Source of the DNA: Sipunculus nudus
Lineage: Eukaryota; Annelida; Sipuncula; Golfingiida; Sipunculidae
DNA: 64,000 nucleotides
NCBI GenBank assembly: GCA_026874595.1
Contig: CM049320.1
Coordinates: 41,798,714-41,862,713 of the forward strand
Reading direction: 5' to 3'
Shown here: positions 1-64,000 of the stretch, piece by piece
How positions within the stretch are numbered: the stretch's first letter is position 1
Layout: each line of letters opens with the position of its first letter
The notes under the pieces: generated by a model
What the model was told of the DNA's origin: nothing
The model's input: the letters and a program-made list of their open reading frames with translations, nothing else
Database searches by the model: none
Position numbers and translations under genes: made by a program

Positions 1-104
1 TGAAGGGATAATAACATTATTCATTTCAGGGATAAATGTACTAGATTAATGTGAATACTTACATGAAATCAGGTGTACCTGTATGACACAAGGTATAAAC
101 ATAT

Positions 105-498
105 CAGTGATATAGTCGAGTACCAGTCCAAGTCCACTTCGTTCGAGTTCGAGTCATCTGAAACCCGAGTCCAAGTAAAAAAAAAACTCTTTATAAAAAA
201 TACTGTAATATAGATTACATTGAGAAGTATTTAATGGTAGTATAGACCGTAAATACATGGCTTTTACGTCAAGGTTTAATCACCTTTAGCTTCCAATGCA
301 GACTTAAAGCTTAGTTTATATGGTCTTTTTGTAAGTAGTTCGCATATGTATATAAATGTATTTATGGCATGTGACAGAGGTTTCCTTTTGATGGACTCCG
401 AGCCCGAGTACAAGTCCGAGCGAAGGACGCTCGAGCTAAAATCCGAGTCCCTAAAAAGTGACTTGAATCCAAATCGGGACTCGAGTCCTCCATCAGTG
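105..498. repeat. GAGTCC-rich repeat with hAT-like ends (copy A)
   Basis: Two clusters rich in the words GAGTCC, GAGTCCAAGT and CGAGTCC lie at about 115-178 and 393-490. The left end reads CAGTGATATAGTCGAG. The right end, read on the minus strand, starts CACTGATGGAGGACTCGAG, so the ends form an imperfect inverted repeat. The same vocabulary recurs at 38117-39339 and 46418-46490. CAGTG-type ends suggest a non-autonomous hAT-like element. No clean 8-bp target duplication is visible here, so the class is inferred. Confidence 0.45.
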
Positions 499-1452
499 TG
501 AAATATGATTAAATCAAGTTAATTATAACATGTAATGGGAAAGGATATTAATTTATTAGCTGTATAGACTGCTAAGACCAAAGCAGTGTGTGTGACAGGC
601 TCTGTGGAGGGCTAATTAACTTAATAAAATCTGGTGGAAATTAATGCTAGGTAAAGATAGTGCCTGGATCATATAATTGATTACACGTTGGTCGTTCTCA
701 CCCATGCAGGTAGTATTACGTAAGACGTTGTAAATTCTGAATGTTTAGCTTTAATTAATCGTTTATGAAACTTTTCTGTCCTATAACTGAGTGTAAGGGG
801 TTGCCATCAAAGACAGATCCTATAAAGAGACAAATCAAGTGTTAACTGCATTTCAGCATAGTATTATGTCTTTAAATTTACAACCAATACAGGAATCACT
901 TAATACCTAAATAGTAATCACATGGACAGGAGCTTGTCGAACAAAGTGTTTAATGTGAGTATACGAACTGATTTTCATTAGTTTATGCATATATGTAACA
1001 TTTTCCTGGTAGCCTGGTCTTTTACTTGGTTCAGCAGAGATCTTATTTCACTGCAACCCCTGTGATACTATTTCATCAAATATGAACTAAGGAATTGAAC
1101 CCAACAGGTAACATAGAAACACTCCTACACTATAAGTGGACTTACCCATTAATCCCTGGATAATAAAGTATAGGCGACCCGATGGGTCAGAATGGGGCAT
1201 AGAATCACTATCTAAGTGGGGGGCCCTAGGGTGTAGACGCCACCCTTTGGCTCTTAGGCAAGTCACTTTAGTGAGTAGCAAATGTTTCCGCGTGTAAGGT
1301 AATGGAGGTATTTAAGCACCTGCGAAGCTGAGTAGTCTGCAACCCTCCATATATTTAGTGAAGCACATATCCTCATAGGCTAGAGGTATGATCATGTTTT
1401 GGCTTAGTAATAAACTAATAACAACATTCCAAATTCGGACAGACCTTTCTAC
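499..1452. other. No recognisable feature
   Basis: AT-rich unique-looking sequence. The only open frame, 64 codons on the minus strand at 1087-1281, has no recognisable motif and looks like chance. Confidence 0.6.
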
Positions 1453-1486
1453 GGTGGCCCGTAAAAGATACACAGAATTTATTAGT

Positions 1487-1800
1487 TATCTCGTTCCCAT
1501 GCGATAGTATCCCGTTCCCACGCGATAAAAATCTCGTTCCTACGCGATAGTATCTTATTCCCTAGCGATAATTATCTCATTCCCACGCGATAGTATCTCG
1601 TTCCCACGCGATAATTATCTCGTTCCAACGCGGTAGTATCTCATTCCCACGCAATAATTATCTCGTTTCAATGCGTGGTATCTCGTTCCTGCGCGATAGT
1701 ATCTCGTTCCCACGCGATAGTATCTCGTTCCCACGCGATAGTGTCTCGTTCCCACGCGATAGTGTCTCGTTCCCACGCGATAGTGTCTCGTTCGCACGCA
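1487..1800. repeat. About 21-bp minisatellite, left array
   Basis: About 15 tandem units near TATCTCGTTCCCACGCGATA with alternating spacers (AG versus ATT). Units at 1700-1795 are almost identical, while those at 1490-1690 are more diverged. The repeated peptide frames on both strands are translations of the array and not genes. Confidence 0.85.
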
Positions 1801-1978
1801 AAAATATAAATAAACAATACAGTAAATCTTTCATCTTAATTCGATGTTTCTCTACGCCGGATCAAGATTATGGTCGTTTATTTGCATGCATGCGCTGTCT
1901 GCTTAATACGCGGAGCCCTGAAATTGTGCAACACCCATGGGCCACGTTTGTTCAGAGAATGGGTGGGCGGGAAGGGTT

Positions 1979-2199
1979 GGGGGGGGGGGGGGTCAGGGTT
2001 TAAGTACAGGAGTACGTATATAACATGTGCCATGCTAAATTTCCGTAATATGAAATGCGTGACTGAAATGTTTTTGTGGAATGATCTGATGGGGAAATTG
2101 AGCAAATGTATGGTGAAGATTAAATGTTTTAAAACCTACCATGCGTACATATATTCAACGTGCCCGCTCACCATACACCCCCCCCCCCCCCCCCCCCAG
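1979..2199. repeat. Homopolymer G run and C run
   Basis: A run of about 14 G near 1979-1992 and a run of about 20 C near 2178-2197 flank ordinary sequence. Open frames crossing them are low-complexity artefacts. Such runs are error-prone in sequencing. Confidence 0.8.
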
Positions 2200-2818
2200 C
2201 CCACCACGAGGTGCCGCTGGACAGACTTGCCTGTTCAGGTAGTTGCTCTCTCACTGCTATGCAGTGTTGAGGGACATGGCGTTGCCACTACCCCATGGTG
2301 AGTATCGAGTCGAGTCCGCCTGGTATGAATATAGTATATTTGCCTTTTATATTGTATATTTGCCTTTACTATTGTGCATTTTCATCGTATTTGTGGATTT
2401 TATATCATATGTGTATACTACTGAAATGCTCACTGTACCAAGGACCCTAAAAAAAATCAGCTACTATGCTAATTGGGCATCCTGGTAAAATATCATAAAC
2501 ATTAAAACAACTACAAACCGCTATGCCCTGTTATTTCCAGTATCACACGTGTACCCCGACCAATCCTATCCCGGATCAGTGTCAGTCTTTCACATGATCT
2601 CTCCGATACGCACACAGCATAATCTCATAAAGTCTCGGCTTTTAAAACCACGCCGTTAGCTTCATTCTAACCACATTCACCTAATGATCAGGTCTTATCC
2701 CGTGAAACAGACGGTTGTGAATTTACAGTGTTGTTTTTCTCCAGTGTTATACCGCTCTGGCCTAGTCTGTAGGCCATAGAGCACTTAACAACGGAGGGTA
2801 ACTCTACCTTCCATATAT

Positions 2819-2910
2819 ACTGTGGTTGGCTTTATATCTACCGGGCACAATTTCCGCGCTCAAGCAATTTTTCATAGTTTCACGGGGTTCAATTTTCGCG
2901 ATGAGGCATA
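2819..2910 (+). repeat. Short dispersed CGCG-containing repeat (copy Z1)
   Basis: Begins TATATACTGTGGTTGGCTT and continues with short CGCG/TTTCGCG words. Related sequences occur at 3541-3607 (minus), 22341-22400 (plus) and 22684-22740 (minus). Two of the four copies have a (TA)n tract at the TGTTGGCTT side. No coding capacity; class unknown. Confidence 0.45.
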
Positions 2911-3540
2911 TATTAATATTTTAATTTACACAAAATAGGTATGAATTCTCTATTACACAAAGTTATGTTTTGCTCGAACAATGACCGTCATTGCCAGAAT
3001 CCGGCGATATCGCTTCAGAGGGGCGTTGGTTTCACAGCTTGGCCATTACATATCAACATAAATAGGGCCCTCCACTCTACCTTGATCATATCATGTTCGG
3101 ATTACGTAATAGAAAATTTGTTCCATGGAAATAACAAGTTGGTTACGAAAGGGGCCATATCCCTGAAGCGCCCTTACGGAAGGTCTGACTGATCCCCGTG
3201 AGTGTGAATGTAACGAAAGAGCAGTGTTACCCTCAGCGGCGATTGATCAGATCGACCGACAGCCGACAAAGCGTGAGCGGGGACAGTTCAAGCAGTTCGA
3301 CCAAGACAAACGGCTTGCAATCGAAATTTAATATAAAATCAGACATGCAGAACTGCATTTGAGAACCAAGCTTTTTTTTTTATATAAAACTAGATCGTGG
3401 AGACGTTGCACGCTGCGATCAACATGATCGTCATTTGGATTATATTTAATTCCCGCTAATACCAATTATTGCTACCTGGTGGCTACTACAGAGACCATTT
3501 TCTCATGACAGCAAGGTTTCATATCTGCGTGGTTTCCATT

Positions 3541-3606
3541 TTGCGGCTTTTCCCCTACCGCGAATATCGCGAATTTGAAACCACCGCGAATAACAAGCCA
3601 ACAACA

Positions 3607-3645
<39 letters not shown>
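3541..3645 (-). repeat. Dispersed repeat copy Z2 with (TA)n tail
   Basis: Read on the minus strand this is a (TA)n tract (3608-3645) followed by CTGTTGTTGGCTTGTTATT and several CGCG words. The arrangement matches copy Z3 at 22311-22400. The microsatellite appears to belong to the element rather than being independent. Confidence 0.5.
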
Positions 3646-3647
<2 letters not shown>

Positions 3648-3705
3648 GTATCATAAACAGTTAGTTTTACTTCATGTAGTAACACTCACTGTTTATGATA
3701 CATTA
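3644..3705. repeat. Perfect 17-bp inverted repeat between two (TA)n tracts
   Basis: TAATGTATCATAAACAG at 3644-3660 is repeated as its exact reverse complement at 3689-3705, separated by 28 bases. (TA)n tracts lie on both sides. Confidence 0.85.
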
Positions 3706-3772
3706 TTAATGCTCACCTGCATGGTCGAGCACTTTTACTATGATGTATTGAAATTCTATGTGTATTACTTTG

Positions 3773-3774
<2 letters not shown>

Positions 3775-3820
<46 letters not shown>
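3775..3820. repeat. (TA)n microsatellite
   Basis: Uninterrupted TA dinucleotides over 46 bases. Confidence 0.95.
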
Positions 3821-3822
<2 letters not shown>

Positions 3823-3924
3823 AGCAAATATACATATAAACAATTTAAGTTACATCAACCTCATGACATACAAAAACAACAGACATTCTTTCCCACATGC
3901 TGGTTTTTTAAAGCTAGCATAGGA

Positions 3925-4045
3925 TAATGCGCGATAATTATCGCGTGAGATCGAGATACTATCGCGTGGGAATGAGATAAATATCGCATGAAAACGAGAT
4001 AATTATTGCGTGGGAATGAGATACTAACGCGTGGGAACGAGATAA
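3925..4045. repeat. About 21-bp minisatellite, right array (inverted)
   Basis: About six units reading ATCGCGTGGGAATGAGATA, the reverse complement of the left array at 1487-1800. It sits immediately inside the right inverted end of the 1453-4078 element. Confidence 0.8.
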
Positions 4046-4078
4046 AAATGAAATTCTGTGTGTCCTATACGAGCCACC

Positions 4079-4523
4079 ATACCTTTCGGCCAATTCGTGA
4101 TTTAGAACTTAATTTACCGATTTGTTTTTTTCACACGTAGGAGATATCCCAACAGGGCGACTCACGTGAAGTCTTTGTACGCACCCAGCATGGCACCCAG
4201 CTAAACAAAATTTAATCTTAGTCTCGTACACAGACACACGGTGGCGCTCCACAACCTACAGTGGCCTGGGTGAGCCTGAGGAAGAGGCTAAATTTAATCT
4301 GTATCTATTTTTTTTATGAACGATCGGGAGATTCGAGACGTCATCGAGAACCTGACCAATCATATTACAGCCTGTAAACCTGGCGAGTTTCTGGTGCATT
4401 AGTTCTTGCTGATATGGAAAGTGAAAAGCTGTGATGTATGCGCGTTGTTTTTTTTATGTACCGTTAGAGTAGATTGACAGTTTTTCTGCCTTTGGTCGTC
4501 CAGAATGTTTTTTTTTTTGCACT
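4079..4523. other. No gene seen; probably 5' flank of the pogo-like fossil
   Basis: No recognisable protein or repeat. It precedes the surviving helix-turn-helix part of the transposase pseudogene and may include its 5' non-coding part. The outer end of that transposon was not found. Confidence 0.4.
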
Positions 4524-7130
4524 GTGGAAGAACAGGCATTGGTGGCATACTACATAAAGATGCGTGACTATGGTTACTCTATTGGTGGCTTTAGCTTGCG
4601 CATCATTGTCAAGGTATACCCTTCACCACCAATGCAATCGGCATGTCGTCCTTCCACTCGACTGAAACCTTTTATGTGAAAATTTGTATCAGACTGTCTA
4701 ATGAATATGGACAAACAGGAATTTAAAACAAAAAGATTTCCTTTAATGATTGACTTCAGGGATGCATATGACAGAGTGGACCATAATATTAAACCAACTT
4801 AAACGATTCGGAGTGGATACTGAAGGAACGATATTCAATTAATCCAGGTCGTATCTACATGGACGCCAGCAGGCTGTTAGCATAGATGGCTCTACTTCCA
4901 CCTTCAAGGATCTACCATTTAAGGTTCAACAGGGGTCATGTTGTGGACCCTACCTCTTCCTGTGGTATACAAAATCTCTGTCGCAAGTCATCGGTTTACA
5001 TCTCCCTAAATGTAATGGATATGCAGACGATCATTGTTTATATTTGCCCTTCAAGCCGGATGATGAATACGCGGAAAATCAGGTTATTATTAATACTGTG
5101 AAGAGATGCCTTTCAGATATCAAGCAATGGGTGTCGGAGTTTAAATTAAAGATGAATGACTCTGAAACAGAATATATTGTACTTGGCTCCCGGCAACAAC
5201 TATCTAAGTACAGTCACGATTATATTTGTGTAGGTAATATGACCATCAGATGTGTTAATGATGTGAAATTTCTTGGTGTATGGCTTGATGACTTAAGTTT
5301 GATAATCATATTACGTCAAAGTGTTAAGTTGCTTCCCACAGTTTACACTGTAGAAGATCCATTCGAAAATTCTGACGCCGCAGGCCTGTCATATTCTAAT
5401 CCATTGACTCATGCACAGCCATTTTGATTACTACAACACCTTGCTTTATGGAGCCTCGGCATACTTGCTTAATCGCTTTCAAAGGATTCAGAACTATGGC
5501 GCTAGATTGATTTTTAATGTTGATAATAATGTTCTGTCCCCATTGGCTCCCTGTATTGGCAAGATAAAATCTATAATTTGTGTGTTAGTTTATAAAGCAC
5601 TTAATAACATGCCACCATCTTACGTTATATACAGTATATGCTTCGAGTCAGAAACAACACCTTGCGATCTTGGGCTCATGGCAGTTTTAATTTGGTTGCA
5701 ACACGAACTAGCAGGAAAAAATTTCGGTAATCGAAGTTTCCCCCAAACTCTAGAACTTACTTCCCACAATCGTTAGACTGTACACTTCACTGACCACATT
5801 CAAATAATCCGTGAAGACTTCTACTTCCGTCAGGCTTTTAGTAATTTAACCATTGAGGAGGGTAGCTCTATTAGTTGCTCATTTTAAATATCTTGCTATT
5901 CACTGTTTTAATATGTGTTTATTTGTTTGCATTATGTACTCATACTGATAATTTTAATGTTGATTTTATGTTATTTGATGTACAGCGTTTTAGAATAATT
6001 TTATATTACTGAAAACGCTTTATAAAACTAATAAATGTAAATATACCTTAGCAAGCTGGGTAGAGTAGAGAACTGTGTTCATGAAAATATTCATGGTGAT
6101 GACTTGGTGCAATCTTTCCTTAAAAAGCAAAGAGAGCTGTCAGTAAGAATTTCCAACATCATCAATAGAAAATATCATCAATGGATGAAGAGGAAATCAG
6201 AGCCTAGTTAGGCAATCTAAAAAAAAAAACTTAAGTGAATCAAACCAAGTAACATTTCGATTTTAGACAAACGACGAATGAAGTACCCAGAATGGATGTG
6301 CCTCTTCTGGTGGGGAGTTGATGCCGCCATATGTAGTTTATAACTCAGAGTCATTGTGGAGCACTTGGGCTCTGGAGGGGCCATAGGGAGCACGATGCAA
6401 AAGATCAAAGAGTGGCTGGTTCGATACCAGCTGATTTGAAGATTGGTTTGTAAGCCAAGTCCTGCATTGCCTGAAGAAACTGGGTGGTCCCAGAGCTCTT
6501 TTTGGTGACGGTCTCTCCTCTCACTCGCAGTCGTGCGATCTCTTCCGTATAGATATTATCAGTCACTGACGCGCTGAGAACATACAATTCATTAGTTTGC
6601 TTCCAAATTCCACACACCTTACACAAACACTTGATGTGGCTTTCTCCAGGCAGCTGGTGGAGAAAGGTCATCACAAACAGGAAAATCAGAGGTTCCGGAC
6701 GGACAGCAGCAGCTATGCCAAAGCACCATTTCCTTTTTCTACTCAACTTGCTGATAGAGGATCTTAACAAGAACGTGAATGCAAGTCTCAAAAATAGGTT
6801 TCGCAAGACTGAAATCTACCCATTTGATATGAACCAACTTATAGAAAGACTCCCAACATGTGAAGCAGAATTAGAGCAGGATAAAGCTTTGTGCATAAGT
6901 GAATCATTTTTAGATCAACTAAGATCTGCCTGCTTCTAAATAATAAGGAATAAAACAAGAACATGTGACACCAGGTAAAAGCATTTCCACAGACGAGAAC
7001 ATAGTCCTTCAAACGAAGACAATAGCCTTACGAAGGAAGTTACTCAAGCAGGATGATGGAAGCTCCAAGTTGTAGCAGACTAGAGAAAGAAATGAATGAG
7101 TTGTTGCCAAACCCACTAAGGACATCTTTT
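4524..7130 (+). pseudogene. pogo/jerky-like (DDE_1) transposase pseudogene, split by a LINE
   Basis: A decayed DNA-transposon transposase in two pieces. 4524-4679 encodes a CENP-B-type helix-turn-helix start (VEEQALVAYYIKMRDYGYS), resembling the EEQ.LV.Y...M...GY start in jerky-like proteins. After a LINE insertion, 6053-6208 encodes the end of that domain (DDLVQSFLKKQRELSVR). 6318-6700 encodes the DDE_1 core: PPYVVYNSESLWSTW, KSGWFD, then LFGDGLSSH with the second catalytic Asp, and LLPNSTHLTQTLDVAF with the third. 6715-6939 encodes the typical C-terminal part (LKNRFRKTEIYPFD). In-frame stops (about 6387, 6435, 6571) and a frame change near 6710 disable it. The block with the first catalytic Asp is not recognisable. 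The family assignment rests on these motifs; terminal inverted repeats were not located. Confidence 0.8.
4690..6047 (+). mobile_element. CR1/L2-type LINE, 5'-truncated, inserted in the transposase
   Basis: The copy begins in the reverse transcriptase palm. Motif A is at about 4743 (LMIDFRDAYDRVDH). A long frame from 4849 to 5427 carries SYLHGRQQAVSIDG, the VQQGSCCGPYLF box and the YADD active-site box, then KLKMNDSETEYIVLGSRQQL, the thumb-region signature of CR1/L2 elements. A frame change near 5410 leads to SHFDYYNTLLYGASAYLLNR and FQRIQNYGARLI, also typical of this group. 5777-6047 is a 3' untranslated region ending in an ACGCTTTATAAAACTAATAA-type tail. It retains the YADD box but lacks the endonuclease and most of ORF2, so it is dead. 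The insertion separates two parts of the pogo-like helix-turn-helix domain, so the LINE is the younger element. Confidence 0.8.
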
Positions 7131-7234
7131 TTTTTTGTCCAGCCTTGAAATTTGTCCAGCCAATAGACACTCACCTAGGTGCAAGTTCTCAATGTCACAG
7201 TATCCCAGTGAAGAAATCAGTGGTTTGAGATGTA

Positions 7235-7690
7235 ATGTGTGAACTTTGTTTCAGATGCCTGTACGATCACTTAGACATTTTCCACAAGATTATTTATGCT
7301 TTAATCAAGGCTGTGACCTGTGATGATCGCGCCTTTACGGGTGCTGCTCCAAAACTATGGAATTTTCTTCCTGAAGATATTCGTTCCGCGAACACCATCT
7401 CAGCATTTAAAAAGAACCTTAAAACATACCCTTTTAGAGTAGCAGTCTTTAAAAATTGGCATATATAGTTGGATACTCTCTTTAGCTTTTTAGCACTAAT
7501 TTCTCGAGTTGATTTTACAGTGGCAACTTGGTATCTACATGTAATTAAGTATTTTAACTTTTGATATAACTGTAATAAAACTGTTCCAGTCATTATCTAT
7601 CCGAGTACAACAGTATAGAAATGCGCTTGCGAGAAGGTGTCCCTGGTATGAGCGCAATATATATTTAATAAATTATTGTTATTCTTATTT
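7235..7690 (+). mobile_element. CR1/L2-type LINE 3' fragment
   Basis: The frame 7235-7468 ends in DDRAFTGAAPKLWNFLPEDI and FKKNLKTYPF, the well-known C-terminus of CR1/L2-type ORF2. It is followed by a short 3' UTR and a tail near 7650-7685 (GAGCGCAATATATATTTAAT, then ATTATTGTT) typical of these LINEs. It is an independent, heavily truncated copy from the one at 4690-6047. Confidence 0.8.
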
Positions 7691-7856
7691 TTTTTCAGTG
7701 TTATTCAATACAAATAGGTACCCATGAGTGTCTAACTAGCAATGGCTGGTACCGTCCAACACCAAAAGACAGACTCTGTAGCAGGAAAGCTGATATAAAG
7801 AAAACAACCAGTGCTGCATGGCGTAAATATGACCGTGGTAAATTTAATGTATATAG

Positions 7857-8226
7857 TGTTACGAAGACAAATTGTTGAGGGGAAAAATCCTGAGCCGATC
7901 CCGGTTTCGAACCCAGGTCGGTGGCGTACAAGTACGGCGTATCAACCGCTTCGCTCCGCTTTTATGTCACCCCGTAACACACCCTCTAATTATCCCAGGA
8001 GTCACACTTTGGTGAGCTTATTCCCTGGACCACAAAGTTTTATCGTCACATCGGACAAGCCCCTAATTTGTTACGAAGACAAATTGTTGAGGAGAAAAAT
8101 CCTGGGCCGATCCGGGAGTCGAACCCAGGTCGGTGGCGCACAAGTCCGGCGAACAAACCGCTTCGCTGGCAAAGCAAGCTTCACTAGCCAGACAGTTCGG
8201 TCCGCTTTTATGTGCACCCCGTAACA
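7857..8226 (-). mobile_element. Miniature LTR element (TRIM-like), single unit
   Basis: Two LTRs (7857-7979 and 8069-8226) bounded by TGTTACG and CGTAACA flank an 89-bp interior. The 4-bp sequence ATAG at 7853-7856 is repeated at 8227-8230 as a target duplication. Read on the minus strand, the interior begins just after the LTR with a GGGGCT..GTCCG stretch resembling a tRNA-Pro primer site. The longer LTR has a tRNA-like block with a Pol III A box at 8158-8168 and a perfect B box (GGTTCGACTCC, minus strand) at 8115-8125. No coding capacity, as expected of a TRIM. The LTRs differ in length and by roughly 8 percent, so the copy is fairly old. The same family forms the array at 15574-16554. Confidence 0.8.
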
Positions 8227-9069
8227 ATAGTTTGTAAATTTTACTCTCAATCAACTGTACAAGGTACATTGTGCCCCGTGCTACGGTTCTTTGATGATTT
8301 GAGATGTGTGATGATTTTTTTTTCAATAAACTGTTGTTTAAATCTGGAGTAACTTGCAGATTTGTGTTTGCTATAAAACGTATCAGTTAAAGCAGTAAAT
8401 AAGCAGCACGGTTGTTGATAAGCAGTATGGAATCTTGATGGATGAAACTGGCAAGTGTAGAAATAAGGAATTCTTAAGAGATGCGTTAATTTTAAGTTTT
8501 TTTACATATGTTTACTTATAAATTTTTTTTGTACACTGAAACAAAACTGAACAATTAATATTATTTATTTGTAAACTGAAAATGAAAATTTAGTCATAAG
8601 TTAGAAATTTGTCAAAAATCTTCGTTTTTGATAGCAATGATCTATATGAGTTTACGTAATAAATTTGTTCTACCCTCAGCACTTTTTATAACATTAATAA
8701 ATATACTCTTTGTTACCTGATGATAATGTATATAATTACATATATGCTCATTTGAACGTTTTATTTTAAAACACCCCTTTGGCCAAAGTTACAATGATAC
8801 CTAGCGCTTCTTTGGCCCACTGATATTTAAAAAAAACTAAATAGTTTGGGGCAACGAAAAAATCACTTTTTATATATTAAAATATATGCCCAAGTCCATG
8901 TTATAATGCCTTATAAAGAAGTTTAAATTTGTAACTTTTTAATTGTGGTCATTTAAAATGTTACTCAAACATAACCATTGTGGGCCAACGTATAACCCTA
9001 TTTTTGGTAAAGACATCCTTAAGTTTCTGCTTATACTTATCAAAAATATCCTTAAAAAAACTCAGTATT
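8227..9069. other. No recognisable feature (AT-rich)
   Basis: AT-rich sequence with long A and T runs and no open frame of note. Confidence 0.6.
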
Positions 9070-9400
9070 TAGCGTTTTGCACATAACGGTCAGGAAGCGG
9101 AAGTCATGACAAATTGGTTGAAGGGTCGAGTCCCATTCAGACCGCAAAAGACATCTGAACAAAGTCTTTACATTGCTACTGCAGTCGTCCCAAACATCGT
9201 GTTACCGCTGCTTTGTAAAGCAGGGTTCTCTGGGTTCGAACACCACGGTAGGCACCTAGGAAAGATTTGTGATCAGACCTATTAGAGCGTGATGTTGCAT
9301 ACTGTGCCAGAATGGGTCTTATCGGACCAAAATTAAATGGCCCCCTTAGGACACACTCGGCAGCGTTCCCGACACCTCAAGAGAGCAAATGATACCACCG
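9070..9400 (+). repeat. Unclassified SINE-like repeat (copy Y1)
   Basis: About 130 bp around 9175-9350 aligns with 54885-55010: shared words are CAGTCGTCC, ACCGCTGCTT, TCTGGGT..GAACACCA and ATCAGACC in the same order. A GGTTCGAACACC word at about 9233 and GGTCGAGTCCC at about 9125 resemble Pol III B boxes. No coding frame. The family is not recognised. Confidence 0.45.
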
Positions 9401-10892
9401 TCAGTTGAAATATAGTACTAGTAGTCACTCCGGTGCAACTGTTGGTCATGAACGGCATTCGCGAGGAAATTTTCAAAATATCTCGAAACGTTCGCGGGGC
9501 TTCTCAATTTTCTCGAGTGAGCCGTGCAGCCTCGGACTCATCTTGCTGGAAATTTGAACATGTTAAGATTTCATGAGACATTATATCTCTCGAAATAGCC
9601 ACAGTGTCGTCGAGAGTGTCTCGAAGCCAATTCAATTCAGTTTCCGCGAGTCAGCAAGTGCGAGGAATGTGAAACAATTTTGTGAGGGCTTTGCCGCCAA
9701 TCAAATTAAATTGTGACTTACTGGAGACAAAAATGAGAATCTGTTATACATGTCGTGCGATTGGCTCGCGAATGTCATGCAACAGTTGTGCCACGTGTAC
9801 GCGAACTCCAGCCGAATTTTACTGATTATACATTCATTGCGATTCCAAGTGAAAATTGTCGCTTATCTCGTATTTTCTCGCAACTTTGTATCTCCAACTC
9901 CTTGCCAACAGTGATTTACTGACTTTATTACTCAACAATATTCCATAATTGGTATGATTGCATGATTGGACAACCGCTTTAAACAGATGAGCTGTCATAA
10001 TCCTGATAACAATAGAGTTGTTTAGTGTCACTGCTCTGCCGCCCCCCAGAACAGTCCCACAATCCAGCTGATGTGTGAAGCGTCAGTATTTATAGCGACA
10101 GTGTCACAAGGCTAAATAAATATTTCCTTTTTATTTCTCGGAACACAACAGAGGAAACCCAAATCGATTTGTTTTTATTATCAATGACATGGTCTTTGAT
10201 CACAAAGGCAATAAGTCGACCAGAGGTCTAAAAATCATTGTGCTCAGAACTCACCTTTATAAAAGCTCTACTAAAAAACCTTACTGATGGACAGGCACCT
10301 TTAACCTTAACGTGTGGTGCCATCAGAAAAGAAACTCACAGGCACCGCAATAACTCTGCATAGATAGCATTTGTTCACTGTCACTCGAGCGACTCTCATC
10401 CAGCATGAATCTACCGATTCAAGAATCTGGTTTTATTAAGAAAACTTGTATAACAACTCCTGACATTGCCGTTTCTTGCATGCATCAGATGGAAAACCCG
10501 AATATTTTACCTATTGTAAGTATAATAAAATTTATGACTACGAGTTTGACCACTGTATGTTTTCTGGAATTATTTTTATAACAGTAAATATATCATCATG
10601 TATAAAAACACACTAATAAAGCAATTAAGTCAATTTGTAATACAAACACACACACACATATATATATATATATGAGAGAGAGAATACGGAAAAAACTCTT
10701 ATACCAAGCCTAAATAAAAGTTTGATTTAATGTCATAATCTAGTATGTTAGATTGTATTCAATCATAATATATTATCCCATATTATACTTTATTCTTAGC
10801 ATCCATCTCCTAATAAAAGACATAAACAATGCGCCTTAAAATTGTGTACCTTTTAAATAATAAGGCTCGATATTTTTTCTGCTCGATAATTG
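9401..10892. other. No gene seen; short CA/TA microsatellite
   Basis: 9430-9900 is richer in CG than its surroundings and contains several TCTCGA/CTCGCGA words but no convincing frame or known motif. A (CA)n(TA)n tract lies at 10646-10672, followed by (GA)n. Confidence 0.5.
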
Positions 10893-11000
10893 TTCTGGTG
10901 TAGCGATATCAGATTACCCCCGCGTAAGATCGGCCCCCTCCCCCCCTGTAACTTGAACCAGGCTTCAGATTACTCCCTACATTTTCAGATAACCCCATCA
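10893..11000. repeat. End fragment of a CAGATTACCCCC-rich repeat
   Basis: TCTGGTGTAGCGATATCAG followed by ATTACCCCC, then further CAGATTAC and CAGATAACCCC words. It resembles both ends of the 12297-12788 element and may be a separate partial copy. Confidence 0.45.
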
Positions 11001-12296
11001 AACAGTTCAGTTTCTTTTTGTTTATCTACTTAAAATTCGTATGATTTCTTTCTTCTTAACTTCCCGAAATAGTTTGGATCTTTGTCTATGATCGCATGTA
11101 ATGTGTAATCCGCTTTGGTGAAGTGGATTAGTCAATATAAATATGATTAATGGTATAATTAACATTCTGTGACAATTTCATTTTTCATAGATTGATTCTT
11201 TTGAATATCGTATTTTTTTCGTGGTTTCTTGATTATAATTATATATTATGAGTTAAAAACATAACATTTATCCTATAATCTTAAATGTTCACACCGGTAT
11301 GTTTTATTGCCATTTGCATTCTAATGAATTAGTACTACAATTATTTTTTGTTGTCCTGTAGTTGTGCTTAATGAGTAAATGCATGATAACTTATAGCAGC
11401 AGACGTGCAAGGTTGTCATATTATACAACTCCATTTTGTCTTTTAATTTGCTAATTGCAAAATCCTGGAACTTTTATATCCCTAGATTCTAGCATTATTT
11501 CACGTGAATGTCACTATCCATCGGCCCCTGATAGATATCCTATAAATCAAAAGCTTTAATATGTATCTGCGCCCAAAGTAGTAATGTTTGCAACAAAAGA
11601 TATTCTTCAATAAATCATTACAATAATGGACTTTTGATCATTGATGTTTCTCTCTCCCTTCTTTACTCAATTCCACTACCCCTGTCCATCTTAAATATTT
11701 CGTGATCATGTTTTACAATGCACTTAAGTTTTTTTCTTTTTTTTTTACCCAAGAGGCAAATCAAACAATTGTGGCGATTAACTAACAGCAAAATAATACT
11801 TTCCCATGCATGTATTCCATATGACTAATTCAGAAAGAAAAATGACTGAACAGATGTACGGTTTTGCGACATATCAGTGCCGACCTCAGATGACGGACTA
11901 AAACTACATCCACTTGACGATTCGTATTGATGACGTCACATTGTTTGTTACGTCAAACAAATGTCCCTCCTACATCACACGGATAAACAGATAAGACCAC
12001 TTGAACTAACCCCATAATTTTTGCACCTCTTTCCAAAGAGTTCAACAACCTCCCGGCGTCGCAAAATAAATATCTTCATTTCATGCTGAATTAAATCATC
12101 ATAAATTGCCTCATCACTTTCTTTGATAAAACCTAATTTTTAGTGCAAACAAAATATGTTTGAAAGGAATTTCGCGAATAAATTAGGTGGACAGGGTTCT
12201 TTTGGGACAGAGTATACAAATACGCCGATTTCTATGAGCTATACCTTGAACATTTTAAAGGCACGCACGTCGGTTCAGGCGTTGGGAGAGGTACGT
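11001..12296. other. No recognisable feature
   Basis: AT-rich sequence with no recognised repeat, motif or frame. Confidence 0.6.
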
Positions 12297-12788
12297 CCCC
12301 GGTGTAAGGACATCAGATTTTGCCCCATTTAAGGTTACCCCCTGATAATCTTAAATCAATTTCAGACTGTACAGAATAATAAATCTCTGTTTTAATTAAA
12401 TGATAAAGCCTGATGATTTTAACCCTTGATATATTAATTCAATAAAACAAACATGTGAACGATATGAGATATAATAATTGGCATCAATCAGTGAAAGTTG
12501 TGGAAAAAGTATCATACATTTTTATTGACTCGTACACTTCACCAACTTATACACTGTATACATGCAAACATAAGATATATACAGATACAAACTAATTAGG
12601 GAAATCAAGGGGAAAGATACTTTATGTATTTTAAGTATATAAACATCCGTAAAGAATCAACTATATTTTGAAGGGGTAATCTGAAATCGTAGTGATAATC
12701 TGATATCGATTTCAATTACCTTCGGGGGTATTCTGTATTGTATCACATTACCCCCAGCAATCTGAAAATCGCCACACCGGTTCAACCT
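12297..12788. mobile_element. MITE-like element with CAGATTACCCCC subterminal motifs
   Basis: The left end reads CCGGTGTAAGGACATCAGAT and the right end, on the minus strand, CCGGTGTGGCGATTTTCAGA. Motifs of the form CAGATTACCCCC or GGGGTAATCTG recur at about 12312, 12334, 12667, 12690, 12722 and 12748 in both orientations. A related end lies at 10893. No target duplication was found, so the exact limits are uncertain. Confidence 0.5.
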
Positions 12789-12914
12789 CCGCCATAGTCT
12801 CATAAAATCACAATCTTACCTCATAGATTCACTCTAATGTTCCAATGAAAGGTCATGACTACTTTATTATAAAACTTGTAAAATCTCAAATCAAAACAGC
12901 TAAATAACAAAAGG

Positions 12915-13308
12915 TTATTCGTGAGGTATGGCGGCCTTAATCCTTGAATCTACTTCGATATAAAGAGAACCCTCGATACTTAACCGAGCTGTTCTTAAAG
13001 AAATAAAATATTCTGAACTAACACTGTATGGATTTCCATGTTGTCTTCTAAAGAAATACCAATTGTTACTTTTATATATGACTTTTAATATATTTTCTTG
13101 AAATTTTACGTTACATAGACAAGCGTCTATAGGGCTTATGGTAGGTGGATTTGATGATATCTTCAGGTTCAATTTGATCTTCAAATGTACATATTTGATC
13201 AATAATGTAATAAATTCTAGATTCATTCACCCAATGGGGATAAAAAAAATCCTTCTTCCTCAAATCTGATCGGAGACCTGTCCCAAGATTAAATTTACAC
13301 CACGGCAT
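12915..13308 (-). other. Two overlapping unrecognised minus-strand frames
   Basis: Frames of 103 codons (12915-13226) and 65 codons (13111-13308) overlap in different phases. Together they could be a frame-shifted relic, but neither shows a motif I recognise. The region could also be chance. A real exon would be expected to show splice sites and a coding bias, and I see neither. Confidence 0.2.
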
Positions 13309-15573
13309 GACGGCGACTCACTCAGATTTATCTGTACACTGGGATAGCCGCGTCCTTGTTTTTGTTTACTTATGACCCTTAAGGAACAACAGGAGATTTT
13401 CATAACCTGTTACGGCTAGCCCTGGGATTTGCTCACCTCTAAGAAAAATCACCCCAGACCATTTGATGGCTTCAATTACATAAAGTCCACCGAATTATGC
13501 AAAAAGAAAAATTTATGTCATGAGAATTGAAGCAGACATTTACATCATCAAGCTTTAATAAGGCGGATGACAAATTATACCAGTAAAACCTGGAGGGGAA
13601 AAAAGAAACGTCAGCTTCAGTACATATTACAGGGCACCCTAAATTCGTCAAGAGGATGAGTACAAAAATTCTGCAGAAATTGGATGGACGATTCCGGGCT
13701 GATTAAAATCATTTGATTGGTTCACAAAACAAAGTAATACGGAATATAGTCCAAGGTTGCGCCCCAGATTGAGTATAAAGCGTTTTACTGTACTGTATGG
13801 TCAACTATCTATGAATACTCTATATGATAAATCATCGTAATATAGTGCATTTATTACTTGCGGATGTCATCATTTTGAATGTCCTGTCAAAGGGAAGGAC
13901 TGTTAGCTCATCTAACAAACAGCTTATAAAACTTTGTGAAGCAGAGCAAGTTGATTGTTAGGACGAGGTGAGATCGTTGTCCGAAGACTTTAAGTTTCTG
14001 AAATGTTTCAATCGGATGTAAAATTTTCCATTGCATGCATGATACGTGCACATTCGTGGAGCAACCGGGACCACCTATATTCTGACTGGCAGAGCTGACT
14101 TGTGATGCCATCGGGTTGGTAAGCAGTGACACAGCATACATTCGTTTTATGTGCATGCCAACGTTTTACGTCAATCATATATGATCTACAGTATTATAAT
14201 AATGTGACTAAACTGTAAAGCTGGCACGCATATATGTGTATGCGGCAGCTAGAAAACGGACGCAGTTTCAATAAAAATAACGTTGGTGACTTGATTCACC
14301 TTTTTGCCAAGGCTGACCGACTTAGCTAAATCGCGTTTACTGAAACTGACTTATGTCGCGGAAATATGTCAGCCGACTTGGGGGACGTTTCGGTAAAATG
14401 TGACTCAAGCCCTACGCATTCTTACTGAATCGGAGCCCTTGCAGGAGTATATATGTGTGATTTGTCCGATTCCTAGCTGCATACTGCATACGTAATTCAT
14501 ACGCATATATATCGATTGATGCCTTAATGGCTAGAATAAGATACGGAGCCAACAAGGCTGAGGTCTTTCCTCCCCGAGTTATTTTCTGGGTTGTATATTT
14601 TGACTTCTGATATTTTTATTGGTTTTCTGAACCTAAAGGCTGCTAATCAAATTTATTTATTTTTTTTTCAGTTGAATTGTTATTTCAACAGAAACGCTTT
14701 TAGATCAATATCCTTTTCTTCATGAAATGCTTAAACAAAAACGTGTCAAGCCAGTTTTTTTCGGAAATATCACAATTAATTTTTCACCATGAATCGAGTT
14801 AGCGAATGAGACAGGGATAAATGTCTGTATGTCTGTTTGGCCTGGATTAAAATATTTATTATCCCTTTAGACGTTTCATTTGCTTTTCTTGTTTTAAAGA
14901 TTTGCATCAGTTGGCCAATTGGAATAAACGTTGTTCTGTCCGTTGAACTGAATCATGTAGATTGTACGTATTCCATCAGGTGATTGTCAGGGCCATTGAT
15001 AATCACATCTGTCTACCTGCACCAGGCCATAAATCGCACCGAGCGCTGCCGGCAACAAAACAAAGCCCTCAGAGCATCCTTAAGAGTTAGTTGGTTCACT
15101 AAAACAGAACTAAGAGCACGCACAAATACACTGACTGCTAAAGAGTACATAATAGAACAATCCGTCAACACTTACAACAGGACACAGCACATAAACTCAA
15201 TGCAAATCTTAACCAATGAACACAAGTATACAATAGCCTAAATAAATTCGTTTCTCCTCTAGACATAATCCTACCAAATCCTATGTAAAACGAGACTAAT
15301 ATCACATCCACTAAGCTAAAGGACTGGTTAATTCACCTGGATTTGGGCTTACACCATTAAATATTTATAGATCTTATCTTTTCATCTCTTTCATTTCGTA
15401 ATAGTCTTTTGTCTTTGAGCCTTATAGTTAACTATTCATTTATATATCACCTTTATCTTGGCTGAAGGGGGAGGATCCATGATTTCCTCCACAGCTCTCG
15501 AGCGCCATCTGTTCCTTCTTTAGTATTATTTAGAAATCTGGTGCCGGTCCATGTTAATGGACATAGTTTAGGT
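13309..15573. other. No recognisable gene or repeat
   Basis: Mostly AT-rich. A CA-rich stretch at 14984-15241 has an 85-codon plus-strand frame (INRTERCRQQNKALRASLR near its start) without known homology. GC is slightly raised at 14250-14450. Nothing else stands out. Confidence 0.5.
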
Positions 15574-16554
15574 TGTTACGAAGACAAATTGTTGAGGAGA
15601 AAATCCTGGGCCGATCCGGGAGTCGAACCCAGGTCGGTGGCGCACAAGTCCGGCGTACCAAACACTTCGCTAGAACAGCAAGCTTCACTAGCGAGACAGT
15701 TCGGTCCGCTTTTATATCATCCCGTAACACACCCCCATTTAAGAGCGTTCTGCTATCAGAACAAGACTAATTATCCCAGGAGTCACACTTTGGTGAGCTT
15801 ATTCCCTGGACCACAAAGTTAACCGTCACGTTAGACGAGCCCCCATTTTGTTACGAAGGCAAATTGTTCAGGGGAAAACATTGGGCCGATCCCGGATTCG
15901 TACCCAGGTCGATGGCGCACAAGTCCGGCGATCCAACCGCTTCGCTAGCAAAGCAAGCTTCACTAGCGAGACAGTTCGGTCCGCTTTTATATCATCCCGT
16001 AACACACCCCCATTTAAGAGCGTTCTGCTATCAGAACAAGACTAATTATCCCAGGAGTCACACTTTGGTGAGCTTATTCCCTGGACCACAAAGTTAACCG
16101 TCACGTTAGAAGAGCCCCCATTTTGTTACGAAGGCAAATTGTTCAGGGGAAAACATTGGGCCGATCCCGGATTCGTACCCAGGTCGGTGGCGCACAAGTC
16201 CGGCGATCCAACCGCTTCGCTAGCAAAGCAAGCTTCACTAGCGAGACAGTTCGGTCCGCTTTTATATCAACCCGTAACACACCCCCATTTAAGAGCGTTC
16301 TGCTATCAGAACAAGACTAATTATCCCAGGAGTCACACTTTGGTGAGCTTATTCCCTGGACCACAAAGTTAACCGTCACGTTAGACGAGCCCCCATTTTG
16401 TTACGAAGGCAAATTGTTCAGGGGAAAACATTGGGCCGATCCCGGATTCGTACCCAGGTCGGTGGCGCACAAGTCCGGCGATCCAACCGCTTTGCTAGCA
16501 AAGCAAGCTTCACTAGCGAGACAGTTCGGTCCGCTTTAATGTCACCCCGTAACA
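15574..16554 (-). mobile_element. Tandem array of the miniature LTR element: four LTRs, three interiors
   Basis: Four 156-bp LTRs (15574-15729, 15849-16004, 16124-16279, 16399-16554) alternate with three 119-bp interiors (15730-15848, 16005-16123, 16280-16398), a 275-bp period. All LTRs run TGTTACG to CGTAACA. The 4-bp AGGT at 15570-15573 is repeated at 16555-16558, so the whole array sits in one target duplication and there are none at the inner junctions. On the minus strand each interior starts AAA then TGGGGGCTCGTC (TGGGGGCTCTTC in the second), and ends in a purine-rich ATGGGGGTG before the next LTR. LTRs 2-4 are almost identical to each other, while LTR 1 differs from them at about 10 percent of positions, mostly at 15574-15685. 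The array probably grew by unequal recombination. Confidence 0.85.
15881..15950 (-). other. tRNA-like Pol III promoter block inside an LTR (representative)
   Basis: On the minus strand of LTR 2, an A box TAGCGAAGCGG (15937-15947) fits TRGYNNANNNG. A B box GGTACGAATCC (15894-15904) differs from GGTTCGANTCC at one base. Their starts are 43 nt apart, as in a tRNA gene. A D-arm-like stem GCGA/TCGC is intact. The acceptor and anticodon arms do not fold, so this is not a functional tRNA. TATAAAAG lies about 40 nt upstream at 15984-15991, and a TTTT run follows about 15 nt after the B box. Equivalent boxes occur in the other LTRs: 15662-15672/15619-15629, 16212-16222/16169-16179 and 16487-16497/16444-16454. 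Confidence 0.7.
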
Positions 16555-17420
16555 AGGTATATAAGACAAAAGGGCTAAACAGCATAACAAGATCAATATT
16601 TTCGCAACATTTGTTCTTTAATGGGTAACTGTATGCTAACAATTTTAAAGTGAAATATGTAAATATTTCACATTGAAAATAATTATAAGATACGATAGTG
16701 ATGTTTTAAACTATGTAAGCAATAGGTACCTTCATATATGCATGTGTAACTAGCTTTCCTTTCTAAAAATTGACATTAAGTAAATATGATTTTTCTTTAA
16801 GTTTTAATGTTATAACGTGTTTAAGAATTAAGCCCTAAAATAAATAAGCCATTTGATGTTATCAGTGTTCTATATTACCCACAGTCAACGAAATTTAGCC
16901 GAGCTGAGTGCCCCAATTATCAAGCAATGATATTCATATTATATTAAATTGTATTGCACTGTGCGTGACAAACTGTACACGCGTGTTCATGAAGTCTTTT
17001 ATACAGTTTTACCAACTGCCGCAAGAGGACACTACCCGTACGCTGATTTCCCTTTTGTTAGGGCGTTATAAATGTTCTGCTGATATTGGAATATAAGCAT
17101 ATATTAAGCATATATATATAAGCATGGAAGTATATAAAAAAGGTAACAGTAACTTCCCTGAAAAAGGGTCATCCAAGGGGGGGGGGGGAAATCCGTTTTT
17201 TAAATAGCCTGTGTAACGAATATTAAGTTGTTTAAATAGTTTTATTTGAGATCAATGTATTTTCACTTTAGATACCGAGTAATTAAACAATTTAAGACAA
17301 AAATATATGTTTATAATATTATTATCTGTACCTATAAGGTTATGTTAATTTGCACGTTTGTGAAACCATGGTCTATTTTTTATAACACGGGGACTTCAAG
17401 CTTTATGTATATACCCCCTC
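16555..17420. other. No gene seen; G run
   Basis: AT-rich sequence with a run of about 12 G near 17177-17188. Short open frames (62 and 60 codons) have no recognisable motifs. Confidence 0.6.
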
Positions 17421-19627
17421 CCCCATAGTCTACACCGGGCCTTAGCTACTCTGATCGTTATAAACTCATCTATACTGCACTATCCTTAAATATCCTCCCG
17501 ACAACATCTTCATCTCAGGAAATAAGACCTTATGAGAAATGGTCGCTTAAACACTTCTGATATTAACGATAAGCCTCACAGGTTGAATAGGACTGAATAA
17601 GCCCGGACGTATTGATCACACCGAGGATATCTGCTCGCCTGGGAGGTTTATGGAAGCCAATGTAAATCATACTTCTTATCTCTCGCAAAAGTGCCTCGAG
17701 ACACATTTCACTCTCATGTTCTCTTTATTTCACCTTCACTGAAGTGAAGATTTTAAGAAATATAAATGAGGGATTCCCAAGGCGACCCAGGAAAACCGAC
17801 ACCGAGACGCACTTTATATAATCCGTTGACTGATATAAATCTTCGGATACTTCGTCAATGTATTAGATAAAATTCAAGGCACAGGTATTTCACACGGCCC
17901 ATTCGCCGGTGCTTATGGACCATCTTCATACTACCATATCCGTGGATACGCTCTCACAGACCTTGATTCACAATTGCCAAATAAATCCAACGAATAAAAT
18001 CGAATTACATTCTTCACACACCGGCTGAACAAGAACACTTGCATCTACAAGAAACTATATATAGACAGGCTTATATTTGATTGGTGAGATGCTCAATGCC
18101 TTCCCCGCAATTGTAAACGTTTGATCAAAACATCGCTCTAGACTTCCGCTTAGAACAAGTACAAGCGATTCATTTGATTGGTTTAATTATCTTATTCATT
18201 ATCCATGAAACAGATTAAAGAGAGGGTCGCGGAATCGAAGTATGTGTAAGCATAGCCACAGACTTGGTGGTTTCAATAAATTTTAAACCTTACACATTAA
18301 ACCTTCTTGGTGGTGTGAAAATGCAACACAGGTTGGCCGTTAATTAAGTGACACGTACACACGGTCCATTGCATTTTTTTGTTTCAAAAGCTCATTTTAG
18401 ATGTTATATTATGGGGTCTGGTCATATATAATTGACTGATAGTATGAATAATAGCATTGGAGTTCTGGAAATACAAAACTGCGACACGAAAGGGTACAAT
18501 AGAATTACCTACTTTATAAATGGTTAAAGATGATAAATAATGGAAGCTATCTTATCAAAACCACTCTGATAGGGTTATATGATAATAAAAAGAATCCTAT
18601 ACTATAATTTGCGGTTGAGGGCGCGGTCATCTTCAGAGCGTTACCCCGGCTTATACTAGGAAGATAGTGGACCTAATAGCCACCAAACTCTCTCCGCAGA
18701 TAGAAACCCACTCTAACATTGTCCTCGGCGTCATATTCTGTCGTATTTCTATACCCTTATCAAACCCAGACCTCGCATACGTTTTTAAACCGCTCATTGG
18801 AACTGCTCACTGCGAACATAAAAAAACCGGGATGTCGCAAGTGGCGTATAAAATACCCGGAAGTATTAGCCTTATGTATAACGTTAGCTATAAAGTCATC
18901 TATAATATATTCAAACGTTTTATAAAAATAGTTTGTTTTCGGCTATTTATCGTTACCGTTTGTTAGAAATCTTTATTCTAGCTACCTTTCTTTCACACAA
19001 CTCAGAAATGATTATCAAATGACCAAAACACGTATGTAAGCATTGAAAACGAAGCCACAAAGATCACAGTTTTTCTCCCGGGAGGATTACAAACTTCCAC
19101 GTGATTCATAAAAGCTAAAAAAATTGTTTACTCCTACCATATCACTTATTTTTCTCACAGTTCGTAGAACATTTTAATGTAGCCTTAAGTTAGACAAAAA
19201 GAAGGCCAGGTGTGGAGGGGAAGGTTTTGCTGCCACCTGCACCTAACAGATTCCGTGATTGATGGCCCATCTCTGACGTGTAACTATTAATCCTACGAGA
19301 TCCATCAATCCTACTCGTCAAATTTTCTTAATAAAAGAAACAAGAATGCGTGCATCAAGTGCTTGATTCGTGTCCCGGTGTTAATTTCCAGTAGGGTGCC
19401 GTAATATTAAGAGTAAAGTTTTGTAAATGAGCATTTCCGATTCAGCTGAGGTTACGCGATGTCTTTTCTGCTTCATCCTAATGAAATGTTCTTATAAACA
19501 ACTTAAAATATGCATTCTTAGGAATGCAGGCCTCCGCCATGCGGGCGGTCCTTCATGTGGAAAACTCCTCAACCAGTGTTCTCATGTACTTATTGACCCC
19601 ATATTCCCAGGTTCATTGAAGCACAAG
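17421..19627. other. No recognisable gene
   Basis: A 99-codon plus-strand frame at 18667-18966 has no motif I know and overlaps a second frame (18719-18925) in another phase. No repeat was recognised. Confidence 0.5.
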
Positions 19628-19690
19628 CAGCGGCGTACCTAGCCTCATTGCCGCCCGGGCCGGTTTTAAAATTGCCGCCCTTTCTATAGA
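19628..19690. repeat. Possible single hAT-like terminus
   Basis: CAGCGGCGTACCTAGCC followed by a GCCGCCCGGGCC-rich stretch resembles the CAG.GGCGTA ends of hAT elements. No matching inverted end was found nearby. Confidence 0.25.
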
Positions 19691-21417
19691 ACATTTCAAA
19701 ACTGGATAGCATATAGAAGGATTTTAAATTTCTGATTATAGGGTTTTAGTTGGCAGCAACGCAATTACAAGATGAATTAACTAGCAGGAGAATTCCTTCG
19801 CCACACATTAGGGAACAGTCGTCTCTTTGCTAAGTCACAAGATCGCTCTAACTCCAAACAAGAATATTTCATTATGAAGGGCACAGAAAAAAATAAATTG
19901 TAACAAGAAAAAAGTTACACCGCATGTTATATGTCCATATAATGTAGTACCTTCAATTTTATATAAATACGATTTATGATTAGCTTAAGCTCAGCATGCA
20001 TTGAAAAAATCTTCATTTGATGAGTGTTATTTAATTCTCAACGCTAAATATCTTGTCACTTATATGATTCCACCTCTTGTTATCGCATAAGATAGCAGCA
20101 GCACCTAATAGAGCGCTGTGATATGCATGGTGCTATAGCAAGCCAACCACTTATACTTTAGACTTAAAACGCGTTATGTCATGAGTTATATGAGGCAAGG
20201 TATCTTAAAATCTTTAAATAACAAAAATACAATGTTTGGATTAACTGTGACTTTTTTGTTTAATTATATGTCCTCAAAGTTAAAAGCATGTTTTAATTCA
20301 AGGCTAGATCAATATCATTTTAGAATTAGTGATTATGTTTCTGCACTTTCCGAGGTTTTATTTATGAACTTATGATTATTTGTTATTCAGTAAAGTATTT
20401 GAATAAATTTCATGTTATTATATCATTGAAATATATATTATATATTAACATTAAATGATTTGTGATAACAAACAACGATTGTCTGTAGGTAGTTGACCAT
20501 TAAACGGCAAATAACAGTACAGGCAAATATAACATTATATTATTTTGAACTCTTGATGGTAACACTGATACTTGATACGTATTTTGAACGTGTGGTATAT
20601 AGCGGCCAGGAGTATTCATCCCGAATGACATTTATAATAGATTTATATTTGAAATGCGACCTTTCAGATAAAATAAATCCTATATAGGTCTGGGTGAAAG
20701 ATTGCTATTATTCACGTCACATAAAAGATAATGCGGGTCATATTAATATTAAATTATATAGCCAGTGGTCAATCAAAAGACACAGAAATTTAGGTAGTAG
20801 TCTATATATTAAAGATAGTGTAAACGTTTGTATTTTAACGAGACGGTTGTAACACTATGGGGAATTAATGAAAAGGGTATTTTAGGTGGTTCCAACAGTT
20901 TAAATATCATGGAATTTAAGGGAGTTCTAGAGCGGAACTTCTTATAGATTCTAAGGAAAAAGCAACAAAATTCGTCATAATGTGTTCATATGTTGTGTTT
21001 TAAGACAGGCACCCCACTACCAGGGGTCATTAGTCTACTTGCAGGGTTTTTTTTCCTGGTCAGTGGCCCCTAGGAATTTCTATAAACATAGACGGCCCCG
21101 AAATGCACACTTTGGCATGACTGGTCAGATTATCGTTCGCGTTGTGACATTGCGCGACCGCTGGATAAATAAAGAATAACAAATCTTGCGCAGCTTGCCT
21201 CTATATATAGATCGCTCGCAAATCATTTGGTTGGTTCCACTTCCCAGTTTCCCTATAATTCTTGAAATACCCCTAGTGCCACTGAGCACAAGTTCCCGAA
21301 CAAGTGTTTGCAGTCATTCATTCGACCATATTTCCATGTTCAATGTGCACGTGACTGCATATTTGTTAATTGTTCGTAGAAGTTATTCCTAGATACGGGT
21401 CATGAGGTTTTTATCTT
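19691..21417. other. No recognisable feature (AT-rich)
   Basis: Long AT-rich stretch with short chance frames (64-68 codons) and no recognised element. Confidence 0.6.
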
Positions 21418-21490
21418 GAAAAAAAAAATTCATGGGATACCGTTCATAATTGCGTGAGTTATGTGGTGAACAAACACAAACTTGCATGCC
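21418..21490 (-). repeat. Fragment of dispersed family X
   Basis: Contains CATAATTGCGTGAGTTATGT and GTGAACAAACACAAAC, the reverse complement of a conserved part of the family represented at 25105-25520 and 33725-34085. Confidence 0.45.
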
Positions 21491-21526
21491 AAGTATCTAA
21501 CTTGGGTCCACTTTTATCAAATATAT

Positions 21527-22309
21527 TGTTACGGAACCTAATATAAACAGATCACGTATGCGTGATGAACACAAATTTTGTAATGGAGATAAAAAAATCA
21601 GATTCTGTAACACTAGGCAGCGTGAAATGTCTAGGGGAATAAATAAAGAAGTCAGTGTTTTTTTTTGTTAACAAATAACTATAATTTATTCTTAAAACAA
21701 CCCTAACAATACAATACACTAAATCAATAACAATTATACAGTAAAACAGCGTTATAGCAACAAGTCAATACAATCACACAGAAAGATAATGGTACAGTAC
21801 CTCGATACCAACACCATCACCACGATAAGTCCTTTGAATGTAAACTCAGAGAATGACAGTCCAGTGGAATGTTCTTGCAACAACTCAGAAAGTAAACTGA
21901 AGTCCAAATGTATAAAATCCAGGAGAAAGTTCTTGAAATTTTATAATTGCCGCATTCGTCGGATAAGGTCCTGACACACGCTTCTGCGTCCGCTGGAATC
22001 TGCTCTGCTCTGCCCCCTGGTTCTAAAAAACAGCCCTTTTATATACCTTCACACCTCAAGCCGGGAATTTTCCACTTCTCGAACAGTCTATAAGGACCCT
22101 ACTCAACAGTAAACACGCGTTTCAGGAATTCTCTAGAAAGAACAGCGCTGTGTATCTCCACACACCAGGCTCATCACGTGACCCACGACCAGGCGTGAAA
22201 ACTCAAGGCTCACATGACAACGAGAGTTCAACCATTACGGATTAAACATAATATGTAACAACAACACGAGTTACGCCCGTGTCACACAATAAAAAGAGCC
22301 CCTGTAACA
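21527..22309 (-). mobile_element. Solo LTR of a Gypsy-like family (copy 1)
   Basis: A fossil LTR of 783 bp bounded by TGTTACGG and CTGTAACA, flanked by the 4-bp ATAT on both sides (21523-21526 and 22310-22313). In its own sense (minus) it has a TATATAAAAG promoter-like box in the middle and a polyadenylation-type AATAAA nearer the 3' end. It is about 80 percent similar to the copy at 41288-42109. No internal domain is present, so this is a recombined remnant and probably old. The family is inferred from the 4-bp duplication and the TGTTAC/GTAACA ends. Confidence 0.8.
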
Positions 22310-22310
22310 A

Positions 22311-22400
22311 TATATATATGTATATATATATATATATATAAACTGTGGTTGCTTTTTCGTTCGCGATTCGTGAAATTAAAAACTGCGTTGAAAAGCGGTC
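22311..22400 (+). repeat. (TA)n tract with dispersed repeat copy Z3
   Basis: An interrupted (TA)n tract (22311-22340) runs straight into AACTGTGGTTGCTTTTTCG and TTCGCGATTCGTG, matching the TGT.GTTGGCTT...CGCG arrangement of copy Z2 at 3541-3645. Confidence 0.45.
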
Positions 22401-22469
22401 CCCAAGCGAAGACAAAGTTAAAAACATAAAGATTTATATTATGAATGAAAATAGATCATGTAACTTTAG

Positions 22470-22500
22470 CGCCCCCCCCCCCCCCCCCCAAAAAAAAAAA
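22470..22500. repeat. C run followed by A run
   Basis: About 19 C followed by about 11 A. Confidence 0.85.
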
Positions 22501-22683
22501 GATTGAATATTGGAAAATATAAGATCTTTTCAGCTGTATGCCATCATTACCAAAGAATATCTATAGTTAATAAGATTTTGTTCACATACTAACTGATATT
22601 TAATTAATTCATATAATAATGATTCTATGTTCTGTATAGATATTTTGGATTGTGAGTTCATGAACATTCCCGAAACACTGGAA

Positions 22684-22740
22684 GAGCGAAAATCGCTCAA
22701 TTTAACCCCGCGAATTATGAAGCCAACAAAAGTAAGCGGG
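22684..22740 (-). repeat. Short dispersed CGCG repeat (copy Z4)
   Basis: On the minus strand reads TTTTGTTGGCTTCATAATTC, then CGCGGGGTTAAATTGAGCG. It is related to Z1-Z3 but lacks the (TA)n tract. Confidence 0.4.
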
Positions 22741-23908
22741 GGTGAGGATCTTTGACGCTCTATTTCTCATAAGGACGCTCGGTTCTGGGTGTCCGATCTG
22801 ACTCACGATTCCCGCCTTCAAAACCGATACGATCATAGCGGGCTCTTGTAACAGTCTTGTAGCGTTGCCCACTGGCTCTAAGAAATCGGTCAAAAACTGT
22901 GCTTATAACTGACAATTGACCCCTACATTTGATTATAATCAAATAGTCATATCTTGACACGATATACAACTCTACAATGATATGATCAAGATGTAATGTA
23001 TCAAAATTATACTAAAAACAATTTTACATCAGCTTTTGAAAATTTGACACAGATCCCCTCAATTTGGGGTGTTCTAAATTCCATGTGACTGTTCCAAATG
23101 TGTGTGTATGAACTTTTTGTTGTCTGGTAGAATAAATTCTAAATGCGAATATATGTATGGCTTTTCTTCTAATGTCTTAGTTTATGATAAGATGTAATCA
23201 TGAAGCATGAGTGGTTTAAATTATGACTTATTTCATGAAATAAGGCATTTCAGTAATAGAAATCCTAGCATAGTCCTGAAACTAAAAAAGTCTTGTCGGA
23301 TAAATATATGGAATAAGATTTTTTCTTGTTGCATTACAGATGGTTTACCCCTATTGTGTTCAGAATAATAAACCCTGGTAGATGTTTTTTTTTCGTACCG
23401 ATTTCTTATGCCAATATACCCTGCGTTAGCTTTTCCAGTCATGTTCCATATAAGACAAAACTTCAACGCATGCCGAAAATACACATAAGTAATCTATGTA
23501 TTCACTAACTGATCAATACAGCCCGAAGGGCCGACTAAACGACTGTCCGGAGCCCAATATGAAGGCAATATTTAACAAGCTGGTTTACATATTTTTTATC
23601 AAATGGCCACGCATATTATCCACACAACTCATCGTGTACAGTCACTCGATTTTCACAAAGTACTGAAATAAAACACTTCTAATGCGCAGACGCACCGGCA
23701 CCTTCACACATTCAGTGTCCTATTCACGGTCAGTTTCTTCTCGGGGCGGTGGGTAAAAGAACATAGTGACGTCACTCACCCCATGATGCATGTCGATTTC
23801 ATTCAATGCAGCATTAGGACACTATAAGCAATATCTCAAATGGACATGACCTGTTGTATCGCGTATGCCGTTGGCTCTGTATATCTCTGTGATAACATGC
23901 ATGACCGG

Positions 23909-23911
<3 letters not shown>
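22741..23911. other. No recognisable feature
   Basis: AT-rich sequence with short frames on both strands and no recognised motif. Confidence 0.6.

Positions 23912-23989
<78 letters not shown>
23912..23989. repeat. Long (TA)n microsatellite
   Basis: About 39 uninterrupted TA units, the longest in the window. Frames reading YIYIYI across it are artefacts. Confidence 0.95.
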
Positions 23990-23991
<2 letters not shown>

Positions 23992-25104
23992 GGTATCGTT
24001 AAGACAAAAAATAATTACGGAAAATCCTTTTGATTCTGCGTCGAGCTCATTTAGGAAGGTTGCATGGTAAACGGGCTGACAGCACTGCATGCGAAAGAAG
24101 ACGGCTGACGTCCCTCCCCTTTCAAGAGCTGACTGACATGAGCTATATAACAACTCGTCACCATAACAAAATAAACATTTACTGGCAAGTTTCTTTGTCA
24201 ATATCGCATTTTCTTCCATTCAAACATTTCTTTACTGCAGTTGCCTACAATGGCTGACATTTCTATATCTGTAAAGTACGTTATTTACCAAGTTTCAGAA
24301 ATTTAGTCATAGGTGAACCTCTCGTCAATGGCTCTCTCTGTGTATATTACTATTTTGGGGTTATTAGATTAAAGAAACTAGATTAAAGAAAATTAGTACT
24401 TAAAGAAACAAAAAAATGAGAATGGATGGAATATTATTGTGTCATTTTACTGTTATAAATACTGCAGATCATGTTTGCCAACTTGAAAATGTCATTCAGA
24501 GAACTGCGTATAAATTAATACCTTACTTGACATTGTTAAACAGATGTCGTTTCTTGAATAGGCAAGTCTTTTGGAGATATGTTCTCGAGTTTTTAGATAG
24601 CAATGTCCGACAGACAATTTAAAAACGACAATTAAGCTTGACTATAATGGGAATAATAATGTTTCTATTCCTAGGCAACCCTGATAATTATCGGTTGTCA
24701 TACACCAGCATCAGGCAGGTTAATATATATATATATTGGCAAGAAAAGTCAATAAATACCTTGTCAAAGGAAAATGATACGTCTGCAAAAAAATACCTTT
24801 TATATGTACGCACACACATGCACGCGCGCAATAGGCACGAAGATGTTCAAGTATTTTAAATATCTGCGCTTAGAAAATGAATTATACATTCCATATCAGC
24901 TGTTACAAAAGGATAGTCTTAAAATGTCAAACTATCATTTACCTCGTGATAAGACTATAACGGATTACTTTTACAAAACGTCGTATATCTCCGGAATAAC
25001 TATATATTGACCAGCTTGTTCGATATTGCATTCATATTAGTTTGAGGGCAGCGAACCTGTGGGCCTCGGGACTCTAGGCTACCCGAAAACTAATACGAGG
25101 AAAT
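23990..25104. other. No recognisable feature
   Basis: AT-rich, with a short (TA)n at about 24722-24736 and small chance frames only. Confidence 0.6.
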
Positions 25105-25520
25105 ACCCAACAGGTCAGGAGGGGATGCGAGCATTCCCGTTCGTGTGCGTGTTTGAGTGTGTGTTTGTTCACTGCCTAACGCACCAATCATGAACAGAAT
25201 CTCCTGACATTTTCAACGCATTTCGGGAATGGGCCAATAAAAATCATTTAGATTTTGGTGTTGATGCCCTATTTTCTCTGGATTCTGAAGTGTCATCAAG
25301 GAATATTCACAAATGTACCGTCACTTATGCACGAACGAACTTAGGAACATAGGCAAAAAATAAGTGAATGCACTTTCTGGTCACGGTCGAGCGCACAGCA
25401 CCTCAGAGTGACGGTGTCCAGTGTGTTCGCAGAGTGTTTTGGAAACGTGTGGTCTAAGTTCTGAGGTGAGTGGATGCAAACATGGACGAGGCATGTATCC
25501 ACTGGGATACAGATTTCTAG
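25105..25520 (+). repeat. Dispersed repeat family X (copy 1)
   Basis: Aligns along most of its length with 33725-34085. Shared landmarks in order are GTGTTTGTTCAC, ATCATGAACAGAATCTC, TTTCGGGAA.GGGCCAA, GATTCTGAAG.GTCATC, AATAAGTGAATGCAC, CGAGCGC..AGCACCTC and GAGGCATGTATCCA. No coding frame is conserved between the copies. Shorter relatives lie at 21418, 40180 and 63925. Confidence 0.7.
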
Positions 25521-25639
25521 TTTATAATATTGTTTGTTAAACGGCCACGCATGTAATTCTGTTTTCACGTTGTACTTGAGTGAAACACTTCACTAGCAGG
25601 TACATTTACACATAACACAATAACATAACATGATGTACT

Positions 25640-26546
25640 TTATTTCATGCCAGTTTAGAAACTAGTAACAGTAGCAAGAGGCCTATATCAATGACAAATA
25701 AAGCTGCATATTGGTATATACTGCATGCTTACATAATTACAATTAAAATTTATATTTAAAGTCGAACGACTCTACCATATCTTTAACAGGCATATAAATT
25801 ATCTATATATTTCATTTCATTCAACAGTAAATTCCAAATGTAACTTGGCTATGAAAATTCATTTTTTTTGTCAAAACGTACTCCAAGAAGTTAGATGTTA
25901 TCTCCGGAATCAATTTCCGTTCCACATATATATTAAAAACCTTCAACCAAGACTTCGATTTTATTTCGAATTAAGTGAACACGGTGACGTGGCAGTACAC
26001 GCTATAGGTTCCGGATCAATTCAAGTATAAGTAGATGTGCCTTTTCATCGGCTTTTCGAATTGTTTTGTTCTTTTCCCAGGTTAAGACAAAAAGTGACGT
26101 CATTCTGTTGTGAAAAATAATAAATATTACATAGACTTACGTATATTTATGCAGCAGTTATAAATAACGAGGCTGGTTTTACTCGGGAAGTTTGTCTCTC
26201 CGTCCGTCATGACGGCTTGGCAACCGAAATTGCGTCAGTCGAGACTGCTTCAAAGGATAACAACCACAAAATTTTGTGTTACAACATTTTTCCTAATTTG
26301 TTAGCAACTAACACTCGACCATATAAACCTTTGATGTCAAATACTACCACACAGCAAATATTTTGATCCGACCCTTGGAATGGTTATTTTATTATGACTT
26401 GTATCATGACTCGCAGGCCCTTATTTTAAAAAAGGCCCGAATGTCATGTTGACATGGTTTGAAGAAAAATTGCCTGGGACTTTGTTGGATTTGCTTTCAT
26501 CATGTTATCGTTGAAAAATTTTATGGCACGATTTGCTTCAGATGTT
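25640..26546. repeat. 0.9 kb tandem duplication, copy 1
   Basis: Repeated almost exactly at 26545-27457 with an offset of 905-911 bp and only a few percent divergence. The 61-codon frame at 25845-26030 is retained in copy 2 with three amino-acid changes, but has no recognisable motif. The shared junction word is near GATGTTA. Confidence 0.85.
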
Positions 26547-27457
26547 ATTTCATGCCAGTTTAGAAACTAGTAACAGTAGCCAGAGGCCAATATCAATGAC
26601 AAATAAAGCTGCATATAGTTATATACTGCATGCTTACATAATTACAATTAAAATTTATATTTAAAGTCGAACGACTCTACCATATCTTTAACAGGCATAT
26701 AAATTATCTATATATTTCATTTCATTTAACAGTAAATTCCAAATGTAACTTGGCTATGAAAATTCATTTTTTTTGTCAAAACGTACTCCAAGAAGTTAGA
26801 TGTTATCTCCGGAATCAATTTTCATTCCACATATATATTAAAAACCTTCAACCAAGACTTCGATTTTATTTTGAATTAAGTGAACACGTTGAGGTGGCAG
26901 TACACGCTATAGGGTCCGGATCAATTCAAGTATAAGTAGATGTGCCTTTTCATCGGCTTTTCGAAATGTTTTGTTCTTTTCCCAAGTTAAGACAAAAAGT
27001 GACGTCATTCTGTTGTGAAAAATAATAAATATTACATAGACTTACGTATATTTATGCAGCAGTTATAAATAACGAGGCTGGTTTTACTCGGGAAGTTTGT
27101 CTCTCCGTCCGTCATGACGGCTTGGCCACCGAAATTGCGTCAGTCGAGACTGCTTCAAAGGATAACAACCACAAAATTTTGTGTTACAACATTTTTCTTA
27201 ATTTGTTAGCAACTAACACTCGACCATATAAACCTTTGATGTCAAATACTACCACACAGCAAATATTTTGATCCGACCCTTGGAATCGTTATTTTATTAT
27301 GACTTGTATCATGACTCGCAGGGTCTTTAAGTTTATTTTGAAAAGGCCCGAAAGTCATGTTGACATGGCTAGAAGAAAAAATGCCTGGGACTTTGTTGGA
27401 TTTGATTTCATCATGTTATCATTGAACCATTTTATGGCACGATTTGATTCAGATGTT
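26547..27457. repeat. 0.9 kb tandem duplication, copy 2
   Basis: Direct repeat of 25640-26546, including the landmarks GTTTAGAAACTAGTAACAG, CCGTCCGTCATGACGGCTTG and TTTATGGCACGATTTG. It ends at GATGTTA (27452-27458), the same word found at the junction of the copies (26541-26547), consistent with a simple head-to-tail duplication. Confidence 0.85.
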
Positions 27458-30041
27458 AGAATGCCACACACATAGAGAGCCTTACTCTGTTTTCAGTTTA
27501 TTTCACTGGCAGGTGAAGCTCTATGACGTCACAATGATAACGTGACTTGTTTCGTTCCCGACGCGCAAATTCTGTTTGAATCAGTGCTTGTCGATTTCAT
27601 TGTCGATTTCAACAACAACAACGCCGATACGGCTCGGGCTCATACTTGTAAAAATAAATGCTAGTTATTTTTGCATTGATACACAATCTGAAAGAAAGAA
27701 CAAAAATGTACACCTTGTAAGGAACCTCTCAGCCATTATACATTCTATCCAAAAAAAAGTTTTTAAAAGAAATAATTAAGAGGTATTTTCGGAATCTAAA
27801 CAACAGAAATAAAGCATACGTGATCTTTTTAATGTGCATTTCCTTAATTTTGCTTCATATTTTATACTTATAACAGCTAAACATTCAGAAGAAAATGTCT
27901 GTGTGAAGTAAATGTGATGCCTTTTGTCTCATTAATGTATACTACAAATTCTACCATAATCAATAACATTGCAGCAATAATATGTCTTGCACTTGACATA
28001 AAATCTATTTTAAATGATGTGCTCCATGGCTCAATAATGATATATCTTTATTTTCTCATATATAATTTGTTTTTTTGTTGTTGTACCTTTGAATGCTTTG
28101 TACTCCGCGTAATTATTAACTAGTTGTTTCGTACAAATGCTGTTACATTGGCATTTTCTCTATTCTCAAGATGATATCGTTGCATACTGTTTCTGTAAAA
28201 TGTTTAATTTTTCATTCATGTTTTATATGGATTCTGAATAACTTTAATGATATAAAATTTTCAATATATATGTAACAGTATAAACTTGTTATCATGACAT
28301 ATTGAAAGTATAATACCTTCATGTTCGATATCATGTGTAAAATAGATAATAGATCTTATTATAATTTCATAACTTATATTATATATTCCAGTACGAACTC
28401 CATTAAACTTGATGTCGGGGAAAATATTTAAGATGTGTTGCATTGCATACGCGTTGTAAATTGCTTTCATATATATTATTAACCTTATTTACCTATATTT
28501 ATTCACTTGATAGAAGGCTAATATTTTGCTATTGATATAACTATATAGTTAAACTGTATACAGGTCACTGTTTATTCATTTATTATTAAGTTTTATAACT
28601 TACTCTTAATTTTTCACGTGACTGTTAATAAATTAAATAAATAAATAAATGTGTTATGTGTTTATATATGTTTGATCTAAAGGTCTGAGTCATTTATATC
28701 CAGAATAAATGCATTCATTCATTCATTCTTTCATCTGATAAACAAATGGAACAAAAAAGGTTACAAATTTTGGTCCTGTTTTGGGCAGTTATTGATTTTG
28801 TACACGCGAAAGAATATTACGCGGGTGATATAGGCAAAAAAAGAATTATTTCAGACATATTTAGAGCCATTCTGTCCGTTTATTGTTACGTTTATACTTT
28901 TCCCGGAGTTACAGTTTGATATATGGTCTGTGCGGTTTCGTCTTTTTATGTGTTCTATTGATTCTTTTATATGTAGAGCGACGTTTCATACATTTTATGT
29001 AAAGAATGATATCATTTTAATGTGTTCGTTTGTTGTTGCTGTAGCCCAAAGACTCCGCGATTCCGAACCGCTACGTAAACGCCCGCTTTAACACACACCT
29101 ACAACTTAAAAAAAAAATAAAAATTGATATAAATTGCGGTTTTTCTTTATATGCCTGTACGTTACATCGAACGATTTCTTATATAGAATCCGGTGTATTT
29201 ATTTCACTAGCTGAATGTTGATCAATTCCCTGCATTTATAGAAACCAGGAACTAGTTATTTTGACCAACTGATTTTCTTCTACCGTCAGGTTTTCTCCTC
29301 GTTGAATCTGTTATATCTGTGCATTGAAACTGGCTACCACGTCAAGAATGCCGCAGTCTTCTATGGTTTTTTGCTCAGCAATAAGACGCTTATTTCGATA
29401 AGAAAACGTTTTTAGGCTGGATATAGGAGTAACGAAAATCATAATGTTCAGAATCGACCCCCGTTCCTCTTCCATAAAATAAGAGTTTAATTTCTGTATG
29501 CAGGTTAAATGTGAACACAGTGTCGAGCTGCTTTATTTTTCAGCTGAATACCAATATCCCCCGGTGCTTTCAAATATAAAATACTTTTTGTTTTCTTATT
29601 ATGTCATCTTTATTTTGTAGATATCATTAAATATTGTTAATCAAAATTATCGCCGTTATTATTGCTTATTATAAAACTACTAATACTTCTACTAATAACA
29701 CTGCTAATAATCATACTATAATTCACGGGAATCTGTTTGTTTGTCTGTCTGTCCGGATTCATTCGCACGCTAGGGATCGCACGGTCGTCAAACTTCGTGG
29801 GAGGGTGCATCTTGGTCCGGGGAAGAACGAGTTTATATTTTTTAGGCGTTTGGTAAAGAAATGGCCTCAAAATCGATAAAAAATATTATGGGTTTAATAC
29901 CTGCGCTGTGCCATGGCCATTCTCACATAGTGCGCCCACGTCGTCCTCAATCTCCTCTCGCTAACCAATCAAATCAAACCTGACATAGTCTGCCAAACAT
30001 TCACTACGCGTCGGCCTTTTCTAAGCAGTCCGCTAGGTCAA
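27458..30041. other. No gene seen; short tetranucleotide repeats
   Basis: AT-rich. (AAAT)n at 28635-28652 and (ATTC)n at 28712-28731 follow an AATAAA word, possibly an old LINE tail, but no LINE frame is recognisable. 29727-29880 starts with TTTGTTTGTCTGTCTGTCCG, a word common in family X-like repeats, but alignment to that family is not clear. Confidence 0.45.
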
Positions 30042-30209
30042 CACAAATGAATGTTGTTGTGGGTTGACCGCGGGGACGAATTTAGACCGGTAACATCTCA
30101 CCACTGCCCATATCGGCAATTTTGGCACAAGTGAATCATGTTGCGGGTTAATCGTTGGGACGATTTTGGACGCGGAACATCTCACCCCTCGCCACATTTG
30201 TGTCAGTGC
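30042..30209. repeat. Diverged 84-bp tandem duplication
   Basis: CACAAATGAATGTTGTTGTG at 30042 and CACAAGTGAATCATGTTGCG at 30126 begin two units that share GGGTT.A.CG..GGGACGA.TTT and GAACATCTCACC-type endings. About 20-25 percent diverged. Confidence 0.65.
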
Positions 30210-30316
30210 ATTTCAAACGCGCACGCCATGTCAGTGCTCACTCATAATTTAAGAAAAGTGTGGATGCAGGTACTGATATGGGTATATTCTAGTACTTATA
30301 ATGATACTAATAATAT

Positions 30317-30435
30317 CAGTAGTAGTAGTACTAGTAGTAGTAGAAGTAGTAGTAGTGGTAGTAGTAGAAGTAGTAGTAGTGGGAGTAGTAGTAGTTGTGA
30401 TAGTAGTAGTAGTGGTAGTAGTAGTAGTGGTAGTA

Positions 30436-30486
<51 letters not shown>
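30317..30486. repeat. Compound (AGT)n-(TA)n microsatellite
   Basis: About 40 imperfect AGT units at 30317-30438 are followed directly by (TA)n at 30437-30486. The long valine/serine-rich frames on both strands are artefacts of the repeat. Confidence 0.9.
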
Positions 30487-30490
<4 letters not shown>

Positions 30491-30535
30491 TATTTATTTT
30501 ACAAGGATTGTACAAATAGTTATTATAACTATAAT

Positions 30536-30660
30536 CGCGGCACTCTCCATGGTTCGGATGGTGGCGTTCGGTAGACTAAATAGGTTGATGAAACCGGAGA
30601 ACCCGGAGAAAACCAGCGGCCTTGTATAGGTAACTACATCCAATTCTCATACAACAACTA
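30536..30660 (+). repeat. Composite SINE fragment (family W, copy 1)
   Basis: CACTCTCCATGGTTCGGATGG, shortened here to its first 20 bases CACTCTCCATGGTTCGGATG, matches the head of the SINE at 59780-59995. It is followed by CCGGAGAACCCGGAGAAAAC, which matches the body of that SINE, but the two parts lie in a different relative orientation. It is a rearranged remnant. Confidence 0.5.
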
Positions 30661-31498
30661 GTAGTAGTAGTAGCAGTCAAGCTAGTTATTCACCTACCTT
30701 TTCTGTTGAATTTGTGTTACTCCTGGCTTACTCTTAACGAACTTTAGTTAATTCCTATAAAGTTCTTATAATGCCTCTGTAAGGGATGCATGAGCTTGCT
30801 TATCTACAAGCTGTTAGTGAACACGGTACATGCACCAATACTGACACACAGAAAAACAATGTAACCTTAGGTGGTTGGTTGCACATGTCCAGAAGTTGAA
30901 AGGTTTCCAGTTGCAAAACGCCCTTTGTTCTCTGGTTCGTGTGACTTGCCGGCAGATATACCCATGTTGAATATGTCTGTATTATTTTTGGCCTAAATAT
31001 GTTACGAACACGTGGATAAAAAAAAATTCTGTCTGAAGTGTGATCAGCGTTTTCTGGCCTATTTTTTCTTTGAAGTTTAAGGGGTTAATTTTGGTTGAAA
31101 GACGTCATTTATCAGAATAGTCCCATTATAGTATGTGAAAAAGATTTTCAAGGAAATGTTTTTAATTTATAATCATATCAATAATGACTTTCACTATGAA
31201 TCGTCTTAAAACTGTGACTGATTACGCACTCATACACGAGTACACAAGATGTTCCTAATAAACATGGATTCATATGATTCGGAACAGATTTGCTACAGAT
31301 TGAACGATATTATGTGAGCACGTAGCTTAAGGCAGCACCCCTGGCAAAATTTCTTTGAATAAGAATCAGTCAAAGAGTCATTTAAATTTTACAACAGATC
31401 CATGAGGTATATACAGTTTAAACCTGGTGTGGGTTATATGGTAGTGTATATATGAAATAAACATTAATTTAATATAAATATAAACTATTTTGAAATTG
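30661..31498. other. No recognisable feature
   Basis: Starts with a short TAGTAGTAGTAG tract; otherwise AT-rich with nothing recognised. Confidence 0.6.
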
Positions 31499-31750
31499 TT
31501 TTAAATAGTACACGATTTTAACAAGCAGTTATAGCAAGCCACTTTTTAGTACTCTAAGAGCAAAGTACCTGACGACCTCTCGAAGTTTTTTTTTCAATTT
31601 TTCTCATGTTTATAAATCAAAATAAAAAAAATCAATTTTAAGTTAGAAAGAGAAATGATACAGGAAAAACAAAAAAAAAAAGGAGCGGGTTTTAGCCCCT
31701 TAAAAAGTGGTTGCTGTTACTAGTTGCTTAAAATTGTGTACCATTTAAAG
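31499..31750. mobile_element. MITE-like long inverted repeat
   Basis: A roughly 49-bp arm at 31499-31548 is repeated in inverse at 31700-31750 with small indels. Shared words are AAAAAGTGG, TTGCT, AAAAT.GTGTAC and ATTTAA. The arms flank about 150 bp of non-coding sequence. A lone relative of the outer part of the arm (AAAATTGTGTACC) lies at about 10838. No target duplication is evident. Confidence 0.6.
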
Positions 31751-33724
31751 ATAAAAATTCAATAATGTTAAAATGTTATATGAAAATGAGTGTGAATTTC
31801 ATAAATACATACACCAATAGAAAGAGATATGTACCAGGTTTAAAATAATATATACTAAATAGCTTTTGGGTTGATTTCAGATTTGTTGGTTTTGCCAGGG
31901 ATGCTTATTTGCATCTTCACGCTGATTTTTATTACATATGTGTACATTTGATTCAGGCGGAAATTATTTTTTGCAGTGTAACCTTCCCTAATACAGACCT
32001 AGATATGAAGTACGTCGATTAGTAAAGACAACTTTTCAATTCAACTTGTCCCGTGTCTGTGTTACGGCTTATAAATTAGCCTTATATACTTATACTCTTT
32101 GCATATCAATATATGTTAATAAACATTTAAAAGATATGTCATTTTGAACTTTTGCACACAGGTGCTCACCTGTTGTGAGTATTGGAATGTTTCCCAGTTC
32201 TCAAGGTAGTTACCATTGCATACTTTTCAATTTTACTCGGCGGCGTTCACGATTGACATTTCTTTCTATAGATAAAAAGAGACACGGATTCCGTCTTTAG
32301 AGCCAGGACTGCCGCCTCTCTAACTAGCCTCTCCGGTTACTTGGGATTTGTTAACAATCTTCTGCATGGCCCTCAGTCTTAATGAAGGCTCGGGCGTCTG
32401 GCGGATTTCGAGTCCTTTTGATACTGTGCCTCCCTGGGCAAAGTACGGCACTTCTCTCAATGCTATTATCAGGTTGGCCCGGCCCAGGAGATGGACCGGC
32501 ACAACAAAGCGTGAGACTTCACTGATTCAAATCTTCAAGTTCCTTCTCTCGGGATGACTACTGATTTATATATTCACAAGCGACGAGTGAGGTGCTCGGA
32601 ATTCACTCAATCCGCCGTGTCGTCCCCGTGGTCTATTAACACCCCATCTTAAGCAGCCGTGTCCCATATAAATTCAACAGTTTCTGCTTCCCATCAAACG
32701 CACCGAGAATTACTTTATATGGCGAAACACGAGAGCTGTATCTGCCCAATAATAAGATAAATATATCGGAAGAAGTTAAACCTGCAAGGTAATTAGATAT
32801 ATGGTATCTGATTTATTCAAGAAGCTTATTGAAAGCGACTGTATAAGTAATTTTTATCTCCAATTGTGGTGAAGTGCACGGAGGGATACTTGTTCCAGAG
32901 GAGTGCGTCAATGTTGTCATGGAAACGTCATTGACAATATTCTGAGCACTTGAGGTAATTCGCATACTTAATCAGTTTTTAAAATTACGTATTAACTTCA
33001 GATTGAAATGGCAAAACATTAAATGATTGCTATTTAACCGATTGCACCGGTAAAAAAACATCTCCTATGATAAATTAATCAGTCATGCTTTGATAATCAG
33101 TCATGCTTTGAGCAGGACGCTTTTACTAGTAAACAAATATAGACAGATTACCTCCTATGGAGCTGTTCTCATGTTAAACCATTGTTTAAAATACATGTAC
33201 TACTAATTAAGTCCAATCACACTTTGAAAATTTTCAAGAGAAAAGATATACACTTGATAGTTACATTATTTCAAATCCGAATCTACTTTCAAAAGTAGCA
33301 TGACGAGGCAATGAAAGGTGAGGGCTAAGATAGTGATTAGAGTCCCGACCTAACGTTAGATGGGAGCAGGAGCCCCAGAAATTATATTTCACTGGCACAA
33401 TATTCTCAACCTATGAGTGATTATATGTAAACGTATATTATTGACTCCCTTCAGTCCATGTTTTGCCTGAAATAATTAGCACTAATTAAAATCCTTGTTG
33501 TTTTGCTTTACGCCTGGCATAATTTCACAATTATCTCATGTCTAATAAGTCTTATGGCATTCTTAAATGAAGCTAAATTTCATAAGAATATTTGTGATTT
33601 ATTTTGTACATTACATGACACTTTTCCCCATTCTCTTTAAACTCTCTCGTCACACTCAAAATGAACTTTTGTTGGTACCATGCAGGGTCAAATAAACTAA
33701 ACGTTAATGAAAGGTCATCACATG
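31751..33724. other. No gene seen; GC-richer island at 32280-32560
   Basis: Mostly AT-rich. 32280-32560 is clearly richer in G and C, with open frames of 60-69 codons on both strands but no recognisable protein or structural RNA motif. An 18-bp direct duplication (TAATCAGTCATGCTTTGA type) is at 33077-33112. Confidence 0.45.
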
Positions 33725-34085
33725 TGACTGCCACCGCCAGGTGGGTATGCGATCGTTCCCTTTTGTGTGAGTGTTTGTTCACAACATATCTCACGCATCA
33801 TGAACAGAATCTCATGAAATTTTAGGGTATTTCGGGAAAGGGCCAAGGAAGAACCGATTAAATTTTGGTGTTCATCTAGCATCTTTTTCGGATTCTGAAG
33901 CGTCATCGAGTAATATTCACCAATGTACGGTCACTTATACACCTTGGAATATGGGCCAATAAAATAAGTGAATGCACAGAAGGTCCGGCCTCCTGTTCAG
34001 GTCACGATCGAGCGCCTAGCACCTCGAAATGGCTGTGTTTTCAGTGCATTTTTAAAACTTATGCTCCCATGGCGGAGGCATGTAT
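33725..34085 (+). repeat. Dispersed repeat family X (copy 2)
   Basis: The most complete copy. The ends carry TGCCACCGCCA (33728-33738) and TGGCGGAGGCA (34070-34080), a near-perfect 11-bp inverted repeat, suggesting a small DNA element. The interior shares ordered landmarks with 25105-25520. Confidence 0.65.
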
Positions 34086-35948
34086 CCATGGAGATGCAGA
34101 TTTCTATTTTTTTTCATTAACATATTATTCACATTATTTATCAACATTTACTCCTTAACCATAATTCCCCAATATAAATTGAGAAAAAATGAGATCATGT
34201 TCATATACCGGACGAGCGCGAATGTAAATGAAAATGTTGATTTTCGCGATCATCTGATTCATTTTTATTAGCATGAAAATGAAAAATAAGTTTCCAGTAA
34301 TGGGCAACACACAATTAAGTTTCCATCTCTTGATGAGGAAAATGCATCATACAATAGAGGGCTCTCTGGATATGCATATAAATAGTAGTGTAACATTATT
34401 GCCTCTTTTTTCATCTTGGTCATGGAAAATTAAATTGTCCCCTTCATTGTCATTCAAGTTAGCATTAATCTGGCTAATAAGATGCTACCTACGGATATAC
34501 CAATGGTTACTTCCACAAGGGCCCGTCAGACCTGATTTCCAAATAATAGCATAAGATTAATCTGGACTCTATCCTTTACCGTAAGTTTCATATTTGATTA
34601 TAATAATGTGCTCCTATTCACGCTGAAAGCATACAAGGGGCATGACTCGAACGCTCGCCCCTACACTACACTTGTTCCTTTAAGATGCAGGTTGTCATGG
34701 AAACGGGCAAAGTGAAGGACTCAGTCAGATCTTCTGGACATTAAAATATCCTGGCCCGATGAAATAATGTCACATGGAATCATCCAGGACAAACAAGTAA
34801 CAGCTCAACTTAAACTGGCAAAACCCTCCCCAACATGAGTCGAAAGCATTCAAAAACACGGCGGGTCGTAAATCTTGGCTGCTCTCGTGGGAATTCTTCC
34901 CTGATTTTTCCACCGCTGTTTGGTATAATTGGTTCGGGCTCGATAAATTGATATCTAAATCTGTTTTTGTAGCGGTTGCTTCCGATTTGTACAATGCTTG
35001 ACGTGCTCGTTTATGCTCCATTTATCAATTTATTTTTCTGGTACCTTTTTAGGTTTTGAATAATTTATCAATTTCCTTGATAGTTCCGTTTGGCACAAAC
35101 CATGAAACATTCATAAAAGAAGCATGCCTGGCGAACTGGACAAAGTGTGGTTTCACGATACCGGAGCTCGCTCGCGTAATTGTGATCAATGCTCACAGCG
35201 TCTCAGTAATTAGTCTTATCTGGACGGAAAACAAACTGCAGTTATCTAAAGTCAATCTGGTCTTTACCCTCGTTGGCCTACTGTTATTTGTCTTCTTAAG
35301 TACTTCCTACCAGTTACTGGGAAATCACCACCGTGATATAGTGACTGTTTGCTTTGTAGTAGCACTTTCCCAAAATCAAACAGTATTAACTCTCAGTCAA
35401 GGCTACAGTGTAAAAACGGTTCGTTATTTCATGTGATATCACCGTTTTACTACTACTATTGCTCAGAATATATTATCTGGGAGATTTATGATTGATTGAA
35501 ATTAAACTTGACACTATGCAGATGTCGTGTTAAAAATAACTTTGTTTAATTTAATTTTTTTTATTTTACATCATGTCTATTCAGGGTATTACAATTAACC
35601 ATTCAGTTAAAAGCAAGCTGGTTTACATTTGCGCACAGTATCATTTACAAATAAAAGCATATATCAACAAATACATCGATACAACACATTCATAATATAC
35701 CATGGCAAAGAATTATAAAACATGAACATTATAATTTGTTTAAAAAATATAAATAATTAATTTTGGTAAAACGGCTAACGTTTTATTTGTGAAATTTACA
35801 AACAAATCAAATGAAATTTCTTGTAACCATTTTATATCAAATATACACACATTGTCGCTAATTCATATGCGCACACGGCCCCATATTTAATGTACATATT
35901 TGTTATAAACCCTAAGGTGATATTAGAGACCGAGGAAGTTATGTTTTT
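34086..35948. other. No recognised gene; one 126-codon frame
   Basis: A plus-strand frame at 35056-35436 encodes a hydrophobic stretch (VNLVFTLVGLLLFVFLSTSY) but no known domain, and an 83-codon minus frame lies at 34770-35021. Neither has supporting splice sites or codon bias that I can see. 35880-35948 is the left flank of a disrupted family X-like repeat. Confidence 0.35.
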
Positions 35949-36342
35949 TTTAATATTTTTGGTTGGAGGTAACCGCCTCCATTTTTTTATGCTAGCTTAA
36001 CTAAGTATATGTACATCTGCAGATTTCCATTCGGGTTTCGGACTACGTGCGAGGGCAGTATCACACGCTTCCTCTCATTTTATATCCTGCCGTTAACCAG
36101 GCCCGGTGACTACTGCACCTGCGGGCCCTGGGTTGGTGATCATACCTCCGAGGACCCCCGAAAGGCGCACTCGTTTGTGAGTGAAACATGGCAGTAGGGC
36201 ACGACCTTCCCATTAAGCCTGCAGAGCGCTCACCCTGGGTGGGGGCCGACCGTGAAAAACCTCACCACCTCGGCTGAGATTCGAACTCACGATCTCCCGG
36301 CTTTGAGTCCTGCGCTCTACCCCTGAGCCACAGAAGCCGGTT
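35949..36342 (-). mobile_element. tRNA-headed SINE with 15-bp target duplication
   Basis: GGAAGTTATGTTTTT occurs at 35934-35948 and again at 36343-36357, a perfect 15-bp duplication typical of LINE-driven insertion. On the minus strand the element starts with a tRNA-like head: an A box TGGCTCAGGGG (36317-36327) and a B box-like AGTTCGAATCT with the usual spacing, and an intact D-stem GCTC/GAGC. The anticodon arm does not pair well, so it is not a working tRNA gene. A GC-rich body of about 250 bp follows, then a palindrome GGAGGCGGTTACCTCC and an A-rich tail at the left end. The body family is not recognised. It looks whole and relatively young, and it interrupts an older repeat. Confidence 0.8.
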
Positions 36343-36357
36343 GGAAGTTATGTTTTT

Positions 36358-36600
36358 GTCGGAGTTTGTATTTTTGTGTTTGTCTGTTAGAAACATTACT
36401 CGGGAATTATTAAGGGATTTTTGATGACGTTCAAGGGTAGCTCGGCAATGATACCAGGTACAATTGATCAAATTTTGGGGTTGATCTGGATCACATCCAG
36501 GAATTTCTTGAAGGAAAAATGCTGTATTTCTGACGATGCAATATGGGGGTAGTGAGCTGCATAGGCGGATGTCTGCGCTCTCTGAGTGCTTTTCTAGTTC
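36358..36600 (+). repeat. Older repeat interrupted by the SINE (family X-like)
   Basis: Read across the SINE, the flanks join as GAGGAAGTTATGTTTTT then GTCGGAGTTTG and TTTGTCTGTTAG. The right part ends ATAGGCGGATGTCTGCGCTC then TCTGAGTGCTTTTCTAGTT. This wording is typical of a widespread dispersed invertebrate repeat related to family X. Classification is from memory of the motif. Confidence 0.4.
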
Positions 36601-37560
36601 ATTATGTGCCAGCTAACTACCCTGATTATACAGATATTTCTATTATATAGAAACTCTTTGATTGTAAACAGAAAACCAAAACAGGAAAAAAGTGTAACAT
36701 GATAACGACGAGGGGCTGTCGATAATCCATAGAAATTAATATGTAATTATAGTGACGGCATGAATAACACATACGAAGTTTATCATTATTAGTGTGACAG
36801 TGAATATAATGTAAAATGAGTAGTACGTAGAATTACTTACCGATTTACGAAAACCGAGACTAATTCATACACGCAGGACTGGTATTAAACTTCCGGTCCC
36901 TTTGGGGAAGAATTGATGCTGATAGTTTAAGGTATGTCCTTTGGCAGAACTGTTGTAACCAAGATAGCAGTGCCTCGTTGCAGAAGGAACCCTAAGACGT
37001 GGATATCACGTGACAGCCAAGGACGGTCGCTGTATGGAACTACAGTAGCGCGTAAAGCTGTCCGGTCAGGTCCAGAGGAACAACTATTGACTGGTGTCAA
37101 TAGCGCGGATCGGTTCAACTGAAACAAAACCTCTGTCATCGATCGCGGAAGTCTGAATGTACTGGTCTCGGGGCACATCCTACCTACGTTTATGATTTAA
37201 AAAAAAACACATAAATATAAAACTTGTTCACTGACCGTTGAAGTATAAAATAAAGTAACATCATACAATGTATGGAAATACTTGTTTTACACAATTGAAT
37301 GGATTTTCAAGAATATGTAAGTCTTTCTAAGTTACAGCTGTTGGCCCATGACGTATAGTAATTGCTTCCGGTTTAACACGTTAACTTGCTTCTTATTTAG
37401 GTCTGTTTATTGTTTGACTTCATACTCCCTTGGTGGCACTTTGACAGGCACTAATGGTCATCACTTCTGCGGTGCTCTGGCCTGCACACAGTCAGGAGTT
37501 AAGAGCGCAGAGTGGGACTTTTCTTTGGGTGGGGTATTAGTGCAGACAGGATTGCCGGAA
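36601..37560. other. No recognised gene; both strands open at 36927-37178
   Basis: 36885-37190 is richer in G and C than its surroundings. It has a 62-codon plus frame and an 83-codon minus frame but no recognisable domain. It could be an unrecognised exon or repeat. Confidence 0.35.
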
Positions 37561-37591
37561 TATCCCCCACCCCCCACACACACAAGCACAC

Positions 37592-37663
<72 letters not shown>

Positions 37664-37669
37664 TTATGT
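37561..37669. repeat. Compound C-rich/(CA)n/(TA)n/(TG)n microsatellite
   Basis: C-rich and CACACA sequence leads into (TA)n at 37594-37657 and a short TGTGTG. Confidence 0.9.
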
Positions 37670-38116
37670 ATAAGAAAGATCATCTGTTTTATGAATTACG
37701 CTATCTAAGTTTTCAAGGGGAAACGGTTCCAATGAAAAGAGAATGTTTATTATATGGCAATATAACAAAACAGTTATGGATCAGAAAAACCATTTGAAAA
37801 TTTCCCTTGGCTTGGCCATTCTATAAAAACTCATATCTTAATATGATGGGATTTTGGAAATGTGGCATTTTCAACATATACGATTAAAACACCCGTACGA
37901 ATTGAAAGTTGACATCGAAGCATATGGTATTATAATTCTGGCGTATATGAAACATATACAATATTAATATTTCTTCACACTCATGTATCAGTGGATCATA
38001 CCAGATACGTTTCCCCGACTTAGTGGCGCCTGGCCAGAAAAATAATAGAAAAAGCCTTCATAATCTTTTCTTTTTCAGAACAGCTGTGCATTGCACTATA
38101 CAATAGGCTATTGATA
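37670..38116. other. No recognisable feature
   Basis: AT-rich sequence without recognised motifs. Confidence 0.6.
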
Positions 38117-39339
38117 CAGTGGTAAGTTTTGATACAGCTCCGAGTCCGGTATCGATTCCTCTTTTTGGGGACTCTGACTTGGAACGTCCTTGACTCGGAG
38201 TTAATTGTATTCGGATTCAGAGGTACGGCCTCAAGAAATCAGGCCGAGTCCATCCCGAGTCAGGCAGAAGAAAAGCCCTGTCACATACCTTAAATATATA
38301 TATATATATAAATCATTTGATTTACTGCAATAAACAACTGCTAAAGTGCTCTATGGTAATGCCCACGAGCTTTATAATTATACAAATAGAGGAATCAAAT
38401 TTTGTCAGACATTTTTGCTACTACGTAGTTTCGAGTAATATATATGTTACACTCATCAGGCGTAACTGTCTGATTTAAATGGTATGGTCCATAACGGTAC
38501 ATGTTTGAGAAGTATTATGTCGTGTGGGCATCCTTGGTTTCGTAATGGTTATCGGGTACAACTATATATTAATTGTAAAACAATAATTTGCGCTTTTGAT
38601 AAACTATTGTACAACAACAATATACTTTTTGATATATAATTCAAGGCAACTTCTGAACAAAACAAAATGCGCTTTTGATCTCTAATTCAAGGACCGTGCG
38701 TTACCAGACCGCAGCATTGTTCTCAGAACATTGTAGAATCTGCCTAACGGTACCACGCACCTTGTGCTATGTGCGAAATACTAACACAATTTTACATATA
38801 GGACAGTTTATACCAGTCGTTAGGTCTGTATCCTTAGCTAAATATAATATAAACCTTAAAGTAAAAGGCATGTGTAAACTTACATAAAAATACTTGTGGT
38901 AATCTAAGGCCAAAAAAAAATAAGGTATGGTTCTCAGGCACTTTTTTTCAGAAATCAGTGCGGGCGGGCGGTATTTTATTTTTTACCTTTTTTTGGATAT
39001 TTCAATAAAAATGTCATATAATCAGGAAAAAGCATGAAAATAACAAATTTTTTGCTAAACACTACATAAATTGTATTATTTATCTTCTTGAAAGATAAAA
39101 ATCAAAATAAAAATTTTTGATGCGGGGGGTTAAAATTGACGCGGGCGGTGCCTGAGAACCATACCTTTTATTTTTTTTGGCCTAAAAGTTCCTATTTATT
39201 TTTTTTTAAGAGAATTGTATTGCACTCGGACTCAGGTTAAAGATGAATTGCACTTGAAGAAGGTGGACTTAAGGGCTCGAAACTCAAGGATTCGGACTTG
39301 GACTTGGGCTCGGATGGTGTGGACTCGACTACATCACTG
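38117..39339. mobile_element. GAGTCC-rich element with hAT-like ends (copy B)
   Basis: Left end CAGTGGTAAGTTTTGATACA; right end on the minus strand CAGTGATGTAGTCGAGTCC. GAGTCC/GGACTC words cluster inside both ends (38137-38265 and 39220-39330). The flanks TATTGATA (38109-38116) and TTCTGATA (39340-39347) agree at 6 of 8 positions, compatible with a decayed 8-bp hAT-type duplication. The interior has no transposase frame and hosts the MITE at 38907-39183. Confidence 0.5.
38907..39183. mobile_element. MITE with about 35-bp inverted ends
   Basis: AAGGTATGGTTCTCAGGCAC at 38922-38941 has its exact reverse complement at 39147-39166. The match extends outward through an A-rich stretch to GGCC on both sides, with TA just outside. 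The 277-bp unit has no coding frame. TA at the borders suggests a Tc1/mariner-type mover. It lies inside copy B of the GAGTCC-rich element and is therefore probably younger. Confidence 0.75.
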
Positions 39340-39439
39340 TTCTGATATGTTCTTTCGAATGTCCCTCGGATTGAATGTACACATCTATTTAAAATGCTGC
39401 ACCGTGAACTCCCCATGTAATTTTTATGTTCTAGTTTGA

Positions 39440-40179
39440 AAGGGCAGACAGATCACGTGCATGTTCTGTTAGTATGATGTAGCAACAGAATAATGGATAA
39501 CTTCATTTTAGGAAGAAGTATTGACTGACGGTAAACCGCTGACTGTCATATCGCATTATACTTCATAAAAACGGGACAAGCTGAAGAATAATAACATCAG
39601 AGGGAATGACAGTTTTCCCCGAGCTGATCGTTCGATTAGTTTTATTACAGGTTTTATTTTTTCGCGGATAAGACAATAGACCTGCGGGCACGTAAGTGCT
39701 TCTAGCGATCTGACGATCTATTGATGGGCATAATAGTGAACCAATTAACCACCAGTTAGACGCTCTGTTGGTTAAAGGATTACGTGTGATTACGTGTGAG
39801 TGTGCAAGGAGTCCAAAGAAGTCACGTGACTCGACAGTCTTGGCGGAAAATAGAGTGGATTACGTGCATAGAAAAACGCTGAGATTGGCCACACAGGGGT
39901 GTATTTGGCACTCTTGTTGGTCTCACTATTTTCGGGACCTTGCTCCTGTTTAAAAAACAACCCCGTTCTATTATAAATGGACATCTCCTCTCTTTTTCCT
40001 TTGAGGAAAGAGAACATTTGATTTAACTTACTGAAAGCTACAAATGTGGCCCTCTTGTGGGATGCAAGCGAAAATGTGTTTGCTTTCCTTTATTCGGTCC
40101 ATATTCCCAGGTTCAATCGGGCATAAATGCTTGTACATTTCTGAATAATCCTTGATTGCGTTCTTGAATCCGGATCATG
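39440..40179. other. No recognisable feature
   Basis: Short frames on both strands and no recognised motifs. Confidence 0.6.
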
Positions 40180-40370
40180 TGCCGGATCCACACCAAAATC
40201 CAATCGATTCTTCATAGGCCCATTCCATTCCGGAAATGCCCTGAAAATTCCATGCGCTCCCGTTCATGGTTGCGTGAATTATGTTGTGAACACACACATA
40301 TACAAACACACAAGCAGACCAACGACCGGGGTAAACGCATACCCCCCGTGGCGGAGGTAATAATACCGGC
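40180..40370 (-). repeat. Dispersed repeat family X (copy 3, inverted)
   Basis: On the minus strand it reads CCTCCGCCACGG, then GTTCACAACATAATTCACGC, ATGAAC.GGAGCGCATG, TTTTCAGGGCATTTCCGGAA and GATTTTGGTGTGG. These are in the same order as copies 1 and 2, but only the first half is present. Confidence 0.65.
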
Positions 40371-41287
40371 ATTTTTCAAGGAAATGTCCGTGGTCTGTCG
40401 GTGACGCTCTATTGAATGAAAATAAGGATAGAAATATACGATAAGAAAAATGTGTTGATATTAAACATTCTGGATTTCAGGTTATACATGAGCGGTACCA
40501 GGACCCAGAAATCATATCGCGTAAGTAATACATCTCTGATGCTCTCTAGAGATTTCACCATTTATACACAGGGGGTTTCCGGGGGGGGGGGGGGCACCCA
40601 TCCCACTTTGCATGTTATATTGAGGGGAAAATTTTAAGACACTACATATTTGCTAAGAAAATTAATGTATGAAAGTAATTTTAAATATATGAAATATCAG
40701 TATTGTTTACGTTGTTTTGGGCTTAGAAATACAAGGATATCTAAGTTGTGTGTGTGTCAGGGTGTGTCTGTTGGTATGTGTGTGTGTGATATGTTTGTGT
40801 GCAAATATGCAGATATGCTGCTGCATTCCGGCACCCCCACTTCCATAAAACCAGGTTACATCCCAGATCCATGTGTCTTACACGCCTTTATTTCAAGTGT
40901 GCCAGAACTTCCCAATATCAACTTTCAAAGCTATTGATCTGATCAGTTGAATGTGAGTTACCATGCAGTCTGTGCCTTCATCTCATGATCACCCGGACCA
41001 TTAATATATGTTCATATCTAGATACCCACGGGTACTGCAAAGAGAAAGAATGGATTGATAATTTTGTATGGTCTACACATGGTAATAAAATATATTATAT
41101 ATATGTGTGTGTTAAAAAAATTGCTCTTCTAAATAGGTGGCACTTAAAATTAAATAGAGACAAAAATCGTGCGTTTTATTGCGTTGTGTACACAATTCTA
41201 CACACACAGACCACAAATTAGATAAGACTTTGCAATAGCTCTCCATATTCACCATGGATCGTCATCATCGTCATTTATAATTCACAT
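40371..41287. other. No gene seen; G run and GT-rich tract
   Basis: About 14 G near 40579-40592 and a GTGTGT-rich stretch at 40748-40800. No recognised frame. Confidence 0.6.
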
Positions 41288-42109
41288 TGTTACAGGTGCC
41301 CTTTTTATTGTGTGACACGGGCGTAACTCGTGTTGTAGCGCGTATTGCATTCTCAGTTTAATCCGTACTGGTTGAACTCTCGTTGTTATGCTAGCTTGGG
41401 GCTTTCTCGCCTGGCCGAGCTCACGTGTGAACCCTACTATGTAGAGACACAGCGATGTTTTTCTAGATGATTCCTGTAACGCGTGTTTACTGTGTGTTGT
41501 GTTGGATTCTTTAGACTGTTCGAGAAGTGGAAAATTCTCGGCTTGGGATGAGATGTTATAAATAGGGGGCTGTGTTTTAAACCGAGAGAGAGGTGAGAGG
41601 ATTCCAGCGGACACAGACGTGTGTATGTCAGTTTGTGAGACCTGTCCGATTATCCAGTGATTTCGGGGATTCTACTATTACTGGCTCTATACAATTTAAT
41701 GCTGCCTGCCTCAAGTTTCCTTTCTGGATTGTTACAAGAGCTTTACATTGGATATTCTCCGAGAGGATTGGTGTGGACTTTTCATCCGGCATAGACATTT
41801 TAAAGAACTTGTCGTTGTGACGGTGGTGGTATCCAGGTACTGTGCACATTATTTACTTTCCTGTGTGATTGTTGATTTGTTGTTATAATGCTGTTATACT
41901 GTTTAATTGTATTGATTTAGTGTATTGTAATGTTAGGGTTGTTTTAGGAATAAATTATAGTTATTTGTTAACAAAAAACACCGACTTCTTTATTCATTCC
42001 CCAAGACATTTTACGCTGCCTAGTGTTACAGAATCTGATTTTTTTATCTCCTTGACAAAATTTATGTTCATCACGCATACGTGATCTGTTGATATTAGGT
42101 TCCGTAACA
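41288..42109 (+). mobile_element. Solo LTR of a Gypsy-like family (copy 2)
   Basis: A fossil LTR of 822 bp bounded by TGTTACAGG and TCCGTAACA, with a perfect 4-bp duplication ACAT at 41284-41287 and 42110-42113. A TATAAATA promoter-like box is near 41557 and an AATAAA word near 41948, giving the expected U3-R-U5 order in the plus sense. It matches copy 1 (21527-22309) along its length and copy 3 (47912-48440) in its first half. No internal domain. Age is moderate to old, judged by about 20 percent divergence between copies. Confidence 0.85.
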
Positions 42110-42753
42110 ACATGAAATATCCATTCTTTTTATCATTATTTGAACTCTTCCTGTATCTACGTGCTATAAAGAGGAAGAATACGTGTATTACCATACTTGT
42201 TACCAATTAGTCAGTAAGACCCAGAGTTAATTAGAGGACATCATCTGTTGTTAATTTAGCGTGACTAGGCCTTCAGTGCCACTGTTTTATCCCTCATGCC
42301 CATGTTTTCAAAACAGACCCTACAAACAAAACAGTCATATTGACCGACTAAACCCAAAAGGTTAGGTTGAATAAAATCTTGCGTTCTTGCATGATCTGTT
42401 GGATAAATGACATATATATATATAAGATTGTTCCTCAATCTATGTACCATGGTTACCTGAAGTGAAGGTGAACTCGCATGCAGACAGTTAGAGACTGATT
42501 ATATTAGATAGATAATTATCATCACAATTCATCACATGAGTATGTATAACATATACATAAATATTTTACCTCATGAATATTATCAGTCTTCAAATGTCGG
42601 ACGACCAAAACATCCTCCGACTTGACCGTTGGCGTTCAAATTAGCCACGCATGCGTACCTTTGTTATTTGAACTTCCGGTCAACACCCAGGTTCCATCTG
42701 GAACCTCAGCCGTACCAAAACCTATGTAGTGTCGGGAGGAATCTATACACAGG

Positions 42754-42800
42754 AAAAGGGTTCCAGGAGGATTCTTAAAAGAACCATCAAGAACCCTTTT
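42754..42800. repeat. Imperfect hairpin AAAAGGGTTC...GAACCCTTTT
   Basis: A 10-bp perfect outer stem with further partial pairing inside, followed by TTCTTAGAGTGCAG, a word often seen at the end of short DNA elements. No partner end was found. Confidence 0.4.
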
Positions 42801-44599
42801 TTCTTAGAGTGCAGTCCGTCCAGAAATGTTCATATTTGGATCACTCATTCTATCTTTAAGTGATCATCTTAAGGTCACCAAGTCAATCCACTAACTGCTA
42901 ATCTTTAGATCACTTGGCCCGGAGAATGACTGGTCATCTTTAGATCACCGACCAATCACCATTCATCTCAAGCCGGAAGGCCTGCGTGAACAGTGTCTTG
43001 ATTGTCATTCTCTGGATTGACCGAATTTTTCACTCACTGTTGCATATATCCATTTGAGACTTATACATGAAAAGCTTGTTTGTCAACCCAACGTAAATTT
43101 TTCAACTTTTTTAATCATCAGCATTTCTTAAGGAATATATGTAACACACAAGGAACTAATTAGAATCAGCAGAACCATATGCAGTCTCATGCCAAGGTTC
43201 CGTCTTCTCCCGGAATTTTCCCATTTTGAAATCTAGTCGTTTATGAATGAAATTTCTCCACTTCGAAATTCAAAATCTGATCATTTATAATTTAAACAGC
43301 GAACCGGCAAACAAACAAACAAATGTAAATGATATTGTTATACTCCGGTTTAAAACCACAAAGTCATCCAGGAAAACATAAATGTTTGCTTAATTTGTTT
43401 AAAGTATATTTTCGGCTGTGTATTTGGCAGCGTATTAGACAGAGACACGCCGACAACAATAAGGAAACTCATCGCCTCTCCTCAAATTACATACGTTAAC
43501 AGAAAAATGGACTACGACATAAACGCATGACATGTTTATTTGTTTTTGTGCCGTAACTTAGTTTTCGTCGTTTGTCATGTTCTTATGGGAGGAATGAGCC
43601 GTCCGTCAAGGCCACTGAGACATTAACAAATCTTCCTCAAAGTTTCCCATATAAAAACATTAAATTTAATTGCAACGTATTTGCATCTGATATTAAATCG
43701 TAACCGTGATAGCATGATTAAACAACCTCAGGTTACAACACTGCAATGTTTTATTTTATACAAACAGTCGTTATTTAGGTATATTTTGAGGATAAATGTC
43801 TCAAAGATTTCATATCGATCACAATAACCACGCATTCATCTATAAAGAATACAGATATTATTGTTTGTTAAGATTTTTGTCGATGGTTGGTGACATCAAA
43901 TAGCTCAAGACTGCAACATGCAATAGATTTTAAATTTATATGTGTAATATGGCACACGACGAATCAAATTAAACAACGCTTCAGTTCCAAAATTAAATGG
44001 CTTGCACAATCAATGCATGTGTAAGAGTGTGACTGATCAGTAAAAAAGCACTTGAGACCACTTTTTGTAATTCGTTTTTTATTAATTAGACACATGTGAA
44101 GAAGTTTAATTGGAATTAAATTAAAACCGACGATTCTGTCAATCAAGTCACTGATGCATGCCATAATTTGAGTTTATTAGGACCCGGGTCATCTGTTAAT
44201 TGCTAATTGCACAAATTCAAATTACAGCAAGAACACTGGGACAGCAGTTTGATGGTTTCATCAGAAAGGCTTATGAAATATTGAATTAGTTTTGAGTACT
44301 TAAGAAACTTTTAAGTGAGTTTGTGTTTTCTATGCGTGCGTGTGAGAGGTAATTTTGGACAGGTAAAAATATAAAGTATGTTTGAAATTTATCCATATTT
44401 TAATACAGGGTAATTTCTAATATTGTTATTTTTGTGGCTAGAGGTATTATGTTTATTTATATCATGTGTTTGGTATTTGTTACGTAAAAAAGTTCAATTA
44501 ATTTTGTGGTAGATATGGCTATAACCAAAGGAACAACCCATTACATTTTATAGGCGACCTGAATTACCTTGAAACCTGTGTAATAAGACAACCTGGGGG
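42801..44599. other. No recognised gene
   Basis: 42830-42975 contains several ATCTTTAGATCAC/AAGTGATCATC words in both orientations, possibly a small palindromic repeat. The rest is AT-rich and unremarkable. (ACAA)n at 43309-43324. Confidence 0.45.
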
Positions 44600-44735
44600 A
44601 CTGGCGAAAAGTGGCCTTAATTCACAGATGGTCTTTATAGACGGGTCACTTACATCCAGGGTGAATGCTTTTGGTTCACGCGAAAGTGGTCTTATTAGAA
44701 AGGTGGTCTTATTAGACAGGTGGACTTTCAGACAA
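44600..44735. repeat. Degenerate tandem repeat of GTGGTCTTATTAGACAGGTG type
   Basis: Four to five loose copies of a roughly 20-25-bp unit (AGTGGCCTTAATTCACAGAT, ATGGTCTTTATAGACGGGTC, AGTGGTCTTATTAGAAAGGT, GTGGTCTTATTAGACAGGTG). Confidence 0.55.
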
Positions 44736-47090
44736 GTTCAACTGATATTCAAAGGAATCTATCTCATTACATACGACTTTTTCAATATAAAAGAGCTAAT
44801 CATCGGTATTATTATAATCGGCTTCTTTTGGAGATGACCTTGGGTTGGATTGTTGAACTGTGACAGCTGTGTAGGCTACATCCTGGCGCAGGTTTGTGGT
44901 CTCCGACTACCTCTTGTTAACTTTGCCAAGTAGAAATGAAAGAACGTTTTTGTGTCCATGGAACAGGAAGGGGTATAACAGCCACAGTCTCGTTTCAGGG
45001 ATACTGCATGCCTGAAACAGCAATAATCATTGACAACGGCCTAAATGAATGTGACGCCTTAATGGTATCGCTGTGATGACCAAAAAATAAACTTGAAACT
45101 ACTATCACCTGCCGTGTGCAATACGCCGCCAGCAACATTATAAGAAGAACAAAAACTGCTTGAATAGATTTTATTGCTTGGTAATAAAACACACATAAAG
45201 TTGATATTAGCTGATATTAGAAGAGTATAAAACGCATTAATATTTTATTATGATGAGTACCCTTATAACATTCTAACAACACAACACGAAACACAATTTG
45301 ACAGTAGCACGAAGTGCGAGTAAGGGAGCGACTGGAACCCGTGTCATTTATTACTACAGAAGGCGAAACCTAATGGTATAAATTTGTCCTCGGACTCAAA
45401 TTGGTGATGCAAATTGTTGATGTTGTCCTGTAATAGTCGCCAGGCAATGACATGTTTAAAATTACAAGTCACCTGCCAGGAACTGTCACCCTTTAAAGCC
45501 CGCTATTAAATTTAATGTTGAACGATGTTCTTTTCGAAAGTTTTAACTATGAAATAGGAGAATCGTCATCAGAATGTTTTTTTCCGGCAATCGTTATATT
45601 TTGTTCCTCCGGCAACTTTATTGATTAAATATTAAAGTGGAAAGAAAGAGAATTACCAATTTCCTCTACATTTACATGAATTGTCTTTTTAAATTTGCTA
45701 TTACTCGCAATGGTTAGAGGGCAAAATACCAGTCAAAGAAGATTTTCTGGAATTGGAAAGTGCCACTTAGTATGTTCTGAAAAAAAAACATTATGCTCAT
45801 TTGAATAAAGCTGATAGAACTTTAGAGAAGAAAACTTTCTGTGACGTAAATGGAGTTATGGCTGGCAAGCTGTAGTGACAGGGAAGCTTTTATAAAAACT
45901 ATTAGCATCATTTAACAGCAGGGGACAGCCCACACTTCTAGGAATCCGGGTGGGACGACGGACTCTGTTGTCCTGTGAGCTGTCCTTCAGTGACATACGT
46001 ACAGCAAACCTTTACTAATATGTCTTCTTGCATTTGTCCTTTAAAAGCACTGTTTGTGAAGGTGACCTTTGGACCTAGGTTTGCAAAAGAGATTTAAGTT
46101 AACATCAAATTTCAAGATAAGGAACTTTATACGCCATTTAATCCCGAAAGTCACTTGTATTTCGAAACCATTATTTCTTCAACCATAGAGGGGAATGAAT
46201 CCACAACCATGATGCAGCAATTTTACGCACATTGTGACAGAAACTTAAAGATTATTTTAAAATCTGAATTATTCATCATGAATTTGGTGAGTGTATCCTC
46301 TTTTTTATTAGCTCAACTGAATGTTAGTCTGAGCTAAAACGATGATGTTTCGTCCGTCCGTCGGGCCGTCTAGTTTTCCATTAACAGGGCACTAATCTCA
46401 ACCGTTAGACCTAGAAACGTCCGAGTCCAAGTCCGGGTCCGAGTACTTATAAAAAGTGGACTGAATTCCGGACTTGATTCCTACATAACTGCTCAGGTTT
46501 TCTGATATTCTGTTAGCTACGTGCTAAAACATCATTTTCACCATTACAACTGTATGACCGGCTTGCCAGTTTTGCACACAGTGACACTTATCGAATGAAT
46601 ATTCGTACTCATATGGGTAATTAAGTCAGCACGACCGCAATTTAATCGATTACAGGTTTGTATACTGGACAACCAGTATCAAACACATAAATGCATCTAT
46701 AGTAAACACAGCCATAACATTATTTAGCTGAGCGTCATGACCTATCGGTGACTCGTACTGATTTCTTCTCAAAAGTATTCGGAGTAAACGGTATTCGGAT
46801 TGCAGGAATTTAAGTTTGATAATTATTTCCCGGTTTACTCCTCAGTGTTGCATGTATTACGTTGAAACAAGTTGATAAAATTGTATATCATTTTCGCGGT
46901 CACGCTCACTCGCGTTCAAAAATACATATCTTTCTATTGTGCCATACCTGTAGTTATATCATGAGGCAGCCAGACACACATACACTAAACATATATGTAT
47001 GTTTTATGTACATCTATGAAATATATGTATATTACATATATAATATAAGATATAAAATGTTGAGTTTTATAAATGTTATATTTTTCACTA

Positions 47091-47092
<2 letters not shown>
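44736..47092. other. No recognised gene; GAGTCC fragment at 46418-46490
   Basis: AT-rich. 46418-46490 contains GTCCGAGTCCAAGTCCGGGT and TGGACTGAATTCCGGACTTG, a fragment of the GAGTCC-rich family. No other motif recognised. Confidence 0.5.
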
Positions 47093-47146
<54 letters not shown>

Positions 47147-47250
47147 AAAAGGGTATACACAGAAAGTCGGTTCACTGCAAGTGGGATTCGAACCCACGAT
47201 CTTCCGATTTGGTTGCCTTAACCACTTAGCTACGCCGGATCCCCAAACCC
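47093..47250 (-). mobile_element. tRNA-headed SINE with (TA)n tail (copy S1)
   Basis: On the minus strand an A box TAGCTAAGTGG (47225-47235) and a perfect B box GGTTCGAATCC (47183-47193) are spaced as in a tRNA gene, and the T-stem GTGGG/CCCAC is perfect. The sequence then reads TGTGTATACCCTTTTCCA and ends in a (TA)n tract (47093-47144), which appears to be the SINE tail. A second, more diverged copy follows at 47405-47575. Upstream limits are unclear. Confidence 0.65.
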
Positions 47251-47404
47251 TCTGTGTTTTTGTACCAGCAAAGTGACATCATAGTCTCACCCACTACACG
47301 TGTAAGCACGGCGACTTTTGCATGCAGCAAGGAGAACTGATGGCTTTACAAGTTTTGTGGCATATATTATATATAGATGAATGAATAGCCATGCTGGTTC
47401 ATTG

Positions 47405-47575
47405 TTTATAGATGGAAAAGGTATACACAGAAAAGTAGATTCACTGCCATTGGGATTCAAACCCACGATCTTCCGATTTCCGGTACATCTGCCTTAACCC
47501 CTTACCGTGACGTCACTTCACTGGTTCCTATAAAAGTGTGCAAAGACATAGAGGTGTTGGGGATCAGGCATAGCC
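47405..47575 (-). mobile_element. tRNA-headed SINE, diverged (copy S2)
   Basis: Shares TGGAAAAGGTATACACAGAAA, cited here as GGAAAAGGTATACACAGAAA, and CCCACGATCTTCCGATTT with copy S1 in the same orientation, about 300 bp away. The B box is altered by one base (GGTTTGAATCC). There is no (TA)n tail next to it. Confidence 0.6.
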
Positions 47576-47911
47576 ATATATATATATACGGGTGTATGTG
47601 CGTATATTATATAGGGACACTATTGATGTAAAAATCTCCGATTTTTTTTTCAGGCATGCATATGAATAGCATATTAATACATTAAATGTAAAAGATATGA
47701 AATCAGTTTTCGGTCTTTTTAACACGAATTCTATTTTACAACACTTCAAAACCAATCAGTTAAAATGTTTTGGTCGGCATTTCCCATTCGTTTTGTGTGG
47801 GGAGGAGCTCAACATATAGGGTTTCTTGATTTCAAAGGCATAGGCTAATCCAGAGGGTGTACAGGGGCACGTGCCCCCCTTTAGCGTTCGTAATTTAATT
47901 CATTTTTATAT
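47576..47911. other. No gene; possible hAT-like end
   Basis: CAGGGGCACGTGCCCCCC near 47861 resembles a hAT-like terminus but has no partner nearby. Confidence 0.3.
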
Positions 47912-48440
47912 TGTTACAGGCAGGTGCTCTTTTTATTATGTGACACGGGCGTAACTCCTGTTGTGGCACTCGTGTCTGGCCGCGTATTACATTCCATTTT
48001 TAATCCGTACTGGTTAAACTCTCGTTGTCATGTTTAGCCTTGGGTTTTCACGCCTGGGCGAGATTACGTGTACACCATGGTATGTATAGATACACAGCGC
48101 TGTTTTTCTAGAGAATTCCTGAAACGCGTGCTTACTGTGTTGTGCAAGATCTTATAGACTGTTCGAGAAGTGGAAAATTCTCGGCTTGAGGTGTGAAAGT
48201 ATATAAAGGGGCTGTGTTTTAGAACGAGAGGGCAGAGAGCAGAGATGATTCCAGTGGACACAGAAGCGTGTGTCAGATTCTAGGACCTTATCCGACTAAT
48301 GCGGCAATTATACATTTTCAAAGACTTTCTCCTGGATTTTATGCATTTTGGACTTCAGTTTACTTTCTTGATTGTTGCAAGAGCTTTACACTGGACTGTC
48401 ATTCTCCGAGAGTATACATTTAAAGGACTTTATTTTAGTT
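47912..48440 (+). mobile_element. Partial LTR of the Gypsy-like family (copy 3)
   Basis: A fossil that starts TGTTACAGGCAGGTGCTC and aligns with 41288-41815, including the GTGTGACACGGGCGTAACTC-type stretch, a TATATAAAGG promoter-like box and the downstream GAGCTTTACA region. Only the first part of the LTR is present. Similar in age to copies 1 and 2. Confidence 0.75.
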
Positions 48441-51013
48441 TTTATTTTGCCTTTTTGCATACTTTATACTATTTATATACGGCCGATCATCTAACTTTTA
48501 CCATGGGTGTAATCAGATATAATTTTATCTCAAGCTGACCCCTTTCCTTATTCTCTCAAAGTAACCCTACTCTTTTATTTCAAGAGAACCAAAGCAATAC
48601 AAGTGACTGGAAACGCCCCTTGGTCAATGTACGCTCAGACCTTTACCCCATACCTTTCCGTATGGAAAAGCTCCTTCTCCCATACTATTGATAACTATTG
48701 CGTGTATACATTAATGTCTACGTTAGGTGGGCATACGTTATGGTCAGTTTACTTGCATATAAAATATAATTCAAAGTGTTCTGGAAGTATTCCCATTTTA
48801 TTTTTATATAACTTGGACAGATACACATATTTCGGCAAGGCAAAGTGTGGAAAATTCATGAACATGTGAAAGTATGGGTTTGCCGAAAAGGATACTTGCA
48901 CATTTTCAGCATCGTCATACTACAAGTCCGTGGTAGCCGTGAAAATCGCAGCTGCCACAGACCTAGTATGAAAATGATTTCAGGATCTTTTCGCAGTTTG
49001 TCCGAACCGTACAAGGTTTGCACAAATATGGTTTACGGAATAATAATGATATAGTTTTTTTAAGACTGCGGTCCCGATGAATTTTAGATTTGGATGTGGA
49101 GGAAAGTATCAAAATAGAGGAGGACATTGAAAGGATGGGTTTGTGTGGGTGGGGGGTGGACATATTTAGTTATGCAATAAGCAAAATTTTTTTTAAACAA
49201 ACGCTTCATTCTTATTTCAGGGTTGAGTATCTCTATTGTCCAATCTTCTTGTTCTTTATTCTATATATATTTCACCAACCTTTCCTGCCGCTTTGCTTCG
49301 AGAATATATGTGTTTAAATGTTTAATTTTATTTGTCGTATGTACGAAGATTCAGTAACTATACTATTTAAATATTTGTCGCATTGGTAAGATTTAATAAC
49401 TATGATTTTAATTGTGTTTTGTATTAATATATAGGAACATATTCATAGTTAGATCATTATGAAGTGGAATTTCATGCAATTTTTTTTTATGTTTTATAGT
49501 TATTTTAATTAAGTGTATTTTTAACAATTAAAGTGTTTCAGCGATTCATTTCTATTCCAATGGCCGCTAAATATTTATGGATACAAAAATGGTTTATATT
49601 TGAATCATTTGTATTTGAAGGATCTCAAAATTATTACATTTTGATGTAGAAATGTCTAGCTTCGCCTTTAAAGAGTTTCTAGTAAAATCTTCTTGGCAAC
49701 CTTAAATAAAGTCGCTGTTACCTATTTTTCATTTGTCATTTTACCAATTTTCAAGGTTACTTAACACATATTTTTCACCAGATCAGAACATTAATAATTA
49801 TTACCTGCATCACCTGTATGTCTAATTTAGCTGAGCGTCATGAACCATGGGTCACATGTTAATACTTATTTTTTAAAATCATTTGTAAAAATCATAAAAA
49901 AAAATTCAAATTGAAATTTAAGAAGAAGAGAAGATAAAAGATGAACATGAAACCGCCTGCATTTTTTGTATATTTTTGTATGACTTCATTTTCAAATGCA
50001 CATTTGTAGTCAGATTGTTTTTGATATATTTGAAACATTCATACCAACATCAGAATATCAGATACAAGATATTCTGAGGATTCCAAATCTGTATTTATTA
50101 TTGGAGCTGAAAATTAATTTTAAAACTAAATTGAAGCAGGGTAATTTAACTAAACTAAGACTTAAACTCAGTTCACGTTTGTGTGACCAAGGCACTTCAA
50201 CCGTGTAACATGTATAAATAGAAAAATAAAAAAAAAAATAATAGTAATAATACGAATGCGTGTGACGTCATCTGAAATAGGAGCATACACCAAGAGTTCT
50301 TTGTTTGTTGAACACAGAGAGTCTCCTTTCTTTAAAAAATACATATTTAATCTGTATTCAAAGAATGCTATAGACTTAAATGAAAAGAAATGTTTTAGCC
50401 TTTCCCTAAGAGCAACCTCTACAGGTGGCGGCATCCTCTCGTTGGAGTGCATTGGAAAATGAAAGTGATTATCAGTAACTGCCGCGATTTACATTTATTT
50501 TCTTGAAAGTAAAAGAAATAATTGGGCTACTTTATGTCAATATATAGTAGCCACATCCATAATCCCAGGTGCGGCCGCCGCTGCATGTTCCTCAAACTTC
50601 ATGTTCAGTGGGGAAACTGCTGAGAAAATACAAGACTGAAACAGCAGAAGAAAGACTGCTATAACTAGGAAATAGGCGCGGCATTATTCCGGCATAGGAA
50701 GCAGTGTTCTCTTTACGGGGCGTTTGTTTCGTATTACTCCTATTAAACTTGGACTCCCTGGTGGAAAATTGAGTCTTTTGAAACTTTAGAAACCTAAAGA
50801 GGAAGACATTTTGGTAAAGTTTTTTGTACTCACCGTGATAAGGTCACGTGGGGTAAATGGCCCCCAAAGAAGGAAAAAGAACAGGCTCTTATCACATTGT
50901 TTGTAAGTGCAGCCACAAACAAACACCAAATGGTCTAAACTGTCATTATATCATCTGTACGTAGAAGAAACTTCACGGCGATAGCTGACTCTGGATTCAG
51001 TCAGGAGACTCTC
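48441..51013. other. No recognised gene
   Basis: AT-rich. Short frames (66-94 codons) at 48603-49317 and 49996-50462 overlap on both strands without recognisable domains. Confidence 0.5.
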
Positions 51014-51021
51014 ATTAAAGG

Positions 51022-51927
51022 TAGTGGTGGGCCGATCATCGAGTTTTATCGAAGGTCAGTCGCTTTGCTGCAACTTTCAAGCGCTCGATTACCAAAGACA
51101 ACAATCGATTATGGGGGCTTCTTGCCTGCCCATCTCAAATATTAAATAAATAATAAAGAGATGGACCATATATTGCGAAAGACGCTAGGAAAATGTGAGA
51201 TAAGTAGTAGTTTTAAGGAAATGACCCAGAAAAGCAACAAATTTAACCGAAATCTACAGTAATAGCAATTCAAGCACATGTGATCAGAACAAGCATAGAA
51301 CAGTCTTTTTAACTGTCTTTGTATATTTATTTCATTTTTTTTTTCATATAATCAAGCTGATAACTGAAAATCAAACAAATGTGACCTAGTTTTCAAACCA
51401 AAAACAAATAAAAAATAATTACCCTGGCCTTTAACGTTACACAAATAGATCATACGTTATTACTTTTTTTAGCTTTCAACTACTTTTCATTAACTTTTAC
51501 ACACTAGAATAATAAGGGCCTGTAATTTTTCTATCAACCCTGTGAAACCAGTGTACATGTCGGCAGTCGTCATACCTGCTATAAATTTTATGTCCTAGTT
51601 GTTGATGAAATCAAATCAATACGCGGTAGTATGAGGGCCAGCAATAAAGTAGAAGTCCTGGATTGTGGTTAATTCCTGATTATTATAATTTATTAAAATG
51701 ATACTTTGTAAAGCATGTCTTAGAAATAAGAGGAAAATATAAAAAAATGGCAAAAACTTCTATTGTTAAGGTAGAATTACTAAGACATGCAGGCTAGGTT
51801 AAGAAAGTAGTTTCACATATAATTGCATATTTCTTTACATTTGTCTGAACCTTTTTAATAATCGATCATCGATCGGTTTGCTTAAACCAATGATTGATTA
51901 TGAAAAAGAAACCGACTCCCACCACTA
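51022..51927. mobile_element. hAT-type non-autonomous DNA element
   Basis: Ends are TAGTGGTGGG and CCCACCACTA (10-bp perfect inverted repeats). The 8-bp ATTAAAGG at 51014-51021 is repeated exactly at 51928-51935, the duplication length typical of hAT transposases. ATCGAT-rich words lie inside both ends (51035-51115 and 51862-51900). The 906-bp interior has no open frame of note, so it would depend on a transposase supplied elsewhere. Confidence 0.85.
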
Positions 51928-52032
51928 ATTAAAGGCCTTCATATATTGGAACAACAAAGCATATAGTCATAATCAATATTTTTCTTTAAACTTGGGCGGT
52001 CTATAATATCATCTTTTTCCTTTTATTTTAAG

Positions 52033-52612
52033 CCAAAATTCCAACAATCTGTGAACAAGACGGAGAATGAGAAATCAGAGACGGAGACCGAGAACAATGA
52101 GTCCGTGAACAATGACCGTGACCAAGGAATCCGTGACCAAGGGATCCGTGACAAAGGGATCCAGCACAATGACCGAGACCAAGGGATCCGAAACCAATGG
52201 ATCCGAGACTTAGACCGAGACCAAGGGATCCGAGAAAAAGAAGGAGAACAAGGTATCCGAAACAAAGACCGAGGCCAAGGGATCCGAGACCAAGACAGAA
52301 AACAAGGGATCCGTGAACAAGACGGAGAATGAGGGATCAGAGACGAAGACAGAGAACAAAGAGTCCGTGAACAAGACCGTGACCAAGGGAACCGAGAAAA
52401 AGAAGGAGAACAAGGAATCTGGAAGACCAAGACCAAGGGATCCTAAAACAAAGACCGAGGCCAAGGGTTCCGAAACAAAGACCGAGGCCAAAGGATCTGA
52501 GACCAAGCGATCCGGAAACAAGACCACGGCACCAAGGAACAAGACCGAGACAAAGGGACCCGAAGCAGAAAAATCCCCTGATTTTAGAACAGTTAGTGTA
52601 ACTGAAAAATAG
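52033..52612 (+). pseudogene. K/E/T-rich 27-bp repeat, possible decayed terminal exon
   Basis: A polypyrimidine tract ending TTCCTTTTATTTTAAG (AG at 52031-52032) looks like a 3' splice site. The frame entered at 52033 gives KFQQSVNKTENEKSETETEN, then repeats. From about 52110 the best-conserved register reads 9-residue units such as ETKTEAKGS (27 bp) and closes with SPDFRTVSVTEK before a stop at 52610-52612. AATAAA follows at about 52626. This layout suggests a last coding exon plus poly(A) signal. Against this, the register changes near 52110 and a TAG lies at 52211 in the repeat register, so it is a decayed exon, a frame-shifted assembly, or a minisatellite that is open by chance. No homologue is recognised. 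Confidence 0.35.
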
Positions 52613-54789
52613 CAGTTCTTTCATAATAAAAAAATACTGCTTCTGGCGAAAATGGCAACAAAAAACAGTGCCAGATTATAACCTCTGTTGTTTAGGAAAT
52701 AGATATGATTCCCTTTTGGAAGAATCCATTGCTTAATCTGTAAACGGAGGGCTAAAAATAGACCAAGACCAAAACCGAAACCAGGCCGGTTCAAAGACCT
52801 TAATCACTGTGCCAGTGGTTTCAAACATTCTGAATCATAAAAATTACAACAAAAGCGTAATATGCACTGCAAAGTGACAGTAGTCATCTGAACTACTCCG
52901 CAAATAAGCCTTAAATTTCAGGGTTTGGTCTCAATTTATAAGTTTTTAATTGTTTAATCGTAGGTCAAGCACATATCCGTGTTCAGGTTACTATCTTAAC
53001 GGTATTAAAACATCTTTCATCTCCAATTTTACGAAGTAAATCAGGGTTTATATAAACAAAAGTGAAACATAACAGTTTTCATATGGTTGGCACGTTTCGA
53101 GACATAAGCCTATGTATATTGCACATTTCCTATTTAAATATGTATTACCGATGGGTATGATTAACTACCAAAAAAATAAACGTTTGGTAATATATGATAG
53201 GTGATATTTAATATCTTTACTAAAGTTCAAACTTTTTTTTGTAAAACTAAACATTATTTTTAAATTTCATGCCAATGCTGAATCAGTGTCAACAGCAGAT
53301 TGTACATTAATTTTGTATTTCAATTCGTATAACCGGAATGCAGTTTTTATTGAAGTTTTTCTTTTGTTTGCTAAAAGAATCGTTATCTGTATTACAATTG
53401 ACTGTGCTGCAAATTGACCCTTTGTAACGCAATGACACCCCGGAAAAGATTTTTCCCGATTAAAATATTTGTTAAGAATATTTCTTTCAAATTCAAACAC
53501 TAAAATGACAGCTTGGTAACAAATACAAACTAAAAACGTTACATGCATAAGCACTTAAGCTCGTGAATGGGCTGTCGTAGAGCCATCAATAAGGAACTAC
53601 GCTCTCTGTATCCAGTGACTGAACTGGACACCATAATAATGAACGGATGGTATCACAGTTTTTTTAGATAACTTAACGACATGCCAGTGAGAACAGTCAG
53701 AGTACAGTGAATGTGAGTAAGATAAATATTATTTTTTTTCATACGCACTTGGATTTAATTTTTTAATTCCCCTAGTGTACCCGTATTACCCCTGCCTTCT
53801 TCAGTGCAGTGTTAGTTTGTCTGGGTTAAAGACCTGAGCTGGCGTTTTGACACGATTCAAGCGGCTGATGGGACGCCAGTGAGGTTTACGAGAGGAGTAT
53901 ATAGATACGTGATGATGAAGTGGGCGCGTCCATGGATAGACATGATAAATGTCGCGGCCTATCACGGAGGTTCCTGATTGAATGGTGTACATCATGTCAA
54001 ATCAAGGCGGTCCCTGGGAACCTGCCATATAAATCCACACAATCAATATTGCCCTTGGCTGGTCAGTGGATGCCTGCCAGTCAGTCCTTCAATATTTCTG
54101 GTTGATCGGTCTGGCCTTTTGATCGCTTGCCCGCTGACCCGTCTAAAGTAAAGATTTTACACATATGTTATGACTTGGTGTACCAGACGCGTCTATGGTG
54201 TTCAGAACTGGGTATGGTTTACTTTCCTCAAAATATAAACCATCAGTACTCATGTTTTATATCCCACATATGATCGCGGAATATATTTTAATGGAATTTT
54301 ATAACTGTACAAATTTGTAATCAAGCGTTCCATGTCAGGATAAAATGATGACTATAGGACAAATCCTATACAACAATTGAAGTCTTAGGGATCAGTGTCA
54401 TCAGAGACACAGGTTTCTTAAATTTTAGGTTGAACCATTACTGCTAGACCTTGAGTTTGTGTTCACTTTATTTATACAGGGCAAATATTATGAATGAACA
54501 CACGATGAAAATATAATAAAAAAATATATAATTATTACAGAAATATAACAATGTCTACAAACTCATACCAAAGGCAATTTTATGGTGTACACCCTTTAAG
54601 TGAGCGATCAATTATTAATGCATGAGCATAAAAGGGATTTTCAGTCTGTAATGGAAAAGAATATTTAAATTATAGAACCGCTCGAACCTAGGAGTACAAT
54701 TGCACATTTTCCCATTTATAGCTGCACAAATAGGGGTCAACTACACGTTTTGGTTTCTTAAGATTTTCTGTTTTGAATCCTTCATCCTA
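52613..54789. other. No recognised gene
   Basis: AT-rich. Minus frame of 95 codons at 53267-53554 and overlapping frames at 53801-54105 have no recognisable domains. Confidence 0.5.
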
Positions 54790-55015
54790 GATCTCGATCT
54801 TCTTACGCCTTGTATATTAAATAAAGTTGCTGCTGTAAAGTCAGCCCTACGCTGCTGGCACAGCAGTTTTACACCCCAGTCGTCCAAGTCATCCTTTCGT
54901 GTAACCGCTGCTTGTAATGGAAAGGTTTTCTGGGTAGGAACACCAGGGAGTGCACAGGGCAAAGAATTGTCATCAGACCACTGAAAGCGTGTAATTGCAT
55001 TGTGCTTCAAGACCA
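54790..55015 (+). repeat. Unclassified SINE-like repeat (copy Y2)
   Basis: Aligns with 9175-9350 over about 130 bp in the same orientation. The 91-94-codon frames on both strands here are not conserved in copy Y1 and are treated as chance. Confidence 0.5.
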
Positions 55016-57699
55016 AATTTTAAACACACGACACCCGCTCTCATTGGTTTGATTTCACTAGGTCACAAGCTGTCTTTGGTTTGATTCTTGGCCCTATAAC
55101 GGTTTTTATCAGACCAACGACAGCAGTTTAAAATTTGGGCTGGATACACAATATACAATTCTGTATCGCGTATCCGGTCCTATTTTCTTGTGATAAAGGG
55201 TATCGTGTATCAAACTAACTTAATAATGAATTTTCAAATTATGATTTGATTAAAAAAATACACTTCCCCTGGATTGAAATGTGTAGGATTTAATATTATT
55301 TACAAATGAATTTTGGATTGATTTTTATTTAGGGGTTTTTAGCAGGGAAGCTACTTTAATTGGCTGTGCAGAGATCACGTGATGCTTACACGGTAGGTTA
55401 TACATGATAGCCGTCGAACGAACGCTTATATTATAGTTGACAAAAAGAACTTAAGTAACTCATATCTACACCTTACCGACAGACTCGCGGCTGCGCCAAC
55501 CTATGGTTTTAAACCCCGTCCCCACACGCCTCATAAGTGTCAGTTTTCCAGGTATTTATGGAAGAAGTCATGAGTCCTTTCCTCTTGGAGATAATTAAAG
55601 AAAGAGGTTAGGACGAGGTTTACATAAACTGTCGACGGGTAATTTCTAAAACTTAAATTAGTGTCCCAGGGAAACCCATTATTCCAATCTACAAAAAAAA
55701 GCTTGCTTGACATGAAATTTGAAAGGGTGTTTTGTCCTTGTTAGTAAGGCATGTAAACCTTAACATGGTAGTCATTATAAACCACATTTACACCAGAAAG
55801 GATGTTTATTCTTTTTTATACAGTTTATACAGAAAAACATTAGGAAGTTATAAAGCTTGTAGGAGCAATATATGCAAACCTTAAATACTGCTTTTATTTA
55901 ATGAACCATTTCATCGCCCATATATTTTTAATTATCTGGATCAATTTACATAAGTAATATAGACTATACTTTAATATACTATGTATTTGTTTACAATATG
56001 CAAATTGGTTTTAAATAATTCAAGAAAAAAAGAAATTCGACCCAAAATATACATGATCTATTTTTAATAAAAATTAAATTAACTATTTAGGGTTATTTAT
56101 AAAAAATGATAATTAGGGTATTAAGGCTAAACTCTTCACCAGATCGGTATAAATGACAGAGCTTATCATGTGATACACATTAACTTTGTGTCCAACTAAT
56201 TAACCCACACTAATTAACTCTGCACTGAAAAGTTAATTGACTCATCAATACAGAGACATTGCAAGGTGTTTTGCATAACACCAAATAAGATTTATGTTTG
56301 GTTTACTGGGGGTAACTTCATGTATTCAAAATACGACTCTTACATATTTTTATAAAAAAAAAAACTTCACACCCGAAGGATATGGTAAAGCAAAGATAAT
56401 AGTTTTCATGTGTATCATGCTAGGGATATAATTTGTCTGGAAAAGTTTTAGTATAAAATGGATGAAAAAACCTTAAACCTCATTTTGATTATGTTTCAAT
56501 GGTAGAGTCTTTAAATTTACTTGTAAGTTTGGATGTGACCAATATTTGATATTTTTATTTAAAAATATATTTTCCCTTACGCTTGTGTTTACAAAGATCT
56601 TGGGTGGAATGGGAAATAAATATTCCAAGAGGGTGTGGTACCGATTAGCCGTGGTTAAATATAAAAGGAAAATAAATTGCCTGGATCCTGTCTAACGTGA
56701 TTAATTGCCCGGAGGAGGGTGGGTCAGGTGTCTGAGTCGTTTGAGATGTAGTAACAGATGAGGTCTCAATTTGGTAATGATAAAAACACGTTGCCGGTAG
56801 TGAACAGTTTCTTCCTATAGCAAAACACGTTGACCAATTTTAAAAAAAGATACAGAGAACCTGTCAAAACTATCTGATGCAATACTACACGAGTTGATGA
56901 GAAGCCACGCTTACTTACAGAGCCTGTCACAAGAAGAGTGCGCAGTTTGGTACCGTTTTATGGCTTCTTCCGACCCAGGTTTCAAAAATAGCTGCCTGGA
57001 AGTGTCATGGATATAGATACGACTGTAACACTACTACACAGACCACAACTCAGTATTCTAGAACAAGCCGACCATACATGTCTGTGTTTTCTGCGAATGG
57101 TTTTCTGTCATTGCGGTTGATTAAAATACTAAATTAACATATTTTATGAATGAATGTATGGCATAAGGCAGTGTTCCTAAATGTGTATGCTTTACATGGT
57201 TTACTTTAGTGTATTGAAGAATGGAGCCTACCGGTTTAAATATTGTCCCTTACTGGAAAGCAGTACAGGCAGTGCCCATTAAGAAGCCCTGATTACGTTG
57301 GGATATAAGAGACATTGGCAGGCTCGAATTTAATAGCATCTAATAAAACAAAACAAAAAGTTTTCGCTTTGAACTTTGCTAAACAGTTTGTTCCACACAA
57401 GTATGGTTGAAAAAAATGTTGTTGTAATATTAATAGCTAAATATTGTATAAACCTGACCGAGATGTTGTTTCTGAAAAGCAAACCAAAAGAGCAAGTGCA
57501 TTCCAATCATTTAGTTCCTTAATTTTGGAACATGAATATGCATTGTTTTAGCCCAGGTATGCCCTTGATTTTGATCCTAACAAATCAAATGAAATAAAAG
57601 TAAAATGTGTCTTCTTCTTCTGCTTCTTCCTTTCATGACTCCGCTTTCAATGCGAGGGCTTTTCAGTTTGGTCAACACTGGGCACTGAGTCAGTGATGT
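55016..57699. other. No recognised feature
   Basis: Long AT-rich stretch without open frames of note, recognised repeats or microsatellites. Confidence 0.6.
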
Positions 57700-58925
57700 G
57701 ACCACCGTTTGACAATTATTTTATGGGTTACAGGTATGTTGATTTATATACATCCAAAAATATCTTCCATTATAACCATGGTTTCAAAAGTTTGGCAAAG
57801 TTATGTGTTTTATGATTTTTTTTCCTATAGAAGCCCCACAACTCAATTATGATTCGGGTGTGTTGGTGGTGTTAAGATCCGTTGTCTGTAGGGACGGTGA
57901 AACATGACAAAATATCAGCAGTACATCTTTAGATTGAAAACAAACTAGAATCTGTAGTCAGGGCGTAGAGACCTCCACCAGAATCTCCCTTTAATATCAG
58001 TCATGTGTTCACGTGTATGCGTTTCACGTGTGAACACTGTCGTGCTTCAGTAACACGAGTTCACCTTGCGAGTGACAGAACAAATTAATACGAATGGGTG
58101 GCTTCGACACGGGGACAAAGTAATGTTCCTTTGTCATAATGGTTTATAAGAAAATACATATTGTGGTGATTCTCATTACCTCCAAAATGAAATGGACTAT
58201 TGATATGTCTTTACCCTAACCCTCTACAACTGTTCAGCAAAACTTTTTTCGCCTGTCACACTTTTTCAGGAGGCGACCTGTAATCCCCACTGACCCCCAT
58301 TTCCATTAAATCGCCTGTTAAGGAATTTTACTCTGTCAATAGGAAGTAACGCTTTTAAATTCAAGCGCGGAACACATGTCGACCTGACTCTTTTAATAGG
58401 GAGCACTTTTCTGTTAAGTGGACACAAAGAGCTGAGACCTTTTACACGATCACCGTTTTATAGGTTTACAGGTATGTTGATTTTTATACATTCAGAAGTA
58501 TCTTTCCATGATAACCATGGTTTTAATAGTTCGGTCGATCTATGGGTTGTTTGAAAAAAAAGTTATTTTAAAAAGAAGGCGGGGGGGGGGGGATGCACAC
58601 ACTTCTTAGGGCCCCAATCTCTGGGGGACTTTAAACCCCCGCTAGTATCTACTAATAAGTCGTTCGTTCATACGTGCACGTTTAATATAAAACATTGTCA
58701 TGGTTCCGAAACACGGGTTCACCATGCGAGTGGCAGAACAACTCCATACGAATGGGCGGCTTCTACTCGGGGAAAAAGGAATAGCCCCTTATAATTATTC
58801 CTTTGTGGAACTGTGATTATTGCACTTAAGAAAAAAATATACATTATGGTGATTCCGGGATCGATTACGGATGCAGTTTTACTCTACCCCTCTACAAATT
58901 TTCAGCAAAATCTGTATATTACATT
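57700..58925. repeat. Old diverged tandem duplication (about 0.7 kb units)
   Basis: 57725-57800 matches 58460-58535 (CAGGTATGTTGATTT, ATAACCATGGTTT) and 58050-58250 matches 58705-58920 (GCGAGTG.CAGAACAA, TACGAATGGG.GGCTTC, CCCTCTACAA, TTCAGCAAAA). Offsets fall from about 738 to about 658 bp, so there are indels. Roughly 20-25 percent diverged. A G run of about 12 lies at 58578-58590. Confidence 0.7.
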
Positions 58926-59779
58926 TTTGTTTAATTTGCTGAAAGACAATGCAACGAACCAAGGCTGAAGTGGTTTCTTTGCTAAATGCTTTCATCGATA
59001 TATATCAACCTGCTTTCTTTTTATCTGGAAGAGTTGTCAGTTTTGCATCAGACCTGCTTATTCCATGACGATTTACAGTACTTAAACCAAACATTTAATA
59101 TTGTTCGAATATATTTTACTCGGCCTATCTTTTTCATATTGGCAGCTTTTCGTTTCGCGTACAAGAGACATCAACGAAATGTGTATGTGTATACAAATAA
59201 CGCATGTGTCTGTTAACATGCCTTAGACTATACCCTCAACTGGCTACATTGAATAAACATCGTGTTTCACGATGTCGCCTGAGCTTCAATACAAAGCACC
59301 TTTCATATAATTTCACGGTAGCATGCTTCTTTATACAATCGTTATATCTACGATATTTCCCAGGCAATGAAGCTGTCGGACCAATGTTGTTTATCGGAAA
59401 AAAACTTCTCACTTAATATTCGTACACCCTGTATATGCCTCACGTCTCTTCCCAAAATTCATTTTTTGTGTAGAATAGAATAGAATAATTTTTCTTTCTG
59501 TGTTGATATTTTGGGGGAGGGTGTTCCTGGAGAATTCTAGCAGAAGTAATCTTTATATCATATAAGTGAGAAACATGACAAAACTTCCTGCAAAAACCTT
59601 AGGATTAAAATATGCGTCGTTTAGTCCCTATCAGCTCATTACAAAAATATGCATCAGACAGAGCCGTGGATTTTCCACGGGTGCAGCTAGTAATTATTTG
59701 TCATTCAGCCGGGGCCCACTAGATTATGTAGATCGTACTCGTGAGAAACGTGGGTTGTTATAAACAGACAATCCTTCTG
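58926..59779. other. No gene; fragment of a widespread repeat end
   Basis: GCCGTGGATTTTCCACGGGT near 59663 is a short palindrome of a kind often seen at the end of dispersed invertebrate repeats. Otherwise chance frames (65-76 codons) only. Confidence 0.4.
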
Positions 59780-59995
59780 ACGTCTGTAGGGGTGGAGAAG
59801 ACCAGAGAATCCGGAGAGAACCACCGGCCTTGGATGGCAACTACAACCCACTCACATAGCCAGGCCAAGGATCGAACCAGGGTCGCCAGTGGAGAAAGCC
59901 GAGCGTTTTTTCACTCCACTGTCCAGGCCCAGAGTATCTCAACCGCCAGAGACTACCAAACGCTACCATCCGAGCCATGGAGAGTGCCTCGTATA
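59780..59995 (-). mobile_element. SINE (family W, copy 2)
   Basis: On the minus strand the head reads GAGGCACTCTCCATGGCTCG and GATGGTAGCG, followed by a B box-like CCTGGTTCGATCCTTGG, then the body with GGTGGTTCTCTCCGGATTCT, a stretch I recognise from SINEs of several marine invertebrates. A rearranged relative lies at 30536-30660. No target duplication was identified. Confidence 0.55.
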
Positions 59996-61410
59996 AGTTA
60001 TTATCACTATATAGTTGTACAATCTATGTAAAATAAATTATTGTATAAAAATACCAGAAACAATAAATCCAAAATAACGGTTTAATGATAAAATATGAGC
60101 CTTTCCCTGTTATTACCTTCAGCCAACGTCAGTCAGGAGCGCCACTTGCCGACCATGCATCAGTCAGCTGGCTCGAAAATAAAACTATAAAACAAATATA
60201 GACTCAGGTTAAATATGAGATGATTAAGATGTTCAGACAAGTAGTTCGTGTGCGAGTTATTTAGTAATTCTGTTAAATGAAATCAGAGTTTACGAGCAAT
60301 TGTAAAAATAACATAGATGCAAGGCAAAAGAGTTACACAACACACGTCACCAGCAAATCATTAAATTAGCATTGAACAAGAATTGCGTACATGAGGTAAT
60401 ATAAAATAAGTGGTGTGTGAAAAGATATTCCACGATCAGCCTAGCAAAGTAATTAAGCAATAGGACATAAATATCCTCGCTGCAACATCAAGAGTGATTG
60501 CCACGTCACACTAATGGTAAATCATTAACAGTATCTGTCATGGGGGAATCTGTTTGTCAATAGATGAAAGGTTGACCTTTTGTTTTTTAGTACTCCATAT
60601 CTAATTTGACCGAATGCTGAAAGCAACACTTTCGATATGGATAAAGAAAAGTAACTACGTTGTATTATTAATGTAAGAAATGAAAGCTGTCCTTTGTAAA
60701 ACCTAAATAGGAAAGATTGATACGTTAAAATTCAGTTAGGTCAGCTTTGAAACACTGGAATTACCACAAAACAAATTTAACAGAACTTCCTGAGGCGTGT
60801 AGTATTTGAAACTTTATTTTATATAAGACCTTCAGGGGCAAAGTTATGACACCGCCACTATATCCTATTTAAAACAAAACTGAAACAGTTAAAGAAATTA
60901 AGTGTCATATTCCTTTGTTTTGCTGTCACATGATTCTTTACAGTGGGTTTTCCTCAGGATCAAATTGAACTACCCATCTCTAAAGCCTCCCCTTTGAAGG
61001 ACCGGCGTTTGCAAGTTGTTGCCTCCGTTTATTTAATGTATATAAACAACAGGTTATGTGACTGATATGAAGGAGAGAAAGATAAAAGTACACCTCGTGA
61101 ATTGAGACTAAGACACATCAAATCTCAGCCCATTTCATCTGTAGAGGATATGACTATAGCTATTGTTATTATCTTCTGTCGTCCATATTTTGTGTTTTGA
61201 ATTATAATATCTACATAATCTATGACCATGACCTTTGCTGTTCTTTGTTGTGGAGCATAGCTTCTGTTTTTTTTTTCCCATCTGATAACTACCAAAGGTT
61301 CGTTGCGTCATTTCAAATTGGATAAGATCATTCTAAGTCAAATAAGGAAAGAAAAAGATTTTGTTACTAATTTTACATATACATATATTGAAGGCATATA
61401 GCTGGAGTTG
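59996..61410. other. No recognised gene
   Basis: AT-rich. A short stretch after TTTTCCTCAG at 60956 stays open for 35 codons but has no recognisable content. Confidence 0.5.
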
Positions 61411-61468
61411 ATTGAATATCACTATTGATAATGTTGACATCTCTTCCATATGGAAATGTTTGTTATTT

Positions 61469-61568
61469 AACATTACAATGATTACTGTCGGGGGCTTAGT
61501 CTTGAGTGTGAGTGTAAGCACAGCTGTTTCATATTTAAAAATCAAAACTGCATGCCGTCCTTGTAAAG
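61469..61568 (+). other. Candidate signal-peptide exon (weak)
   Basis: A methionine at 61469 starts MITVGGLVLSVSVSTAVS, a plausible secretion signal, followed by YLKIKTACRPCK and a splice-donor-like AAAG/GTAAAT at about 61568. No upstream promoter element is clear. It might pair with the cysteine-rich frame at 62522-62645, but the splice phases do not agree directly, so an extra exon would be needed. May well be chance. Confidence 0.2.
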
Positions 61569-61950
61569 GTAAATACGTATTCCAAAAAATACTAAACCAT
61601 AATATATCTTAAATCTGGTTTATTCTATTGACTTTTGTTAATTTATTAATTTTATAAAATCTGCTAAAAACGATTACTTGTTGAATTTACTAATTATTAA
61701 TAAGCATTAATTTAATCTGTAAATAAAAACCAAAACACATTTACATTGGGCTATTTACTTTCAAAATTACGATTTAAAGGGTGATAAATAATAAAGTACA
61801 CATCATTAAATTTAATTAAACCCCTAGATTGTAAAATATAAACGGATGTAATTATCAACCACTGTTTCCTTTCTCGACACGCCATTTGTCCTTACAGGAA
61901 GTTATTAAGGGACTGGGAAAATCTTCCAAATCAGCGTTGAGTGTTATCAA

Positions 61951-61995
61951 CAGTGTAATGGCGTGTGCGGAAACCAACAAAACGCCATTACACTG
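61951..61995. repeat. Perfect 14-bp inverted repeat
   Basis: CAGTGTAATGGCGT at 61951-61964 and ACGCCATTACACTG at 61982-61995 with a 17-nt loop. GC content is higher than in the AT-rich surroundings. Confidence 0.8.
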
Positions 61996-62521
61996 AAACA
62001 TCTAAAACTTTATCTGCCCTTCCGGTCCTCTAAAGAAAACGTGTTCATTTCAAAACAAATGCGCAAATCAGACCAATTAATAGCGCCAGTGTCTTTTTTT
62101 ACATTGAAACCTTCTCTGCAGAGGGCATTTACAGGACTGTTGTGATTTTAACCACTGTAATATGTCATAAACACTGCTCTTAAACCTGGATTACACAGTG
62201 AAGAAATTGTTTTTGCAAATGGTATGGTAACCATATATATTTATGTTAAAAGTTGTTTCCGTAACTGATGTCTGTAAGATTTCCTGAGATGAATAACTCC
62301 TGATTTCCCCCTTTTCCTATTCAATTTAAATCACTCAAACCCTCAAACATGCATGGTATATACTTACAGATTGTCTCGACATATTATCAATATAAAAAAT
62401 GGATAACATGTTAAATGTTTTCGATGGATTATAAAGTAATTATGTTTTCTCGTTTTTCATATATAATAATTTTATTAGATTTATTATTTTTTCATGACAT
62501 TCATAATAAAAGTACGTTCTC

Positions 62522-62645
62522 CAGTTGTCCCATTATATTGAATCGTTCAGGTTTTGTTATCATCTCCGCCGATGGAAGAGAATTCTACCCATGTCTGTTC
62601 GAGACATGCACACTTTCATATGCGGACTGTGTTTATACTCTATAA
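62522..62645 (+). other. Candidate cysteine-rich terminal exon, Kazal-like (weak)
   Basis: After an acceptor-like TACGTTCTCCAG the frame reads CPIILNRSGFVIISADGREF, then YPCLFETCTLSYADC, ending VYTL and a stop at 62643. SADGR and C-x-L-x-x-A-x-C are reminiscent of a Kazal inhibitor module, but the spacing between DG and the next cysteine is not canonical and the PVC cysteine is absent. Treated as a low-confidence candidate. Confidence 0.2.
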
Positions 62646-63035
62646 ATCTCACCATTTATTAAGGGCACGTAAAGCTTAGCATGGGGACTTTGGAGTCTGG
62701 GTTATATCCCCTAGGGTGTCTTCAGAATAAAAGTAAGGACAGCGTGAAGAGACAACGTGTGTTTTGTGATGCTGATGACAGGGATGATGAAATAGCAGAC
62801 TCCAGTCTGATAAGCTGATAAGACTGGTGATTACATCCAATATCCAGACACGTTTAATATTTATATTTATATACCGGTAATAATATATATAAAGGTATAA
62901 ATGTTCTAACTCCACTTTCCTTTACTGATATAACTGTAATGGGTATTTTTTTCTTGCAATTTGTGTTTCTTTTTTTTGTCGGCCACTCTGTTTCTGTAAT
63001 AATTTTTGTTCTGTTATTGGCTTTCTTCCCACACG
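62646..63035. other. No recognised gene
   Basis: Overlapping minus-strand frames of 71-79 codons with no recognisable domain. Confidence 0.5.
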
Positions 63036-63069
63036 ATGTACATCTATGTGTATTCTTATAGATGTACAT
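63036..63069. repeat. Perfect 11-bp inverted repeat
   Basis: ATGTACATCTA and TAGATGTACAT separated by about 12 bases, a little before a (TA)n tract. Confidence 0.75.
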
Positions 63070-63088
63070 TCTACAAAAATGTCATTTG

Positions 63089-63091
<3 letters not shown>

Positions 63092-63134
<43 letters not shown>

Positions 63135-63253
63135 GATAGTAGAATACACGCCCCCACAAAGTTAGCCATGCAGGCTAATTCGAACTTTCATGCATGTAAT
63201 GAAAATGCATTAATACGTTCAAAGAAGTAGTGATACAGTTAGAACTTCGACGG

Positions 63254-63302
<49 letters not shown>
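63092..63302. repeat. Two (TA)n microsatellites
   Basis: (TA)n at 63092-63130 and again at 63258-63302, separated by 127 bases of ordinary sequence. Confidence 0.95.
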
Positions 63303-63306
<4 letters not shown>

Positions 63307-63924
63307 GAGAGGGGGGATAATGAGAAAGAGAAAAACATGTTATAGACGGTATTTGTACAATGGGGGGGTAAAATTTTTTTTATCCAAATATTGATAGAGA
63401 AATAAACTCATATACCCCGGTTTATTGTATCCATCCGGGGTTTAATGATGAACTAATTAGTACTTATGTGTGCTAACCATTTAAGGGCAAACCGCGCGAG
63501 GAGAACCTACATATGTGTACATAGTGAGCGTGCTACCGTTGTACTTACTTACATGCTTTCAAAAGTTAAACTTATCCATCTTAATATAATCTGTCCATCA
63601 GTACAGCTTAATGTATTTTACTAGTTAAGCTCTGACGATCTCTCTCTTTCTGTCAGCGACATGTGAGGCTTGGTGTTCTGTCACAATAAACTTTCTGAAA
63701 CAAAGTTTAAGAAGTAATCAGTCTTTAGTTCTCAGACAAAATTCTAATCACTCTGTCAAGTTGTGTTGTATCTCCTCGCTTTGCTTTGATTGATATGGCA
63801 AACAACTCGGGTTAATTAGACTTTACCATACAGTTTGGTTGTATCGGAACCACAAATGACAGTGTAGGGTCGGGTATGCACTTGTAAAGTCAGCAGAACC
63901 TTGAACGCTAGACCATGATGTTTG
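63303..63924. other. No recognised feature
   Basis: A short G run at 63361-63367 and AT-rich sequence. Nothing else recognised. Confidence 0.6.
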
Positions 63925-64000
63925 TCTTCACCAGGAGGTAATGCGGTCATCTCGTAGGTGTGTTTGTGTATGTGTTTTTCACAACATAACTTACGCAATA
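63925..64000 (+). repeat. Dispersed repeat family X (copy 4, cut by window end)
   Basis: GGAGGTAATGCGGTCATCTC then GTGTGTTTGTG and TTTTTCACAACATAACTTAC match the start of family X (compare 33735-33795). It continues beyond the window. Confidence 0.6.

Follow-up and report, generated by a model that had tools for sequence, protein, structure and literature searches.

Positions 15574..16554 of the window, that is, of the whole 64,000-nucleotide stretch of Sipunculus nudus DNA analysed here, hold a tandem TRIM of the Helenus type on the minus strand. Its layout is LTR-INT-LTR-INT-LTR-INT-LTR with a unit of 275 bp: four LTRs of 156 bp alternate with three internal regions of 119 bp, all of them non-coding, and the array is flanked by the target-site duplication AGGT, found at 15570..15573 on the left and at 16555..16558 on the right. 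The element's sense strand is the minus strand, and PBS, PPT and boxes all read that way. On this strand each of the four LTRs has the form TGTTACG...CGTAACA, and the internal regions (3/3) start with AAA-TGGGGGCTC, the beginning of the PBS, which we take to be the complement of tRNA-Pro, and end with AAATGGGGGTG.

The LTR at 15849..16004 (minus strand, TGTTACG...CGTAACA, 156 bp) contains the interval 15881-15950, in which the sequence-only reading had placed a tRNA-like Pol III promoter. This interval does enclose an exact A box, TAGCGAAGCGG, at 15947-15937 and a B box with one mismatch, GGTACGAATCC, at 15904-15894. Upstream of the A box lies TATAAAAG (15984..15991, minus strand), and past the B box comes a TTTT run at 15875..15878 (minus strand), a candidate Pol III terminator. 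The PBS, TGGGGGCTCGTC, is of the tRNA-Pro type and begins 3 nt past the LTR (15834..15845, minus strand), while the purine-rich AAATGGGGGTG at 15730..15740 (minus strand), the PPT, stands directly ahead of the next LTR. This LTR, at 15574..15729 (minus strand), has an A box with one mismatch, TAGCGAAGTGT, at 15672-15662 and an exact B box, GGTTCGACTCC, at 15629-15619. The two others, also on the minus strand, each combine an exact A box with a B box carrying one mismatch: at 16222-16212 and 16179-16169 in the LTR at 16124..16279, and at 16497-16487 (TAGCAAAGCGG) and 16454-16444 in the LTR at 16399..16554.

A second element, at 7857..8226 on the minus strand, has the TSD ATAG and an 89-bp internal region. 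One of its LTRs measures 158 bp (8069-8226, minus strand) and contains, within 8115..8168, an A box with one mismatch, CAGCGAAGCGG, at 8168-8158 and the exact B box GGTTCGACTCC at 8125-8115. The other (7857-7979, minus strand) measures 123 bp and is without some 35 bp upstream of the A box; its boxes, within 7903..7956, have one mismatch each, the A box GAGCGAAGCGG lying at 7956-7946 and the B box GGTTCGAAACC at 7913-7903.

An A and a B box in the LTRs, on the sense strand and with starts 43 nt apart, had been claimed from the letters alone, and this is what is found in 6/6 window LTRs, with 0-1 mismatch in each box. Could such pairs have arisen by chance? As a control, the window was subjected to 100 dinucleotide shuffles, and both strands were scanned with a spacing of 25-90. 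An exact A box with a B box of at most one mismatch was found 0 times in every shuffle, and pairs in which neither box had more than one mismatch averaged 0.02 (maximum 1). With up to two mismatches in each box the mean rose to 3.76 pairs, so a lone two-mismatch pair would mean little. When each of the six window LTRs was shuffled 2000 times, no pair within one mismatch per box appeared. The tRNA-like A/B pair of the window LTRs is real and far beyond chance.

The window has other repeats. Outside LTR elements, an exact A box, TAGCTAAGTGG, and an exact B box, GGTTCGAATCC, lie with starts 38 nt apart at 47232-47184 (minus strand), and perhaps belong to a tRNA-derived SINE or a tRNA relic. At 36330-36277 (minus strand), an A box with one mismatch and a B box with two, starts 43 nt apart, perhaps mark another SINE. 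Two direct repeats about 900 bp apart occupy 25640-27458, one of 300 bp at 98% (spacing 905) and one of 123 bp at 91% (spacing 911); they are likely to be the product of a tandem duplication. Tandem repeats of a 21/43-bp unit, TATCTCGTTCCCACGCGATAG, are found at 1486-1799 and 3933-4044 in opposite orientations.

The family and its published relatives

In the 1.43-Gb genome (153 contigs) the TRIM is a multicopy family. With the 275-bp unit as query, at least 94 matches are obtained, 40 of 3416 candidates having been scored. Exact LTR-end/PBS junctions number 818 genome-wide, and an exact B box combined with LTR end and PBS is found 703 times (reversed control 0 for both); the tRNA-like motif and retroviral-type replication signals are thus joined hundreds of times. 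The exact 18-nt tRNA-Pro-type PBS occurs 529 times genome-wide (reversed control 0). Seventy loci were sorted, giving 25 of the LTR-INT-LTR form and 3 full solo LTRs, the rest being tandem, rearranged or partial. Matching 4-6-bp flanks border 36/70 loci, including the solo LTRs L061 and L063, in a set where several loci overlap and some matching flanks are AT repeats. Pattern scans of further viral-contig and genome-contig collections gave 0 matches. Two loci considered as autonomous elements were rejected: the frames of L133 (two copies 2.85 kb apart) are short and repeat-like, with no gag-pol likeness by eye, and the same is true of L134.

Some junctions are unusual. At L083 the PBS runs on for about 45 bases, after which LTR sequence begins again. 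Judged by eye, these bases may be further complement of tRNA-Pro; an Rfam search of L083 did not call a tRNA. Read-through into the tRNA primer is a possible origin of this junction. In L095, its near-identical copy L096, L102 and L117, LTR and PBS are followed by LTR sequence in inverted orientation, and in L093 and L122 the sequence re-enters the LTR near CCGGGAT, a motif common to PBS and LTR.

How tRNA-like is the module across the family? Among 116 family LTRs selected by similarity, both boxes are exact in 48 and the spacing of 43 is found in 104. Three accessory features had been reported along with the boxes, and each stands in part. The upstream TATAAAAG is present in 3/6 window LTRs, the commonest family form of this TATA-like site being CATAAAA (97/116 LTRs). 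The length of the D-arm-like stem depends on column 74: a T there gives 4 bp, and an A, the most frequent base (57%), gives 3 bp. A run of at least four T within 35 nt past the B box is found in 86/116 LTRs; it is shorter in 11, and in the other 19 no B box is recognisable. A scan with tRNA models, proposed as a way to the ancestral tRNA, led to none: ARAGORN finds 0 tRNAs in the window and 0 in 26 family loci, and in 20 family loci the Rfam tRNA families give no match even with E values up to 10. The Rfam search of the window returned no match at gathering score, and at L008 there was one match to the tRNA-like mascRNA, with a score far under the gathering threshold. An array of tRNA genes is ruled out, since no tRNA model (ARAGORN, Rfam) recognises the element.

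Elements of this kind already have a name. Kojima (2024) described TRIMs with tRNA-derived sequence in the LTR as Helenus and the Pol III group as TRIMp3 (PMC10886601), animals included, so the suggestion that a tRNA-like equivalent in an animal may be undescribed does not hold. Helenus is known from fungi, one plant and six animal phyla, with sizes of 311-1263 bp and, in animals, 4-bp TSDs; bivalve families include tRNA-Pro PBSs, and Helenus LTR-11_DR of zebrafish forms tandem arrays (PMC10886601). In the same paper, a dependence of animal Helenus on Gypsy is proposed from PBS similarity, functional tRNAs are hardly ever found, and Pol III activity is not proven (PMC10886601). The Helenus claim is restated in one sentence of a 2026 meeting report (PMC12859917). 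The window TRIM shares with Helenus its A/B boxes inside the LTR, PBS, PPT, 4-bp TSDs and tandem arrays: it is a short two-LTR TRIM with no coding capacity, its PBS comes directly past the 5' LTR and its PPT ahead of the 3' LTR. It is best filed as a further Helenus member, set beside the published families by description, not by sequence.

Three other systems invite comparison. The plant TRIM Cassandra, as presented in a section of PMC7215508, also has a Pol III promoter and terminator within its LTR and forms tandem LTR/internal-domain arrays, but its LTR carries 5S rRNA sequence, whereas the boxes of the window TRIM are of the tRNA type, with no Rfam match at gathering score in the window. 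According to Kojima, Cassandra is the sole TRIMp3 with validated Pol III transcription (PMC10886601). The parallel that had been drawn between Cassandra and a putative tRNA-like type 2 promoter in TRIM LTRs is supported. The biv-TRIM of bivalves is likewise an animal TRIM with solo and tandem forms, but, as a passage in PMC6934838 puts it, no canonical PBS is identifiable in it, and the term "polymerase III" is absent from the main text of that paper. The microRNAs of BLV also involve Pol III transcription within a retroviral element, although, in the portion of PMC3911700 that deals with them, these units make pre-miRNA hairpins and are not tRNA-like LTR promoters.

Pol III, Pol II and the role of the boxes

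LTRs, PBS, PPT, 4-bp TSDs, boxes, a T run and the lack of poly(A) signals past the A box can all be read directly in the DNA. With good confidence, we interpret the family as a Helenus-type TRIM (TRIMp3) of about 430 bp, non-coding, with a tRNA-like Pol III promoter in its LTRs, the cycle proposed here and a Gypsy helper; Pol III transcription of the family is likely. In this cycle, TFIIIC would bind the A and B boxes in the LTR, and Pol III would start between the TATA-like box and the A box, about 30 nt past the former and about 12 nt ahead of the latter. Part of the transcripts would continue through the weak T4 of the 5' LTR, and termination would come at the T run in the 3' LTR. The resulting RNA would have an identical R region at both ends and would need no poly(A) signal. 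Its reverse transcription may be primed by tRNA-Pro, and the proteins may be supplied by an autonomous family of Gypsy elements in this genome.

The sequence-only reading expected the boxes to be better kept than the rest of the LTR, and this is so in one sample of two. The anchored sample consists of all 67 LTR-end/PBS junctions on contig C1, picked regardless of boxes; columns were counted in the 59/67 copies with at least 125 of 156 columns, and the anchor columns were left out. Here the consensus is matched in 95.0% of cells in the boxes vs 89.9% elsewhere (one-sided p = 0.024), with 0.960 vs 0.902 in non-CpG columns (p = 0.015) and 0.925 vs 0.862 in CpG columns (p = 0.054). Among the 116 similarity-selected LTRs, the difference between box columns and the others is not significant (p = 0.13). 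Treated as plain 11-mer windows, the boxes do not stand out: they come 26th (A) and 60th (B) among the 137 of the anchored sample, and of the 146 windows in an earlier set of 59 LTRs, 22 rank above A and 94 above B. An exact B box lies within the allowed window at 37/67 C1 junctions. Exact A boxes are found in 60% and exact B boxes in 61% of the 67 C1 copies. The average for 122 other windows is 35%; 4 of them equal or beat A and 2 equal or beat B, in a scoring whose degenerate letters favour the boxes over other windows. In the similarity-selected LTRs, a comparison of shared with private variants shows no difference (all Fisher p > 0.3). Taken as a whole, the evidence for box constraint is mixed and gives modest support for a promoter.

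Conservation is at least equal to that of the boxes in U3, TATA-like box included: the TATA columns of the anchored sample rank with its best-conserved ones (0.949), and U3 has few shared variants (3 in 57 columns). These figures, together with the non-significant result for the boxes in one of the two samples, speak for Pol II driving the TRIM from the TATA-like box, the tRNA-like module then being an inherited relic that is now just a part of R/U5. This reading is at odds with the spacing of 43 kept in 104/116 LTRs and with a B box that varies mainly at its degenerate positions. A TATA at such a position also suits some Pol III genes, TATA-like boxes at -31/-24 being described for the 4.5SH/4.5SI genes in a passage of PMC10137851.

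The transcript ends bear on the same choice. In the anchored C1 sample the conservation of the T-run columns averages 0.944, and that of the three columns ahead 0.62. AATAAA or ATTAAA occurs downstream of the A box in 0/116 LTRs, which argues against Pol II, and upstream of it in 3/116. The T run and the absence of these signals past the A box fit the ends of a Pol III transcript. Besides the modest box conservation and the lack of a recognised tRNA fold, two observations on the transcript ends count against Pol III: the T run of the 5' LTR must be read through, and a T4 immediately ahead of the A box (25/67 C1 copies, 33/116 similarity-selected LTRs) would lie within the expected start of the Pol III transcript, the latter being a point in favour of Pol II. 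In the Helenus internal regions, T4 is found in 7/78 copies in sense and 20/78 in antisense, which T content alone allows. We regard transcription by Pol II from the TATA-like box as improbable.

A role of the module other than that of a promoter, namely as a TFIIIC-binding or RNA-structure element in insulation, packaging or dimerisation, is very improbable: the persistence of A and B boxes in a module that no tRNA model recognises would suit such a role, but no sequence feature demands it, and the T run and the absent poly(A) signal are more simply explained by transcription. A SINE array mobilised by LINE-type target priming, which the tRNA-like boxes, small size and lack of a coding region might recall, has practically no probability left, being already refuted by the TG...CA ends of the terminal repeats, the properly placed PBS and PPT, the 4-bp TSDs and the solo LTRs.

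Helenus/Gypsy fusions and a candidate helper

Which autonomous element could serve a Pol III-driven TRIM? Contig C1 carries 42 exact 18-nt PBSs, 29 of which are not at one of the Helenus LTR ends located by the two junction searches, and 20/29 were fetched. Twelve of these sites belong to one other LTR family, a Gypsy; one (L157) joins a Helenus LTR to this family's leader, two have a Helenus LTR followed by unrelated sequence, one has a Helenus internal region, and four fit neither family. In L174, a Gypsy copy with coding remains, a SCAN domain comes first, then the integrase domains, then reverse transcriptase with RNase H. An integrase placed before the reverse transcriptase is the mark of Gmr1. 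In frogs, SCAN is found in Gmr elements only, according to a passage of PMC4131045. From its integrase-first order and SCAN domain, the Gypsy family looks Gmr1-like, a placement made from domains.

As in Helenus, the Gypsy LTR starts with TGTTAC, after GGAGGGGGAG, and ends with GTAACA; its LTR-end/PBS sites number 198 genome-wide (control 0). The two families are alike in their LTR ends (TGTTAC...GTAACA), their PBS and a similar style of PPT, but have neither LTR nor leader sequence in common. In the two Gypsy LTRs read, a TATA and an AATAAA/ATTAAA signal are present, and no A/B pair with fewer than five mismatches in all is found.

A search pattern made of the Helenus LTR end, the 18-nt PBS and GCTTA, the start of the Gypsy leader, hits 11 sites (8 + 3; control 0). 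They make up ten loci, spread over eight contigs, the junction at the PBS being presupposed by the pattern. The C1 case was read in L175 (C1:5978900-5984900) and the nine others in L176-L184, in stretches of 371-561 bp. The Helenus LTR ends at the PBS in 9/9 of the latter, and the leader match runs from the leader's first base in 8/9; L184 has no leader match by BLAST, and shows some leader-like bases and then Gypsy LTR sequence. The fused Helenus LTR is complete in L176, L178, L179, L180 and L183 and almost complete in L184, whereas L177, L181 and L182 have just a part of it. In L175, the only fused copy read beyond the leader, pieces of integrase and reverse transcriptase follow, then the Gypsy 3' LTR, and the open frames are short pieces. 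The median pairwise difference among the fused LTRs (9/10, L182 left out) is 16.2%, against 14.4% for random C1 Helenus LTRs, so the fused copies look like separate events and not like one copied fusion. L159 was rejected as a fusion: aligned with the Gypsy leader, its downstream part reaches a score of 10, less than the 16 that marks the 95th percentile of random scores. In L159 and L164, a Helenus LTR and full PBS are followed by neither Helenus sequence nor the Gypsy leader, possibly the trace of other partners.

What might have produced these copies? Plus-strand strong-stop DNA reaches just as far as LTR and PBS do, which makes strong-stop transfer the simplest source of the fusions. Helenus plus-strand strong-stop DNA would be transferred at the PBS to Gypsy minus-strand DNA, in an intermolecular step. 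On this reading of the junctions, Helenus and Gypsy RNAs were probably copied in one particle, and the fusions suggest the Gmr1-like Gypsy as the likely helper. On balance we lean towards the view that a TRIM transcribed by Pol III shares particles with a Gmr1-like Gypsy transcribed by Pol II, and that plus-strand transfer at the tRNA-Pro PBS common to both has repeatedly set a Pol III LTR before Gypsy sequence.

The fused copies could instead stem from recombination between integrated DNA copies, with no strand transfer in a shared particle, an origin that we hold to be doubtful. Tandem Helenus arrays are common, and a passage of PMC6934838 ascribes such arrays in other TRIMs to DNA recombination; moreover, Helenus internal sequence precedes the fused LTR in L183 and L184, and the purine tract of Helenus does so in L178. 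Recombination would have had to act on only about 18 nt common to both families at the junction, and it accounts less readily for a Helenus LTR that is complete in five loci and almost complete in L184, and for the position of the junction at the PBS, this last being imposed by the search pattern.

These fusions set the family apart from Helenus as published: in the main text of PMC10886601, "chimer" and "template switch" occur 0 times, and a literature search on chimeras formed by strand transfer returned none on such fusions, as judged by title. The Helenus/Gypsy fusions go beyond that main text and are the part most worth following. If strand transfer in shared particles is indeed their source, they would amount to an exchange of promoters between polymerase classes that took place in nature, and would point, at the level of sequence, to the helper of a Helenus element. 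Fusions at the PBS would record with which element the parasite shares its particle; the scan for LTR end, PBS and foreign leader is applicable to any Helenus-bearing genome. With a regular T run in its LTR, the family is a clean test case for a Pol III transcript as the template of LTR-type replication.
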